Below, piece by piece: positions 1 through 64,000 of a stretch of DNA of 64,000 nt. The stretch's first letter is position 1. Every line of letters starts with the position of its first letter. A program made the position numbers and the translations under genes. Location of the stretch: positions 1 through 64,000 of the forward strand of contig NZ_NFJQ01000002.1 of the NCBI RefSeq assembly GCF_002159945.1, given 5' to 3'. The DNA is from Cloacibacillus sp. An23 (GTDB taxonomy: Bacteria; Synergistota; Synergistia; Synergistales; Synergistaceae). Under the pieces are notes generated by a model. The model saw only the letters and a list, made by a program, of their open reading frames with translations. It had not been told where the DNA came from and did not search any database.

Positions 1-402
1 AAAACCAACCAGTTCAACCTAACGGCGCGGAGATACACCGAAAGCGACATCCGCAGGATGAAAGAAGACGGCAGCCACAAAATCTGGATAGGCGAACTGG
101 AAGACAAATTCGGCAGCTACGGCAAAGTCATACTAGCGATAGTAAGGCTTAAGCCGGAGGGACGCAGAGCCGTGATAGACACATTCCTCATGAGCTGCAG
201 GGTCATGGGGAGGAATGTGGAGACGGAGTTTCTCAAACATATAGAGCATGACCTTAAAGAAGAAGGCATTAAAGAAATCGTAGGCGAGTATATTGAGACG
301 GCTAAGAATAGGGTCGTGAAGGATTTCTTCGCACAGTTGGGATATGTTGCGTTAAGCAACTCTTGTAATTGCTGGCTGAAGCATATTGATTGCTCATATT
401 AG
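1..402 (+). CDS. FkbH-like protein, C-terminal part (5' end outside window)
   Basis: The reading frame is open from base 1, so the ATG at 58 is internal. The visible 133 residues start KTNQFNLTARRY and contain DTFLMSCRVMGR, both hallmarks of FkbH-type proteins (HAD-superfamily subfamily IIIC phosphatase-like domain followed by a GNAT-like tail). Family members load a three-carbon unit or modify sugars and polyketides; in glycan clusters they are thought to help make acyl or glyceryl decorations. The catalytic HAD aspartates lie outside the window. The first 300 bases are richer in GC than the last 100, so the AT-rich island begins within or just after this gene. Family call is firm, exact substrate unknown. 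Confidence 0.8.
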   Translation, partial: KTNQFNLTARRYTESDIRRMKEDGSHKIWIGELEDKFGSYGKVILAIVRLKPEGRRAVIDTFLMSCRVMGRNVETEFLKHIEHDLKEEGIKEIVGEYIETAKNRVVKDFFAQLGYVALSNSCNCWLKHIDCSY

Positions 403-442
403 GCGCTAATACTATCTGTGTGAATATACGGGGAATAATTTT

Positions 443-1021
443 ATGACAAAAGAACGTATGATTCAAACACTTATATTGAACACCAAAAAAGGTGCAAAAG
501 GCAGAGGCGAATATCTCAAAAAAATCTTTTATGAAGTGGGAGAGAATGTCTTCTATCAGCCCAGAGTTATACCGTTGTATCCAAAACTGATTAAGCTTCA
601 TAACAACATAATGATTGCGAGCGGAGTTAGTTTTACTACTCATGACGCAATCGACGTTGTGCTCAATGGCATTTCTAATAAGTATCGTAATTACAAGTTT
701 AAAGAAGAAATTGGCTGCATAGAAATAATGGACAACGTCTTTGTCGGTGCTAGAACAACAATCCTATATAACACAATGATCGGCGAAAATGTGATAATCG
801 GCGCCGGCTCGCTTGTAAATAAAGATTTGCCGTCTAATGGTGTTTATGCCGGTGTTCCGGCAAGGCATATTTGCTCATTTGATGATTTTGTAAATAAGAA
901 AATGTCGGAAGCAAGGGCATGTATTGATAGGAATCAATGGATTTCCAAAAAGGAAATAGAAAAAGCATGGAATTTGTTTTACGAAAAAAGATCTGATACT
1001 ACAACGAAAGTAATAGGGTAA
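443..1021 (+). CDS. hexapeptide-repeat (left-handed beta-helix) acyltransferase
   Basis: 192 residues. The central part (about 75-150) carries the isoleucine/valine-rich hexapeptide pattern (IEIMDNVFVGARTTI, then VIIGAGSLVNKDLPSNGVYAG), followed by the VPAR turn that ends the coil in CatB/Maa/NodL-type O-acetyltransferases. These trimeric enzymes transfer acetyl from acetyl-CoA to a sugar hydroxyl or amine. The putative catalytic His is in the THDA stretch near residue 68. It sits between an FkbH-like gene and licD, so decoration of a surface glycan repeat unit is the likely job. A GGGG stretch about 9 bases before the ATG can serve as ribosome binding site. AT-rich codon use, like its downstream neighbours. 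Confidence 0.8.
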   Translation: MTKERMIQTLILNTKKGAKGRGEYLKKIFYEVGENVFYQPRVIPLYPKLIKLHNNIMIASGVSFTTHDAIDVVLNGISNKYRNYKFKEEIGCIEIMDNVFVGARTTILYNTMIGENVIIGAGSLVNKDLPSNGVYAGVPARHICSFDDFVNKKMSEARACIDRNQWISKKEIEKAWNLFYEKRSDTTTKVIG

Positions 1022-1025
1022 AGTT

Positions 1026-1793
1026 ATGGGTTGCAACGAATACGGTCTTGATGAAATACATAAGTTACTTATCCAAGCATTGGACTATATTGATGAAATA
1101 TGTCGAAACGGGAATATTAAATATTCATTACATGGAGGTGCCTTGCTTGGTGCAGAACGTAATGCTCACCTGATCCCTTGGGATGATGACTTGGATGTTT
1201 CGATGACTAGAGATGAATATGTTAAATTTAGAAGTGCAATTGGCAATAATTTGAAAAAAGGATATGTCCTTAGTGAAAAGTATTTCTGGATACCAAGACT
1301 AATTTATACAAAAAATGAAGAGACTGTTTTTGTTGATATATTTATTTACGATTATATAACTGAGAATCGTATGGGGCAGATTATTAAAATAGCAACGTTG
1401 CATTTTTTGCAGGGAATGATGCGCCCTTACATTGATTATGGGCACTATAGCTTGCTTAATCGTCTACTGTTATTTATTACACACACCTTTGGGAAGGCAT
1501 TTTCCGATAATCAGAAGCGGAATTTCTATAAATATATTAGCGAAAGTTTTTTGAAGGGCAAGGAAAAATATATACATCGGTCTAATGATACATTTTACGG
1601 TATAAATTACATTTTTGACGCTGATTTTATGAGTGAATACATAGACATAGAATTGGAAGGAAAAAGGTATATGGCTAATAAGAGATACAGAGAGTTCTTG
1701 ATCCGTAACTATGGAGAAAACTACATGACTCCACCACCTGTCTCGGAGCGCAAACCGGCCCATCGTGGTCTCGTATCGGAGACGGAAGAATGA
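1026..1793 (+). CDS. LicD-family phosphotransferase
   Basis: 255 residues with the LicD/Fukutin nucleotidyltransferase-fold signature near residues 35-60: SLHGGALLGAERN followed by IPWDDDLDVSM. The DDD cluster binds the metal. LicD proteins move phosphocholine or another phospho-alcohol from a CDP-activated donor onto a glycan. The stop overlaps the next start by four bases (ATGA), so it is translationally coupled to the cytidylyltransferase that follows, which would supply the CDP donor. No choline kinase (LicA) or choline transporter is nearby, so the transferred group need not be choline. The gene is strongly AT-rich, which suggests transfer from a low-GC donor. Confidence 0.85.
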   Translation: MGCNEYGLDEIHKLLIQALDYIDEICRNGNIKYSLHGGALLGAERNAHLIPWDDDLDVSMTRDEYVKFRSAIGNNLKKGYVLSEKYFWIPRLIYTKNEETVFVDIFIYDYITENRMGQIIKIATLHFLQGMMRPYIDYGHYSLLNRLLLFITHTFGKAFSDNQKRNFYKYISESFLKGKEKYIHRSNDTFYGINYIFDADFMSEYIDIELEGKRYMANKRYREFLIRNYGENYMTPPPVSERKPAHRGLVSETEE

Positions 1794-2518
1794 ACTATGC
1801 AATCATACTCGCTGGTGGTGTAGGACAGCGTATGCGCAACTCTGGCATGCCTAAACAATTTTTAGAAGTGTTTGGAAAGCCAATCATCATCTATACATTA
1901 GAAAAATTTGATTCATGTTCGAGTATAGATAGAATAGTTGTCGCATGCAACGCGAGCTGGATCGACCACATGGAAAAACTTCTAAGAAAATATGCCCTTT
2001 CGAAGGTGGTTCAGGTTGTATCTGGCGGGAGAAATAGGCAGGAGAGCATTGAAAATGCTTTAAATTATATTGTTAATAATTCCAAAAGCAACGACGACAT
2101 TGTCGTTATACATGATGGAGTGAGGCCTTTGGTCGAGTCATCTATTATCTCAGAGAATGTTCGCGTCGCTCAAAAATATGGCAGTGCAATGACGGTACGG
2201 CCTGTTATTGAGTCTGTAGTTATAACAGATGACCAAACCGCGTCATTTGATGATTTTAAAAAGCGTGACGATACCTATAGTCTTACAGCCCCACAGACGT
2301 TTAAGTTAGGTTTGCTAAAAGACATTTATGCAAAGACTAAGGATATTGAACAGCCAATACCTCTCCTCGATTCTGCACTAGCGTATACATATTTAGGTAA
2401 TAATATATATATAGTAAAAGAGAATAATCAAAATATTAAAATTACCACTCCAGAAGATTATTACATACTAAAAGCTATGCTCGAACTTCAAGAAAATAAA
2501 TATGTTTTTGGAATATAA
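1790..2518 (+). CDS. IspD/TarI-like CTP:phospho-alcohol cytidylyltransferase
   Basis: 242 residues. The N-terminus has the nucleotide-binding loop AIILAGGVGQRM with MPKQFLEV, and later HDGVRPLV and TAPQTFKL, all typical of the IspD/TarI family. The enzyme would join CTP to a sugar- or polyol-phosphate (ribitol-5-P, glycerol-P or methylerythritol-P type). A separate housekeeping IspDF is encoded at 35707-36903, so this copy is best read as a glycan-specific cytidylyltransferase feeding the upstream LicD rather than isoprenoid synthesis. Start chosen at the ATGA overlap with licD, preceded by a GGAGACGGAAG purine stretch. Substrate is inference. Confidence 0.8.
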   Translation: MNYAIILAGGVGQRMRNSGMPKQFLEVFGKPIIIYTLEKFDSCSSIDRIVVACNASWIDHMEKLLRKYALSKVVQVVSGGRNRQESIENALNYIVNNSKSNDDIVVIHDGVRPLVESSIISENVRVAQKYGSAMTVRPVIESVVITDDQTASFDDFKKRDDTYSLTAPQTFKLGLLKDIYAKTKDIEQPIPLLDSALAYTYLGNNIYIVKENNQNIKITTPEDYYILKAMLELQENKYVFGI

Positions 2519-2541
2519 GAACAAAAGTGAGGACATCACAA

Positions 2542-3567
2542 ATGGTAGAAAAAAGAGATATCGATATTATATGCAACAGCAGCGTTAACTGGAGGCTATA
2601 CCAGGGAAGAACAGTGTTAGTCACTGGCGCTACCGGAAGGCTGGGGCGCTATATTCTTGAAACATTAGTAGATGTAGACTTGAGGTATAACCTCAATATG
2701 CGCATAGTAGGACTGGCACGATCTGAAGAAAAAACTAAATATGTGTTCGGCAGCACATTGGAGCTTCCCAACGTTTACTTTTTATACCAGGATATAAATA
2801 CAGTTATCGATTACAATGGACCAATCGATTTTATATTCCATACTGCAGGTGCAGCGGCGCCGATTGACTTTAGAGATCGTGCAGCGGAAACACTCTGGGG
2901 GCATGTAAATGGGACCCATAATATACTTGAATGCGCCCGAAAGCATAACACAAATCGAGTGCTCTATGTATCCACAGTAGAGATATATGGCGAGTGGCTG
3001 AGCAAGGATAATATAAAAGAATCAGATATGGGGATTATGCGCCATTTGAACTACCGCGCATGTTATCCAGAAGCTAAAAGGCTTTGTGAAACTATGTTGG
3101 CTTCATATAAAGAAGAATATAGTATAGATTACTGTGGCGTACGTTTTTCTCATACATTGGGACCTGGAATCGCAATTGACGATGGGCGAGCCTTTGCCGA
3201 ATTTATGAAATGTACTCTATCAAATAAAGATATAGTGCTCCATTCTGACGGTAGCGCAATGAGGACTTATACATACACTGCGGATGGCGTCAACGCGATT
3301 TTCCTTATTATGGAAAAAGGTGAAAGCACAATGTACAACGTTGCTGCGGACGAAAATCTGATAAGCATAAGAGATGCCGCGGAACTTATAGCATCCATGT
3401 CACATAGCGGAAAAACAAAAGTGTTATTTAGCGAAGAAGCATGTAATATGCCATATTTACCATTTAAACTCGCAATTATGGATACAAGTAAGGTGCGTGA
3501 GCTTGGTTGGAAACCTCAGGTAGATGTAAAACAGGCATTTCAATGGACTATGGCATCATTTTGCTGA
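2542..3567 (+). CDS. NAD-dependent epimerase/dehydratase (extended SDR)
   Basis: About 341 residues. Rossmann motif GATGRLG near the N-terminus, the STVEIYG strand, and the catalytic YPEAK (YxxxK) motif, as in UDP-sugar epimerases, dehydratases and UDP-glucuronate decarboxylases. It would tailor an activated sugar or polyol for the glycan. The frame is open from a GTG at 2527, but the ATG at 2542 has GAGGA eight bases upstream and is the better start. It lies 23 bases after the cytidylyltransferase. LicD, cytidylyltransferase and SDR together suggest a dedicated CDP-alcohol module; the exact reaction cannot be read from the sequence. Confidence 0.8.
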   Translation: MVEKRDIDIICNSSVNWRLYQGRTVLVTGATGRLGRYILETLVDVDLRYNLNMRIVGLARSEEKTKYVFGSTLELPNVYFLYQDINTVIDYNGPIDFIFHTAGAAAPIDFRDRAAETLWGHVNGTHNILECARKHNTNRVLYVSTVEIYGEWLSKDNIKESDMGIMRHLNYRACYPEAKRLCETMLASYKEEYSIDYCGVRFSHTLGPGIAIDDGRAFAEFMKCTLSNKDIVLHSDGSAMRTYTYTADGVNAIFLIMEKGESTMYNVAADENLISIRDAAELIASMSHSGKTKVLFSEEACNMPYLPFKLAIMDTSKVRELGWKPQVDVKQAFQWTMASFC

Positions 3568-3650
3568 GTACTATTATCACTTTATGCAAAAAACGTTGTG
3601 CTAATTGTATGGAGTATAAAATTACAAGTTATACGGAAAGGGTTTGATGT

Positions 3651-4784
3651 GTGATGACTCCCGATGTATCAATCATAATACCTATATATAATCTTGAAAG
3701 TTATGTAAGTAAATGCATACAGAGCATCCAAAATCAAACTTACAAAAATTGGGAAGCAATAATAGTCGATGACGGCAGCACGGATAACAGTCCAGCTCTT
3801 TGTGATAATTTTGCCGTTGATGACAAAAGAATCAAGGTCATTCACCAAACAAATCATGGTGCCGCGGCCGCAAGAAATAAAGGGATTGAAGCCGCATCTG
3901 GAAAATGGATAATGTTTGTGGATGCGGACGATTGGTTAGAGCCAGATGCGGTCGAATGTTTATATCATCAGACGCAGAAACAGTGTGATGTCGTAGTGGC
4001 GTCGTACACTTGGGATTTTAGTGATGGTACTAGTCGCCATGCGTCGCTGAATGTCTTTGAAGAACATTGCTATCATGCGATAGATCGAAGAGAATATATG
4101 TTAGGGCTGTGTTTAGTAAGTCCCAATGATATGGTCAATCAATTTCCAGAAGATATGTCTATTTGTCCTAGTTTTGCTGGTCCTTGGGCTAAGCTATATA
4201 AAAAGTCACTACTGATAGATAATAAAATATTATTCCCTCAACATATTTATTTGGGAGAAGATAGACTTTTTAACCTTTATGTTATTTACAATGCTCAAAT
4301 AGTTGTATTTATTAATAAGTTTATTTATCATTACTTTATTCGAAATGGTTCTACGGTTAATAGTTCTCTAGCTATATCAACTACAAAAGTTGTAGCGCAT
4401 TTAGAGGAAACATATTCTTTCATAAAAGAACACCCAAATCTAATAAATACGTTACCATATTTTTATTACAGTTGCTTTAAAAAAATGGAAGCTTTCTCAC
4501 AATACTTAGCTATGGAAGTCAATTTGAATAAAAATTTTAGGTTTTGTAATAAGAAATTAATAAGTTTTTTCAAATATCCTATCTGTAAAATTTCGGTTTA
4601 TAATTTATCTGTAAGATATGTTAAAGCATCTCGTGAAAAACTTATGCTTATCCTTTTTAAAGCAAGATTATTGTCGATTGCTTTGATCGTATGTGTTCTT
4701 TATTATGCAATTTTTCCAGCCAAAAACCGTTTTAATACACAACCTAATTTATCTACGGATGGAGTAGAAGCGGAACAAAAATAA
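3651..4784 (+). CDS. family 2 glycosyltransferase
   Basis: 377 residues. GT-A fold start VSIIIPIYNLESYV, the VDDGSTDNS nucleotide-binding motif near residue 45 and the DADDWLEPDA metal-binding DxD near residue 90 define a GT2 enzyme. It would add one sugar of the repeat unit at the cytoplasmic membrane face. The C-terminal third has little recognisable motif and includes a hydrophobic stretch near residues 330-355 that may anchor it. Start is GTG at 3651 or the adjacent ATG at 3654; GGAAAGGG at 3635-3642 fits either. The second half is very AT-rich. Confidence 0.88.
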   Translation: MMTPDVSIIIPIYNLESYVSKCIQSIQNQTYKNWEAIIVDDGSTDNSPALCDNFAVDDKRIKVIHQTNHGAAAARNKGIEAASGKWIMFVDADDWLEPDAVECLYHQTQKQCDVVVASYTWDFSDGTSRHASLNVFEEHCYHAIDRREYMLGLCLVSPNDMVNQFPEDMSICPSFAGPWAKLYKKSLLIDNKILFPQHIYLGEDRLFNLYVIYNAQIVVFINKFIYHYFIRNGSTVNSSLAISTTKVVAHLEETYSFIKEHPNLINTLPYFYYSCFKKMEAFSQYLAMEVNLNKNFRFCNKKLISFFKYPICKISVYNLSVRYVKASREKLMLILFKARLLSIALIVCVLYYAIFPAKNRFNTQPNLSTDGVEAEQK

Positions 4785-4802
4785 CTATATTGGGTTAAAA
4801 GA

Positions 4803-5930
4803 ATGTTTTCTGTAATTTTATATTTATTGTGTATTATTATCAGTTCTACAGCATTATATCGACTTGGATGCTGTTGTCAAAGAGATAGAGTCATTTCTAT
4901 ATACAACATGTGGAAGTATGTTGTATTTGGTTTACTATGCTCGATGCCAATAATAGTAGTTTATACGCTAAGATATGGCATCGGATATGACTATGCAGCA
5001 TATGAAAAGTATTATGACATAGTCAATAATGTGCCAATATTTGAATATTTTAGAAAACATTTTGAAGGTGTTGGAATATATTATGCGGAAATTGGATATT
5101 ATTTATTAAATAAATTTTCTATCAATTTTATAGTCTTAAAGTTTATCGTTATTGTTTTTATCAATATCTTTTTAATGATAACAGCAATTAAGAGTCGTTT
5201 ACATTGCGGAATGCTTTTTTTTATTTTCTTCTGCTTAAATTTAGCTGCCGCAATGAATATTGTCAGATTTTCGATGGCTTTGAGTTTGCTTTTGTATGGT
5301 TATATATATTTAGTTGCAAATAAAGCTTCAAAATATCTATTGTGTACTTTAATAGCTGCTCTTTTTCATAAATCAATGTTATTTTGCTTACCGTTTGTTT
5401 TGTTAAAAGAGTTTAAGTCACATAAGTTTTCTGTAATGAGAGACGTCGTTCTTCTCGTAGCAGTTTTAGGTTGGCCTGTTATCGCTCCGTACCTATTTAG
5501 TTTCGCTGACAGTTTACCTATTTTGACCAGATATTTTTCAATAGGAGCATATAAATTTAACACAAATACTATGCAACATTCATATAAATTATTGTTGCAC
5601 ATATTTGTAGTTCTTTTTCCCTTTGTTGTTATATTTAGAAAAAAAATGCTTTATGATTCACAAACTCGCGTTATGCTTCGTATTTTTATATTAGAGTTCC
5701 CGTTTAGAATGTTGGCTTTTTATAACGAATGGTATAGCCGTTTAGTTCGGATTCCGCAGCTGATTGAGGTTTTAATGGTACCTTTCTTGCTATCCAAGGT
5801 ACAAAACCCTCAAACCAAGTTGCTCTTAACTTTATATTATTGTATATGGTACATATTTTGCTTTATATATAGTGTCTACTATTCAGGTTATGGAGGCATT
5901 ATCCCATATCAGTGCGAGCTGTTCCGTTGA
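4803..5930 (+). CDS. EpsG/Wzy-like polysaccharide polymerase (polytopic membrane protein)
   Basis: 375 residues, almost entirely hydrophobic, with roughly ten predicted membrane segments. After the first two helices it has the periplasmic YGIGYDYAAYEKYY stretch, which resembles the GxDxxxY region of EpsG-family O-antigen/exopolysaccharide polymerases. Proteins of this type join lipid-linked repeat units in the periplasm. Position between the GT2 and the flippase fits. Sequence conservation in this family is low, so the call rests on topology, that motif and context. Confidence 0.7.
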   Translation: MFSVILYLLCIIISSTALYRLGCCCQRDRVISIYNMWKYVVFGLLCSMPIIVVYTLRYGIGYDYAAYEKYYDIVNNVPIFEYFRKHFEGVGIYYAEIGYYLLNKFSINFIVLKFIVIVFINIFLMITAIKSRLHCGMLFFIFFCLNLAAAMNIVRFSMALSLLLYGYIYLVANKASKYLLCTLIAALFHKSMLFCLPFVLLKEFKSHKFSVMRDVVLLVAVLGWPVIAPYLFSFADSLPILTRYFSIGAYKFNTNTMQHSYKLLLHIFVVLFPFVVIFRKKMLYDSQTRVMLRIFILEFPFRMLAFYNEWYSRLVRIPQLIEVLMVPFLLSKVQNPQTKLLLTLYYCIWYIFCFIYSVYYSGYGGIIPYQCELFR

Positions 5931-5951
5931 TTCATATGGCGGTGATATATC

Positions 5952-7529
5952 ATGAGTCGATTGGAAAGCAGCATCCGTAATATAAAGTTTTCTATATTGG
6001 GACAAGCATTAGGTATATTAATAAACTTAATATCTCGTAAAATATTTGTATCTTTTCTCTCAATCGAATACCTTGGCCTTAATGGATTATTTTCAAATAT
6101 TTTGTCGATGCTTACACTTGCTGAACTTGGCATTGGAACGGCTATTATATATAGTCTTTATAGGCCTATCGCAGAAGATAATAAAAATGAGATCAAGTCT
6201 CTGATGCGGTTATATAAATACGTCTATTGCTCTGTTGGATGTTTTATACTTGCCGCTGGAAGTTTACTGGCTCCGTTCCTAAATCTATTTATTAAGGATA
6301 TGCCTGACATTACGCATATTAGGCTTATATATCTTATCTTTGTCGCAAATTCTGCCGTCTCGTATTTTTTTACTTATAAGCGTTCGCTTATCATTGCAAC
6401 TCAGAAACAATATTTAGTCACGGTGTATCATTATGGATTAATGATTTTACTTAACTTTGAACAGATTATAGCTTTATATATTACACAAAGTTTTATCATA
6501 TATTTGCTTTTGCAAACAATAAATACTTTTTTAGAAAATATTTTGCTTTCTAAAAAAGCAGATAAGTTATATCCGTATTTGTGTGAACACAATATTATGC
6601 CGTTAAAAAAAGAAGTAAAAACTACAATAAAACGTAATGTTTTTGCTATGGTTTTTCATCGTATTGGCGGGGTTTTAGTTTTCGCAACCGACAATATTCT
6701 TATCTCAAAAATCGTGGGTCTTACTGCAGTTGGCCTTTATTCTAATTATATAATAATAAGACAAGCACTCAATACAATCACGGGTCAGCTTTTTCAGTCT
6801 ATTTCTGCTAGCTTTGGTAATCTTAACGCGAGCGGTTCAGATGAACACAAACTTGAGATATTTTATGTTATGCATTTTGCAGGAGCATGGATATTTGGGT
6901 TTTGTTCGATATGTTTTTTTAACTTAGTAAATCCTTTTATTGAACTATGGCTTGGCAAAGAATATCTATTTTCGATTGATATTATATTTTGGATAACGCT
7001 TGCTTTTTATCTTACTGGCATGCGTCAAGCTAGTTTGACAGTCAGAGATGCGATGGGATTGTTCTGGTATGACAGGTACAAGCCAATTTTTGAAATTATT
7101 GTCAATATCTTTGCCTCTATTATCTTAGGTAAGAAATACGGAGTAGCTGGAATCATGGCTGGGACTGTGATTAGTACATTAGCGACATGTTTTTGGATAG
7201 AACCGTATGTTGTATATAAATATGGCTTTCATACTTCAATAAAAGCATACTTTCAAAAATACGCCTTATATTCTTTCATTACTCTTATTTGTGCTGTATT
7301 AACAACATATTTGTGTAGTTTTACTGCATCCTTTGGAATATATGCACTGATTGTCAAATTTGTTATTTGTGTAATCATACCAAATTTATTATATCTTCTG
7401 TGTTATAGAACAACCAATGAATTACATTATATAATAACTGTAGCAAAGATTTTTATGCCTCTAAAACTACAATTAGTGGTTCCTAAAAAAAATGAGAAAT
7501 TCAATAATAGTCGTTACAAACAGAAATAA
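5952..7529 (+). CDS. Wzx-like polysaccharide flippase (MATE/MOP superfamily)
   Basis: 525 residues with about 12-14 membrane segments. The N-terminal pattern (YLGLNGLFSNILSMLTLAEL followed by GIGTAIIYSLYRPIAEDN) is characteristic of RfbX/Wzx oligosaccharide translocases. It would flip the undecaprenyl-linked repeat unit across the cytoplasmic membrane before polymerisation by the preceding Wzy-like protein. It is the last intact gene of the AT-rich glycan island; 161 bases downstream an IS3-family element begins. Confidence 0.85.
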   Translation: MSRLESSIRNIKFSILGQALGILINLISRKIFVSFLSIEYLGLNGLFSNILSMLTLAELGIGTAIIYSLYRPIAEDNKNEIKSLMRLYKYVYCSVGCFILAAGSLLAPFLNLFIKDMPDITHIRLIYLIFVANSAVSYFFTYKRSLIIATQKQYLVTVYHYGLMILLNFEQIIALYITQSFIIYLLLQTINTFLENILLSKKADKLYPYLCEHNIMPLKKEVKTTIKRNVFAMVFHRIGGVLVFATDNILISKIVGLTAVGLYSNYIIIRQALNTITGQLFQSISASFGNLNASGSDEHKLEIFYVMHFAGAWIFGFCSICFFNLVNPFIELWLGKEYLFSIDIIFWITLAFYLTGMRQASLTVRDAMGLFWYDRYKPIFEIIVNIFASIILGKKYGVAGIMAGTVISTLATCFWIEPYVVYKYGFHTSIKAYFQKYALYSFITLICAVLTTYLCSFTASFGIYALIVKFVICVIIPNLLYLLCYRTTNELHYIITVAKIFMPLKLQLVVPKKNEKFNNSRYKQK

Positions 7530-7542
7530 TAGTGTAAAATAA

Positions 7543-7696
7543 AACGCAGAAAAACTATTAAATTCAGAAGAAAACAGTGATAATGAAGCCGCGAACAACA
7601 TCGGAGCCTCAGGACTGATTGTTTCAAAGCAAGCTGCAAAATATGATAATATGATAAATATGGAACATGAGCTTGTAAGGTTGGGGGGGAAGCTAG
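7543..7696 (+). pseudogene. left fragment of a small ORF split by the IS element
   Basis: The frame after the TAA at 7540-7542 is open to the IS boundary and has plausible coding character (residues such as NNIGASGLIVSKQAAKY and MINMEHELVRLGGK). If the IS and one copy of CTAG are removed, the frame continues through GCC TTC CAA and ends at TAA 9189-9191, giving a C-terminus LAFQITFVY. No good start codon or ribosome binding site is visible, so this may already have been the 3' end of a decayed gene. I do not recognise the product. Confidence 0.4.
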
Positions 7697-7718
7697 TGGA
7701 GTGCGGATAATTATTTGG
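7697..7718 (+). repeat. IS terminal inverted repeat, transposase 3' side
   Basis: Starts TGGAGTGCGGAT and ends two bases before the transposase stop (7720-7722). Pairs with the repeat at 9140-9161. Confidence 0.75.
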
Positions 7719-7719
7719 T

Positions 7720-9105
7720 CTAAGCAGTTACGCCCATGAGTCTTCTGTACTCCATAGGGCTAAGGCCGCCTAATGACATTTTAATACGTTTATCACGATA
7801 CCACACCATATATTCTTCAAGCTGCCTCATAAATTCAGGAATTGTCACACCTTCCCAGCTGCGATTATAGAACATTTCATTCTTCAGCCTTCCAAAGAAC
7901 CCTTCGCAGGCTGCATTGTCCGGAGAACATCCTTTCTTGGACATTGACCTAGTAAGCCCCGCCTTGTCCATACGTTCTATCCACCCGGGCCAGCGATAGC
8001 GGCATCCGCGGTCAGTGTGGATTATCGGGTGCGCATCTTGCGGAAGAGACTCTATTGCCCGGTCAAGCATAACGTTGACTAATCGGGCGTCCGGTCTGTC
8101 GCTGACCGCCCAGGCGACTGGCATGCCGTCATAGCAGTCTATTGTCGGAGATAGGTGTACTTTCCCGGCGGGGATGGAGAATTCCGTCACATCTGTCAGC
8201 CATTTTCGGTTAGGCTTGCCGGCATGGAAATCCCTTTTTATAAGATTTGGGACTGCCGGACTGATTTCGCCAAGGTAGGAACGGAATTTCTTGGCTTTTT
8301 TGCCGGCTGACGCAAGATTGTTTTCACGCATAATGCGCCTTATCACCTTTTCTGACAGAATATGGCCTTCCCTGTCAAGCACTGCTTTGACGCGCCTATA
8401 TCCGTGTCTCTGTCTGCTATCATTGAAGACTTTTATGACGAGCATGCTGTCATGTTCATGCCTGGCCTGGAAGCTCCTGCGTCTTTTCTGAGAGAAATAG
8501 CTGCTCTTCGCCATTTGCAGTTTATCCAGCAGCATCGGAATTGGATATTTTTTGTTTAAGGCGTCAACAATCACGGTCTTTTCCTTGTTGCATAAACGGT
8601 TCATGTTGACGCCTTGGTCTTTTTTTAAGATTGCTATAGTTTCCTTTAAAATATCTATCTCCAGCTCCATATCCTGTATTTTGGCTTTCAATTCGTCGAT
8701 TTCTTTGGACGAAGCAGGTTGGCCTTCTTTTAGTTTTCCTCTGGCTCTTTCTTTTGGCGGCCTCATCAGCGCAGACGCACCTTTCCGGATATATATTTTC
8801 CGCCAATTATATATGCTTGCAGTACTATATCCCAATTCGTCTGCAACTTTTTGCACAGTCTCGCCGAGTTCAAAGCAGCGATGCAAAGCTTCTAGCTTTA
8901 TTTCGGCTGGTGGGTGACGCGGATGTTCCGGAGTGTTGCATCCACAAAAAGTAGAACGGTCTTCCGGGGACTTGCGCTGTCGGTTTATCCAATTATATAG
9001 AGTCTGACGGCGTGCAGGATAGCCAAGAAGCGCTATTGTACGTGTCACCGATTGTGTTTCTTCATATACTTCAAGAGCACGATGATACTGTTCTTCTGAA
9101 TACAT
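7720..9105 (-). CDS. IS3-family transposase, OrfA and OrfB in one frame
   Basis: 461 residues. Two helix-turn-helix segments occur in tandem (about 3-42 and 66-105, each ending in a YNW motif), then a leucine-zipper-like coiled coil (about 130-165), an HTH_21 region (about 218-265) and the rve integrase core. The DDE triad is visible as D305 (LTDVT), D365 (HTDRG) and E401 (ACEGFF, followed by KNE). Many IS3 elements make this protein by a -1 frameshift between two ORFs; here it is a single uninterrupted frame. It looks intact and could be active. Direction is opposite to the glycan island. Confidence 0.92.
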   Translation of the reverse strand: MYSEEQYHRALEVYEETQSVTRTIALLGYPARRQTLYNWINRQRKSPEDRSTFCGCNTPEHPRHPPAEIKLEALHRCFELGETVQKVADELGYSTASIYNWRKIYIRKGASALMRPPKERARGKLKEGQPASSKEIDELKAKIQDMELEIDILKETIAILKKDQGVNMNRLCNKEKTVIVDALNKKYPIPMLLDKLQMAKSSYFSQKRRRSFQARHEHDSMLVIKVFNDSRQRHGYRRVKAVLDREGHILSEKVIRRIMRENNLASAGKKAKKFRSYLGEISPAVPNLIKRDFHAGKPNRKWLTDVTEFSIPAGKVHLSPTIDCYDGMPVAWAVSDRPDARLVNVMLDRAIESLPQDAHPIIHTDRGCRYRWPGWIERMDKAGLTRSMSKKGCSPDNAACEGFFGRLKNEMFYNRSWEGVTIPEFMRQLEEYMVWYRDKRIKMSLGGLSPMEYRRLMGVTA

Positions 9106-9139
9106 CTTTTCCCGCTCCTTCTGGCGTTGCGTATCCAGT

Positions 9140-9161
9140 CCAACTTTTTGTCCGCACTCCC
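9140..9161 (-). repeat. IS terminal inverted repeat, transposase 5' side
   Basis: On the minus strand reads GGGAGTGCGGACAAAAAGTT, matching the other end at 17 of 22 positions. Confidence 0.75.
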
Positions 9162-9165
9162 CTAG

Positions 9166-9419
9166 CCTTCCAAATTACTTTCGTATATTAAGCAGGGTAG
9201 TTACAGTGCACCTGTGTTTATCGGCGGCTTAAGCTTCTGCTTATATCAACAGGCGCGGCGCCAAACGGACAAGTATTTGCCCATGAAAGTGTGATTCTGC
9301 ATTGACCAATATCGATATCGTGTCATGCTCTCTGCGGAGAGTATGCCGATTCAGCTGTCTCAGTAACTGCAGCCGCACGCGCATATTTTGCCGCCGTCTT
9401 AATTCGTATGCGGGGCCGC
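9166..9419. other. intergenic stretch between IS and DUF4143 gene
   Basis: Bases 9166-9191 continue the ORF interrupted by the IS. The remainder up to 9419 has no convincing gene, RNA or repeat that I can see; open frames here have no start context and no recognisable motif. Confidence 0.4.
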
Positions 9420-10673
9420 CTAAATATCCAGACTGTCTGGATTCAGCAGGAAGTCGAATATGTTCATTATCAGCACGCCCGACTCGTTGTACCACGGCGT
9501 CGGCGAGTCTTTGGTTACGACTATCTTCTTGAAGAAATCTCCGGAGAGCATGAGCGGGCGCAGCTCCTGCTCCATCTTGGCGGAGTCCGGAAGCGAGAAG
9601 GCGGACTGGATGTAGTATCGCTTTGACCCCTTGTTGCATACGAAATCTATTTCCAGCTGTTTTCTTACGCTCCCGCCGTTTTCTTTTCCGTTGACTGTTA
9701 TGACTCCGACATCTACGTTGTATCCTCTGACCTTGAGCTCGTTGAATATTACGTTCTCCAATATGTGAGTCTCTTCCATCTGACGGAAGTTCAGTCTCGC
9801 GTTGCGCAGGCCTATATCGGTAAAGTAAAACTTGAACGGCGTGTCTATATACTTTTTCCCACGCACGTCGTAGCGCATCGCACAGTCGATGAGGAAGGAA
9901 TCGCACAGACAGTTTATGTATTTCTTGATCGTCGGCGCGGTTATAGTTTTCTTCTTCACGCTCTTGAATGTGTTGGAAAGTTTGTTGGGATTGGTCAGCG
10001 AACCTACAGAGGAGGAGAGTATGTTTATAATATCTTCGAGTTCTCCTTTATTGCGGATTTTGTTCCTTCCGACGATGTCTGCTATATAGGTCTCTTCAAA
10101 AAGCGCCTTCAGAAAATCAGCCTTTTGCTCCGGCGTTTGGAAGTTAAGCACGAGAGGCAGGCCGCCGTAAGTTATATATTCGTTCCAGCCGTCCTGTTTG
10201 CTGCCGCGATATACAGTCATGAACTCGGCGAAGCTGAGCGGGTACATATGCACCTCGTCGCCGCGTCCGCGAAATTCAGTTATAACGTCCTTCGACAAAA
10301 ATTTCGCGTTGCTTCCGGTCACGTATATATCTACGTTCGGCATCCTCGAGATTCCGTTCAGCACGGATTCGAACTCGCCGAGCAGCTGAACCTCGTCCAG
10401 CAGAAGATAGTACATACCTTCGCCGAGTATTCTCTCTTTTATGTACGAGTAGCAAAGTTCGGGTTCTCTGTATTTTTTATTCTCAAACGAGTCAAACGCC
10501 AACTCGACGATATGCGAGTCGTCCACGCCATCGGATTTCAGGTGAGCCTTAAACAGAGAAGAGAGCAGAAAAGACTTTCCGCAGCGTCTGACGCCTGTGA
10601 CGACTTTAATAAGCCCGTTATGCTTCTTGGAAATCAACTTATTTAGATAACCGTCTCTCCGAATCGTCTCCAC
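9420..10673 (-). CDS. AAA ATPase with DUF4143 domain
   Basis: 417 residues. Walker A is VTGVRRCGKSFLL (about 26-38), Walker B is YYLLLDEVQLLG (about 88-99) and a TGSNAKFLS sensor-like segment follows. The C-terminal part (about 200-400) is the DUF4143 region, with a PD-(D/E)xK-like QLEIDFVCNKGSKRYYIQ stretch. This family is widespread and often present in many copies in gut anaerobes; its role is unknown, with transposon or toxin-like behaviour suggested by distribution. GTG start. It stands alone between an IS and an integrase relic, so it is probably accessory cargo. Confidence 0.85.
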   Translation of the reverse strand: METIRRDGYLNKLISKKHNGLIKVVTGVRRCGKSFLLSSLFKAHLKSDGVDDSHIVELAFDSFENKKYREPELCYSYIKERILGEGMYYLLLDEVQLLGEFESVLNGISRMPNVDIYVTGSNAKFLSKDVITEFRGRGDEVHMYPLSFAEFMTVYRGSKQDGWNEYITYGGLPLVLNFQTPEQKADFLKALFEETYIADIVGRNKIRNKGELEDIINILSSSVGSLTNPNKLSNTFKSVKKKTITAPTIKKYINCLCDSFLIDCAMRYDVRGKKYIDTPFKFYFTDIGLRNARLNFRQMEETHILENVIFNELKVRGYNVDVGVITVNGKENGGSVRKQLEIDFVCNKGSKRYYIQSAFSLPDSAKMEQELRPLMLSGDFFKKIVVTKDSPTPWYNESGVLIMNIFDFLLNPDSLDI

Positions 10674-10814
10674 GCCGTGTGCCCGCCTTTCTATTTCTAT
10701 TTTATATTTCTGTTATTATACGCATTTTTCTAAAATACGATAGAGCACGCGGGCATGAAACAAGCAATGTTATTTTAGAAAATTGCGTAAGTACGCATTT
10801 ATGTATAAGAAATT

Positions 10815-11348
10815 TTATAATTTCTCCAGCAGCTTTACAGCCGCAGTCTTCAGGTCGGGGGCGAGGTGGGCGTATACCTGCGTAGTAGTGATGTTCTTGT
10901 GGCACATGAGTTCTTTGACCGTATAAAGGCTGACTCCGGCCATTAACAACTGGCTCGCGAAGTCGTGGCGCATATTGTACCAAGTGATTTTCGGATCGAG
11001 ACCGGCGGCCTGCACCAGCTTGCTGAATGCGCTGTTCCAGTCGACATCACTCCATATCAGACTGAACAGCGATTGGGGACGGACGCCTGTGTTGAGCGAC
11101 ACGATGATGGTGGGGTAGAGCCGCGGAGATTTCGCGCTCTTCGCCGCCTCGATAAGAGCGCAACGCTCCTGCGGCTGGAAATATCTCCTGTCATGAGAAC
11201 TATCAGTTTCCGCCCGCTTTTCCGGCTTGGGCGTCAGTTTTACGTCGTCGGGCGATATCACCTGTTTTTTATGCAGTTTATTTACCATGCCGTAAAGTAT
11301 GGTGATCTTCTTAAATATATGCTTCCTGCTGCGCCGTGCATATGTCAT
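10815..11348 (-). pseudogene. decayed tyrosine recombinase (phage-type integrase)
   Basis: 177 residues against a usual 350-400. Present are part of the core-binding region, the first catalytic arginine (LNTGVRPQSLFSLIW, about 90) and the C-terminal box with NMRHDFASQLL, CHKNITTTQVYAH and the tyrosine. Missing are the N-terminal arm domain and, between WSDVDW and NSAFSKLV, the roughly 50-60 residues that hold the catalytic lysine beta-hairpin. The frame is preserved across that internal deletion. The usual histidine of the HxLR box also reads tyrosine (WYNMR). It should be inactive and marks an old integrated element; no tRNA attachment site is visible. Confidence 0.8.
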
Positions 11349-11381
11349 GTCTTAGATGCGCCGGTTGTTTTTATGATATAA

Positions 11382-11428
11382 GGCAGAGCCCCGTCCTACG
11401 GCTTGTGGCGTTCGGGAGGGGCTCTGCC
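11382..11428. repeat. perfect 11-base inverted repeat
   Basis: GGCAGAGCCCC at 11382-11392 pairs with GGGGCTCTGCC at 11418-11428 around a 25-base loop. No T-run follows on either strand, so it is not a classical terminator. It lies between the integrase relic and the YfcC gene, and could be an attachment-site remnant, a regulatory hairpin of the convergent transcripts, or part of a dispersed repeat. Confidence 0.6.
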
Positions 11429-11542
11429 GGTATACGTCTTTGAATGCCGTGTTCGTGTATTTAACGGCCTTGTTTATGCGGGATGATTGGATTTGCCGTC
11501 AGGCGTGCCGCTTCTGCCGCGGCTGCTGCGCGCTTGAAAAAA

Positions 11543-12949
11543 CTAGAACGGTCCGTATGCCGTCACGGTCGCGTAGGTCAGGAAGGCGAAGGCTACCAGG
11601 CACCAGAGGCAGAAGAGGGGAAAGAGCCACTTGACCCACTTCGGATAGGGGACTTTGCACATCGCAAGGGCCACCAGTATCTCGCCGGAGGTGGGGCCTA
11701 TGAGGTCGGTGAAGGTCGAGCCGAGCTGGAAGGCCAATACCGCCGTCTGTCTGGTTATTCCGAGCATGTCGGCGAGCGGGGCCATCAGGGGCATCGTGAT
11801 GGCGGCCTGCCCCGAGCCGGAGGGGACGGCGAGGTTGAATATCGTCTGTACGACGAACATGCCGCTGGCTAGCAGTGTCGCAGGCAGCCCTATAAGGGTG
11901 TTGGAGAGCCCGTATATGATCGTGTCGATGATTCCGGCGTCGCTCATCATCAGTACTACGGCGTTAGCCATGCCGATGATGATGCACGGGGCGAGCATGT
12001 TGGCGGCTCCAGCCAGGAAGTCGTCGCATATTTTGCTCGGGCGGCTTCCTCCCACGACGCCGGCTATTACGCCTGCCGTCAGGAATACCGCCGCCAGTTC
12101 GTCGATGTAGTAGCCGTGCGCGAGAACGCCGTAGACAGTCCACAGTATCGCCGCGAACAGTACCAGCAGCACAAGCTTCTGCCGCGTGGTCAGCGGCGCG
12201 GTCTCGTCGGCGTCGAGGACGTATTTCTTGGCGTTCTCCAGGTCTTCCGTATAGCTGGGACTTAGCTGCGGGTTCTTTTTTATCCTTCTGGCGTGCCACA
12301 TGACGTAGGCCATGCTGACGAGCAGCAGGACGGCGAAGAGGGCAAGGCGAAGCGGCATGCCGGAGAAGGTGGGCAGTCCGGCGATGCTCTGCGCTACGCC
12401 TACAGTGAATGCGTTCGTCGCCGCGCCGCCGTATCCGGCCGCGACCGCTCCGAAGACGATGCCGAGGGCGGTCATTGAGTCGAAGCCCATCGAGAGCGAG
12501 ACGGCCAGTATAAGGGGGATGAAGGCCAGGAATTCTTCAAAGTTGGCGCAGAAGCAGGACATCAGTCCGAATACCGTCATGACGACGGGGATCATGATTA
12601 TTTCTTTTCCTCTCGTCGCACGCACCACGTTCGCCAGGCCGGCGTTGATCGCTCCGGTGCCTGACATTATGGCGAACATGCCGCCGATTATCATCAGGAA
12701 CGCGATGATGTAGGATGCGTTCTGTATCCCGAGCGTCAGAGACTTCATAAGGTCGAAGAGGCCGATAGGGTTCTGCTCCGTGTAATGGAAGCTGTCCGCG
12801 ACTACGATTTTGCGGTCCATTGCCTCCACGTAGACGCGCTCGAATGAGCCGGCCGGAACGATGTAGGACGCTATCACGACAAGGACCATGACCACGATCA
12901 GGAAGATCATGGGATTTATGCCTTCCAGTGATTTTTTATTACTCGACAT
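11543..12949 (-). CDS. YfcC-family (DcuC/ArcD-like) membrane carrier
   Basis: 468 residues with about 12 membrane segments. The N-terminus NPMIFLIVVMVLVVIASYIVPAGSFER and the later PSGSGQAAITMPLMAPLADMLG helix-loop are typical of the YfcC family within the AbgT/DcuC-related carriers, annotated as C4-dicarboxylate or basic amino-acid/peptide transporters. It lies 87 bases downstream of pepD on the same strand, so the pair probably forms an operon in which the carrier imports a peptide or amino acid linked to PepD activity. The real substrate is not evident from sequence. Confidence 0.85.
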   Translation of the reverse strand: MSSNKKSLEGINPMIFLIVVMVLVVIASYIVPAGSFERVYVEAMDRKIVVADSFHYTEQNPIGLFDLMKSLTLGIQNASYIIAFLMIIGGMFAIMSGTGAINAGLANVVRATRGKEIIMIPVVMTVFGLMSCFCANFEEFLAFIPLILAVSLSMGFDSMTALGIVFGAVAAGYGGAATNAFTVGVAQSIAGLPTFSGMPLRLALFAVLLLVSMAYVMWHARRIKKNPQLSPSYTEDLENAKKYVLDADETAPLTTRQKLVLLVLFAAILWTVYGVLAHGYYIDELAAVFLTAGVIAGVVGGSRPSKICDDFLAGAANMLAPCIIIGMANAVVLMMSDAGIIDTIIYGLSNTLIGLPATLLASGMFVVQTIFNLAVPSGSGQAAITMPLMAPLADMLGITRQTAVLAFQLGSTFTDLIGPTSGEILVALAMCKVPYPKWVKWLFPLFCLWCLVAFAFLTYATVTAYGPF

Positions 12950-13036
12950 ATATTTTTCCCCTTTCGTAATGTTTGATGTTCGCCGCAGGCGTCCGCCGGT
13001 TACGAACTTTGCCTGGCTTTTTCGCTGAGCTGGCGT

Positions 13037-14491
13037 TTAGCCGAGCGCTGCGAGGAGGCGGCGCAGGTACCCGTACATTTTTCTCGTCGAAGAGATTTGA
13101 AGCGCTTCGCTGGGCGAATGGAAGTTTTTGCATTCGGGGCCGAGCGACACGGCGTCTATATCGGGGCGTTTGGCGCTGAAGTATCCTACTTCCAGCCCCG
13201 CGTGGACTGTCAGGACTTCGGGCTTCTCGCCGAAGCAGTCCTCGTATACTTTTACGCACAGCTCGCGCAGCGGCGACTTCGGCTGAAAATGCCAGCTCGG
13301 ATATGCGTTGCTTGAATGGCACGTTCCACCGAATATATCTGCGAGCCGCTGCATGCGCTGGAAGAGGTATGTGCGGCGGCTTTCACGCGCCGCCCTGATT
13401 TCTATGACGAAGTGCAGTTCGTGCTCGTCCAGATATATCTCTCCTACGTTGTCGGACGTGTCCACAAGCCCCACCAGCATTTCGTTCATCTGGTAGATGC
13501 CGTCCGGGCACAGCGCCATGGCGTCTATGACGCGGGCTGGCGATACGACGGCCCATTCCGGGGCGTGGGATGCCGGCTCAAGCGCTACGGCGACGCCGTT
13601 GGCGGTGGCGGCGAGTTCGCTCCTGGCCAGCTCCTGCATTTTTTGCAGCTTTGCGTGCGCCTGTTCCAGACAGGATGGGGGCATCCATACTACGGCCTCA
13701 GCGTCCCTTGCTATGGCCAGGCGGAAGGTGCCGCCGCGTATTGGGCCGAGGCGGAAATCACAGCATTCCTGCACCGCCATCAGCATGCGGTTAAGCAGGA
13801 CGTTGGCGCTGCCGCGCCCGCGGTGGATGTCCTCGCCTGAGTGTCCGCCTTTAAGCCCGGAGACTGAGAGGCGGTACGGAGCCCAGCCCTCGGGCGGCTT
13901 GTCGGCTATTACCGGGATTCTGATGTCTACCTGCATTCCGCCGCAGCTTCCGCAGATGATTTCGCGGTCGCATGTATGGTCCAGGTTGATGAGCTTTACT
14001 GCCTTCATTTTTGCCGCGTCGAAGTTTTCCGCGCCGGACATGTCGTCCTCTTCAGCCGTGGTGAAGAGGACTTCAAGCTCGGGATGCGCCAGCCCCTCAT
14101 CCTCGAACGCCGCCATTGCTAATGCCACGCCTATCCCGTCGTCGGCCCCGAGAGTGGTACGCCCGCCGGTCGTTATCCAGTCTCCTTCGATTTCCATGTT
14201 TATCGGGTCGCGGCCGAAGTCGTGTTCTACCCCGAGCGCCTTTTCACAAACCATGTCCATGTGCGCCTGGAGCATGACGCAGGGCGCATCCTCATATCCT
14301 GGAGAGGCCGGTTTCCTGATCAGCACGTTGTTGCTGCCGTCGCGTTCCGCGCTCAGCCCACGCGCCTCCGCCCACTGAAGCAGATATTCGCTTATCCTTT
14401 CCTCATGAAAGCTCGCCCGCGGAATTTGACTGATTTCGTAAAAACATCGAAATACCGGCTCATGAATAAGTTCTTCCAGTTTCTTGTCCAC
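13037..14491 (-). CDS. pepD: aminoacyl-histidine dipeptidase (peptidase M20C)
   Basis: 484 residues, normal for PepD. Metal-binding and catalytic motifs of M20 peptidases are visible: LQAHMDMV (about 73-80), TLGADDGIGVALAM (about 113-126) and FTTAEEDDMSGA with the glutamate pair (about 144-155). The enzyme hydrolyses Xaa-His and other dipeptides in the cytoplasm using zinc. Start is GTG at 14491 (reads GTG GAC AAG), with GGGAGGT about eight bases upstream, and a strong sigma-70-type promoter lies 65-95 bases upstream. Probably co-transcribed with the YfcC carrier. Confidence 0.93.
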   Translation of the reverse strand: MDKKLEELIHEPVFRCFYEISQIPRASFHEERISEYLLQWAEARGLSAERDGSNNVLIRKPASPGYEDAPCVMLQAHMDMVCEKALGVEHDFGRDPINMEIEGDWITTGGRTTLGADDGIGVALAMAAFEDEGLAHPELEVLFTTAEEDDMSGAENFDAAKMKAVKLINLDHTCDREIICGSCGGMQVDIRIPVIADKPPEGWAPYRLSVSGLKGGHSGEDIHRGRGSANVLLNRMLMAVQECCDFRLGPIRGGTFRLAIARDAEAVVWMPPSCLEQAHAKLQKMQELARSELAATANGVAVALEPASHAPEWAVVSPARVIDAMALCPDGIYQMNEMLVGLVDTSDNVGEIYLDEHELHFVIEIRAARESRRTYLFQRMQRLADIFGGTCHSSNAYPSWHFQPKSPLRELCVKVYEDCFGEKPEVLTVHAGLEVGYFSAKRPDIDAVSLGPECKNFHSPSEALQISSTRKMYGYLRRLLAALG

Positions 14492-14555
14492 ACCTTGACC
14501 TCCCAGCGGAATTTCTTCGAATAGTGAAACAAATTATGGATATTATGTATCCGAG

Positions 14556-14585
14556 ATTATATCTTGCGCTATTCCGTTCTGTCAA
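14556..14585 (-). promoter_or_regulatory. sigma-70-type promoter for pepD
   Basis: On the minus strand TTGACA (14585-14580), an 18-base spacer, then TATAAT (14561-14556); both hexamers are consensus. It points at pepD, whose start is 65 bases downstream. Confidence 0.8.
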
Positions 14586-14599
14586 TTTTACCGCGTCCG

Positions 14600-14838
14600 G
14601 ATTTAGAAAGGCGCGCGGCAGCGCGTGGCTGCGGTTCCGCGGCGCGCAGATCCGCCGCGCAAGCGGTATGTACGTGGGCTGCCCGGCTGATGCCGGATAT
14701 AAGAGCCAAGCCGTAAAACGTAGCGCCGCCGTTTTCGCCCCGGCGCTTAGTGTATGGACGCTTCGGTGGAAGATTGGGGGATAAGACGAAGCGCCGCATT
14801 CATTCCGGAATGAGGCGTCTCGCTGGCCGTGTTTCTCA
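14600..14838. other. gene-free stretch between pepD promoter and DUF1848 stop
   Basis: GC-rich and without a convincing gene. On the minus strand, just after the DUF1848 stop, AGACG and CGTCT (about 14818 to 14784) enclose an inner palindrome CATTCCGGAATG, a weak hairpin that could end the DUF1848 transcript. Nothing else is recognised. Confidence 0.3.
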
Positions 14839-14840
14839 TT

Positions 14841-15698
14841 TTACAGGCTTTCGGCTCCGTCGTCATGTCTTGCGGCGTTGGCGGCCAGTTTCCTGGCGCT
14901 GTGCGTCGCGTAGCAGTATTTGCAGCCGTTGGGGCATGTGTCGTAGGCTCCGACGTCTGCGCTTGGTGCGCAGCGGCAGGCCGGCCGCTGATTTTTGTCC
15001 TTTGCGCGCGGCAGAGGGCGGCCCGTGATTTTTTCTATCAGCGCGGCGTCCACGCAGCTTCCGCGCTTTATGCCGAAGCGCGTTAGGGCTGCGTCCTCCG
15101 CGCAGGTTTCGAGCGTCATACCGCAGCCGCGTGCGATTGCGGCAAACTCGCGCGCGAGCGCAGCCCTCTCGTCCGCGTCAGGCGCGCGGAAGCCGAGCTC
15201 TCTCGCGGCGCGGCTCATGCCCCGGTATATGTCGAGATAGCTGAAGACGCAGCGGCGGGTGAAGCCTTCGAGTGCGCGCGCGAATTTCTCAAAGCTCGCG
15301 GCGTGGAATGAGATGTCGTATTTTTCACTTATCAGCAGCGGGTCGTACCTCCATATCACGCGCTCCGGGCCGATCTCACCGGACAAGCGGCGGAAGGCCG
15401 GTATTGCTTCCTTTTCCTTGTCGGGCACGCCCGGCTCTATGTCGCGCCCGTAGGGCGTAACTGTGAACTGGAAGTAATAGGCGTAGTCAGAGAGCCACGC
15501 TAGGCGCGGAAGCATCGGGCGCGGGTCCTTCGTCCAGAATACGATTGCGTCCACGTCTTCCGCGCGCAGGCTGACGCGGCGCGCCTGATTCGGGTTCATC
15601 GGGTTGCGCGCGACGGCGTACCCCGCGCGCAGCCTCCGCATGAACCACTCTGAGTAGCGCGCCGGTATGTCGGTGCGCCGGCTGGCGCTGATTATCAT
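14841..15698 (-). CDS. DUF1848 protein with C-terminal radical-SAM-like cysteine motif
   Basis: 285 residues. The N-terminus SASRRTDIPARYSEWFMRRL, the VFWTKDPRPMLPRL segment and VIWRYDPLLIS define DUF1848. The body resembles the later strands of spore-photoproduct-lyase-type TIM barrels. The C-terminus has C241 and C243 plus C255-x3-C259-x2-C262 in the string TCPNGCKYCYA, which is the spacing of a radical-SAM 4Fe-4S site but at the wrong end of the protein. Function is unknown. It starts 14 bases after the stop of the MBL-fold hydrolase, so the two are likely one operon. Confidence 0.85.
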   Translation of the reverse strand: MIISASRRTDIPARYSEWFMRRLRAGYAVARNPMNPNQARRVSLRAEDVDAIVFWTKDPRPMLPRLAWLSDYAYYFQFTVTPYGRDIEPGVPDKEKEAIPAFRRLSGEIGPERVIWRYDPLLISEKYDISFHAASFEKFARALEGFTRRCVFSYLDIYRGMSRAARELGFRAPDADERAALAREFAAIARGCGMTLETCAEDAALTRFGIKRGSCVDAALIEKITGRPLPRAKDKNQRPACRCAPSADVGAYDTCPNGCKYCYATHSARKLAANAARHDDGAESL

Positions 15699-15711
15699 GG
15701 GCGGTGGCGCG

Positions 15712-16593
15712 TTACTGCGCTGCGCTCCACAGCATTTCGTTGTCTTTAAATTCCGCCTTCACCCTGCCGCCGTCGTAAAGGTACGAAAGATACGACTTTA
15801 TCGTGCTGCCGACGAGGACGTACTGGTTGTCGTCCATCTTCAGGCCGCAGCGGTCGAAGACTGCCTTCAGGATTTTCTCGAAAGTCTTCGGCTCGCGGCA
15901 CAAATCAACGAGAAGCCCGGCGATTTCATGGACTTTCGCCCGGTTCAGCGCGGCGAGTTCCTTAACGTCCTCCGAAGCGTCGCAGTGGGCCGGGATGAAG
16001 AGTTTCGCCTCAAGTGTCTCGATCATGTCGAGCGTCTCCAAAAACTTCGCCACGTCGTAGATGAAGACGATGTGATATTTTTCGATTATCTCGCGGCGGA
16101 ACAGCGCGTCGGCCAGGAAGCAGACGCCGTCGCCGGTCATGATTCCTATCATGTCTAGGTAGTGCCCGGGCAGCTTTATGACGGAAAGGCCCTCGGGCAG
16201 GCCGCCGGCTACGTCGCAGGTTTTTTCCGTCGGCTTAGCCATGAGGAATTTATTGCGCAGCTTCGAATAGGGATAGCCGCCGTAGAGCATCGTGCTTTCC
16301 AGCTCCGGGTGGCGCGCGACCGCGTTCTCGACGTCGGTGGACAGCACCCGGCATCCGGTGCGGCTCTGTATGAACTGGTTGCCGCCGGTGTGGTCGGCGT
16401 TCGAATGCGTGTTTATGATGCAGTTCACGCGCCAGCCGCGCTCGGTGATTATTTTGAGGATTTTGCGTCCAGCTTCCTTGTCGCTGCCCGAGTCGATAAG
16501 GCAGACTTCCTCGTCGTTGATGCGGTAGACCCCGACGTTCGCGGGGCTCTTTATGTACCAGCTTTTTTCACCGGCCTGTATCAGTTCGTACAT
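15712..16593 (-). CDS. MBL-fold metallo-hydrolase
   Basis: 293 residues. The metallo-beta-lactamase fold is shown by the NTHSNADHTGGNQ motif (about 60-72), then LPGHYLDMIGI, FLADALF and IPAHCDA, giving the expected order of His, Asp and His ligands. The first motif is HxNxDH, with asparagine where the classic HxHxDH has its second histidine; a sub-family with this change exists. A helical C-terminal extension follows. Substrate unknown. Divergent from tmk, upstream of DUF1848 in the same direction. Confidence 0.85.
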   Translation of the reverse strand: MYELIQAGEKSWYIKSPANVGVYRINDEEVCLIDSGSDKEAGRKILKIITERGWRVNCIINTHSNADHTGGNQFIQSRTGCRVLSTDVENAVARHPELESTMLYGGYPYSKLRNKFLMAKPTEKTCDVAGGLPEGLSVIKLPGHYLDMIGIMTGDGVCFLADALFRREIIEKYHIVFIYDVAKFLETLDMIETLEAKLFIPAHCDASEDVKELAALNRAKVHEIAGLLVDLCREPKTFEKILKAVFDRCGLKMDDNQYVLVGSTIKSYLSYLYDGGRVKAEFKDNEMLWSAAQ

Positions 16594-16681
16594 TTTCGCG
16601 TTCCTCCGTCCTTTTGTTCGCTTCGGGTTATATTGTACCGCAAGTTATGTTATGATTATCAGTTGTAAAGGCGGGGATGTG

Positions 16682-17290
16682 ATGTTTATTACCTTGGAAG
16701 GTATAGACGGGTGCGGAAAGTCCACCCAGGCGCGTATGCTGTATGAGGCGCTCGGCGGCTCGCGGGGCGCGGTGCTTACGCGCGAGCCCGGCGGCTGGGA
16801 GGGCGGCGCCGCGCTGCGCGAGGCCGTTCTCGGCGGCACTCTGAGGCATCCCTGGAGCGAGCTTTTTCTCTTTCTTCTCGACAGGGCCGAGCACGCCGCG
16901 CGTGTAATTACTCCTGCGCTCGAGGCGGGGACGCACGTCGTCTGCGAACGCTACCACGACTCCACTCTGGCTTATCAGGTCTGGGGGCGAGGCATGCCTT
17001 TCGGGCCCGTCCGCGATGCGGCTCTCCTCGCCGCTTTCCCGAAGCCGGACGTTACCGTGCTTTTCGACATAGACCCGGAGCTCGCGCTCTCGCGCGTGGC
17101 GAAGCGCGGCAAGCCGGACGCATTCGAGGGAGAGGGGCTCGCGTTCATGCGCAGGATATGCGAGGGCTATCGGGAGCTGGCCTCGAAGGACATGGAACGA
17201 TGGCTCGTCGTGGAATGCGGAGGCCGGACGGCGGAGGATATTTTCTCAGAGACGCGGCGCCGTCTCATGGATAAGGGGCTCGCCCTGTGA
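16682..17290 (+). CDS. tmk: thymidylate kinase
   Basis: 202 residues from the ATG at 16682. P-loop LEGIDGCGKSTQARM at the N-terminus, LTREPGG, and the ERYHDSTLAYQVWG motif identify dTMP kinase, which makes dTDP for DNA synthesis. The open frame extends upstream to 16553, but the P-loop must lie at the very N-terminus in this family, and AGGCGGGG sits directly before 16682. The stop overlaps the GTG start of the next gene. The tmk-holB-ricT order is the one common in Firmicutes. Confidence 0.95.
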   Translation: MFITLEGIDGCGKSTQARMLYEALGGSRGAVLTREPGGWEGGAALREAVLGGTLRHPWSELFLFLLDRAEHAARVITPALEAGTHVVCERYHDSTLAYQVWGRGMPFGPVRDAALLAAFPKPDVTVLFDIDPELALSRVAKRGKPDAFEGEGLAFMRRICEGYRELASKDMERWLVVECGGRTAEDIFSETRRRLMDKGLAL

Positions 17291-18030
17291 ACGCGGAGAC
17301 CGCCGCGCTTATAGAGAATTCGCAGGGATGGCGCGAGCTTTCGGCCGCGGCGGAAGCCGGGCGTCTTCCGCAGTCCGTCGGCGTGTCGCTGCCGTCCGTC
17401 ATGCACGAGGCCTTCGTCGAGATGTACGGCCGGCTCGTGCTCGGCGACGACGGGCTATGGACTGACGGCGCGCACCCGGACATGATAAGCGCGGGGAGCC
17501 GGACCGCCGCTCCTACAATAGAAGAATGCCGCAGGCTCCAGGGAGAGCTGGCTCTGCATCCGCTTTCGGCCCAGCGCCGCCTCGCCGTCGTATGGACCGC
17601 GGACAAGCTCGCGATAGAGGCGTCGAACAGCCTGCTGAAGATAACTGAGGAGCCGCCCGCGCACGGGAGCATCCTGTTCGTATCCGAGGAGAACAACCTC
17701 ATACCTACGATAAAAAGCCGTATATGGTCCGTTCATATAGACTTGCCGGAGGAGATGACGAAGGCCGTCCCGGCGCCGCGCGCGGCGGCGGAGTGGGCGC
17801 GCTGGATGGATTCGTCCAGAAAGCCGTCTCCTGAGATACTTTTTCTTGAAATGCAGGGCTGGGCGCGCGATTTCGCCTCGAAAGGCGACTACGCGCGGGC
17901 GTCCGGCCTTGATTCGCTTATACGCATAATGGAGCAGCGGCGGCTGCCGGCGTCGATGATCCAGGACGTCGCGTTCGCCGTGCTCAAGGAGGAAGTCCCT
18001 TATGAGAAAATACTTGGCGGTTTATGGTAA
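17287..18030 (+). CDS. holB: DNA polymerase III delta-prime-like clamp-loader subunit
   Basis: 247 residues, shorter than typical delta-prime (about 320). The segment RRLAVVWTADKLAIEASNSL and LLKITEEPPAHGSILFVSE followed by TIKSRIW matches the sensor and SRC-like region of clamp-loader subunits (usual form RC or SRC). There is no Walker A motif and no zinc cysteines, as expected for a non-hydrolysing delta-prime. Start is GTG overlapping the tmk stop; its own 3' end overlaps ricT by 29 bases. Position between tmk and ricT supports the call. Confidence 0.8.
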   Translation: MNAETAALIENSQGWRELSAAAEAGRLPQSVGVSLPSVMHEAFVEMYGRLVLGDDGLWTDGAHPDMISAGSRTAAPTIEECRRLQGELALHPLSAQRRLAVVWTADKLAIEASNSLLKITEEPPAHGSILFVSEENNLIPTIKSRIWSVHIDLPEEMTKAVPAPRAAAEWARWMDSSRKPSPEILFLEMQGWARDFASKGDYARASGLDSLIRIMEQRRLPASMIQDVAFAVLKEEVPYEKILGGLW

Positions 18031-19243
18031 ACCGCGTTATCTCGGCCTCGTCGAGTACGACGGGGATATAAAAAAATGCGCCAAGCTCGTCGTTGAAACT
18101 GCGCGCGGAGAGGAGAACGCCCTTGTGGTCGGGGAGCTTACGCCGGAGCAGGAGCGCGAGTACAGGCAGCTCAGGCACTCGTCCGAACACGGCGACGGCA
18201 TGGTGAAAAACTCGGAGCCGGTAGTCACCGACCTCGCTTTCGTCGGCTTCGCCACGGATGACGACCTAGAGAGAGAGGACGAGTACCGCGAAGAGGAAAA
18301 GTCCATACTGGTCGAGGCGAAAAGGCTGCTCAAGCCGCACAAACTCGACATGAAGCTGATAGACGTCGAATTTCTGCGCGCCAAGCGCAAACTCTTCTTC
18401 TATTTTTCATCGGATCAGCGCGTGGACTTCCGCGCCTATGTGCGCGACCTCGCGCGCGAGTTCAAGACGCGCATCGAGCTGCGTCAGGTCGGCGTGCGCG
18501 ATGAGGCGAAAATAATCCGCGGCGTCGGCCCCTGCGGACGGCCATGCTGCTGTAGCTACTGGCTCAACCAGTTCGCCCCAATCTGCATAAAAATGGTAAA
18601 AGAGCAGAATCTGGCGCTCAACCCCTCGAAAATCTCCGGCATATGCGGCAGGCTCATGTGCTGCATGTGCTACGAATACGGCGTATATCACGAGGCGTGG
18701 GAGGGATTCCCGCATCCGGGCTCGAAGATAAAGACGCCGAACGGAAGCGTCGTCGTCGCCGGTATAGACCTCCCGACGCAGAGCCTGAGAGTAATGGCCG
18801 CCGGCAAAGGCGAGCTGAAAATACCGAAGGACCGCTTCGAGGAATTCCGCGAGACGGTGACCTCTGGCGGCGAATGGGTCGTCCCCGAGGCCGAGCCGGA
18901 GGAGGAGCCGGTTTTCTCGATTCACGAGGCTTTCAGCATGGGAGGCGGATGCCAGCGCTGCCGCGCCGGGAAGGAGCCGGATCCTAAAAAAGAACGCGAA
19001 CAGCAGGAGAACGACGGCGCGAAGGAGCAGCACGACGACCGCCGCCGCGGAAAACGCAGGAAAAAGCACGCGCCCCGCCCTGAGCGCCGGCAGGAGACGG
19101 ACGAGGCCGACGTACCGGGAGCCGCCCCGCGCTTCGGCTCCGACCCGCAGCAGCAGGAGCGAGATAAAAGAGCCGGCGACAGGCCGAGACGCCATTCTCC
19201 GCGCCGCAGAAGGCCGTCCGGCGCTAAAAAAGGCGCGGAGTAG
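18002..19243 (+). CDS. ricT: PSP1-domain protein RicT (YaaT)
   Basis: 413 residues. Residues about 1-280 are the PSP1 domain, with the cysteine-rich motifs CGRPCCCSYWLNQF and ICGRLMCCMCYEYG that in Bacillus bind Fe-S clusters in the RicT-RicA-RicF complex affecting RNase Y and sporulation. After about residue 325 there is an 85-residue, highly charged, low-complexity tail rich in Arg, Lys, Glu and Gln (for example DDRRRGKRRKKHA), which common RicT proteins lack. Overlaps holB by 29 bases. The tail may bind RNA or be disordered linker; that is inference. Confidence 0.88.
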   Translation: MRKYLAVYGKPRYLGLVEYDGDIKKCAKLVVETARGEENALVVGELTPEQEREYRQLRHSSEHGDGMVKNSEPVVTDLAFVGFATDDDLEREDEYREEEKSILVEAKRLLKPHKLDMKLIDVEFLRAKRKLFFYFSSDQRVDFRAYVRDLAREFKTRIELRQVGVRDEAKIIRGVGPCGRPCCCSYWLNQFAPICIKMVKEQNLALNPSKISGICGRLMCCMCYEYGVYHEAWEGFPHPGSKIKTPNGSVVVAGIDLPTQSLRVMAAGKGELKIPKDRFEEFRETVTSGGEWVVPEAEPEEEPVFSIHEAFSMGGGCQRCRAGKEPDPKKEREQQENDGAKEQHDDRRRGKRRKKHAPRPERRQETDEADVPGAAPRFGSDPQQQERDKRAGDRPRRHSPRRRRPSGAKKGAE

Positions 19244-19288
19244 CGCGCTGCGCAAAAAGTCCTGATTTTTACGAAGGAGGCAGAAGCA

Positions 19289-20215
19289 TTGAGCTTTTTC
19301 AAAAATTTCGCCGAGAAACTTAAAAACGCCGGGAACAAATGGACGCAGAGCGTCTCCAACCTCTTCTCCGACGACCCCGTTGACGACGGCTTCTGGGACG
19401 AGCTTGAGGAGCAGCTCATACTCGGCGACGTCGGCATAGACACGACCGAAGAACTTATAGCAGAACTCCGCCGCGTGATGATAGACAGGCGCATAAGCAA
19501 CAAACGCGAGCTCAAATCGGCCTTCGCCGAGCTGCTGGTCGCGCGCCTCGAAGCCGTGCCGGGAATGGGCCGTCCGCTAGACGTGGAGCATAGCCCCTCC
19601 GTCGTAATAATGATAGGCGTGAACGGCAGCGGGAAAACCACGACCTGCGGCAAACTGGCGGCGCAGTTCAAGGCCGAGGGCAGGAAAGTCATCATGGCCG
19701 CGGCCGACACCTTCCGCGCGGCGGCGATAGAGCAGCTCAAGGCGTGGGGCGAACGCGCGGGAGTGCGCGTCATCGCGCAGAAGCAGGACAGCGACCCCGC
19801 AGCCGTCGTCTACGACGCACTGCTCGCGGCGAAGGCCGCGAACGCCGACGTGATACTCGTCGACACAGCGGGACGCCTCCACACGAAATCCAACCTCATG
19901 GAAGAGCTGTCGAAGGTCACGCGCGTTATAAAGCGCGAAATCCCCGAGGGCCCCTCCGAGGTGCTCATCGTCCTCGACGCCGTTACGGGACAGAACGGCT
20001 TCATGCAGGCCGAGACCTTCGGCAAGGCGATGCCGATAACGGGCGTCGTACTGACGAAATTCGACAACACCTCGAAGGGCGGCATAGTCATAGCGATAGC
20101 GGACCGCCTTAAAACGCCGATACGCTACGTCGGCCTAGGCGAGGGAATAGACGACCTACAGCTTTTTGAGCCGCGCGCCTTCGTCGAAACCCTGCTCGAC
20201 ATAAAAAATGACTGA
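19289..20215 (+). CDS. ftsY: signal recognition particle receptor FtsY
   Basis: 308 residues, covering only the N and G domains; the acidic A domain of enterobacterial FtsY is absent, as in many bacteria. GTPase motifs: GVNGSGKTTTCGKLA (G1), ADTFRAAAIEQL, DTAGRLHTKSNLM (G3), TKFDNTSKGG (G4). It docks SRP-ribosome complexes at the membrane. Start is TTG at 19289 with AAGGAGG at 19274-19280, eight bases upstream. Its stop overlaps the start of the DUF4416 gene by eight bases. Confidence 0.95.
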   Translation: MSFFKNFAEKLKNAGNKWTQSVSNLFSDDPVDDGFWDELEEQLILGDVGIDTTEELIAELRRVMIDRRISNKRELKSAFAELLVARLEAVPGMGRPLDVEHSPSVVIMIGVNGSGKTTTCGKLAAQFKAEGRKVIMAAADTFRAAAIEQLKAWGERAGVRVIAQKQDSDPAAVVYDALLAAKAANADVILVDTAGRLHTKSNLMEELSKVTRVIKREIPEGPSEVLIVLDAVTGQNGFMQAETFGKAMPITGVVLTKFDNTSKGGIVIAIADRLKTPIRYVGLGEGIDDLQLFEPRAFVETLLDIKND

Positions 20216-20771
20216 GAACCGCGCTGCGCTGCATAACTGCGAAGGCCGCCACCCGCGCGACCCGCTCGTAAAAAAAATAGCGGCGCTGCTCGTTCCGCGC
20301 GGCGACGAAGACACGCTCCGCCGCACGCTCTCCATGCTCGCCGGAAAATGGGGCGAGCCGGAGCGCGTAAGCGTGCGCCTGCCCTTTGTATGGACCAACT
20401 ACTACGAAGAGATCGCGCCCGAGCTCGACCGCCTGTTCGTATCGTATCCTGGACTGTATAAAATGTCCGACCTGCCGGGCTGGAAGCTCGAAAGCTGCGC
20501 CATGGAGCGCGAAAGCGGGAACGGAAATGGCCGGCGCGTAAACATAGACCCTGGCACAATAGACGGCGCGCGCCTGCTGCTCGCGTCAACCAAAGGGCAG
20601 GCGCACCGCGTCTACCTGAGAGACGGAATATTCTGCGAAGTCACGCTCTGCCGGAGAAAAGGACGCTGGGAGAGCTTTTTTTATACCTTCCCGGACTTCA
20701 GGAGCGGGGCCTACGACGCGTGGCTGGAGCTCGTGCGGGAAGACTGGAAGCGGGAAGTCAGAGAAGTTTAA
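20208..20771 (+). CDS. DUF4416 family protein
   Basis: 187 residues. The pattern LFVSYPGLYKMSDLPGWKLE, then NIDPGTIDGARLLLASTKGQ, HRVYLRDGIFCEVTL and a final FYTFPDF is that of DUF4416, a family of unknown function in anaerobes. No signal peptide or membrane segment. Overlaps the end of ftsY and lies just before purB. No role can be given. Confidence 0.8.
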   Translation: MTENRAALHNCEGRHPRDPLVKKIAALLVPRGDEDTLRRTLSMLAGKWGEPERVSVRLPFVWTNYYEEIAPELDRLFVSYPGLYKMSDLPGWKLESCAMERESGNGNGRRVNIDPGTIDGARLLLASTKGQAHRVYLRDGIFCEVTLCRRKGRWESFFYTFPDFRSGAYDAWLELVREDWKREVREV

Positions 20772-20797
20772 AAAAATATAAATCAGGAGGTCATCAC

Positions 20798-22120
20798 ATG
20801 ATACCGCGCTACGAGACACCGGAAATAAAGAAAATATGGACCGACCAGAACCGTTTCGGACGCTGGCTCGACGTAGAACTCGCCGCAACGCGCGCGTGGC
20901 ACGAAGAGGGCGTAGTGCCGGACGAAGACTACAAAAACATCGTCGAGAAAGCCGGATTTTCCGTCGAACGCATCCACGAGATAGAAGAAGTTACACAGCA
21001 CGACGTGATAGCCTTCGTCTCCAGCGTCGCGGAGACGATAGGCGAGTCTGGACGCTTCGTCCACCTCGGACTGACGAGCAGCGACGTTATAGACACCGCA
21101 TCGTCGCTCATGCTCGGGGAAAGCCTCGACGTCGTCATCGCCGAACTAGAAAAACTGCACAGACTCGTCGGCGAAAAGGCAGTCGAATACAAAATGACCC
21201 CCTGCGCCGGACGTACCCACGGCGTACACGCCGAGCCGACGACCTTCGGCCTCAAGCTGCTCAACCACTATGCGGAGATAGGCCGCGACATCAAGCGGCT
21301 GAAGCAGACGAAGAAAGAAATGATGGTCGGCAAACTCTCCGGCGCGGTCGGCACCTACGCCAACTGCCCGCCGAAGATAGAGGCGCGCGTCTGCGAGCTG
21401 CTCGGCCTCGCTATAGACCCCGTGGCGACGCAGGTCATACAGCGCGACCGCCACGCGCGCGTCATAACCGACATGGCGATAGCCGGAGCTACGCTCGAGC
21501 GGCTCGCGCTCGAGATACGCCACCTCCAGCGCACGGAAGTGCTCGAAGCGCTCGAACCATTCAAGAAGGGACAGAAAGGCTCCTCCGCGATGCCGCACAA
21601 GAAAAACCCGATACTCTGCGAGCGCGTCTGCGGAATGTCGCGCCTGCTGCGCGGCTACGCCGTCCCCGCGCTGGAAAACATCGCTCTGTGGCACGAGCGC
21701 GACATAAGCCATTCGTCGGTAGAGCGCGTCATGTGGCCGGACGCATTCCATCTGCTGCACTACATGACGAAAAAGATGATACAGATAATCTCCGGCATGA
21801 CCGTAGACACGGAAAAGATGCGTGAGAACATGGACATCACAAAAGGGCTGCTCTTCTCTGGGCGCGTGCTCATCGAACTCGTCGAACACGAGGGCATCAG
21901 CCGCGAAGACGCCTACGCCATCGCGCAGAGCAACGCCATGCGCTGCTGGAACGAAAAGATTCCCCTGCTTGATTTGCTGAAATCCGACAAGAGAATCACC
22001 AATATGTCCGCATCAGAACTGGAATCTTTGTTTGATTTGGAGTATTATCTAAAGCACATCAACGAGGTCTTCAGCCGTTTCCCGGAGCTTTGCGGCGAGG
22101 GAGCCTCTGACACAAAATAA
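20798..22120 (+). CDS. purB: adenylosuccinate lyase
   Basis: 440 residues from the ATG at 20798, which has AGGAGG at 20785-20790. Family signature GSSAMPHKKNPI (about 264-275), together with LTSSDVIDTA and THGVHAEPTTFGLK, identifies PurB. It catalyses two steps of purine synthesis, from SAICAR to AICAR and from adenylosuccinate to AMP. The open frame extends upstream into DUF4416 but without a ribosome binding site. Followed after 17 bases by glpX. Confidence 0.95.
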   Translation: MIPRYETPEIKKIWTDQNRFGRWLDVELAATRAWHEEGVVPDEDYKNIVEKAGFSVERIHEIEEVTQHDVIAFVSSVAETIGESGRFVHLGLTSSDVIDTASSLMLGESLDVVIAELEKLHRLVGEKAVEYKMTPCAGRTHGVHAEPTTFGLKLLNHYAEIGRDIKRLKQTKKEMMVGKLSGAVGTYANCPPKIEARVCELLGLAIDPVATQVIQRDRHARVITDMAIAGATLERLALEIRHLQRTEVLEALEPFKKGQKGSSAMPHKKNPILCERVCGMSRLLRGYAVPALENIALWHERDISHSSVERVMWPDAFHLLHYMTKKMIQIISGMTVDTEKMRENMDITKGLLFSGRVLIELVEHEGISREDAYAIAQSNAMRCWNEKIPLLDLLKSDKRITNMSASELESLFDLEYYLKHINEVFSRFPELCGEGASDTK

Positions 22121-22137
22121 TACGGGGGGATTTTGTT

Positions 22138-23145
22138 ATGTCACCTGACAGAAATCTAGCGCTTGAAATGGTAAGAGCCACGGAGGCCGCCGCTATGGCT
22201 GCGGGACGCTGGATGGGACGCGGCGACAAAAACGGCGTCGACGGAGCCGCCGTCAACGCTATGCGCTTCATGCTCAACACCGTCGAGATGGACGGCGTCA
22301 TCGTGATCGGCGAAGGCGAAAAAGATGAAGCGCCGATGCTCTTCAACGGAGAAAAGCTCGGCCGCGGCGAAGAGCCGAAGGTCGATATCGCGGTAGACCC
22401 AATCGACGGAACCCGCCTGACGGCCTACGGGCTTCCGAACGCGGTAAGCGTCGTTGCATTCGCCGAGCGCGGCACGATGTACAACCCGCAGCACATCTTC
22501 TACATGGACAAGATAGCGACCGGCCCCTATGCGGCGCACGCGATCAACATCGAAGCGAGTCCGACCGACAACATCCGCGCCGTCGCGCGCGCTCTGCGCA
22601 AGTCCGTCGAAGACGTCACCGTAGTCGTCCTCGACAGGCCTCGCCATGAAGAGCTGATAAAGGAAATCCGTTCCATTCACGCACGCATCCGCCTCATCCC
22701 CGACGGAGACGTAGCTGGAGCCCTCTCGACCTGCAAGCCTAATTCCGGCATCGACCTCCTTATGGGAGTCGGCGGCTCGCCGGAAGCCATCATCACCGCC
22801 TGCGCCATCAAGTGCATCGGCGGGAACATGCAGTGCAAGCTCTGGCCGCGCAACGACGAAGACCGCGAAAAGTGCAAGGAAAAGGGCATGGACGTCAACA
22901 AAGTGCTCCACCTCAACGACCTCGTCAAGAGCGAAAACGTCTTCTTCGCGGCGACCGGCGTCACCGACGGCGACTGGCTCCGCGGCGTCCGCTATATGGG
23001 CGACGGCATTGAGACGAGCTCACTCGTCATGCGTGCGAAGAGCGGCACTCTGCGCTACATCAACGCAGTCCACAACGTCCAGAAGCTCGACGAAATCAGC
23101 AGCATCAAATACGGCGCGCATCAGAACGACGCGTACTTCCTCTAG
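22138..23145 (+). CDS. glpX: class II fructose-1,6-bisphosphatase
   Basis: 335 residues. Motifs VIGEGEKDEAPML and DIAVDPIDGTRLTAYG carry the lithium-sensitive phosphatase metal-binding residues, and GVGGSPEAIITACAIKCIGG is typical of GlpX. It releases phosphate from fructose-1,6-bisphosphate in gluconeogenesis. Start ATG with GGGGGGA-like ribosome binding site upstream. A strong bidirectional terminator follows. Confidence 0.94.
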   Translation: MSPDRNLALEMVRATEAAAMAAGRWMGRGDKNGVDGAAVNAMRFMLNTVEMDGVIVIGEGEKDEAPMLFNGEKLGRGEEPKVDIAVDPIDGTRLTAYGLPNAVSVVAFAERGTMYNPQHIFYMDKIATGPYAAHAINIEASPTDNIRAVARALRKSVEDVTVVVLDRPRHEELIKEIRSIHARIRLIPDGDVAGALSTCKPNSGIDLLMGVGGSPEAIITACAIKCIGGNMQCKLWPRNDEDREKCKEKGMDVNKVLHLNDLVKSENVFFAATGVTDGDWLRGVRYMGDGIETSSLVMRAKSGTLRYINAVHNVQKLDEISSIKYGAHQNDAYFL

Positions 23146-23176
23146 GTTTGACGACAGAAAAACCCAAACGTATAAA

Positions 23177-23213
23177 AATAGAGCGCGGGCGACGAACCCG
23201 CGCTTAAATTTTG
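23177..23213. terminator. bidirectional rho-independent terminator
   Basis: AGCGCGGG (23182-23189) pairs with CCCGCGCT (23197-23204). An AAAAATA on the left and an AAATTTTG on the right give U-rich tails for both directions, serving glpX (+) and the convergent small repeat protein gene (-). Confidence 0.8.
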
Positions 23214-23263
23214 TCTTTTCTTAGGCTCGCGCGCTTAACGAGAACGCCGCGCATGAAGCTGTT

Positions 23264-23590
23264 TTACCTGACTCCCGGGAATGCGTCCACGTATTGGATC
23301 TTCAGGTCAGGAAAGCTGTCCACGAACTGTACCGTAAAATCTTCGCCGCGCTCAACGAACTTCCATTCTCCGATTTCGTCAGCGAAGGACTGCACTTTTT
23401 TCACTTTTAGATCCGGGAATCTGTCTACTACCTGGACTTTCAGGTCGGGGAAGCTGTTCACTACTTTCACTTTGCCGCAGAGCCTTATGCCTTTGCAGCG
23501 GCCGTCAGGCGTTGCCTCCGCGGCTCGCGAAGAGAGCGCCAGCGCTGCGATTATCGCTAACGCTGTTATTATCGCGAGTATTCTGGTCAA
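23264..23590 (-). CDS. small exported repeat protein, 7(1) septoil-knot-like
   Basis: 108 residues. Residues 1-23 form a signal peptide (ILAIITALAIIAALALSSRAAEA). The mature part repeats a roughly 12-residue unit: KVVNSFPDLKV, QVVDRFPDLKV, KKVQSFADEIGEW, KFVERGEDFTV, QFVDSFPDLKI, QYVDAFPGV. This matches my memory of the small '7(1) septoil knot' family, a beta-repeat fold; that assignment is from memory and not certain. A cysteine pair (C32, C38) precedes the repeats. Likely periplasmic or secreted. Single-gene unit, convergent with glpX. Confidence 0.75.
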   Translation of the reverse strand: MTRILAIITALAIIAALALSSRAAEATPDGRCKGIRLCGKVKVVNSFPDLKVQVVDRFPDLKVKKVQSFADEIGEWKFVERGEDFTVQFVDSFPDLKIQYVDAFPGVR

Positions 23591-23782
23591 GCCGTTTCCA
23601 CTCCTTCGTCCGAGCGGCGTCCAGCTGAAAAGCGAAAACAGCCGCCGCAGTCACACGGCGCGCCTGAGCCGTTTGTCTGCGCTTCCCGCCAGTGCGCTCT
23701 GTGCTTTCCTAAATTATAGAATATGCTGCTCCTTCGATTGCGAACGAGCGGAAGGCTGGCGCAGCCGCGGCCCGCTGAGGCG

Positions 23783-23808
23783 AAAAATCCCCCGCGTTAC
23801 GGCGGGGG
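23783..23808 (-). terminator. rho-independent terminator of cysS
   Basis: Read on the minus strand: CCCCCGC (23808-23802), six-base loop, GCGGGGG (23795-23789), then ATTTTT. Placed 26 bases after the cysS stop. Confidence 0.85.
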
Positions 23809-23833
23809 AGCGTGTTTTTTCGTTTTTTGCCCG

Positions 23834-25240
23834 TTATATGTTCCTCTTCCAGCGCGGCCCCTGCGGCGTGTCTTCTATGACGATCCCCTTAGCCGCGAGC
23901 ATGTCGCGGATCTCGTCGGAGCGCTTGAAGTTCTTCGCCTTTCTCGCCTCCGCGCGCTCAGCTACGAGCGCGTCTATCTCGGCGTCCTCGTCGTTCGCTT
24001 TCTTCTCTTCTTTCAGATAGCCGAGAATTTCGTTCGTCTTCTCGAAGAATGCCTCAGCCTCGCGAAGCCCCTCCGCGTCTATCTCTTTGTGCTCGCCCAG
24101 ATGGACGTTGACGGCGCGAACCATTTCGAAGATGCTGCCGAAGGCTCCCGCGGTGTTGAAGTCGTCGTCCATAGCTTCTGTGAAGCCCTCTTTCGCGGCC
24201 TTCACCGCCTCGCGCAGAGTTTCGTCGGCTTCGCCCGCGGCGCGGTTGCCGAGCGCGAAGAGCATGTCGGCGCGGCAGTTGTTGAGCCGTTCGACCGCGG
24301 CCTTCGCGTGCTCGAGCCCTTCCTGCGAGAAGTTGAGCGGCGAGCGGTAGTGTACGCTCATGAGGAAGAAGCGGAGGACGAGCGGGCTTATCTTCTCGCG
24401 CGCGTCGCGTACGGTGAGGAAGTTGCCGAGCGACTTCGACATTTTTTCTTTGTCTATGAGCAGATAGGCGTTGTGCAGCCAGTATCTGACGAACTGCGCG
24501 TCGTTGGCGCATTCGGACTGTGCTATCTCGTTCTCGTGGTGCGGGAAGATGAGGTCGCTGCCGCCGCCGTGGATGTCTATGGTTTTGCCGAGGTATTTCG
24601 TAGACATCGCGCTGCACTCGATGTGCCAGCCGGGGCGTCCCTTGCCCCACGGGCTCTCCCAGAAAGGCTCGCCGGGCTTCGCGGCCTTCCAGAGCGCGAA
24701 ATCGAGCGGGCTCTTCTTGCGTTCGTCGACTTCTATGCGCGCGCCGGCGTTGAGCTCTTCGAGGCTCTGCTTTGAAAGCTTGCCGTACTCCGGGAAGCTC
24801 GGGACGCTGAAGTAGACGTCGCCGCCGGCCTCGTATGCGTGGCCCTTTTCGATAAGTTTCTCAATGATTTCGATGATGGCGGGAATCTCGTGCGTCGCGC
24901 GCGGGTTGACAGTCGCGCGGTGGATGCCGAGCGCGTCTGCGTCGGCGTAATATTCCGCGATATATTTCTCCGCGAGCTCGGCGACGGTGACGCCCATCTC
25001 GTTCGCGCGGTTTATCATCTTGTCGTCGATGTCGGTGAAGTTCTGCACGTATGTGACTTCGTAGCCCGTGCTCTCGAGATAGCGGCGGAATACGTCGAAG
25101 AGGACGAAGGGCCGCGCGTTGCCGATGTGGAAGAAGTTGTAGACCGTCGGCCCGCAGACGTAGAAGCGCACCTTGCCTGGCTCTATTGGGACGAAGGCCT
25201 CTTTTTTCCTCGTAAGATCGTTGTAGACTGTTAAAGACAT
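23834..25240 (-). CDS. cysS: cysteinyl-tRNA synthetase
   Basis: 468 residues. CGPTVYNFFHIGNARPF holds the zinc cysteine and the HIGH-type motif; EKMSKSLGN is the KMSKS motif; HGGGSDLIFPHHENEIAQ carries further zinc ligands. It charges tRNA(Cys). Divergent from uvrC across 92 bases and followed by its own terminator. Confidence 0.96.
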   Translation of the reverse strand: MSLTVYNDLTRKKEAFVPIEPGKVRFYVCGPTVYNFFHIGNARPFVLFDVFRRYLESTGYEVTYVQNFTDIDDKMINRANEMGVTVAELAEKYIAEYYADADALGIHRATVNPRATHEIPAIIEIIEKLIEKGHAYEAGGDVYFSVPSFPEYGKLSKQSLEELNAGARIEVDERKKSPLDFALWKAAKPGEPFWESPWGKGRPGWHIECSAMSTKYLGKTIDIHGGGSDLIFPHHENEIAQSECANDAQFVRYWLHNAYLLIDKEKMSKSLGNFLTVRDAREKISPLVLRFFLMSVHYRSPLNFSQEGLEHAKAAVERLNNCRADMLFALGNRAAGEADETLREAVKAAKEGFTEAMDDDFNTAGAFGSIFEMVRAVNVHLGEHKEIDAEGLREAEAFFEKTNEILGYLKEEKKANDEDAEIDALVAERAEARKAKNFKRSDEIRDMLAAKGIVIEDTPQGPRWKRNI

Positions 25241-25332
25241 TATTAAACTCGCACCTCCGCGATACGTTCTTTCTCAACTGTGTTATTATATCAAGTAATG
25301 CTGAACTGTAAGCAACGAAAGGAACCAATTCT

Positions 25333-26841
25333 TTGAACAAAGAAGAGCTTATAAAATTCGTTAAAGGTTTTCCAGACAGGCCGGGCGTCTATCTGATGCG
25401 CGACGAGAAGGGCGAGATCATATACGTCGGCAAGGCGAAGTCGTTGCGCAAGCGCGTCTCGTCCTACTTCCGCCACGTCCACGCCTCGCCGAGACTGAAC
25501 AAGCTCGTGGACACGATACGCGACATCTCGACGATGCGCACGGAGAGCGAGATCGAGGCGCTGATACTTGAGAACAGGCTTATCAAGCTCTATCAGCCCT
25601 TCTTCAACGTAGACCTGAAGATGAACGAGCGCTACGCCTACATTAAGATAACTGCGGAGAAACATCCTCGCATCATAGTCACGCGCGTCAAGATGGACGA
25701 CGGCGCGGTCTACATCGGCCCTTACGTGCGCGTCAGCGAGGTGCGCGCGCTTCTGCGCCTCGTCGAGCGCTACCTGCCGCTGCGCTCATGCGGCGGCTCC
25801 GAGGCGAAGCCGCAGAACGGCCGTCCCTGCATGAAGTATTCGCTCGGGCGCTGCCTTGCGCCGTGCTGCGGCCTCTGCACCGAGAACGAGTACCGCGACC
25901 GCGTCGCCGACGTCGTTCTGCTGCTCCAGGGGCACGGCGCGGAGCTGGTAGAGCGTCTGCGCAAACGTATGGACAAGGCGGCGCGCGAGATGAAGTTCGA
26001 GGAGGCGGCGCATCTGCGCGACACGATACGCGCGATTTGGCGCGTCAGCCGCCAGCAGAACACAATACCAGAAATCCCCTCCGGCAAGGACAATTTCTGG
26101 GAAGTTCTCAACGCGATGCAGAAGGCCTTCGGCCTTCCCGTCCTGCCGTGGCGCATAGACGGCTTCGACATTTCGCACAGCGCCGGGAATTTCACCGTCG
26201 GAGTCGCCGTCGTGTTCGAGCAGGGGTACCCGAACCCTTCGCTATACCGCAAGTTCAACATCCGCACCGTAGAGGGGATAGACGACTTCCGCTCCATGAA
26301 GGAAACTCTTACCCGCCGATACAAACGCTGCCTCGAGGGGCAGGAGCCGCTGCCGCAGCTGATACTGATAGACGGCGGCCCCGTGCAGCTCGAATTCGCG
26401 ATGCAGGCGCTTGACGATCTTGGTATTCATAACATTCCTATAATTTCGCTCGCGAAGGAATTTGAAGAGGTCTATCTGCCGAATCAGAAAGAGCCTGTGC
26501 GGCTCGACCACACCGACCCTGTGCTGCGGCTTTTGCAGCACGTGCGCGACGAGTCGCACCGTTTCGCGATAACGTCGCATAGGGCGAGGCGCGGAAAGAG
26601 CCTGACGCGCAGCAAGATAGAGGAGGTCCCCGGCATAGGCCGCGCGAAGGCCGCGATGCTGATAACGAGGTTCGGAAGCGTGCGCGCCATCAAAGATCTG
26701 CCGCCCGACGAGCTCGCGGCCGCGCCCGGAATTGGCCCCGCGCTTGCGAAGCGGATACTCGCGAAGCTCAACGAGGAGACCGAAGACGAAAAAATGACGA
26801 AGGAGGCTCGTTTGAATGTCTCTGCCTCAAAGCAAGATTGA
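25333..26841 (+). CDS. uvrC: excinuclease ABC subunit C
   Basis: 502 residues, about 100 shorter than most UvrC. Domains in order: GIY-YIG nuclease (GVYLMRDEKGEIIYVGKAKS, about 18-37), cysteine pair region GRCLAPCCGLC, UVR motif (KMDK...FEEAAHLRDTI, about 215-240), RNase H-like endonuclease (GFDISHSAGNF, LILIDGGPVQL) and tandem helix-hairpin-helix at the end. All catalytic parts are present, so the shortness comes from trimmed linkers. Makes both incisions in nucleotide excision repair. Start is TTG at 25333 behind AAAGGAA. Its 3' end overlaps ribD by 26 bases. Confidence 0.94.
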   Translation: MNKEELIKFVKGFPDRPGVYLMRDEKGEIIYVGKAKSLRKRVSSYFRHVHASPRLNKLVDTIRDISTMRTESEIEALILENRLIKLYQPFFNVDLKMNERYAYIKITAEKHPRIIVTRVKMDDGAVYIGPYVRVSEVRALLRLVERYLPLRSCGGSEAKPQNGRPCMKYSLGRCLAPCCGLCTENEYRDRVADVVLLLQGHGAELVERLRKRMDKAAREMKFEEAAHLRDTIRAIWRVSRQQNTIPEIPSGKDNFWEVLNAMQKAFGLPVLPWRIDGFDISHSAGNFTVGVAVVFEQGYPNPSLYRKFNIRTVEGIDDFRSMKETLTRRYKRCLEGQEPLPQLILIDGGPVQLEFAMQALDDLGIHNIPIISLAKEFEEVYLPNQKEPVRLDHTDPVLRLLQHVRDESHRFAITSHRARRGKSLTRSKIEEVPGIGRAKAAMLITRFGSVRAIKDLPPDELAAAPGIGPALAKRILAKLNEETEDEKMTKEARLNVSASKQD

Positions 26842-27910
26842 CGAATATTATATGCGCTGCGCCCTCGAACTCGCGGAGCGCGGTACGGAATGCAGCCCTA
26901 ACCCTAGGGTCGGCTGCGTGCTTGTGCGCGGCGGCGAGATAGTCGGGTGCGGCTGGCACAAAAAATACGGCGGCCCGCACGCCGAGGTGAACGCCGTTCG
27001 CGACGCTGGAGATGCCGCGCGCGGCGCGACGGCCTACGTGACGCTCGAGCCCTGCTCGCATTACGGCAAAACTCCGCCATGCGCCGACCTTCTGATAGAG
27101 CGCGGCATAGAGCGCGTGGTCTGCGGAATGCGCGACCCGAATCCGAAGGTGGACGGCGGCGGTTTCGCGAAACTCGAAAGAGCCGGGATCGAGGTTAAGA
27201 GCGGCGTGCTCGAAGACGAATGCCGCTGGATGAACCGAGGCTTCATACGCCGCATGACGCTGGGCCGCCCGTGGGTGACGCTCAAGGCCGCGGCGTCGCT
27301 CGACGGGAAAATCGCGCTCGAAAACGGCGAAAGCAAATGGATAACTGGCCCCGAGTCGCGCGCGCTGGTACACGCGATGCGGGCGGGCAGCGACGCGGTG
27401 CTGACCGGAATAGGCACCGTGCTCGCCGACGATCCGCAGCTCACGGTGCGCGACGCGCCGGGCCGCACGCCGCTGCGCGCTGTGCTTGACAGACATCTGC
27501 GCACGCCGCTTGACGCAAAGATACTGGAGGGCGGCGGAACGGTGATATTCACGCTCAATTCCGCGCCGAAGGAGCGGGCAGCGGCTCTCGAGGCAGCCGG
27601 CGCGCGCGTCGAATATATACCGGAAGACGATTTCCTCGCCGCGGTTCTGGATAAACTTTGCCGCGATGGTGTAAACTATCTGATGGTCGAAGCGGGAGCG
27701 AGAGTCGCCGGAGCTTTCATAAAGGCCGGATTGTGCGACGAGCTCGCGCTCTTCGCCGCGCCGAAGATAATGGGGCGCGGGCTTTCCTTCGCGGACGGCG
27801 CGGCCTTCGATTCGATGAATGAAGTCCCGTCGCTGATGATAAGGGAAATTTCGCGCTGCGGCGAGGATTTGCTGATCAAAGGGGTGTTCTCATGTTCACC
27901 GGGCTTATAG
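26816..27910 (+). CDS. ribD: bifunctional riboflavin biosynthesis deaminase/reductase
   Basis: 364 residues. N-terminal deaminase with zinc site PHAEVNAV and CSHYGKTPPCADLL; C-terminal reductase beginning near VTLKAAASLDGKIA. It deaminates and reduces the pyrimidine intermediate made from GTP. First of four contiguous rib genes. The start lies inside the end of uvrC, so there is no room for a separate FMN riboswitch in front of it, and I see none. Confidence 0.95.
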   Translation: MSLPQSKIDEYYMRCALELAERGTECSPNPRVGCVLVRGGEIVGCGWHKKYGGPHAEVNAVRDAGDAARGATAYVTLEPCSHYGKTPPCADLLIERGIERVVCGMRDPNPKVDGGGFAKLERAGIEVKSGVLEDECRWMNRGFIRRMTLGRPWVTLKAAASLDGKIALENGESKWITGPESRALVHAMRAGSDAVLTGIGTVLADDPQLTVRDAPGRTPLRAVLDRHLRTPLDAKILEGGGTVIFTLNSAPKERAAALEAAGARVEYIPEDDFLAAVLDKLCRDGVNYLMVEAGARVAGAFIKAGLCDELALFAAPKIMGRGLSFADGAAFDSMNEVPSLMIREISRCGEDLLIKGVFSCSPGL

Positions 27911-28557
27911 AGACGGTCGGCTCGATAACCGCGATAACGCCGCTCGGCGACGTGACGGAGCTCACGATACGCGCTCCCGAGATAGCGCCCGAGCTGCGCC
28001 GTGGCGATTCCGTAGCGGTGTCCGGAGCGTGCCAGACCGTTACGTTCATAGACGCGAGCTCCTTCAAGGTGCAGATGATGCCAGAAACTCTGAAGCGGAC
28101 GAAACTCGGCGTGCTGCGCACAGGTTCGCGCGTGAACCTCGAACGCGCGATGCGGCTCGATACGCGCGTGGACGGGCATCTCGTCGCGGGACACGTGGAC
28201 GGCACGGCGACCGTGACGAGGGTGGACGAGCTGGAACAGACGAAAAAAATATACTTCTCCGCCGGCGCAGAGCTTCTCGGCGAAATAGTCGAAAAAGGCT
28301 CCGTCACGGTAGACGGCGTGAGCCTCACTGTGATAGACGCAGAGCCGGATTTCTTCTCCGTCGGCGTGATACCGACGACGCTCGCCGACACGACGCTCGG
28401 CTCGCTGCGCGCCGGCGACGTCGTGAATATAGAGACGGACATGATTGGAAAATACGTGAAGAAATTTGTGGAAGCCGCTCTCGGAGAAAAAAAAGAGGGC
28501 GGGAAGATGAAAAATTCCCTCACATGGGATAAACTAAGCGAGTATGGCTGGAACTGA
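27892..28557 (+). CDS. ribE: riboflavin synthase alpha subunit
   Basis: 221 residues. Starts MFTGLIETVG and shows the duplicated lumazine-binding domain: GDSVAVSGACQTV in the first half, KGSVTVDGVSLTV in the second. It dismutates two lumazine molecules to riboflavin. Overlaps ribD by 19 bases. Confidence 0.95.
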   Translation: MFTGLIETVGSITAITPLGDVTELTIRAPEIAPELRRGDSVAVSGACQTVTFIDASSFKVQMMPETLKRTKLGVLRTGSRVNLERAMRLDTRVDGHLVAGHVDGTATVTRVDELEQTKKIYFSAGAELLGEIVEKGSVTVDGVSLTVIDAEPDFFSVGVIPTTLADTTLGSLRAGDVVNIETDMIGKYVKKFVEAALGEKKEGGKMKNSLTWDKLSEYGWN

Positions 28558-28572
28558 GTTGGGAGGCAGAGA

Positions 28573-29814
28573 ATGTTCAATACGATAGAAGAAGCGATCG
28601 CCGATATAAAAGCAGGGAAAATGATAATCGTCGCCGACGACGAGAACCGTGAGAACGAAGGCGACCTCGTGATGGCGGCGGATTTCTGCCGCCCCGAAGA
28701 CATCAACTTTATGATAACGAAGGCGCGCGGCCTCGTATGCGTGCCGATATCCTGCGCTCAGGCGCAGCGTCTCGGCCTTGAACCTATGGTCGAGCATAAT
28801 ACCGACGCCCACTGCACGGCCTTCACCGTCTCGGTAGACAAGCTGCACGGTACTACGACAGGCATCTCGGCGGCGGAGCGCGCCATGACTGCACGCGCCT
28901 TAGCCGATCCGCAGTCGATAGGCGGAGACTTCAGGAAACCGGGACATATCTTCCCGCTCGCCGCGCGTCCCGGCGGCGTGCTCCAGCGCGCGGGCCACAC
29001 GGAGGCCGCGGTGGACATAACGCGCCTCGCGGGGCTCAACCCCGCTGGGGTGATATGCGAGATAATGAACGACGACGGCACGATGGCGCGCCTGCCGCAG
29101 CTTCAGGAATTCGCTAAGCGCGAAGGGCTCAAGATAATCTCCGTCGAGGAGCTTATCCGCTACCGCGTCATGCGCGAGAAGTTCGTCAAGAAAGAAGTCA
29201 CGGTCCATATGCCGACGCGTTGGGGCGACTTCGTGTGCCACGCCTATACCAGCCCCTACGGGGACAATCCGGGCGCGGTGCACATAGCGCTCGTCAAGGG
29301 CGACATATCTGGCGACGAGCCCGTGCTGACGCGCGTACACTCTGAGTGCTTCACTGGCGACCTGCTCGGCTCGCTGCGCTGCGACTGCGGCCCGCAGCTT
29401 CACACGGCGATGTCGATGATAGAAAAGGAAGGGCGCGGCGTGCTGCTCTACCTGCGTCAGGAAGGGCGCGGCATAGGATTGCTCGCGAAACTCAAAGCCT
29501 ACGACCTTCAGGACAAAGGGTTAGACACGGTAGAGGCGAACCTCGCCCTCGGCTTCGCGCCGGATCAGCGCGACTACGGCATAGGCGCGCAGATACTCGC
29601 AGACTTGGGGCTCAAAAAGCTGCGCCTTATGACGAACAACCCGGTCAAGATAACCGGGCTTTCCGGCTACGGCCTTGAAATAACGGAGCGCGTGCCTATA
29701 GAGATAGCGCCGAACCCGTACAACGAACGCTACCTCAACACTAAGCTCTGCAAGATGGGGCACATGCTCCACGACAAGGCGTATTGCAAACATTGCGGCG
29801 GAAGCTGCAAATAA
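28573..29814 (+). CDS. ribBA: bifunctional DHBP synthase / GTP cyclohydrolase II
   Basis: 413 residues. The RibB half has [15 protein letters not shown] and [10 protein letters not shown]; the RibA half begins near residue 205 with the zinc site [18 protein letters not shown] and has RQEGRGIGL. It supplies both branches of riboflavin synthesis. GGGAGG ribosome binding site before the ATG. Confidence 0.95.
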
Positions 29815-29847
29815 GACAATAAAAAATTACCGAAAGGGGAAAATCAG

Positions 29848-31609
<1,762 letters not shown>

Positions 31610-31631
31610 TGGAAAACTGAAATTGGACGGC

Positions 31632-31677
31632 AAGGAAGCCGCGCAGGCGCAAAACCGTCTTGCGGCTTCCTTTTTTT
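31632..31677 (+). terminator. rho-independent terminator of serS/rib operon
   Basis: AAGGAAGCCGC (31632-31642) pairs with GCGGCTTCCTT (31662-31672), followed by a run of seven T. Confidence 0.9.
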
Positions 31678-31761
31678 ATGGTAGGATATTATATTAAGAA
31701 ACAGCGGAAAGTTTCTGCGGCTTTATTTATTTTTTTTGACGTTTAACGGGAGCGGGGCTTT

Positions 31762-33516
31762 ATGTTTTCTAATTCATATTTGAACACGGCGGCAATTATC
31801 GCTGTAATCGCCGTTATATGCGTGCTTATACAGAAATTTTTCAAAAAATACCTTGAGAGCGACCAGTACTATTATCTCAAGGACATCACGCTCGTCGGCG
31901 CGTGGGCGATATGTGGGATATGGATGCCGGACGGCCCGCTGCGCATCACCGTCGCGGCCGGAGTCGCCGCAGCGTGCATAGGTTTCTGCCAGCGCGCGAC
32001 GCGCGGCAAAAATCTGCGGTTTCTCTATTTTCTTATCGGGCTTGTTTTTTCGCTGTTCGGGCCTAGAATAGCCTTCATCGAGTTTACGAACGGCGAATAT
32101 TACTATCTTTCGTACTTCGTCTCGATTGCGATAAGCACCCTCTGGGTCGGCATCTTCCCGATATTCTTCCAGGAAATCGACGAAATCCCGGGGCTCTGCG
32201 GACTGTTGCTGACGGTGAGCTGGACGATGATCTCGGTCGTCATCTTCTCGTCTTCCCAGAGCCTCCGCGACGCCTCGCAGATATGCGTGATGGGGCTCGT
32301 CTTCATACTGGTCTTCTGGAGCCGCCACGTCTACGCCTACCGCCGGCTGACGGAGCCGCTGACGGCGCTTTGGGGGACGCTCTTCGCCGGGCTTTCGATC
32401 CTCGGCGTAAGCAAGGGGATAACCTTTTATACGCTGGCTCTGCTGCCGCTCGGCTTCTTCGCGCTGCCGATAACCGAAACCTCGATGGGCGTGATAAGCG
32501 CGGCCGTCTCACGGCGTCCGACCGGCAACATCATTCTTTACAGAAAGCTCATCACGCGCGGCTTCACGCACCCCGTGGCGATATATCTAGTCGTCGCTGC
32601 CTGCGCGCTCATGGGCTGTCTCGTCTCGGCGCTGCAGCTTGGCCTCGGCGATTTCTTCTGCCTGCTCGCCGCTGTCGCCGGAGTTTTCGGCGTTATATGG
32701 GTATTCTATACGTTCAAGTATAAGAACAGCGGCATGAACGACGGAAACAGGAAGCCCGGGCTGTGGGGTGTAAGGGTGGACAACATCTCGCTGAATTACG
32801 CGCTTTCCCGCGTCCAGCACTGGATAAAGAATGAACGCACGCCGCACATCATAGTGACGCCTGACGCGCTCGCGGCGCTGCGCAGCCGCACCGACGCGGA
32901 CTATCGCCGGATAGTGCGGAACGCCGGGCTCGTGCTGCCGGACGGCGCCGGCCTCATAGGCGCGCTCAAGCTCGCCGGCACCCCGATACAGGAGCGCATA
33001 CCCGGAGTGGAGTTCGCTGAGCATTTATGCAAGCGCGCCGCTTACGAGGGCTGGCGCGTGTGGATACTCGGCGGACGGCCAGGGGTCGCCGAAGCGGCCG
33101 CCGCGAAACTGACTGAAAAATATCCGGGGCTGACCGTCGCCGGCACGCGCGACGGATACTTCAAGGATGAAGAAATTCCGGCTATATGCGCGCGTATAAA
33201 AGATTCACGTGCAGACATACTTTTCGTATGTCTCGGCGTCCCGAAACAGGAGTACTGGCTCGAAAAGCACATCGCTGAGACCGGGGCCGTCGTAGGCATC
33301 GGAGTCGGCGGAGCGATGGACGTGATATCCGGCAACCTCACGCGCGCCCCCAAGGCGTGGCAGCGGTGCGGAATGGAATGGCTCTACCGCGTGATACAAG
33401 AGCCGTCGAGGTGGCGGCGCATAGCAAAGCTTCCGCTCTTCGTCTGGTATTTTATTTTAACCTGTCTGCACCTGGATAGATATAAAGATGATGCCTTTTC
33501 GGGAGAAAAGCGTTAG
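31762..33516 (+). CDS. fusion: degenerate WecA/MraY-like membrane domain + WecB/TagA/CpsF glycosyltransferase
   Basis: 584 residues. Residues 1 to about 330 form some 10 membrane helices that follow the WecA/TagO plan, but the signature residues are changed: the NLIDGLDGLAAG-like segment reads FFQEIDEIPGLCG, the GDSGSLFLG-like segment reads TEPLTALWG, and the HIHHRLL motif reads ILYRKLI before TRGFTHPVAI. Residues from about 335 are a normal WecB/TagA/CpsF domain (TPDALAALRSRTDADYR, VLPDGAGLIGA, RIPGVEFAEHLC, LGVPKQE), which transfers a ManNAc-type sugar to a lipid-linked precursor. The first half is probably a pseudo-enzyme that binds the lipid carrier; that is inference. Single gene after a terminator. 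Confidence 0.8.
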   Translation: MFSNSYLNTAAIIAVIAVICVLIQKFFKKYLESDQYYYLKDITLVGAWAICGIWMPDGPLRITVAAGVAAACIGFCQRATRGKNLRFLYFLIGLVFSLFGPRIAFIEFTNGEYYYLSYFVSIAISTLWVGIFPIFFQEIDEIPGLCGLLLTVSWTMISVVIFSSSQSLRDASQICVMGLVFILVFWSRHVYAYRRLTEPLTALWGTLFAGLSILGVSKGITFYTLALLPLGFFALPITETSMGVISAAVSRRPTGNIILYRKLITRGFTHPVAIYLVVAACALMGCLVSALQLGLGDFFCLLAAVAGVFGVIWVFYTFKYKNSGMNDGNRKPGLWGVRVDNISLNYALSRVQHWIKNERTPHIIVTPDALAALRSRTDADYRRIVRNAGLVLPDGAGLIGALKLAGTPIQERIPGVEFAEHLCKRAAYEGWRVWILGGRPGVAEAAAAKLTEKYPGLTVAGTRDGYFKDEEIPAICARIKDSRADILFVCLGVPKQEYWLEKHIAETGAVVGIGVGGAMDVISGNLTRAPKAWQRCGMEWLYRVIQEPSRWRRIAKLPLFVWYFILTCLHLDRYKDDAFSGEKR

Positions 33517-33567
33517 AATATAAATCGTTGCGCCTTGTTTGCGTACATTTGAAAGGATGATAATGAT

Positions 33568-33879
33568 ATGAAGATGGACAAGCTAATCAAACAGGCTCAG
33601 AGGATGCAGGCGCAGATGGCGCTCGCACAGGAAGAGCTTCAGAATACAGTCCTCGAAGGCAGCGCTGGCGGCGGGGCCGTGAAGGTCACGGCGAACGGTC
33701 ACGGCGACGTGCTGTCCATATCGATAGCCAAGGGCGCTGTCAACCCAGACGATGTTGAGATGCTTGAGGACCTCGTGCTGGGCGCGGTCAAGGAAGCCAT
33801 ATCTAAAGCCAAGGCCCTTTCCGAGCAGAAGATGACCGCTCTCACCGGGGGCATGGGCGGCTTCCCCGGCCTGATGTAA
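33568..33879 (+). CDS. ybaB: YbaB/EbfC nucleoid-associated protein
   Basis: 103 residues. MDKLIKQAQRMQAQM start, central VKVTANGHGDVLSISI, and the Met/Gly-rich end GGMGGFPGLM are typical. It binds DNA as a dimer. Adjacent to recR in the usual order, although dnaX, often upstream of this pair, is not here. Confidence 0.92.
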   Translation: MKMDKLIKQAQRMQAQMALAQEELQNTVLEGSAGGGAVKVTANGHGDVLSISIAKGAVNPDDVEMLEDLVLGAVKEAISKAKALSEQKMTALTGGMGGFPGLM

Positions 33880-33889
33880 GAGGCGTGCC

Positions 33890-34501
33890 TTGGCGCTTCC
33901 GGACCCAGTTCAGACGCTTATAAATGAATGGAGCCGCTTCCCCGGCGTCGGAGAAAAGACCGCCAGGCGCATGGTATTCTACCTTCTGCGTCAGGAGCCA
34001 GATAAAATCCGGGGCTTTGGGGAGGCCGTTCTTTCACTGTCGAAGAATATAAGGCGCTGCAGCGAATGCGGGGCCGTCACCGACGCCGACCCGTGCCCGA
34101 TATGCACCGACCCTCTGCGCGACCACAGGCAGATATGCGTAGTAGAGAATGAAGAGGACTGCGTCGCGATGGAGCAGGCCGGCATATTCAGCGGTGTCTA
34201 CCACGTGCTCGGCGGCAGAACGTCGCCGCTCGACGGCGAGGAGATACCTGAGGAAAGCCTGGAACGGCTGAGACGAAGAGTGGAAGAAGGCGGCGTTGAA
34301 GAGATCATCCTTGCTACGGCGCCGCGGATAGAAGGCGATCTTACGGCATATGCCGTTCAGGAGGCGCTCGAGGGGCTTCACGTGCGTATCTCGCGTCTGT
34401 CCTACGGCCTGCCTGCCGGCGGGAGCATCGGCTTCGCCGACAGGGTGACGCTCCACATGGCGATGGAGGCGAGGAAGGAGATGAATCCGGCGGAAAGATA
34501 A
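33890..34501 (+). CDS. recR: recombination protein RecR
   Basis: 203 residues. N-terminal helix-hairpin-helix (FPGVGEKTARRMVFYLL), C4 zinc finger (CSECGAVTDADPCPIC) and Toprim domain (ICVVENEEDCVAME, then YHVLGGRTSPLDGE). Works with RecF/RecO loading RecA. Start is TTG at 33890 with AGAGG upstream. Confidence 0.94.
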   Translation: MALPDPVQTLINEWSRFPGVGEKTARRMVFYLLRQEPDKIRGFGEAVLSLSKNIRRCSECGAVTDADPCPICTDPLRDHRQICVVENEEDCVAMEQAGIFSGVYHVLGGRTSPLDGEEIPEESLERLRRRVEEGGVEEIILATAPRIEGDLTAYAVQEALEGLHVRISRLSYGLPAGGSIGFADRVTLHMAMEARKEMNPAER

Positions 34502-34560
34502 TATCACGCGGACCGCATAAAACGCTTAACAAAACACAACTTAGGAAAGGGGGAGTTCTT

Positions 34561-35700
34561 ATGCGGCATGACCTTGAGCTATCCAAGATAATGAAAAGAT
34601 TGGTTACCGCGGTGATGGTATTCATCTGCGGCGCGGCAGGCTATCAGTTTTATCTTCTCATGATAACGGAAGACTGGTGGCCCTCGATCACGGATATACA
34701 TCCGATAGGGGCGGGCGTCCTCATCGTCCTTGTGTCTGCGGCTTTCGGCTTTATTCTTGCACCGTTGTTTTGGTGGGGAATCACCAAATTGGGACAGTTC
34801 TTCGAATCCAGAATGCAGAACGTAAGCGTACCGGAGCTGATCGTCAGCATGGTCGGGCTCATACTCGGCCTTCTTCTCGCGAACCTCATCGCGATACCGC
34901 TGTCTAAGATACCTGGAGGGCTCGGCGTATATATCTCAGTGCTTCTCAACGTCGCTCTGGGGTACTGGGGGCTGCGTTTCTTCGCAAAGCGAGCCGACGA
35001 CTTCTGGAACATACTCACCAACATCGACATCAAGTCTAAACTGACGCGCTCGAAGAAAAAGGGCGAGCTCTCAGCCGCGGACGATTTTCACACCGTTTTA
35101 ACATGCGCCAAGATAATGGACACCAGCGCGATAATAGACGGCAGGATACTGGACGTGGCGAAAACCGGCTTCCTCGAGGGGAACATCGTGCTTCCGCGTT
35201 TCGTGCTCGCCGAGCTTCAGGGCGTGGCCGACTCTACCGACCCGCTCCGCAGGACGAGGGGCCGCCGCGGCCTGTCGGTCGTCACAGACCTGCAGAAAGT
35301 CAAGGGGCTGACGGTCGAGATACCGGAGGTGACTCTGCGCGAGCTAGAACGCGACAAGGTGGACGAGGCCCTCGTAGTACTCGCGCGCAGGCTTAACGGC
35401 AAGGTCGTCACTACGGACTACAACCTCAACAAGGTCGCGCAGATAGAGGGAGTCGACGTGCTCAACGTCAATGACCTTGCGAACGCGCTGAAGCCGATGC
35501 TCCTGCCGGGCGAGAAGATAGAGATAGACATAATACGTCTCGGCAAAGAGAACCACCAGGGCATTGGCTATCTCGACGACGGAACGATGTTCGTCGTCGA
35601 GGACGGCTACCGCCACGTCGGCGAAAGGGTGAAGGTCACAGTCACGTCGATGCTCCAGACCTCGGCGGGCAGAATGATCTTCGGGCGCATACATCCGTAG
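34561..35700 (+). CDS. membrane-anchored PIN-TRAM protein (YacL type)
   Basis: 379 residues. Four N-terminal membrane helices (about 13-145), then a PIN nuclease domain with IMDTSAIIDGRILD and the acidic residues around VTTDYNLNKVAQ, then a TRAM domain near the C-terminus (GKENHQGIGYLDDGTMFVVE). PIN-TRAM proteins of this kind are predicted RNA-acting enzymes at the membrane; no precise role is established. As in Bacillus, it precedes ispD/ispF. Confidence 0.9.
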   Translation: MRHDLELSKIMKRLVTAVMVFICGAAGYQFYLLMITEDWWPSITDIHPIGAGVLIVLVSAAFGFILAPLFWWGITKLGQFFESRMQNVSVPELIVSMVGLILGLLLANLIAIPLSKIPGGLGVYISVLLNVALGYWGLRFFAKRADDFWNILTNIDIKSKLTRSKKKGELSAADDFHTVLTCAKIMDTSAIIDGRILDVAKTGFLEGNIVLPRFVLAELQGVADSTDPLRRTRGRRGLSVVTDLQKVKGLTVEIPEVTLRELERDKVDEALVVLARRLNGKVVTTDYNLNKVAQIEGVDVLNVNDLANALKPMLLPGEKIEIDIIRLGKENHQGIGYLDDGTMFVVEDGYRHVGERVKVTVTSMLQTSAGRMIFGRIHP

Positions 35701-35706
35701 CGGCAG

Positions 35707-38407
<2,701 letters not shown>

Positions 38408-38418
38408 AATTACAGACG

Positions 38419-38449
38419 AAGGCGGGCGTTCGAGAGGATCGCCCGCCTT
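38419..38449 (+). terminator. hairpin after guaB
   Basis: AAGGCGGGCG (38419-38428) pairs with CGCCCGCCTT (38440-38449). The T-tract is weak, so it may act together with the next hairpin. Confidence 0.6.
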
Positions 38450-38471
38450 GCGTGATTCCGCGCGTTGCTTT

Positions 38472-38510
38472 ACGCGGCCCGGCGCTTCCTAGCCGGGCCG
38501 CGTGGTTTTA
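38472..38510 (+). terminator. rho-independent terminator after guaB
   Basis: ACGCGGCCCGGC (38472-38483) pairs with GCCGGGCCGCGT (38492-38503), followed by GGTTTTAT. Confidence 0.8.
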
Positions 38511-38546
38511 TAATAAACGCAGAAATAATTTTTGCGAGGTGCAGCG

Positions 38547-39350
38547 ATGGCGATTACTATTGCGACGTTCAACGTAAATTCCGTAAAGAGCCGCATTCCG
38601 GTTTTGACCGAGTGGTTCGACAGGGAGGGCGCGCCCGACGTGCTCTGCCTTCAGGAGACGAAGTGCCGCGACGAGGATTTCCCGGCGTATTTCTTCGAGG
38701 ACTACTACGACCACTGCGTTTTCCGCGGCATGAAGAGCTACAACGGCGTCGCCGTGCTCTCGAAGCGCGAGCCGGACGAGGTGTGGTTCGGCCTCGGCGA
38801 CGGCGAGGCGGCGGAGCGGGAGGAGTCGGAGAACGCGCGCGTCGCGCTCGCGCGCTTCGGCGAGCTTTTCGTCCTCAACACGTATATCCCGCAGGGCAAA
38901 GAGATCGACAACCCTGATTATCCGTACAAGCTGCGTTTTATAGAGCGCGTGCGCGGGTTGCTCGAACGCCGCTGTTCGCCGGAGGGCCTCGTCGTCTGGG
39001 TCGGCGACCTCAACGTCGCGCCCACCGACATCGACGTGACGAATCCCAAAAACAAGAAGGATCACGTCTGCTTCCACGAGGATGTGAAAAAGGCGCTCGC
39101 CTACGCGATGGAGTGGGGGCTCGTCGATATTTTCCGCGAACATCTGCCTGAGGCTGGTGAATATACTTTCTGGGATTACCGCGTAAAGGAGGCGCTCGCC
39201 AGAAATATCGGCTGGCGCATAGACCATGTGCTCGGCACGAAACGCGCCGCGGCGCTTTGCCGTTCGGTGCGTGTCGAACGCGAGCTGCGCGCTCTTGACA
39301 AGCCGTCCGACCACACGGCTGTGACGGCGGAGTTCGATATTGAGTTTTAA
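38547..39350 (+). CDS. xth: exodeoxyribonuclease III
   Basis: 267 residues from ATG 38547, which has GAGG at 38536-38539; a TTG five codons earlier is less likely. Endonuclease/exonuclease/phosphatase motifs: LCLQETKCRDEDFP, NTYIPQG, GDLNVAPTDIDV, WRIDHVLGT and KPSDHTAV. It cleaves abasic sites in base-excision repair. Monocistronic by position, between a terminator and the T-box promoter. Confidence 0.94.
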   Translation: MAITIATFNVNSVKSRIPVLTEWFDREGAPDVLCLQETKCRDEDFPAYFFEDYYDHCVFRGMKSYNGVAVLSKREPDEVWFGLGDGEAAEREESENARVALARFGELFVLNTYIPQGKEIDNPDYPYKLRFIERVRGLLERRCSPEGLVVWVGDLNVAPTDIDVTNPKNKKDHVCFHEDVKKALAYAMEWGLVDIFREHLPEAGEYTFWDYRVKEALARNIGWRIDHVLGTKRAAALCRSVRVERELRALDKPSDHTAVTAEFDIEF

Positions 39351-39354
39351 GGTA

Positions 39355-39382
39355 TTGACAGCGGTAAAAAATATTATATAAT
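39355..39382 (+). promoter_or_regulatory. promoter of the trp operon leader
   Basis: TTGACA (39355-39360), 16-base spacer, TATAAT (39377-39382). Both hexamers are consensus. The transcript would start near 39389 and run into the T-box leader. Confidence 0.85.
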
Positions 39383-39388
39383 TTCTGA

Positions 39389-39676
39389 CGTAGTTTATAG
39401 CGACCGAAACCTGTGAGACGGAGATAACGTCTGTCGGGCGCCTACAGAGAGTCCGCGTTGGTGAGAGCGGATGGAACGCAGGCAGGCAAATGGACCGTTG
39501 AGGGCGCGGGGAAAGGCGAAAGCCGAGTATGACGCGACGCGTGGGCATGCGTAAGTTGCCGGAGATATGATGGTATCTCGCTAAGAGCACGCGCAAGCGT
39601 GAAACAAGGTGGCACCGCGGGAATTTTCAGCCCGTCCTTGGCAGATTAAGAAATCTGCCGGGGGCGGGCTTTTTCG
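39389..39676 (+). ncRNA. T-box leader (tRNA-sensing riboswitch), probably tRNA(Trp)
   Basis: The conserved T-box sequence AACAAGGTGGCACCGCG is at 39603-39619, close to the AGGGTGGAACCGCG consensus. Upstream, AGAGAGTCC and GTTGGTGAGAGC (about 39446-39468) match the distal Stem I features. A UGG at 39491-39493, in GCAAATGGACC and followed by A, is the best specifier-codon candidate for Trp; another UGG lies at 39472-39474. The downstream terminator can compete with the antiterminator formed by the T-box. Uncharged tRNA(Trp) would pair with the T-box bulge and allow trpE transcription. Confidence 0.9.
39629..39674 (+). terminator. T-box leader terminator
   Basis: AGCCCGTCC pairs with GGGCGGGCT, and an inner stem GGCAGATT (39640-39647) pairs with AATCTGCC (39652-39659); TTTTT follows. 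It overlaps the expected antiterminator region. Confidence 0.85.
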
Positions 39677-39704
39677 TTCTCCGGCAGGGACAGGGGGTTT
39701 TTCA

Positions 39705-41186
39705 ATGTATCCCGAACTGGAGGAAGTGAAGGCGCTAGCGAGGAGCGGAGATTACGGAAGGATACCGGTGTGCCGCGAGCTGTACGCCGACAGATTCACG
39801 CCCGTCGAGGTGATGAGGACGCTGCGCGCGGCGGGGAAGCACTGCTTCCTGCTTGAGAGCGCGGAGAACAACCAGCGCTGGGGGCGCTATTCATTCCTAG
39901 GCTACGAACCGGCTCTCGAGCTGACCTGCAACGACGGGAAGCTCCGCATCCGCGAGGCCGTCGGCGACGGCGAGACTCGCGAGAGAACGGAGGAGACCGA
40001 CCATCCCGGCGCAGCCATCCGCGCGGTGCTTAGCGAGCACAAAAGCCCGAAGATCAAAGGGATGCCGCCCTTCTGCGGCGGCCTCGTCGGATATTTCTCG
40101 TACGACTATTTCAAATATGCCGAGCCGAAGCTGCGCGGCGGCGAAGAGGCAGGAGATTTCCGCGACGTGGACCTGATGCTTTTCGACAAGGTCATCGCGT
40201 TCGACCACTACCGTCAGAAGCTGATGCTTATCGCCGGAGTCCCGGCGAACGACGTCGACGCCGGGTATCTGCGCGCGTGGAAAGATTTGGACGACATGGA
40301 GTCGCTGCTCGTGAGCGGGGCGAAGGCGGTGTTCCGTCCGCTGCGTCTCAAGGAAGAGCTCACGCCGCGCTTTTCGAAGAAGGAGTACTGCGGCATGGTC
40401 GAACGCGCGAAGAAATATATCCGCGAAGGAGACATATTTCAGGTAGTACTTTCCAATCCGCTGACTGCGGCCGCCGAGGGCAGCCTGTTCGACACCTATC
40501 GCGTGCTTCGCACTACGAACCCGTCGCCCTATATGTTCTATTTCTCAAGCGACGACATAGAAATAGCGGGCGCTTCGCCGGAGACGCTCGCACGCCTCGA
40601 GGACGGCACGCTCTATACCTTCCCGCTCGCGGGGACTCGCAGGCGCGGAGCGGACGCAGAGGAGGACGCGGCGCTCGAGCGCGAGCTTCTCGCCGACGAG
40701 AAAGAGCTCGCCGAGCACAATATGCTCGTAGACCTCGGGCGCAACGATCTCGGGCGCGTCTGCGCGCTGAACAGTGTAAAGGTGGAGCGTTATCTCAACG
40801 TGCTGCATTTCTCGCACGTCATGCACATCGGCTCAACGGTGTCTGGACGCCTCCGTCCGGACCGCGACGCGGTGGACGCTGTGGATTCGATACTGCCGGC
40901 CGGGACTCTTTCGGGCGCTCCGAAGATCCGCGCCTGCGAGATAATCCGCGAGCTGGAGGGCGCGCGGCGCGGAATTTACGGCGGCGCGGTCGGATATCTC
41001 GATTTCAGCGGCAACATGGACACCTGCATAGCGATTCGCCTCGCCTATAAAAAGAACGGGCGCGTCTGCGTGCAGTCGGGCGCCGGCATAGTCGCCGACA
41101 GCGTGCCGGAGCGCGAGTTCCAGGAGTGCGCCGACAAGGCGCAGGCCGTGGTCCGCGCTCTGCGCGAGGCGGAAGGAGGACTTTAG
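39705..41186 (+). CDS. trpE: anthranilate synthase component I
   Basis: 493 residues from ATG 39705, behind a GGGGG stretch; the frame is open further up but runs into the leader terminator. LLESAENNQRWGRYSFLG contains the LLES tryptophan-feedback segment, and SGAPKIRACEIIREL with YGGAVGYLDFSGNMD forms the chorismate-binding core. With TrpG it makes anthranilate. First gene of trpEGDCFBA, so it appears controlled both by the T-box and by feedback. Confidence 0.96.
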   Translation: MYPELEEVKALARSGDYGRIPVCRELYADRFTPVEVMRTLRAAGKHCFLLESAENNQRWGRYSFLGYEPALELTCNDGKLRIREAVGDGETRERTEETDHPGAAIRAVLSEHKSPKIKGMPPFCGGLVGYFSYDYFKYAEPKLRGGEEAGDFRDVDLMLFDKVIAFDHYRQKLMLIAGVPANDVDAGYLRAWKDLDDMESLLVSGAKAVFRPLRLKEELTPRFSKKEYCGMVERAKKYIREGDIFQVVLSNPLTAAAEGSLFDTYRVLRTTNPSPYMFYFSSDDIEIAGASPETLARLEDGTLYTFPLAGTRRRGADAEEDAALERELLADEKELAEHNMLVDLGRNDLGRVCALNSVKVERYLNVLHFSHVMHIGSTVSGRLRPDRDAVDAVDSILPAGTLSGAPKIRACEIIRELEGARRGIYGGAVGYLDFSGNMDTCIAIRLAYKKNGRVCVQSGAGIVADSVPEREFQECADKAQAVVRALREAEGGL

Positions 41187-41189
41187 ACG

Positions 41190-41774
41190 ATGTTTCTGCT
41201 CATAGATAATTACGACAGCTTTGCGTACAACCTGTATCAGCTCGTCGGCTCGTTCGTTCCGGACATAATGGTCGCGCGCAACGACGCCGTGACTGCCGAC
41301 GAAGTGGAGGCGCTCGCGCCGGAGGCTATATTCCTCTCGCCTGGGCCGGGACGTCCCGAGAACGCTGGCGTCTGCCCCGCGCTGGTGCGGCGCTTCGCGG
41401 GAAAGATCCCGATTTTCGGCGTCTGCCTCGGGATGCAGGTGATCTGCTCCGCCCTCGGCGGGCGCGTGTCGTACGCGAAGACTCTGATGCACGGGAAAGT
41501 TTCGCGCATTTCGCTCGAAGGCGAGAGCGTGCTTTTCAAAGGCTTGGAGAGCGGATTTCCCGCGGCGCGCTATCATTCGCTCGCCGCTGTGGAGAAGAGC
41601 CTTCCGCCGGCGCTCAAGGTGACGGCGCGCGCCGGCGACGGCGAGATAATGGCGCTCGAGGACGTTAAGCGCCTCGTCTGCGGTGTGCAGTTCCATCCGG
41701 AATCCGTAATGACGCCGGACGGCCCGGCGATGGTTAAGAATTTCATAGACGCCGTCAAAGCAGGGAGGAAATAA
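41190..41774 (+). CDS. trpG: anthranilate synthase component II (glutamine amidotransferase)
   Basis: 194 residues. Class I amidotransferase with [12 protein letters not shown], the nucleophile in FGVCLGMQV and [10 protein letters not shown]. Supplies ammonia to TrpE. Three bases between trpE and trpG. Confidence 0.95.
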
Positions 41775-41776
41775 AG

Positions 41777-42787
41777 ATGATAAAAGAAGCGATAATAAAA
41801 CTTTCCAAGAAAGAGGACCTCACCTTCGAAGAGGCGCGCGAGGTCATGAACGAGATAATGAACGGCCAGGCGAGCGGCGTCCAGATGGCGGCCTACCTGA
41901 CGGCGCTCTCGCTCAAGGGCGAGACGATAGACGAGATAACGGCGTCGGCGGTAGGGATGCGCGAGCACTGCATCAGGCTGCTGCACGACGTGGACGCGCT
42001 CGAAATCGTCGGCACCGGCGGGGACAACGCTAACTCCTTCAACATTTCGACGACGGCGGCGCTGGTCATAGCGGCCGGCGGCGTGCCGGTAGCGAAGCAC
42101 GGAAACCGCGCTGCGTCGTCGAAGTGCGGGGCCGCCGACGTGCTCGAGGCGCTCGGCGTGAACATCACGATTTCGCCGGAGCGCAGCGCGGAGCTCCTGA
42201 AGAAGATAAACATCTGCTTCCTCTTCGCGCAGAACTATCACATAGCAATGAAGTACGTCGCTCCGGTGCGCCGCGAGCTCGGCATCAGGACGGTCTTCAA
42301 CATACTCGGGCCGCTGTCGAACCCGGCGGGCGCGAAGCGCGAACTGATGGGCGTATACGACGAGACGCTCGTCGAGCCGCTCGCCCACGTCATGTCGCGC
42401 CTCGGCGTCGTCCGCGGAATGGTCGTCTTCGGGCAGGACAGCCTCGACGAAATTTCAATGAGCGCGCCGACGACGGTCTGCGAGATAAAGGACGGCTGGT
42501 TCCAGTCCTACGTGCTCACGCCCGAGGATTTCGGCTACAAGCGCTGCGCCAAGGCCGAGCTCGTCGGAGGCACGCCGGCGGAGAACGCGGGGATAACGAA
42601 GTCGATACTCGGCGGAAGCGACCGCGGCCCGAAGCGCAGCGCCGTATGCCTCAACGCCGGAGCCGCGCTCTATATCGGCGGCAAGGCCGCGAGCGTGAAA
42701 GAGGGCGTGCGCGCGGCGGAGGAGCTCATCGACTCGGGTGCGGCGATGCGCAAGCTCGAGGAATTTATCCGGGAGAGCAACAGGTGA
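41777..42787 (+). CDS. trpD: anthranilate phosphoribosyltransferase
   Basis: 336 residues. [15 protein letters not shown] is the PRPP-binding motif and [21 protein letters not shown] the anthranilate side. Its TGA overlaps the GTG of trpC. Confidence 0.95.
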
Positions 42788-43575
42788 ACATCCTCGCCGA
42801 AATAGCGGAAAAAACTAAAGCGCGCGTGGCGGAGGACAAAAAGCGCGTCCCGTCCGCGGAGGTGCGGCGCGAGGCCGAAGCCGCGGCAAAGACCAGAACG
42901 CCGCGCGCTTTCGAGAACGCGCTGCGCGGCGGCGGCGTTTCGTTCATCTGCGAGGTCAAGCGCGCCTCGCCGTCGAAGGGGCTGATAGCGGAAGATTTTC
43001 CGTACCTCGACATAGCGCGCGATTACGAGGCGGCGGGCGCTGCGGCGATTTCGTGCCTGACGGAGCCGTACTGGTTCAGGGGACGCGACGAATATTTGCG
43101 CGAGATAGCGCGCGCCGTGACGATTCCCGTGCTCCGCAAGGACTTCACGATCGACGAGTACATGATATACGCGGCGTCGGCGCTAGGCGCGTCGGCTGTG
43201 CTTCTGATAGTTTCGATACTCGACGGCGCGCGGCTGCGCGACTATACGGCGCTCGCGGATGAGCTGAATCTCTCGGCGCTCGTCGAAGTCCACGACGAAG
43301 CGGAGACGGAGCTCGCTCTCGGCTGCGGCGCGCGGATAATAGGAGTCAACAACCGCGACCTGAAAACATTCAAGGTAGACATGAACGTGAGCCGCAGGCT
43401 GCGCCCGCTCGTACCGCGCGAGATTGTCTTCGTCTCCGAGAGCGGCGTGGACGGCCCCGAGGATATAGAGATCCTGCGCCGCTGCGGCGCGGACGCCGTG
43501 CTCGTCGGCGAGAAGCTCATGCGCGCCGCCGACAAGCGCGCGATGCTAGACGAGCTGAGGGGGACGGCACGGTGA
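42784..43575 (+). CDS. trpC: indole-3-glycerol-phosphate synthase
   Basis: 263 residues from the GTG at 42784 (GTGA overlap with the trpD stop). [27 protein letters not shown] and [12 protein letters not shown] are the TIM-barrel catalytic segments. The frame is open upstream through trpD, but homology begins at [11 protein letters not shown]. Confidence 0.95.
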
Positions 43576-44177
43576 CGAAAATCAAAATCTGCGGCCTCTC
43601 GCGCGAATGCGACATAGATTTCGTGAACCGCGCGAAGCCGGACTACGCCGGGTTCGTAGTGAACTTCCCGAAGAGCCGCAGAAACGTCTCCCCCGATACG
43701 GTAAAAAAACTCGCCGCGAGGCTGGCGCCGGGAATAGCCCCGGTCGGCGTATTCGTAGACGAGCGCCCCGAGCTTATAGCGGAGCTGGCAGATTCAGGCG
43801 CGATAGCCGCCGCGCAGCTCCACGGCTCCGAGGACGAGGAATATATAAGGAAGCTGCGCGCGCTGTGCTCCATACCAGTGATACAGGCTTTCAGGATAAA
43901 AGAGGCGCGCGACGCGGAGCGCGCGGCCCGAAGCTCCGCAGACTACGTTCTGCTTGACGGAGGACAGGGCGAGGGGCGGCGCTTCGACTGGAAATTCGCC
44001 GAAAATTTCCCGCGCCCGTACTTCATAGCCGGCGGCCTCGACGCGGAGAACACAGCCGATGTCATAGAGGCGCTGCATCCCTTCGCGGTGGACATGAGCA
44101 GCGGCGTTGAGACGGACGGATTTAAAGACAGGAAAAAAATAGAGGCGGCGGTCGCCGCCGTCAGGAGGTTTTCATAA
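43572..44177 (+). CDS. trpF: phosphoribosylanthranilate isomerase
   Basis: 201 residues, GTG start overlapping trpC by four bases. KICGLSRECDIDFV holds the active cysteine, AAQLHGSEDEEYI and FIAGGLDAENTADVI complete the barrel, and DMSSGVETDGFKD binds phosphate. Confidence 0.95.
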   Translation: MTKIKICGLSRECDIDFVNRAKPDYAGFVVNFPKSRRNVSPDTVKKLAARLAPGIAPVGVFVDERPELIAELADSGAIAAAQLHGSEDEEYIRKLRALCSIPVIQAFRIKEARDAERAARSSADYVLLDGGQGEGRRFDWKFAENFPRPYFIAGGLDAENTADVIEALHPFAVDMSSGVETDGFKDRKKIEAAVAAVRRFS

Positions 44178-45362
44178 ATGAGCAAAGGACGCTTCGGCGT
44201 ACACGGTGGCCAGTATATTCCTGAGACGCTGATGAACGCCGTAATAGAACTGGAAGAAGCATACAACAGATACAAGGACGACCCCGATTTTCAGAGCGAG
44301 CTGACGGCTCTGCTGAACGACTACGCTGGGCGGCCCTCGCGCCTCTACTTCGCGAAGCGCATGACGGACGATCTTGGCGGAGCGAAGATATATCTCAAGC
44401 GCGAGGACTTAAACCACACCGGCGCGCATAAGATAAACAACGTGCTCGGGCAGGCGCTGCTCGCCAAGCGCATGGGCAAGACGCGGCTGATTGCCGAGAC
44501 AGGCGCGGGGCAGCACGGCGTCGCGACCGCGACGGCGGCGGCGCTTTTCGGCATGGAGTGCGAGGTCTTCATGGGGCGCGAGGATACGGAGCGGCAGGCG
44601 CTCAACGTCTACCGCATGAGGCTGCTCGGAGCGAAGGTCCACGCGGTGGACAGCGGCACCGGGACTTTGAAGGACGCCGTAAGCGAGACGATGCGCGAAT
44701 GGACGCGCCGCATCGCCGACACGCACTACGTCCTCGGCTCCTGCATGGGGCCGCACCCCTTTCCGACGATAGTCCGCGATTTTCAGGCAGTGATATCGAA
44801 GGAGATAAAGGAGCAGCTCATGGCCGCCGAGGGGCGTCTGCCGGACGCGGTTCTCGCGTGCGTAGGCGGCGGCTCGAACGCGATAGGCGCTTTCTATAAC
44901 TTCATCGGCGACCCGTCGGTGCGGCTCATCGGCTGCGAGGCGGCGGGGCGCGGCGCGGACACGCCGGAGACTGCCGCGACGATAGCGACGGGGCGGCTCG
45001 GCATCTTCCACGGGATGAAATCCTATTTCTGCCAGGACGAGTACGGCCAGATCGCGCCGGTCTATTCGATATCTGCGGGGCTCGACTATCCGGGCATCGG
45101 CCCTGAGCACGCCTACCTGCACGACATCGGGCGCGCGGAGTACGTCGCGATAACCGACGACGAGGCCGTGGACGCCTTCGAATATCTCGCCCGCACGGAG
45201 GGCATAATCCCAGCAGTCGAGAGCGCGCACGCCGTCGCGCACGCGATGAAGATAGCGCCGCAGATGGATAAAGAACAGATAATCGTCATAAACCTTTCGG
45301 GACGCGGCGACAAGGACTGCGCGGCGATAGCGCGCTACAGAGGAGAGGATATACATGAGTAA
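44178..45362 (+). CDS. trpB: tryptophan synthase beta chain
   Basis: 394 residues. [16 protein letters not shown] carries the PLP lysine (HK), [20 protein letters not shown] and [15 protein letters not shown] the cofactor loops. TrpB1 type by its close pairing with trpA, which it overlaps by eight bases. Confidence 0.96.
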
Positions 45363-46131
45363 CATCAGACGCGCCTTTGAAAAAGGCAAAGCGTTTATAC
45401 CTTTTATAACCTGCGGCGACCCTAACCTCGCCGTCACGGAGGAGCTCGCCGTCGCGATGGCGGAGGCCGGGGCCGACCTCATAGAGCTCGGCATCCCGTT
45501 CTCCGACCCGACCGCCGAGGGGCCGGTCATTCAGGCCGCGAGCGGCCGCGCGCTCAGAGGCGGCGCGACGACGGACAAAATACTCGAAACGGCGCGCCGC
45601 ATCCGCGAGCGCATCAAAACGCCGCTCGCCTTCATGACCTACGCGAACGTCGTCTTCTCATACGGCCCTGAGCGCTTCGCCGAAGCCGCGGCCGCAGCCG
45701 GAGTCGACGGGCTGATACTGCCCGACGTGCCGTTCGAGGAAAAAGAGGAGTTCGCCGCGCCGTGCCGCAAATTCGGCGTCGAGCTCGTCTCGCTGATAGC
45801 GCCGACATCGCATGAGCGCGTCTCCATGATAGCGCGCGAGGCCGAGGGCTTCGTCTACTGCGTTTCGTCGCTCGGAGTGACGGGCGTGCGCGGCGCGATA
45901 ACGACGGACGTCGGCGCGATGGTGCGCCTCGTCAAGAAAGAGAAGGATATTCCCTGCGCCGTCGGCTTCGGCATCTCTACGCCGGAGCAGGCCGCGAAGA
46001 TGGCCGCACTCTCCGACGGCGCGATAGTCGGCAGCGCGATAGTGAAGCTCTGCGAAAAATACGGAGACGAGGCCGTTCCGCACGTCGCGCGCTACGTGCG
46101 CGAGATGGCGGAGGCCGTGCACGGCGCGTAG
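45355..46131 (+). CDS. trpA: tryptophan synthase alpha chain
   Basis: 258 residues. [36 protein letters not shown] with the catalytic acid, and [13 protein letters not shown] are typical. It cleaves indole-glycerol-phosphate and channels indole to TrpB. Last gene of the operon; a terminator follows 30 bases later. Confidence 0.96.
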
Positions 46132-46161
46132 ATTTTTACACAGGCGATACGGAAACGAACT

Positions 46162-46192
46162 GCGGACGGCGCTCGCGCTCCGTCCGCTTTTT
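46162..46192 (+). terminator. rho-independent terminator of the trp operon
   Basis: GCGGACGG (46162-46169) pairs with CCGTCCGC (46180-46187), then TTTTT. Confidence 0.85.
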
Positions 46193-46197
46193 CGCGC

Positions 46198-46229
46198 TTG
46201 ACGCCACGCGGGGAACTTTATGCTAAAAT
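46198..46229 (+). promoter_or_regulatory. possible promoter for dapF and following genes
   Basis: TTGACG (46198-46203) with a candidate -10 in TATGCTAAAAT (46219-46229). The spacing is 15 or 20 bases depending on which hexamer is chosen, so it is a weak match. Confidence 0.4.
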
Positions 46230-46267
46230 TACCTGTGTTAAGAGCGCGGAAGGAGGCTCGCCCCGCG

Positions 46268-47095
46268 ATGATCCGCTGTACGAAGATGAACGGAAACGGC
46301 AACGACTTCATAGTGATAGACAATATGGCTCGCGGCTTCGGTACGGACGAGCTGTCGCGTCTCGCGCGCAAGCTCTGCCGCCGCGGCCTGTCGGTCGGCG
46401 CGGACGGCCTGCTCGCCGCGGAGCCGTCGGACTGCGCTGACTTTAAGATGCGTCTTTTCAACAGCGACGGATCTGAGGGCGAGATGTGCGGCAACGGCGC
46501 GCGCTGCATCGCGCGCTACGCTTTCGAGAAAGGGATAGTGCGGTTCCCGTCGATGCGTTTCGAAACGCTCGGCGGAGAGGTGCGCGCTTCGGTTCACGGC
46601 AGCGCGGCGTCGCTGGAGCTCTCTCCGGTTTTGCTGGACGAAGCCGTGCATTCGACTGTCGAGGCGGAGAGCGGCCTGTACGAATACACCTACCTGACCG
46701 TCGGCGTCCCGCACGCCGTAATATTCGAGCCGGAGCACAGCCGCGGCTTCGCTGACTACGCGCCGCTCGGCCGCGCGATAAGGCAGCGGGCGGACCTCTT
46801 CCCGCACGGCGCGAACGTGAACTTCGCGGCGGTCACGAAGGATGGCCTCGACGTGATGACATACGAGCGCGGCGTCGAAGATATGACGCTCTCGTGCGGA
46901 ACCGGCTCCACGGCTTCGGCGGTAGCGGCCTACATGCTCGGCCTCTGCGGCCCCGAAGTGCGCGTGACGAACCCGGGCGGCGTGAACGTCGTGAAGCTCG
47001 CATTTTCCGAGGACGGACGGACCGTTTATCCGAAGCTCGAGGGCGCGATGCTGATGACCGCCGAGCTTGAAATTCTTCCCGAGGCTCTTGTATGA
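46268..47095 (+). CDS. dapF: diaminopimelate epimerase
   Basis: 275 residues from ATG 46268; AGGAGG lies 11 bases upstream. KMNGNGNDFIVID at the N-terminus and the two catalytic cysteine motifs EMCGNGARCIA and LSCGTGSTASAV are diagnostic. It converts LL- to meso-diaminopimelate for lysine and peptidoglycan. Confidence 0.94.
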   Translation: MIRCTKMNGNGNDFIVIDNMARGFGTDELSRLARKLCRRGLSVGADGLLAAEPSDCADFKMRLFNSDGSEGEMCGNGARCIARYAFEKGIVRFPSMRFETLGGEVRASVHGSAASLELSPVLLDEAVHSTVEAESGLYEYTYLTVGVPHAVIFEPEHSRGFADYAPLGRAIRQRADLFPHGANVNFAAVTKDGLDVMTYERGVEDMTLSCGTGSTASAVAAYMLGLCGPEVRVTNPGGVNVVKLAFSEDGRTVYPKLEGAMLMTAELEILPEALV

Positions 47096-47141
47096 TAAGG
47101 AAATTATTGCCGCAGGCAAATGATTCATGGAGGTAGTTGCA

Positions 47142-47657
47142 ATGCCTAAACCTTGGTGGCGCGAGACGATAGAGACCGTGCTCTGGGCGGTAGTCCTCGC
47201 GCTGATACTCCGCACGTTCGTTGTGCAGGCTTTCTGGATTCCGAGCGGTTCCATGATACCGACGCTCGAGATAGGCGACAGGGTGCTCGTCCTTAAATTC
47301 TGGTACCATCTCCCGAACAACGGCCCTGAGCGCGGCGACATAGCCGTCTTCAAATATCCGGTAGACCCGAGGCGAGACTTCGTTAAGCGCGTCATAGGGC
47401 TGCCCGGCGACACGGTAGAGATGCGCAACGGCACCGTCTTCGTCAACGGAACGGAAGTATTCGAGCCTTACGTGAAGAACACCGACAGCTACAACATGGC
47501 GCCGGTAAAGGTGCCGGATGGCCATTACTTCTGCCTGGGAGACAACAGGCCTAATTCACAGGACGGACGGTTCTGGGGCTTCGTCCCCGAAAACTTCCTG
47601 CGCGGCCCGGCCGTCTTCAGATACTGGCCGCTGTCGCGCATAGGGACGCTGGAATAG
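47142..47657 (+). CDS. lepB: signal peptidase I
   Basis: 171 residues from ATG 47142, with GGAGG at 47129-47133. One N-terminal membrane helix (ETVLWAVVLALILRTFVVQAF), the catalytic serine in PSGSMIPTL and lysine in RDFVKRVIGLPGD, and box E GDNRPNSQDGRFWG. It removes signal peptides on the outer face of the membrane. Confidence 0.95.
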   Translation: MPKPWWRETIETVLWAVVLALILRTFVVQAFWIPSGSMIPTLEIGDRVLVLKFWYHLPNNGPERGDIAVFKYPVDPRRDFVKRVIGLPGDTVEMRNGTVFVNGTEVFEPYVKNTDSYNMAPVKVPDGHYFCLGDNRPNSQDGRFWGFVPENFLRGPAVFRYWPLSRIGTLE

Positions 47658-47664
47658 ACGGCCG

Positions 47665-48498
47665 ATGCCCCGCACGGTATGGTACCCGGGCCATATGGCG
47701 AAGGGGAGGCGGCAGCTGGAGGCTCTGGCCTCCGCCGTCGATCTGCTGATTGAGGTGCGCGACGCGCGTGCGCCGCGGCTCACCTCGTCGCCGATGCTTT
47801 CGCTCTTCAAAGGAAAAATAGAGACGGCGGCGGTGCTTTCCAAAGCAGACCTCGCCGACGAAAAGATCACTCGAGAATGGTCTTCTTACCTTAAAAGCCG
47901 CGGGCTTCCGGCGTGGGCGCTCGACCTCCGTAAGGGCGGGGCGAACGCCGTGCGCACCGCGCTTGCGAAGAAAAAGCCGTCGTTCCGCGACCTGCGAGTC
48001 GCCGTCGTCGGCACGCCGAACGTCGGCAAATCCATGCTGATAAACCAGCTCGTCGGACGCAGGGCCGCGCGCGTCGGCGGCATCCCCGGCGTCACGAAAG
48101 GCGTATCGTGGTTCGGCGGCAACGGATTTCTGCTCGTAGACTCGCCGGGCATCCTCGACCCGCACGCCGACGCCCGCGCGCACCGCATGATTTCGTGGAT
48201 AGGCTCGTCGCGCAGCCAGGTCATCGGCAGCTTCGAGGAACATGCTAAGGACTGCATAGAATTTCTCATTCGTAAAAATTTATGGAGCGGCGTCGAAAAT
48301 TTGTGGGGCGTAGCCCCTGGCGGCGCGCCGGTTGAGATTCTCGAACAGGTCGGTCGGAGGCTCGGACGTCTCGCGCCCGGCGGCGCGGTCGATATGGAGG
48401 GCGCGGGGCGCGCGTTTCTCGACGCGCTCGCGAACGGGAAGTTCGGGCGCATGAGCTTCGAGCGTCCAGGCGACGCGCCGCTCTGGGAGGAGCTGTGA
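47665..48498 (+). CDS. rbgA: ribosome biogenesis GTPase RbgA (YlqF)
   Basis: 277 residues. Circularly permuted GTPase: WYPGHMAKG start, G4-like SKADLAD (about 54-60), then G1 GTPNVGKSMLI and G3 DSPGI. It helps the last steps of 50S subunit assembly. Next to rnhB, as in Bacillus. Overlaps rnhB by four bases. Confidence 0.93.
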   Translation: MPRTVWYPGHMAKGRRQLEALASAVDLLIEVRDARAPRLTSSPMLSLFKGKIETAAVLSKADLADEKITREWSSYLKSRGLPAWALDLRKGGANAVRTALAKKKPSFRDLRVAVVGTPNVGKSMLINQLVGRRAARVGGIPGVTKGVSWFGGNGFLLVDSPGILDPHADARAHRMISWIGSSRSQVIGSFEEHAKDCIEFLIRKNLWSGVENLWGVAPGGAPVEILEQVGRRLGRLAPGGAVDMEGAGRAFLDALANGKFGRMSFERPGDAPLWEEL

Positions 48499-49085
48499 GC
48501 TTGCCTCCCTACGTCATAGCCGGGACCGACGAAGCCGGACGCGGCCCTCTCGCAGGGCCTGTCGTCGCGGCGGCCGCCGTGCTAACCGCCGGGCAGCGCG
48601 AGAGGCTTCTGTCTCTCGGCCTCAACGATTCCAAGAAACTTACGCCTAAAAAACGTGAAAAGATATTCGCGGCGATGTGCGAGGCCGGCGTCGAATGGCG
48701 CGCTCAGGCGGCCTCGCCGCGCGTCATAGACAGGATAAATATATTGAACGCCTCGCTCTGGTGCATGAAGCGCTCGGTCGAACGGCTGCGCCTCCGCCCC
48801 GACCTCGTGCTCGTAGACGGCAACCGGCTCGTCCCGGGGCTCGCCGTCCGTCAGAAGGCCGTGATAAAGGGCGACTCGCGCGTGCCGGCGATAGCCGCGG
48901 CATCCGTCGCCGCGAAGGTGCTGCGCGACCGCGTGATGGAGGCGCTCGACAAAATTTATCCGCAGTATCAGTTTTCAAAGCACAAGGGATACCCGAGCGC
49001 GCTGCACAGGGCGCTAGTCGCCGAGTACGGGCCTTCTCCCGTCCATAGGCTGTCGTTCAGAGGAGCGGGCGGCGTTGAGGATTGA
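48495..49085 (+). CDS. rnhB: ribonuclease HII
   Basis: 196 residues, GTG start. AGTDEAGRGPLAGPVVAAA has the two N-terminal acidic residues; VLVDGNRLV and YPQYQFSKHKGYPS complete the site. Removes ribonucleotides from DNA. Confidence 0.95.
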   Translation: MSLPPYVIAGTDEAGRGPLAGPVVAAAAVLTAGQRERLLSLGLNDSKKLTPKKREKIFAAMCEAGVEWRAQAASPRVIDRINILNASLWCMKRSVERLRLRPDLVLVDGNRLVPGLAVRQKAVIKGDSRVPAIAAASVAAKVLRDRVMEALDKIYPQYQFSKHKGYPSALHRALVAEYGPSPVHRLSFRGAGGVED

Positions 49086-49539
49086 CGCGAAGGTGCGACG
49101 CGCTCTTGAAAAATCAGTCGCGCACCAAACGCGGCCCGTTTCCGGCGGCGCCGGTTTGCGCGAAAAAGGCGGAAAGGCCGCGCATCTGGCTTTCGGAGCC
49201 GCCGGAGAGGAACTCGCGGCCCGTTACCTCGCTGGACTCGGATATAGGATAATAGACAGGAACGTCCGCGTCGGACACTGCGAGATAGATTTGATTGCAC
49301 GCGACGGGGAAGAGCTCGTCTTCACCGAAGTCCGCGCGCGGCGCGACAATCCGGTGGCCGCGCCCGAGGACACAGTTGGCCCGGTCAAGCTCGAAAGGCT
49401 CGTGCGCGCGGCCTCGCTGTGGACGCAGCGGATGAATTATGAAGGATTCTGGCGGATAGATCTCGTCGCCGTCACGTCGTTCGACGGCGGCGAAATGAAG
49501 CTCGAACATATAAAAAGTATAACGGAGCCGATATCATGA
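49075..49539 (+). CDS. yraN: YraN/UPF0102 family protein
   Basis: 154 residues. GAAGEELAARYLAGLGYRI, then HCEIDLIARDGEELVFTEVRAR, is the endonuclease-like UPF0102 pattern. The first 40 residues are an unusual charged lead. TTG start overlaps the rnhB end by 11 bases; a GTG or other start nearer residue 40 is possible. Function unproven. Confidence 0.88.
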   Translation: MRIDAKVRRALEKSVAHQTRPVSGGAGLREKGGKAAHLAFGAAGEELAARYLAGLGYRIIDRNVRVGHCEIDLIARDGEELVFTEVRARRDNPVAAPEDTVGPVKLERLVRAASLWTQRMNYEGFWRIDLVAVTSFDGGEMKLEHIKSITEPIS

Positions 49540-51050
49540 GGAACATAGCGGGACTTACGCTTCGCGGCATGACCGGCGCGGCGGTCGAGGTGGAGGCCGA
49601 AATAACCGGAGGAATGCCGACCATTTCGGTCGTCGGACTGCCCGACGCCGCCGTCAAGGAGGCGCGCGAGCGCGTGCGTGCGGCGCTGCGCACGGTGGAC
49701 GTCCTGCTCAAAGGGCGCGTCTCGGTCAATCTCGCGCCCGCCGACCTGCCGAAGGAGGGCGCTATGCTCGACCTGCCCATCGCCGTCGCTCTGGCCGAGA
49801 AGGCCGGGCGCGTGCGGACGGAGCGCCCCGCGCTCTATATAGGCGAGCTCGCGCTAGACGGCAGGCTTCGCGGCGTGCGCGGCGCCGTCCCCGCGGCGTT
49901 CTTCGCGCGCGAACACGACATGGAACTTTTCGTCCCGTCAGAAAACGCGGACGAGGTGTCTATAGTCGGCGGAGTGCGCGCGCACAGCGCGCCGGATCTG
50001 AAAAGTCTGATAATGCACCTGCGCGGCGAGAAAACTCTGGAAACGATAGAAAAGCGCGAGATAGTCTGCGGCGAGCCCGTTGCCGATCCCGACTTCTCTG
50101 AGATAAAGGGACAGGCCGCCGCAAAGCGCGCTCTCGAAATCGCCGCGGCGGGCCATCACAACATACTGTTCATAGGCTCTCCGGGCTCAGGCAAGACGAT
50201 GCTTGCGAAGGCGCTCAGAGGCATACTGCCGCCGCTCGACGACGAAGAGCTTATGGAGGTCATGCTTCTTCGCAGTACGGCGGGGCTGCCTTTCGTCCTA
50301 AGCCGCGAACGCCCGTTCCGCGCCGTCCACCACACCGCGACGACGGCGGCGATATGCGGCGGCGGCTCGTGGCTGCGCCCCGGCGAGATAAGCCTCGCCT
50401 CGCGCGGCGTGCTTTTCCTAGACGAGTTCCCGGAGTTCCAGCGCGACGTGATAGAGGCTCTGCGCCAGCCGCTTGAGGACGGCTCGATAACCGTCAGCCG
50501 CGTCTCGGGCAGCGTCAGCTATCCAGCCAGGGTGCTCGTCGTCGCGGCCTGCAACCCCTGTCCCTGCGGCTTCGCGGGAGACCCGGAGCGGAAGTGCGTA
50601 TGCAGCGCCGCGTCGCTCGAACGCTACCGGCGCAAGCTCTCCGGCCCGATACTCGACAGGATAGACCTTCACGTCACCGTGCCGAGGCTGACGCCGGAGG
50701 AGCTGGTCTCGCTAGGCGAGAGCGGAGGGGAGACCAGCGCGGAGGTGCGCGCCCGCGTGACGGCTGCGCGCGAAATACAGCGCGCGAGATGGAAGCCTTT
50801 CGGCTTCCGATACAACGCCGAAATACCTGAAAAATTCCTACGGCGCAACGCTTCGATGAAGCCTGAGGTGCGCGCCTTCATACTCGAAACTCTCAAGCGC
50901 GTCAAACTCTCGGGGCGCGGCCTCTCGCGCGTGCTGCGCGTCGCGCGGACGATAGCCGACCTCGAAGACGCGCCGCAGATAGAGATACGCCACGTCGCCG
51001 AGGCGGCGGGGTACCGCGAAGGGGAGGCGACGTCGTGGATGAACGCCTGA
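49536..51050 (+). CDS. comM: ComM/YifB Mg-chelatase-like AAA ATPase
   Basis: 504 residues. N-terminal chelatase-I domain (VSVNLAPADLPKEG), Walker A SPGSGKTMLA (about 218), LDEFPEF (Walker B) and C-terminal Mg-chelatase segment (RGLSRVLRVARTIADL). In competent bacteria ComM is a helicase that helps integrate donor DNA; the next gene, dprA, acts in the same process. Confidence 0.93.
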   Translation: MRNIAGLTLRGMTGAAVEVEAEITGGMPTISVVGLPDAAVKEARERVRAALRTVDVLLKGRVSVNLAPADLPKEGAMLDLPIAVALAEKAGRVRTERPALYIGELALDGRLRGVRGAVPAAFFAREHDMELFVPSENADEVSIVGGVRAHSAPDLKSLIMHLRGEKTLETIEKREIVCGEPVADPDFSEIKGQAAAKRALEIAAAGHHNILFIGSPGSGKTMLAKALRGILPPLDDEELMEVMLLRSTAGLPFVLSRERPFRAVHHTATTAAICGGGSWLRPGEISLASRGVLFLDEFPEFQRDVIEALRQPLEDGSITVSRVSGSVSYPARVLVVAACNPCPCGFAGDPERKCVCSAASLERYRRKLSGPILDRIDLHVTVPRLTPEELVSLGESGGETSAEVRARVTAAREIQRARWKPFGFRYNAEIPEKFLRRNASMKPEVRAFILETLKRVKLSGRGLSRVLRVARTIADLEDAPQIEIRHVAEAAGYREGEATSWMNA

Positions 51051-52135
51051 AATTCCTGCTGCTGCTGAACTGCGTCAATGCGAACTCGCAGGCGCTCGCG
51101 AAATTCGCTGCGCTGGGCGCGCCGTACTGCGAGCTGTGGCGTCCGTCGAAAATAGACGCGGCGGCGACGGTATTCACCGAAAAGCAGCTTGCGCGCATAC
51201 TCGACGCGGAATCGCGCGCGTGGCCCGAAAAAGAGGCGGAACGAGCGGCGAGGCTCGGCGCGAGGATAGTTACGATAGACGACGCAGAATACCCGGAGCG
51301 GCTGCTCGACCTCCGGGACGCGCCGCTCGTCCTATACGTCCGCGGAAACTGCCGGAAAATGCCGGAGAAATGCTTAGCCGTAGTCGGCACGCGGCGGACA
51401 GGGGCTTACGGCAGAGCGGTCGCCCGCTCGATAGGCGAAGCCTGCGCGCGTTACGGCGTGGCTCTGGTCAGCGGAGGAGCTTTCGGCGTAGACGGTGAGT
51501 CTCAGGCGGCCTGCGCGTCGGCATGCGGGACAACCGTCGCGGTCATGGGCACCGGTATCGACGTCGCATACCCCGCGTCGAACCGCGCACTTTTCGAGCA
51601 AATATGCGAACGCGGCGCGCTCGTCACGGAATTTCCGATAGGCGCGGGCGGCGACCCGTGGCATTTCCCGCAGCGCAACCGCATAGTCGCGGCTCTCGCC
51701 GAAAAGGTGATAGTCGTCGAAGCGCCGCTCAAAAGCGGTTCTATGATAACCGCGCGTCTTGCGCTCGAACTTGGGCGCGAAGTATGGGCTGTGCCTGGAC
51801 GCATCTTCGACGCGAACGCCGAGGGGACGAATTCGCTCATTTACGACGGAGCGTTCCCTTATATAAATGAAAAAACCTTCTTCGAATCGTACGGAGTGAG
51901 CGCGGACGGGGAAACGGGCGGCGGACGCGCAGAAACTCCAGCCGCCGCTCTCGAAGGCGAAGAAAAGAAAATTTTTGACTATCTTGCGGCGAACGGAGAA
52001 AAAACGATTGACAATATATCCGTTGCCGTTAAAATGAGCGCCGCTGACATTTTGAAAAATATCACGCTGCTGTCCGCGAAAGGGCTGGTCTACATGCCGT
52101 CGGCGGGACGGTACGGCGTAAGGGGCAATTTATAA
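51035..52135 (+). CDS. dprA: DNA-processing protein DprA
   Basis: 366 residues, GTG start with GGGGAGG upstream. Rossmann-like core: VGTRRTGAYGRAV, SGGAFGVDGESQ, GTGIDVAYPASN, FPQRNRIVAAL, GSMITARLALE. The last 60 residues form the DprA winged-helix domain. Loads RecA on incoming single strands. Overlaps comM by 16 bases. Confidence 0.94.
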   Translation: MDERLKFLLLLNCVNANSQALAKFAALGAPYCELWRPSKIDAAATVFTEKQLARILDAESRAWPEKEAERAARLGARIVTIDDAEYPERLLDLRDAPLVLYVRGNCRKMPEKCLAVVGTRRTGAYGRAVARSIGEACARYGVALVSGGAFGVDGESQAACASACGTTVAVMGTGIDVAYPASNRALFEQICERGALVTEFPIGAGGDPWHFPQRNRIVAALAEKVIVVEAPLKSGSMITARLALELGREVWAVPGRIFDANAEGTNSLIYDGAFPYINEKTFFESYGVSADGETGGGRAETPAAALEGEEKKIFDYLAANGEKTIDNISVAVKMSAADILKNITLLSAKGLVYMPSAGRYGVRGNL

Positions 52136-52153
52136 AAGAGAGGTGGGGCTGCG

Positions 52154-54448
52154 ATGGCCGTCAGAAAAAAAGCCGCGGAGGAAGCGGCGGCGACCGGCGA
52201 AGCTGAGAAGGGCGCGGCGAAAAAATCTTCCGCGAAGAAAACCGTGAAGAGCGCCGCGGCGAAAAAGGAGACAGCCGTCAAAAAAACGACGGCGGCGAAA
52301 AAAAGCACGGCGAAAAGCGCGGCCGAAAAGACCGAAAAAGCCGCGTCCGCGAAAAAAACGCCCGCGAAGAAAGCTTCTTCCAAAACCTCGGCGAAGCTGC
52401 AGAAATTCGCGCAGTACGAGGGAAAGACGCTCGTTATAGTCGAGTCTCCCGCGAAAGCGAAAACTCTTGAAAAAATACTCGGTCCGAAATACCGCGTACT
52501 CGCCAGCATAGGGCACGTGCGCGACCTGCCTAAAGGGCGCATGGCGATAGACGTCGAAAACAGCTTCGAGCCCGAGTACATACAGGTGCGCGGCAAAGCC
52601 GACCTCATAAAGACGCTAAAAGGCGCGTCGTCTGCGAGCGCCGGGACCCTGCTTGCATCCGACCCCGACCGTGAGGGCGAGGCGATAGCGTGGCACCTTG
52701 CTACGCTGCTGGACATAGACACTAACAAACAGTGCCGCATAAGGATGCACGAGATAACGAGCCACGGCGTAAAAAGCGCAATAGCCTCGCCCGACGTGAT
52801 AAACATGAACCTCGTCGAAGCGCAGCAGGCGCGCCGCGTGCTTGACCGCCTCGTCGGCTACGAGCTCAGCCCGCTGCTCTGGTACAAAGTGCAGCGCGGC
52901 CTCTCCGCGGGGCGCGTACAGTCCGTTGCGCTGCGCATAGTCTGCGAGCGTCAGGAAGAGATAGAAAAATTCATTCCGGAGGAATACTGGCTGATCGACG
53001 TAGCGGCCTCAAGCCTCGACGCCGCGCGCGCCTACAAACTCCGCGTCGAAAAATACGAGGGCAAACCCGTGACTATAGGCAGCGAGGAAGAGGCGAATAA
53101 GGCAGAGGCCGCGATACGCGCCGGCAGGTTCGTCGTAGACGATTTCGGAACGAAGGAAAGCCGCCGCCAGCCGAACCCGCCCTTCAAGACCAGCACCCTC
53201 CAGCAGGAAGCCTCGCGCCGCTGCGGCTTCGCCCCGCGCCGCACGATGCGGATAGCGCAGGCTCTTTACGAAGGCGTAGAGATACCGGGACGCGGCCCGA
53301 CCGGGCTCATAACCTACATGCGCACCGACAGCCTGCGGCTCGCGCCGGAGGCGCTGGAAGCGTCGCGCGCCTTCATACGCGAGAATTTCGGCGAAAACTA
53401 CCTGCCTTCGTCGCCGAACGAATACACGCCGAAAGGCAAGGCTCAGGACGCGCACGAGGCGATACGCGCGACCGACGCCTCCCTAACGCCGGAATCGGTC
53501 AAGCCGTATCTGACGCCGGAGCAGTACAGGCTCTACGAGCTTATATGGAGCCGCTTCATAGCGAGCCAGATGAAGGACGCCGTCGTCGCGCGCACGAACC
53601 TCACATGCAGCTCCGCCGGCTATCAGATGAAACAGTCCGGCGTCGTCGTCACCTTCGACGGCTGGGGCAAAGTTTACCCGCTCGGCATCAAAGACGTTAC
53701 TATCGAGCCGGCAGTGAAGGGCGAGACGCTCGGCATCGACGGCGTGGAGAAAGAGCAAAAATTCACCCAGCCGCAGCCTCAGTACACGGAGGCCGGCCTT
53801 GTCAAAGCCCTTGAAGAAAAGGGCATAGGCCGTCCTTCGACATACGCGACGATCATAGAAACGCTGTTCGCACGCGGCTACGTAGACCGCGGCGAGGAAG
53901 ACAAGAGGCTCAACCCGACGAAGCTCGGGCGTCTCGTCAACAATTTCCTCGTCAGATACTTCCCTACGCTCATCAACGTAGGCTTCACGGCCGAGATGGA
54001 AAAAGAGCTCGACCAGGTAGAGTCGGGCGACATAGAATGGAAAAAGTTGATGGCCGACTTCTGGCACGGCTTTAAGCCGGCCGTGGACGAAGTCGCGGCC
54101 CACGGCGAAAGCATGAGGCCGGAGCCCGAGCTGATAGGCGAGAAATGCCCGGAATGCGGCAAAGACCTGATAATCAAGCGCGGGCGCTTCGGCGAGTTCA
54201 TCGCCTGCACCGGCTACCCTGAGTGCCGCTACACTCGCAAGATAGTCAAGGGCACCGGCATAAAATGCCCGAAGTGCGGCGAAGGCGAGCTGATACGCCG
54301 CAAGGCAACGAAAGGAAAGATGGCGGGGCGCTTCTTCTACGGCTGCAACCGCTATCCTGACTGCGACTACGTGGCGTGGAAGAAGCCAGGCAAGGAAGAA
54401 AACGCTCATGGCGCGGTCGAGGCGGCGGACGATGTCACAGACATGTAA
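52154..54448 (+). CDS. topA: DNA topoisomerase I with lysine-rich N-terminal extension
   Basis: 764 residues. Residues about 2-85 are almost only Lys, Ala, Ser, Thr and Glu with repeated AKK/KKT units, like a histone-H1-type tail. The Toprim domain follows (TLVIVESPAKAKTLEKILG, SDPDREGEAIAWHL), then the catalytic tyrosine in ITYMRTDSLRL and two C-terminal four-cysteine zinc ribbons (CPECGKDLIIKRG and CPKCGEGELIRRK). It relaxes negative supercoils. The extension should bind DNA non-specifically, which is inference. Last 17 bases overlap trmFO. Confidence 0.95.
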   Translation: MAVRKKAAEEAAATGEAEKGAAKKSSAKKTVKSAAAKKETAVKKTTAAKKSTAKSAAEKTEKAASAKKTPAKKASSKTSAKLQKFAQYEGKTLVIVESPAKAKTLEKILGPKYRVLASIGHVRDLPKGRMAIDVENSFEPEYIQVRGKADLIKTLKGASSASAGTLLASDPDREGEAIAWHLATLLDIDTNKQCRIRMHEITSHGVKSAIASPDVINMNLVEAQQARRVLDRLVGYELSPLLWYKVQRGLSAGRVQSVALRIVCERQEEIEKFIPEEYWLIDVAASSLDAARAYKLRVEKYEGKPVTIGSEEEANKAEAAIRAGRFVVDDFGTKESRRQPNPPFKTSTLQQEASRRCGFAPRRTMRIAQALYEGVEIPGRGPTGLITYMRTDSLRLAPEALEASRAFIRENFGENYLPSSPNEYTPKGKAQDAHEAIRATDASLTPESVKPYLTPEQYRLYELIWSRFIASQMKDAVVARTNLTCSSAGYQMKQSGVVVTFDGWGKVYPLGIKDVTIEPAVKGETLGIDGVEKEQKFTQPQPQYTEAGLVKALEEKGIGRPSTYATIIETLFARGYVDRGEEDKRLNPTKLGRLVNNFLVRYFPTLINVGFTAEMEKELDQVESGDIEWKKLMADFWHGFKPAVDEVAAHGESMRPEPELIGEKCPECGKDLIIKRGRFGEFIACTGYPECRYTRKIVKGTGIKCPKCGEGELIRRKATKGKMAGRFFYGCNRYPDCDYVAWKKPGKEENAHGAVEAADDVTDM

Positions 54449-55769
54449 GACCGTCACCGTCGCGGGCGGCGGACTCTCCGGCTCCGAGGCCGCGTGGCAG
54501 CTCGCGCGGCGCGGCGTGAAGGTGCGCCTCTACGAGATGCGCCCGAACAAGATGACCCCTGCGCACGAGACGGGGCTGCTCGGCGAGCTCGTATGCAGCA
54601 ACTCGCTCGGCGGGGAAAAGACTACCACGACCGCGGGGATACTGAAGGCCGAACTCTCGCGCATGGGCAGCCTCATAATGGAATGCGCGGAGCGCTCGCG
54701 CGTCCCCGCCGGCAACGCGCTCGCCGTCGACCGCGAGGGCTTCGCCGCGATGATAGACGAAAAAATTTCAAATCACCCGAACATCGAGCTCGTGCGCGAG
54801 GAGCTGACGGAACTCCCCGAAGAGCCCGCCATAATCGCGACCGGGCCGCTCACGAGCGCGGCGATGGCGGAAAAGCTGGCTTCGCTGACGGGCGAGGAAT
54901 TTCTGTACTTCTACGACGCGGTCGCGCCGATAGTAGACGTATCCACCGTCGATATGACGAAGGCGTTCAAGGCAAACCGCTACGGCGACGAGGGCGACTA
55001 CATCAACTGCCCGATGAACGAAGAAGAATACAAAATCTTCTGGCGCGAACTAGTGAACGCCGAGACGGCGCCGCGCCACGATTTCGAGGTGGAGCAGATG
55101 CGCCACTTCGACGGCTGTCTGCCCGTCGAGGTCATAGCGAAACGCGGCGAGCAGACGCTGCTCTTCGGCCCGCTGCGCCCCGTCGGCTTCGAAGCGGCGA
55201 ACCGGGGAGAAACTCCATACGCCGTCGTGCAGCTGCGGCAGGACAACAGCGAAGGGACGCTCTTCAACATCGTCGGCTTCCAGACAAACCTCAAATGGGG
55301 CGAGCAGGAGCGCGTCTTCCGCCTCATCCCCGCGCTGCGCGGCGCCGAGTTCGTGCGCAAGGGCGTGATGCACAGAAACCTCTTCGTCTGCGCGCCGCGC
55401 GTGCTTGACGGCTGCCTGCGCTTCAACGGGCGTGAAGCGCTCTACATAGCGGGACAGGCCTCCGGCGTCGAAGGCTACCTTGAAAGCACTGCGACGGGGC
55501 TGGCCGCCGCAGTATTCGCCTATGCGCAGCTTCGCGGCGAAGCCATGCCCGAATTCCCGAAAGAGACCGCCGTCGGCTCTCTGCTGAACTACCTGCGCAC
55601 GGCGCTGCCGGAGAGCTTCCAGCCGATGAACGTCAACCTCGGCATATTCCCGCGCCTCGGCAAGAAAAAGATACGCAAACGTACCGAGCGCTGCGAGGCG
55701 TACGCGCGCCGCTCGCTCGAAGCGCTCGGCAGATTCATCGAGGAACGCGCGGAGCTCTTCCCCGCATAA
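54432..55769 (+). CDS. trmFO: methylene-THF-dependent tRNA (uracil-54) methyltransferase
   Basis: 445 residues from ATG 54432; an ATG at 54408 in the same frame is possible. FAD-binding VAGGGLSGSEAAWQLA, YEMRPNKMTPAH, LVCSNSL and the GIFPRLGKKKIRK end are TrmFO hallmarks. It makes ribothymidine 54 in tRNA using folate. Order topA-trmFO-xer is conserved in Firmicutes. Confidence 0.94.
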   Translation: MSQTCKTVTVAGGGLSGSEAAWQLARRGVKVRLYEMRPNKMTPAHETGLLGELVCSNSLGGEKTTTTAGILKAELSRMGSLIMECAERSRVPAGNALAVDREGFAAMIDEKISNHPNIELVREELTELPEEPAIIATGPLTSAAMAEKLASLTGEEFLYFYDAVAPIVDVSTVDMTKAFKANRYGDEGDYINCPMNEEEYKIFWRELVNAETAPRHDFEVEQMRHFDGCLPVEVIAKRGEQTLLFGPLRPVGFEAANRGETPYAVVQLRQDNSEGTLFNIVGFQTNLKWGEQERVFRLIPALRGAEFVRKGVMHRNLFVCAPRVLDGCLRFNGREALYIAGQASGVEGYLESTATGLAAAVFAYAQLRGEAMPEFPKETAVGSLLNYLRTALPESFQPMNVNLGIFPRLGKKKIRKRTERCEAYARRSLEALGRFIEERAELFPA

Positions 55770-55806
55770 GGCAGAAGCCGCCGCCCTCGTAACTAAGTGA
55801 CATTCG

Positions 55807-55833
55807 CCGCCGGACTCTGCGTCCGGCGGTTTT
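55807..55833 (+). terminator. rho-independent terminator of trmFO
   Basis: CCGCCGGAC (55807-55815) pairs with GTCCGGCGG (55821-55829) around TCTGC, then TTTT. Confidence 0.85.
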
Positions 55834-55877
55834 GCATCACGCCGGAGACGCAAGGTAGTTGGCTGAATCTTTTATAT

Positions 55878-55940
55878 TTGACGTTTACTTGTGAATTTTC
55901 TTAAAATTTTCCTTGATATTTACAATTTTCCTGCTAGAAT
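55878..55940 (+). promoter_or_regulatory. tandem promoters before the xer gene
   Basis: Promoter 1: TTGACG (55878-55883), 18 bases, TAAAAT (55902-55907). Promoter 2: TTGATA (55913-55918), 16 bases, TAGAAT (55935-55940). Promoter 2 would start transcription at or within a base or two of the ATG at 55948. No ribosome binding site is seen, so a leaderless transcript is possible. Confidence 0.6.
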
Positions 55941-55947
55941 ACCTGTC

Positions 55948-56868
55948 ATGACGGAGAATATTTCTGAGAGCATCGAGCTATACATAAACTATCTGCGCGC
56001 TCTCGGCAAGTCGGAGAACACGCTGATAAATTATCGGGTAGATTTGCGGCACTTCAGCGATTATCTCGATGGGCAGGGAATAAGCGACGTTTCTGAGATA
56101 GACGCCAGAGCCGTGAGGATATTTCTAAGCAGCATACTCGGCGTCGGCGAAGCCAAGACTTCCGCCTCGCGCAGGCTTTCGGCGGTCCGCGGATTCACAG
56201 CCTGGCTCGCCGATACTGGAAAGGCGGCCGGCGACGCGTCCGCAGGCATGAAAGGACCGAAGAAACCGGAAGCCCTGCCTCGCGCAATAACGTACGCCGA
56301 CGTCGACAGGCTTCTGACGCAGGGGCCGGACGAGACCTCGGAGTATTACAGGCGCGACAGGCTCGTGCTCGAGCTTCTTTACGGGGCCGGGCTGCGCGTC
56401 TCTGAGCTCATAGGACTGACGTGGGACAACGTTGAGCTTGATGAGCGCGTGCTGCGCGTAATGGGAAAGGGCTCGAAGGAACGCCTTGCCCCTTTCGGCG
56501 TTCCGGCACAGAGGCTGCTTGCAGAGTGGCGCGACATCACATGCGTGGAGGCGGAAAGTCCCGTCTTCCCGTCGGACAAGGGGGCCGAGCGGCTCACCGT
56601 CAGGACGGTCGGCAGAATCGTCACGCGCGCCGCGCGGCGGGCCGGACTGCACGGCGTCACGCCCCACACTCTGCGCCACTGCTACGCCACGCACATGCTG
56701 GAGAACGGGGCGCCTCTCAAGGTCGTGCAGGAACTTCTCGGCCATGACAGCATCGCTGCGACGCAGCGCTATCTGAAGATAACTCCGTCGCAGATTAAGA
56801 AAAGCTACACGTCGGCTCATCCGCTCGCATCGGCGGAAGAGAGCGCCGATTCAGTCGAAGAGGCATAA
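55948..56868 (+). CDS. xerD: XerC/XerD-type tyrosine recombinase
   Basis: 306 residues from ATG 55948; the frame opens at a GTG 19 codons earlier that also lacks a ribosome binding site. N-terminal SAM-like core-binding domain (ESIELYINYLRALGKSENTL), then the catalytic residues: Arg in GAGLRVSELIGL, Lys in VMGKGSKER, HTLRHCYATH, LGHDSIAATQRY. It resolves chromosome dimers at dif. xerC versus xerD cannot be decided from sequence here. Followed by codY in the order known from Firmicutes but without hslV and hslU between. Confidence 0.9.
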   Translation: MTENISESIELYINYLRALGKSENTLINYRVDLRHFSDYLDGQGISDVSEIDARAVRIFLSSILGVGEAKTSASRRLSAVRGFTAWLADTGKAAGDASAGMKGPKKPEALPRAITYADVDRLLTQGPDETSEYYRRDRLVLELLYGAGLRVSELIGLTWDNVELDERVLRVMGKGSKERLAPFGVPAQRLLAEWRDITCVEAESPVFPSDKGAERLTVRTVGRIVTRAARRAGLHGVTPHTLRHCYATHMLENGAPLKVVQELLGHDSIAATQRYLKITPSQIKKSYTSAHPLASAEESADSVEEA

Positions 56869-56886
56869 TTTCAAGGAGGACTTATC

Positions 56887-57723
56887 ATGAACACACCCAG
56901 AGAACTTATCGAGAACCGTCCTAAGATAACAGACGAATCCGCAATGCAGGACCTTCTTGAGAAAACGCGAGTCGTAAGCCGCGTACTCCAGGCGCGCAAG
57001 GATCGCGGCATCCCAGATTACCCGAAGCTCGCGCGGCTTCTGTGCGACCTTTCGGCGGCGAACACGTACATCATCAGCAAGGATGGGCGCATACTCGGCT
57101 ATGCATGGACGAGCGAGTACGACTGCCCGCTAATGGCCGAGATACTGATAAACGGAGAAATGCCGCCGGCCTATGTGGAAAAGGCGAACCAGATACACGA
57201 GTCCGTGCTCAACCATACGGACCACGGCCTCTGCGCGTACGCAGACCAGCCGTGCGCATATTCAAACAAGCACGTCGTCATGGTGCCTATAAACGGCGCG
57301 GGCGACAGGCTCGGCACCCTGATACTCGCGCGCTTCGGCTATCCGTTCGACACGCGCGACCTCGTCCTCGCAGAATATCTCTCGACGGTCGTCGGGCTCG
57401 AGATTCTCAACGACCGCGGCAAATCCATCGAGGAGCGCGGACGCGAGCGCCTCGTCGTTCAGATGGCGATGCGCGCGCTTTCATATTCCGAGGTCGAGTC
57501 CGTCCGCCATATCATAGAAGATCTCGGCGGGCCGGAGGGCGTCGTCGTAGCCAGCAAGGTAGCCGACCGCGTCGGCGTCACCAGAAGCGTCATAGTCAAC
57601 GCGCTGCGGAAGCTCGGGAGCGCCGGCATAATCGAAAGCCGGAGCCTCGGCATGAAGGGCACGTACATAAAGGTGCTGAGCCCGCTCTTCCTTGAAGAGC
57701 TCGGCATCACGCCGTCGAAATAG
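56887..57723 (+). CDS. codY: CodY-family global regulator
   Basis: 278 residues, slightly longer than the usual 259. N-terminal GAF domain with segments such as YIISKDGRILGYAW and VPINGAGDRLGTLIL that bind branched-chain amino acids; C-terminal winged helix-turn-helix KVADRVGVTRSVIVNALRKL, then AGIIESRSLGMKGTYIKV, almost the Bacillus consensus. CodY with GTP and Ile/Leu/Val represses nutrient-scavenging genes. AAGGAGG precedes the ATG. Its presence beside peptide-use genes suggests amino acids are the main nutrient signal. Confidence 0.93.
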   Translation: MNTPRELIENRPKITDESAMQDLLEKTRVVSRVLQARKDRGIPDYPKLARLLCDLSAANTYIISKDGRILGYAWTSEYDCPLMAEILINGEMPPAYVEKANQIHESVLNHTDHGLCAYADQPCAYSNKHVVMVPINGAGDRLGTLILARFGYPFDTRDLVLAEYLSTVVGLEILNDRGKSIEERGRERLVVQMAMRALSYSEVESVRHIIEDLGGPEGVVVASKVADRVGVTRSVIVNALRKLGSAGIIESRSLGMKGTYIKVLSPLFLEELGITPSK

Positions 57724-57743
57724 CCGGAGGGAGGCGTTCTGCG

Positions 57744-58106
57744 ATGAAGGCGAGAGTTCTTATAGCCGACGATTCCGTGCATATGCGGATGATATTGAAG
57801 GAAATGCTTGTGCGCTGCGGCTGCGAGGTCGTGGGGGAGGCCGAGGACGGCGCGGAGGCCGTCCGGATGTATGACGAGCTGATGCCTGACGTCGCGACGC
57901 TCGACATCAGCATGCCGAAGATGGACGGCATCGCGGCTCTCAAGGCGATAAAGGCGAAGCATCCAAACGCGAGGCTGGTCACGGTCGGCGCGATGAATCA
58001 GCAGAAGCTCGTCATCGAAGCGGTCCGCGCGGGGACGTCAGGCTTTTTCCTGAAGCCGTTCCAGTCCGAGCGCGTGGCGGAGGCAATCGAACGGGCGCTG
58101 AAATAG
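57744..58106 (+). CDS. CheY-like response regulator
   Basis: 120 residues, receiver domain only. Acidic pair in LIADDSVHM, phospho-acceptor aspartate in VATLDISMPKMDG, conserved Lys in FLKPFQ. It resembles the stand-alone CheY of motile bacteria (GAMNQQKLVIEAVRAGTSGF). No kinase or chemotaxis gene is in the window. Start codon 20 bases after codY, so possibly same transcript. Confidence 0.88.
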   Translation: MKARVLIADDSVHMRMILKEMLVRCGCEVVGEAEDGAEAVRMYDELMPDVATLDISMPKMDGIAALKAIKAKHPNARLVTVGAMNQQKLVIEAVRAGTSGFFLKPFQSERVAEAIERALK

Positions 58107-58212
58107 ACGCAGCGCGCGGAAATATGGTACAATTCGCCATGTGGCTCTTAAATGGGCGTGCATAAGTTTATCGGCTTTTTTAAACACACATTTTTGGAGG
58201 TAATAACCAAAC

Positions 58213-58635
58213 ATGGCAGAGAAGTTGGCGGCAGCGGCGCCCGCTGTAAGCGTAGGGGAAACGGTCAGCGGAACGGTGGAGCACATCGCGCCCTATGGGG
58301 CTTTCGTGAGGCTCGAATCGGGGCAGAAGGCGATGGTCCATATCTCGGAGCTTTCCCACAACTACGTGAAAAAGGTGGAGGACGTGCTCGAGCAGGGACA
58401 GACGGTGACGGCGAAGGTCATCAAGATAGACGACAAGGGACGCATCGACCTGTCCATCAAGGCAATGCAGGTCCGCGAAATGCGCCCGCCGGCGCGCCGC
58501 GAAGAGGATTTTGAAAAGAAGCTCGCTGGATTCATGAAGTTCAGCGACGAAAAGATCGCCGACCTGAACAGCAAAAGCAAAGACCCGCGCGGCTCGAAAA
58601 GGCGCAGCGGCAACAGCTTTTCGGGAAGAAGATAA
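58213..58635 (+). CDS. S1 RNA-binding domain protein (YabR/GSP13 type)
   Basis: 140 residues. One S1 domain (about 15-90): VGETVSGTVEHIAPYGAFVRL, VHISELSHNYV, VTAKVIKIDDKGRIDLSIK. The tail is charged and ends GSKRRSGNSFSGRR. Such proteins bind ribosomes or RNA. Own -10-like TACAAT near 58128 and GGAGG at 58196-58200. Confidence 0.88.
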   Translation: MAEKLAAAAPAVSVGETVSGTVEHIAPYGAFVRLESGQKAMVHISELSHNYVKKVEDVLEQGQTVTAKVIKIDDKGRIDLSIKAMQVREMRPPARREEDFEKKLAGFMKFSDEKIADLNSKSKDPRGSKRRSGNSFSGRR

Positions 58636-58637
58636 AA

Positions 58638-59237
58638 TTGTCGGAAACGGCGGAATTCAGGCCGGAGGGGATCTCTCCTCCGGCCTTTTGGAGCGAGCTG
58701 CGAGACGGGGACGCCGAGGCGCTCGCTTTACAGAATAGGGGGCGGCCTTTCGCTTCGTCCGAGGTGCTGGCCGTCGCGCGGCGCTGCCGCTTCGGCTTCC
58801 CCCAGGCCGTCGTCTCGGCCCCTCTCTCTCGCGACGTGCGTCCCTTCCCGACGCTTTTCTGGCTCACGTGCCCGTTTCTCAAACATCGCTGCGGCGAGCT
58901 TGAATCGTTGCAGAAAATCTCGGAGCTTGAAAAAGTTTTCGAATCGATGCCCGGCGAGATAGGGCGCTACCACGCGGACTACGCCGCGCTGCGCCTGTCG
59001 CTCGTCCCTCGGGATGCGCGCGAAAAGCTTGAGCGTACGAACCCCGCGATGCTCGCCGTACTCGCTGAGAGCGGCGTAGGGGGCATCAGCTACGCCGGCG
59101 GGTGCGCCGCGCCGAAATGCCTGCATCTCCAGACCGCCGCGTGGCTCGGCATGGGCCGCCACCCCGCGTCGGAATGGCTTGCGGCGGAGATAGGCCCGCT
59201 CGAATGTGCTTCCGGCGTCTGCGCTTCCTTTAATTGA
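58638..59237 (+). CDS. DUF501 family protein
   Basis: 199 residues. FPTLFWLTCPFLKHRCGELE, GVGGISYAGG and KCLHLQTAAWLGMGRHPASEW are the conserved blocks of DUF501. Function unknown; in other genomes it often neighbours eno, ftsB or ppx genes. TTG start, two bases after the S1 gene. Three cysteines in the conserved blocks could bind a metal. Its 3' end overlaps the convergent MerR gene. Confidence 0.85.
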   Translation: MSETAEFRPEGISPPAFWSELRDGDAEALALQNRGRPFASSEVLAVARRCRFGFPQAVVSAPLSRDVRPFPTLFWLTCPFLKHRCGELESLQKISELEKVFESMPGEIGRYHADYAALRLSLVPRDAREKLERTNPAMLAVLAESGVGGISYAGGCAAPKCLHLQTAAWLGMGRHPASEWLAAEIGPLECASGVCASFN

Positions 59238-60069
59238 CGGCGTCCGGATTAGCTTCGTCTGACGCGGCGCGCTTTACGCGCATCTGTATCTCGGTGAGAA
59301 ATTCATCTTCGAGCATCGTGTCTCTGTTGTCTATCTCGTAAAGCTCGAACGGTTCTCCGGCTGCGGAAAAGCCGTGGGCCGCGGCGTAATCCGCAAGCTC
59401 GCGCAGCCGCTTTGCGTTCTGTTCGTAGCCTCCGCGATAGAAGTACGACATATATTCGCCCGCCGGAAGCGTGAAGCAGTCGCCGCACGGCTCGTCAAGG
59501 ACGAAGAATACGGAGTCGTACACGTTGGCGCGCCCCTCGGCGAGAGCTTCGGCTGAGAAAAACGCGCCTATCGTCTGATTGCCGAGGTCGCGTATCTTGT
59601 CCGCGTGCTTCATGTGCAGCTTCTTTATAACGAAGTCCATCTCCTCGTCCCTTGTTATGCGCTCGCTTATCCTCACGCAGTACCGTTCCGGAAATTTTTT
59701 GACGGCGGGCGCGCCCGCCTTTATCCTCCGCGCCGCCGAGAGTACGGCTATGCGTTCCTCGATGAGTTCCTTTTTCAGAGCGAGCTCGCGCAGACGCTCC
59801 GAAAGTATGCCGCTCTCGCGACGCAGAAGATCGAGAGTCTTGCCTACGTTCTGCCCTTCGAGATATTCTTTCGCCTGCGCCACGGAAAAGTCGAGCGCCA
59901 TAAGGTCGCGCAGCACGCTCAGCTTATATATGTCCTTGAGGCCGTAGAGCCGGTATCCGTTCTCGCCTCGCTTCGGCGTTATTATTCCCGCGCGCTCGTA
60001 ATAGCGCAGAGAGTCCGCGCCTATCCCGTAAAGCTTTGAAATCTCGCTGATCTTGTAATAATCTTTCAT
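59230..60069 (-). CDS. MerR-family regulator with GyrI-like effector domain
   Basis: 279 residues from the ATG at 60069 (reads MKDYYKISEISKLYGI), with CGGAGG upstream; the frame extends further but overlaps the divergent gene. Winged helix (ISEISKLYGIGADSLRYYERAGII), a dimerising coiled coil (about 75-125) and a C-terminal half (about 130-260) of GyrI/AraC-effector type (VFFVLDEPCGDCFTLPAGEYMSYFY) as in BmrR. Members respond to hydrophobic or cationic compounds. Divergent from the YitT gene, whose promoter has a MerR-type spacing. Confidence 0.88.
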   Translation of the reverse strand: MKDYYKISEISKLYGIGADSLRYYERAGIITPKRGENGYRLYGLKDIYKLSVLRDLMALDFSVAQAKEYLEGQNVGKTLDLLRRESGILSERLRELALKKELIEERIAVLSAARRIKAGAPAVKKFPERYCVRISERITRDEEMDFVIKKLHMKHADKIRDLGNQTIGAFFSAEALAEGRANVYDSVFFVLDEPCGDCFTLPAGEYMSYFYRGGYEQNAKRLRELADYAAAHGFSAAGEPFELYEIDNRDTMLEDEFLTEIQMRVKRAASDEANPDAVN

Positions 60070-60098
60070 CTTCTTCGCGCCTCCGCCGGGTCCCGCTC

Positions 60099-60129
60099 TT
60101 GACCTTAGTATTATGCCAGAGTTTATATT
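60099..60129 (+). promoter_or_regulatory. MerR-type promoter with 19-base spacer before the YitT gene
   Basis: TTGACC (60099-60104) and TATATT (60124-60129) are separated by 19 bases, the over-long spacing that MerR-family activators correct by distorting DNA. The divergent gene encodes a MerR protein starting at 60069. No clear dyad is seen in the spacer, so operator position is uncertain. Confidence 0.6.
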
Positions 60130-60151
60130 ATCGTCACAGGGGGTAGTTAAG

Positions 60152-60811
60152 ATGTTCAAGACGAACATGAAAGACATCGCAAAAGCCGTGCGCGGATGCG
60201 CCGCGCCGCTCTCGCTGAAGCAGGCGGTTTTCATCGTGATAGGGACGGCCATATCGTCCTTCGGAGTTTACAACATTCATCAGCAGTCGGGCATAACGGA
60301 GGGCGGCGTCATCGGCCTGATCCTGCTGGCGAACCGCTGGCTCGGGTTGTCCCCGTCGATAGCGACGCCTATACTCGACGCCGCCTGCTATCTGTTCGCG
60401 TTCAGATACCTCGGAGGGCGTTTCCTTTTCCTCTCCGTCGCCAGTACCGCGAGTTTGACTTTGCTTTTCCGTATATGGGAACAGTTCCCGCCTTTCCTGC
60501 CTGACATGTCCGGTGTGCCGCTCGCCGCGGCCCTGCTCGGCGGCCTATTCGTCGGGGCTGGCGTCGGCCTCGTAGTGCGCGGAGGAGGCTCGTGCGGCGG
60601 CGACGACGCACTCGCGCTCACCATCTCGCACATAACGAAATGGCGCATCGCGCGCGCCTATCTGCTGACGGACATAACGGTGCTCGTGCTGTCGCTCTCG
60701 TACATACCTGCGGCCCGCATTGTGTTCTCGCTCGTATCGGTCACTGTGTCGTCCTTTCTCATAGATTTCATACAGAGGTTCGGGACGTGCCGCGGGGAGG
60801 CGAACGTCTGA
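60152..60811 (+). CDS. YitT-family membrane protein
   Basis: 219 residues from ATG 60152, behind AGGGGG. About six membrane helices; AISSFGVYNIHQQSGITEGGVIG and VGAGVGLVVRGGGSCGGDDALAL are the conserved YitT (DUF161/DUF2179-related) segments, here without the C-terminal soluble domain. Role unknown; probably controlled by the divergent MerR protein. Confidence 0.85.
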   Translation: MFKTNMKDIAKAVRGCAAPLSLKQAVFIVIGTAISSFGVYNIHQQSGITEGGVIGLILLANRWLGLSPSIATPILDAACYLFAFRYLGGRFLFLSVASTASLTLLFRIWEQFPPFLPDMSGVPLAAALLGGLFVGAGVGLVVRGGGSCGGDDALALTISHITKWRIARAYLLTDITVLVLSLSYIPAARIVFSLVSVTVSSFLIDFIQRFGTCRGEANV

Positions 60812-60856
60812 CGGCGGCGCATACGCGGAGGGATTTTAACGGAACGGCCCGGACGC

Positions 60857-60884
60857 TTGAAAAAATAATCAAAGGTGCTAGAAT
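60857..60884 (+). promoter_or_regulatory. promoter of the MATE gene
   Basis: TTGAAA (60857-60862), 16-base spacer, TAGAAT (60879-60884), 63 bases before the start codon. Confidence 0.7.
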
Positions 60885-60947
60885 GCTCTCGCTGAGTGCG
60901 CGCATGCGCCCGGTTCTAAAAATATTTTATTATCAGGAGCGGGTAAA

Positions 60948-62363
60948 ATGTTGCTGTTCAGAGGCAGAGTAAGGTCGATCCATCAGAATAGAAACAGCCA
61001 GCGTAAGTACGCCATAAATATGTGCAGCGGGCGGATCATGCCGAAGATGCTGCTCTTCGCGATCCCAGTCATGCTCACGAGCATTCTGCAGCTTCTGTTC
61101 AACGCCGCGGACATAATAGTCGTCGGACGCTTCGCCGGCGACAACTCGCTCGCGGCGGTAGGCTCGAACTCGTCGCTCATAGGGCTGATGACCAACCTCT
61201 TCGTCGGGCTCTCGATAGGAACGAACGTGCTCGTCTCGCGCTATTTCGGCTCGAAGGACGGCGAGGGCATCTCCAAGGCCGTTTCGACTTCGATACTAGT
61301 CGCGGTCGTCAGCGGCGTGTTCCTCACGCTGCTGGGCGTCATATTCGCGCGCAAGATACTGATACTCATGAAAACGCCGCCCGAGGTCCTCGGGCTCGCG
61401 ACGCTCTATCTCGTCATATACTTCTTCGGCATGACGCCGATGATGATTTACAACTTCGGCAGCGCCGTGCTGCGGGCGAGCGGCGACACTCGCCGCCCGC
61501 TCGTCTACCTTTCCATAGCTGGCATGATAAACGTCGTGCTGAACCTGTTCTTCGTCATCTACCTGCACCTCGACGTGGCAGGCGTCGCGATAGCGACGGT
61601 CATATCTCAGTGCGTCTCCGCCGCGCTCGTGCTCCGCTGCCTCTCGCGCGAGGAGGGGCCGATGCGGCTGACGCTCTCAAAGGCGCGCATAGACCTTGAA
61701 AGCCTTGCGAAGATCATGCGCATCGGCGTTCCGGCAGGGCTTCAGGGAGTGCTATTCTCGTTCTCGAACGTCGTGATACAGTCATCCATCAACAGCTTCG
61801 GAGCGATCGTCATGGCCGGCAGCAGCGCCTCCGACAATATCGAGATGTTCGTATATTTCTCGATGGAGGCCTTTTACCAGGCTACTATATCCTTCACGAG
61901 CCAGAACATGGGCGCCGGCAAGATAGACCGTGTCTATAAGGTGCTCAAGACCGGCGTGATATGCAGCGTAGTAGCCGGAGTCGTATTCGGCGTTATAGTC
62001 GTCACCTTCAGCCATCAGCTTCTCGGCATATACACATCTAGCGAGGCCGTCATAGCCGTCGGCGAAGAAAGAATAAGGATAATAATCCTTACCTACGCCC
62101 TCTGCGGACTGATGGAAGTCATGGGCGGCGTCATGCGCGGCATAGGCTACTCCGTGCTTCCGACCGCCGTCACTCTGCTCGGCGTCTGCGTGTTCCGCGT
62201 GATATGGGTCACGGGGCTGCTCTCCATACCGGCCTTCCACTCGGTCATAACCGTCTATCTGTCGTATCCGGCCTCGTGGGCTCTGACCTTCGGCGCGCAC
62301 CTCGCCTGCTTCCTCTGGGTCAAGAAGCACGTCCTGTCAAAATACCGCCGCGCCGCTGCATAG
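60948..62363 (+). CDS. MATE-family efflux transporter
   Basis: 471 residues, 12 membrane helices. IPVMLTSILQLLFNAADIIVVGRFAG, NSLAAVGSNSSLIGL and IGTNVLVSRYFGSKDGEG are standard MatE motifs, repeated in weaker form after about residue 245. Exports cationic compounds using Na+ or H+. AGGAGCGGG precedes the ATG. Its own promoter separates it from the YitT gene. Confidence 0.92.
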   Translation: MLLFRGRVRSIHQNRNSQRKYAINMCSGRIMPKMLLFAIPVMLTSILQLLFNAADIIVVGRFAGDNSLAAVGSNSSLIGLMTNLFVGLSIGTNVLVSRYFGSKDGEGISKAVSTSILVAVVSGVFLTLLGVIFARKILILMKTPPEVLGLATLYLVIYFFGMTPMMIYNFGSAVLRASGDTRRPLVYLSIAGMINVVLNLFFVIYLHLDVAGVAIATVISQCVSAALVLRCLSREEGPMRLTLSKARIDLESLAKIMRIGVPAGLQGVLFSFSNVVIQSSINSFGAIVMAGSSASDNIEMFVYFSMEAFYQATISFTSQNMGAGKIDRVYKVLKTGVICSVVAGVVFGVIVVTFSHQLLGIYTSSEAVIAVGEERIRIIILTYALCGLMEVMGGVMRGIGYSVLPTAVTLLGVCVFRVIWVTGLLSIPAFHSVITVYLSYPASWALTFGAHLACFLWVKKHVLSKYRRAAA

Positions 62364-62412
62364 CCGCGCGTTGAAAATGCCGCCGTGTCCCATATGCGCG
62401 GACGCGGCGCTG

Positions 62413-62630
62413 TCATCTGCGGAATAACTCTTCTGCCGCTTTGACGAATTTCCCGCCGGAGGACGCGCCGTGCATGAGCCTGCCGCCGTATTCGATATTC
62501 CAAATGACGTTCGCCAGCGCGCGTTACGAAGGCCTGGGGGCGGCAGGCCGCGGAAAGAGGCGTATAGCGCCGCGCCGGCGATAAGAAGCGCCGCCGTTTT
62601 GACGGATGCCGTCATCGTCCTCTTTTTCAT
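62413..62630 (-). pseudogene. small exported protein gene, frameshifted
   Basis: Starts MKKRTMTASVKTAALLIAGAALY, a signal-peptide-like lead, and reads to GLRNAR. After the (GC)3 run at 62517-62522 the sensible frame changes: ALANVIWNIEYGG, RLMHGASSGGKFVKAAEELFRR, stop at 62413-62415. Removing one GC dinucleotide restores a single frame of about 72 residues ending LRNALANVIWNIEYGG and the rest. The start overlaps the stop of the upstream gene (ATGA), as in an operon. Family not recognised. Confidence 0.6.
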
Positions 62631-63039
62631 TCTGTTGCGTCCTGCTGCTGCCGTTCTTTGAAGAATATTTCCTCTATCACGTTTACGAAAAGTTTTTTGC
62701 GCCTAAGCGCGCGCGTGCGACCGTTGTATTGTACGCTCGAAAGTCCGGCTCTCAGCGAAATTTTTTCTCCGCCGCGCGTTACGAAAGTCACCGCAATGTG
62801 CGGCGCTTCTTCCCGCGGTACGGCGAACGGCGCATAGCGCAGAAGCTCTGCGGCTTTGCGCACGGGTTCGATGTCTTTTGCGTTCGTAGCGCATTTTGAT
62901 AGGCCGTCGCCGGTGCGCGTTATTTCGACGCGCGCCGCCTCTTCCGCGTCGGGCAGTCCCGAAAGCGGAAATCCGCAGAAATCACGTAAGGCGCGGCGGC
63001 GGGCATGAGGACAGCCGCCGCCTTTACAATGAAGCGCAT
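62627..63039 (-). pseudogene. exported protein gene, frameshifted
   Basis: Begins ATG at 63039 with a signal-like MRFIVKAAAVLMPAAA, then loses frame in the GC-rich run 62991-63003. In the other frame a coherent sequence continues: LRDFCGFPLSGLPDAEEAA, VEITRTGDGLS, KAAELLRYAPFAVPREEAPH, then VTFVTRGGEKISL, and stop at 62627-62629. Removing a GC dinucleotide joins signal peptide and body into about 137 residues. No ribosome binding site is obvious. Family not recognised; together with the next gene it forms a decayed pair of exported proteins. Confidence 0.6.
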
Positions 63040-63092
63040 AATCTGTATTTTTGTACTTTCGCGGCTCCGCCGCGCCGCGCGCTATAATTTCC

Positions 63093-64000
63093 CTATCTGT
63101 CGCCCCAGTCTACGATTTTTCCCGGATTCAGGATGTTCTGCGGGTCGAAGGCGAGCTTCACTCGCTTTATCAGCTCCAGCTGTGCTTCGTCGATGAAATA
63201 CTTCATGTAGCCGCGCCGTTTGTAGCCTATGCCGTGCTCGCCGGAGAGCGTACCGCCCATCTTCAGCAGCTTCTCGTATATTTCGACCTGCGCTTTGTGG
63301 AGCCGCTCGTGCCAGTCGGCGCAGTCGGGCGAGATTATCGTGCAGTGCATGTTGCCGTCGCCCGCGTGTCCGTAGACGATGGCTTCGAGGCCGTCCGCCT
63401 CCGCCGTGCCGTTGAGCAGTTCGAGAAGCTGCGGAACGTTCGCCGTCGGTACGACGAGGTCTTCCTTAGTATAGCGTTTGTAGGCCGACGCCACGGCCTC
63501 GGGGACGTTCTTGCGGGCCTGCCAGACGCGCTCTTTCGTGCTGCGGGTGTCGGCGACGTAGACTTCGGAAGCTCCGTGCTTCTGCGACAGTTTTCCTATC
63601 TCTTCGTACTGGCGTTCGATAGCGTCCTGCTCGTTGTCCTCGAGCTGGATGATGAGCGCCGCGCCGGCGTCGCCCGCGGGGACTTCGGTGCTGAGGTAGC
63701 GCGCGACGACTTGCAGCGCCTTTTTATCTATGAACTCTATCGAGGCGGGGATGAGCCCGCCCTCTTTTATTATCTGCGGGACGAAGTCTATCGCCGTCTT
63801 CGCGTCGGGGAACGCCGCCAGCAGGTCTACGGCGAAGCGAGGCATTGGCATGAGCTTGAGCACCGCCTTCGTGACGACGGCGAGGACGCCCTCGGAGCCG
63901 CATAGCAGATGTACGAAGTCGAGCCCGGTCACGTCCTTGCGTCTTTTGCCGCCGAAGCGCGTCACGGAGCCGTCCGCGAGGACGCATTCGAGCGCGAGCA
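63093..64000 (-). CDS. FAD-linked oxidase, GlcD/D-lactate dehydrogenase type (N-terminus outside window)
   Basis: The frame is open to the window edge (LALECVLADGSVTRFGG), so the true start lies outside. Visible are the end of the FAD_binding_4 domain (KDVTGLDFVHLLCGSEG) and the C-terminal FAD-oxidase domain: YGHAGDGNMHCTI, GGTLSGEHGIGYKRRGYM, KLAFDPQNILNPGKI. These enzymes oxidise glycolate or D-2-hydroxy acids such as D-lactate. Partner subunits are not in view, so the substrate remains open. Confidence 0.9.
   Translation of the reverse strand, partial: LALECVLADGSVTRFGGKRRKDVTGLDFVHLLCGSEGVLAVVTKAVLKLMPMPRFAVDLLAAFPDAKTAIDFVPQIIKEGGLIPASIEFIDKKALQVVARYLSTEVPAGDAGAALIIQLEDNEQDAIERQYEEIGKLSQKHGASEVYVADTRSTKERVWQARKNVPEAVASAYKRYTKEDLVVPTANVPQLLELLNGTAEADGLEAIVYGHAGDGNMHCTIISPDCADWHERLHKAQVEIYEKLLKMGGTLSGEHGIGYKRRGYMKYFIDEAQLELIKRVKLAFDPQNILNPGKIVDWGDR

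Follow-up and report, generated by a model that had tools for sequence, protein, structure and literature searches.

The DUF1848 protein P0001, encoded in a 64,000-nucleotide window of Cloacibacillus sp. An23 (the window being the whole stretch of DNA that was analysed), very likely belongs to a radical SAM family whose barrel is circularly permuted and which is derived from, or sister to, the spore photoproduct lyase (SPL) and COG1533 proteins. Radical SAM enzymes form one of the largest enzyme superfamilies and are usually recognized by a cluster motif that lies ahead of the barrel. The family is termed permuted here, rather than counted as an ordinary radical SAM member, because its cluster motif is C-terminal. 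The features on which this reading is built are collected in the table.

Table. Features of the DUF1848 locus, in window coordinates.
Feature	Coordinates	Strand	Remark
DUF1848 protein P0001, 285 aa	14841..15698	minus	proposed circularly permuted radical SAM barrel
N-terminal motif S4-A-S-R-R-T-D-I-P12	15663..15689	minus	structural match, near the SPL strand-2 motif around C140-T-S-D143
T56-K57	15528..15533	minus	aligned with the TK motif of COG1533 and SPL
E88 in IEPGVP	15435..15437	minus	86/86; counterpart of EP in COG1533 and SPL
C199, proposed second metal site	15102..15104	minus	86/86; right after predicted strand 195-198
C215, proposed second metal site	15054..15056	minus	86/86
CxC, residues 241-243, half of the proposed second metal site	14970..14978	minus	C241 86/86, C243 85/86
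CX3CX2C cluster motif, residues 255-262 (C255, C259, C262, Y261; Y263 after)	14913..14936	minus	
MBL-fold hydrolase, co-oriented, 13 bp upstream of the P0001 gene	15712..16593	minus	not part of a conserved system

The P0001 reading frame begins with an ATG at 15698 and its stop codon lies inside 14841-15698; the plus strand of the same interval has no open frame. P0001 is matched by the Pfam DUF1848 model (PF08902) over residues 2-264 and the entire profile (positions 1-262 of 262) with 346.5 bits, which passes the cut-off of 30.5. The segment TCPNGCKYCYA occupies residues 254-264 (T254-C255-PNG-C259-KY-C262-YA) and carries the radical SAM signature, CX3CX2C with an aromatic residue before the last cysteine (C255, C259, Y261, C262). 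The initial annotation had this segment ending the protein; it is C-terminal, but 21 residues still come after A264. The five cysteines it named (C255, C259, C262, C241 and C243) are all present in the P0001 translation, but its list lacked two further invariant cysteines, C199 and C215. In an ordinary radical SAM protein the motif stands ahead of the barrel, after strand 1; in P0001 it stands at the C-terminal end. The Pfam Radical_SAM model (PF04055) gives P0001 10.8 bits, below its cut-off of 29.5, and the partial match places residues 253-267 on the start of the profile, positions 5-19 of 166. A permuted branch would thus escape both the motif-first rule and the superfamily profile.

The C-terminal placement of the motif is a property of the family. 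In alignment A2, which comprises P0001 and 85 relatives that are 23-54% identical to it and come from genome and viral contigs, the cluster motif falls in the same C-terminal aligned column in all 86 rows. No additional CX3CX2C occurred within 150 residues ahead of the N-terminal motif in any of 152 open reading frames (near-duplicates included), although these frames were chosen for an N-terminal motif with a downstream cluster motif, a choice that cannot exclude the existence of DUF1848 proteins with the cluster in front. No solved structure was related to P0001 by sequence at a useful E-value. The best match in a PDB profile search with A2 was a radical SAM chain (E 0.071, cluster region only).

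Seven cysteines are conserved in A2, residues 199, 215, 241, 255, 259 and 262 in 86/86 rows and C243 in 85/86, and this conservation reaches down to 23% identity and includes phage members that are ~26% identical to P0001. Cysteine reaches at most 50 of the 86 rows in any other column. Judged from the alignment, the conservation of the cluster motif is far beyond chance. C199, C215, C241 and C243 are equally conserved and probably bind a second metal centre, which may be an auxiliary Fe-S cluster or zinc. S4, S6, D10, W55, E88, R117, Y261 and Y263 are also found in 86/86 rows, T9 in 85/86, and R7 and K57 each in 84/86. The column of R7 contains 84 arginines, one tyrosine and one lysine, and no cysteine.

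An AlphaFold2 model of P0001, calculated on A2, is a TIM-type barrel with a pLDDT of 95.1 and a pTM of 0.92. Its strands span residues 2-5, 51-56, 74-79, 114-121, 149-154 and 195-198, with an additional pair (27-31 and 39-43) and two short strands, 211-212 and 247-248, the latter just ahead of the cluster loop. Plain Foldseek with this model did not rank radical SAM entries high and listed assorted TIM barrels. After realignment with VIA-align, radical SAM enzymes were 21 of the 24 listed PDB entries with Z of at least 8.0, the 21 representing ~10 different proteins with many repeats (RlmN, SPL, Elp3). They include Elp3, RlmN, HydG, SPL, SkfB, a sactipeptide maturase, NifB, ThiH and a methyltransferase; the remaining three entries are 4ov4, 4h41 and 6e1j. 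It had been suggested from the letters of the sequence that the body resembles a photoproduct-lyase-like barrel, and the comparison with SPL agrees: entry 4fhe matched at Z 9.1 and 3.3 A over 175 residues with 15% identity, residues 1..200 of the model lying on SPL 134..341. The SPL cluster cysteines, 117/121/124 in chain letters and 90/94/97 in entry numbering (an offset of 27 fixed from C140 in mutant titles, with the cysteine positions counted by hand), lie ahead of the matched range. Because the SPL match begins after the SPL cluster, the DUF1848 chain appears to start at strand 2 and to end with strand 1 and the cluster loop.

A separate model of the phage member L161 (26% identical) has the same strand order, with a pLDDT of 86.7, a pTM of 0.86 and a poorly predicted tail after the cluster. 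With VIA-align, radical SAM enzymes were 13 of the 15 listed entries with Z of at least 7.4 (five different proteins: SuiB, SkfB, TigE, NifB and SPL), and L161 residues 3..198 matched SPL 116..341. The predicted models of P0001 and L161 therefore both match the radical SAM barrel, at Z values of 7-10 that are moderate and about which the tool itself warns. The weight of the structural reading lies in the enrichment of radical SAM entries, the point at which the match starts and the agreement of two separate models. It is conceivable that P0001 is an unrelated TIM barrel of the sugar isomerase or aldolase kind, in which a C-terminal Fe-S motif arose by convergence and no permutation took place. 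The ranking by Foldseek itself, with dihydroorotase, epimerases and glycosidases first, and the moderate VIA-align Z values are in keeping with this explanation, whereas the predominance of radical SAM entries after realignment, for the P0001 model and for the phage member alike, speaks against it.

Sequence profiles bear on the same question. The cluster segment aligned with the COG1533 (SplB-like) profile at 94.6% probability, residues 247-268 falling on positions 38-59. A doubled DUF1848 profile aligned with COG1533 through the junction, with 247-285 and then 1-123 on positions 38-203 and the TK and EP stretches in order; the score was 66.2, compared to 60.0-61.7 in eight body-shuffled controls. 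The DUF1848 body alone scored 26.5 against the COG1533 profile; 100 column shuffles reached at most 24.3, and a further 60 at most 23.5. An unrelated barrel would not be expected from a body that beats all 100 shuffles, from TK and EP stretches that follow the COG1533 order and have SPL counterparts, or from tyrosines flanking the last cysteine that match SPL and COG1533.

Rotation of individual proteins gave uneven results. Rotated L137, a relative that ends right after the cluster, matched Pfam Radical_SAM with 24.6 bits (E 3.2e-5, profile positions 4-98), compared to 8.8 bits unrotated, and its body-reversed and body-shuffled controls gave 13.7 and 11.4 bits from the cluster only. Rotated L151 matched with 17.4 bits over positions 6-74. 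Rotation carried the Radical_SAM match beyond the cluster in these two of ten proteins and not in P0001, L036, L109, L114, L120, L129, L133 or L140, and the best rotated relative, at 24.6 bits, is still below the cut-off of 29.5. None of four rotated proteins extended past the cluster against the NCBIfam radical SAM families. A COG1533 HMM built from 30 sequences was applied to native, rotated, reversed and shuffled forms of 81 sequences (5 of the 86 rows were dropped as their motif pattern was unmatched), and there was no gain, the rotated median of 11.7 bits equalling that of the shuffled controls (11.7). Against a larger COG1533 profile, the rotated form without its tail scored 62.4, a value that shuffled bodies also attained (100 shuffles, mean 59.6, maximum 77.1); with its tail, the rotated form was no better than the native one (59.3). 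That rotation adds little in most sequences is in favour of the unrelated barrel, an explanation which on all of this evidence we regard as quite improbable. Sequence alone suggests a permutation without proving it.

The proposed permuted barrel can be placed in register with SPL. If the first ten residues are matched without a gap, T9-D10 would fall on SPL S142-D143 and R7 on C140, and the WTK and IEPGVP stretches of DUF1848 are the counterparts of VTK and FEPGTS in SPL. In the profile alignments the TD motif of COG1533 is paired with NPxNP, a stretch further along the chain, instead of SRRTD; because of this disagreement, the register of SRRTD is taken solely from the structural match, and confidence in the permuted barrel is slightly reduced. 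In SPL, S142 and K174 bind SAM.

Taken together, a mechanism may be proposed. The chain would run from strand 2 (residues 2-5, within ISASRRTD) through strands 3-8 to strand 1 and the CX3CX2C loop, where C255, C259 and C262 would carry a site-differentiated [4Fe-4S] cluster. SAM would bind the free iron of this cluster, and the T9-D10 segment and K57 would take the positions that S142-D143 and K174 have in SPL. Electron transfer would cleave SAM to a 5'-deoxyadenosyl radical, which would then take a hydrogen from the substrate, and Y261 and Y263, the counterparts of the SPL relay tyrosines, may pass the radical on. According to one report, the tyrosines that flank the last cluster cysteine of SPL take part in radical transfer (PMC5368176).

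Alternatively, the barrel may derive from radical SAM enzymes and have lost SAM chemistry, the cysteines now binding zinc or an Fe-S cluster with a structural or sensing function. The SAM-site residues are placed by alignment, and the second four-cysteine site could equally hold zinc, both of which leave room for this alternative. On the other hand, T9, D10, K57, E88, R117 and both tyrosines come close to the cysteines in conservation (84-86 of 86 rows). A purely structural site is disfavoured since conservation of the SAM-site residues would exceed what structure needs, and we assign the loss of SAM chemistry a small probability.

An active permuted radical SAM enzyme need not share the reaction of SPL. 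SPL chemistry itself is unlikely in DUF1848 because the hydrogen-donor Cys140 would fall on R7. The corresponding proposal, that DUF1848 is a DNA-lesion repair lyase that splits photoproducts as SPL does, is suggested by the retention of both SPL tyrosines and by SPL structures, which belong to the best structural matches and, by sequence, are the solved proteins related to COG1533. It is very improbable given the arginine at the donor position (84 of 86 rows) and the four extra conserved cysteines, and 70 neighbours of relatives yielded no repair gene in their 25 commonest Pfam families. A nucleic acid or nucleotide is a candidate substrate, offered tentatively since a DNA-repair lyase stands nearest among solved proteins and since DUF1848 turns up repeatedly in phages and next to genes of the methyltransferase-like and defence kinds.

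The initial annotation had taken an operon with the MBL-fold hydrolase as a functional clue. MBL adjoins DUF1848 at the P0001 locus and in a second genome of this genus (L004, MBL 89% identical), that is, only in this genus, and tblastn found no MBL in the other DUF1848 loci (161 loci searched, flanks of ~1.5 to 6 kb). In a sample of 60 genomes, 31 had an MBL match at E <= 1e-20 and 13 had DUF1848; the co-occurrence check that had been proposed found both in 11 of the 13, adjacent in 2. The circular permutation proposed in the same annotation is retained, mainly on structural grounds, but the operon with MBL is not. Elsewhere in the window, a minus-strand open reading frame at 10815-11348 resembles the C-terminal part of a tyrosine recombinase (integrase), as judged by eye from the translation.

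The neighbours of the relatives comprised 92 adjacent same-strand open reading frames, of which 70 were scanned after 22 were dropped by hand (short frames, one judged spurious and one duplicate). PADLOC C3a159, 'methyl transferase', was the most frequent family, in 7 of 70 neighbours, followed by families found in 2 each, among the best 25 of 94 families. A methyltransferase-like gene is the most recurrent neighbour of DUF1848, in a minority of loci. With partner HMMs, which were built from most of the same loci in which the partner was then counted, it was directly beside DUF1848 in 9 of 80 genome-contig loci (L041, L045, L051, where it is fused to a helicase, L066, L073, L075, L088, L092 and L096), and it is also beside DUF1848 in several viral contigs. 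The partner-bearing loci are scattered over the DUF1848 tree, the tree group statistic comparing them with the large-phage group only. Three of four partner proteins gave weak Pfam methyltransferase matches (E 0.011-0.045) and the fourth gave none. The partner gene lies at L041:5116-5994, L092:5132-6004, L118:5084-5989, L115:430-1344 and L051:4116-7472; it often has a cysteine-rich N-terminus, and its ends overlap or nearly overlap DUF1848. The pair looks like a recurrent two-gene module of DUF1848 and a methyltransferase-like protein in unrelated genomes and viral contigs.

A role specific to antiviral defence, as a component of a reverse-transcriptase system (PADLOC RTasDUF1848, DRT), would be in line with the match of P0001 to that PADLOC model (155.8 bits) and with the defence-type genes, AbiEii, Cas3 and GmrSD, that occur among the neighbours of relatives. 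However, the model matches all seven DUF1848 proteins scanned, including phage ones, and therefore marks the family and not the system. No reverse transcriptase came up when 938 neighbouring open reading frames of related loci (flanks up to ~6 kb) were scanned with a crude motif, coverage of the window being confined to 11-20 kb, and the P0001 gene sits beside MBL and a dipeptidase. A defence-specific role of this kind is thus quite unlikely.

DUF1848 was found in 26 of 185 genomes of the phylum, the one phylum that the genome survey covered, and in none of 14 control genomes. It also occurs in eight phage records, two of them near-identical, and in six plasmid records, two of which are versions of one archaeal Methanosphaera plasmid. 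A search of viral contigs with P0001 alone as the query returned none, and with alignment A1 as the query it returned 48 loci, some on contigs above 200 kb. Loci L140-L161, from viral contigs that are in many cases above 100 kb, form a deeply branching clade on contigs of large-phage size; the clade retains all seven cysteines at ~25% identity, and nearby are small genes that are zinc-finger-like by eye and one for a ClpX-like AAA ATPase.

Several relatives depart from the usual form. A Roseburia plasmid (L029:4322-6942) encodes a divergent DUF1848 protein that starts with IIQTGMRTDIP, in an annotated row of DUF1848, a 4Fe-4S protein, a macrodomain ADP-ribose hydrolase and a Sir2 protein. At G017 contig 1:119738-120654 (L025, L027), DUF1848 appears to be in two pieces with a break at profile position 195/196, either a frameshift or a broken copy. 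Extensions of ~100-150 residues follow the cluster in L073, L086, L092 (Bacteroidota, 451 aa) and L081 (404 aa). The viral structure library BFVD yielded three matches to the P0001 model at E <= 0.001. A piece of a 1278-residue protein of the crAss-like phage cr272_1 (A0A7M1RU68) matched with E 2e-10 and a TM of 0.69 of the query, and a 111-aa Pithovirus LCDPAC01 protein (A0A481YM45) is 31% identical over 86 columns. From the predicted structures, these two are possible further DUF1848-like proteins.

A search of an open-access library yielded no paper on DUF1848, PF08902 or IPR014998 and none on a permuted radical SAM barrel, PMC1282579, PMC10853773, PMC4215206 and PMC10332631 being among those consulted. 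If the proposed permutation is correct, DUF1848 would be a case in which relocation of strand 1 and its cluster loop to the chain end leaves the active site in place, and a domain without an assigned function would become an enzyme open to testing, with two predicted metal sites. It is tempting to speculate further, though we hold this composite picture to be doubtful, that DUF1848 is the first natural permuted radical SAM barrel, the product of one ancient rearrangement from which a family arose that has since reached several bacterial phyla, an archaeal plasmid and large phages, with a second four-cysteine centre; that its radical modifies or repairs nucleic acids, at some loci with a methyltransferase-like partner; and that it serves phages as a tool of counter-defence or DNA modification.

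Comparison with known systems places the family, among solved proteins, closest to SPL (4fhc/4fhe). The predicted DUF1848 barrel superposes on SPL from strand 2 onward, and the relay tyrosines around the last cluster cysteine are kept as Y261 and Y263. Unlike SPL, in which the cluster segment precedes the barrel, DUF1848 has it at the C-terminus, and the hydrogen-donor cysteine at the end of strand 2 (C140 Gt / C141 Bs) is absent, with R7 in its place if the match is ungapped. No SPL counterpart is known for the four extra cysteines. The COG1533/SplB-like proteins (NCBIfam NF033668, rSAM_PA0069) share the cluster segment CxxxCxYCYA but differ in the order of segments. NF033668, whose cut-off is 360 bits, did not match P0001 at E <= 1, and gave three unrotated relatives 13.2-15.4 bits. 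The genome of P0001 itself encodes a COG1533-like relative of normal order (G000 contig 3, 122.7 bits, below the family cut-off). DUF5131 (phage Gp37/Gp68, PF07505) is likewise a COG1533 relative of normal order by profile (58.8); it was rejected as the parent of DUF1848, the body score of 15.6 lying close to the shuffle mean of 15.4 (maximum 28.1). PADLOC RTasDUF1848 (DRT-associated) models the same protein family as P0001. P0001 is a full-length member of Pfam PF08902, a model named as a domain of unknown function. The Pfam entry already remarks that the C-terminal cysteines resemble a radical SAM cluster, and the raw observation of these cysteines is probably not new. What the present analysis would add to the Pfam description is the permuted barrel, its register with SPL and the second four-cysteine site.
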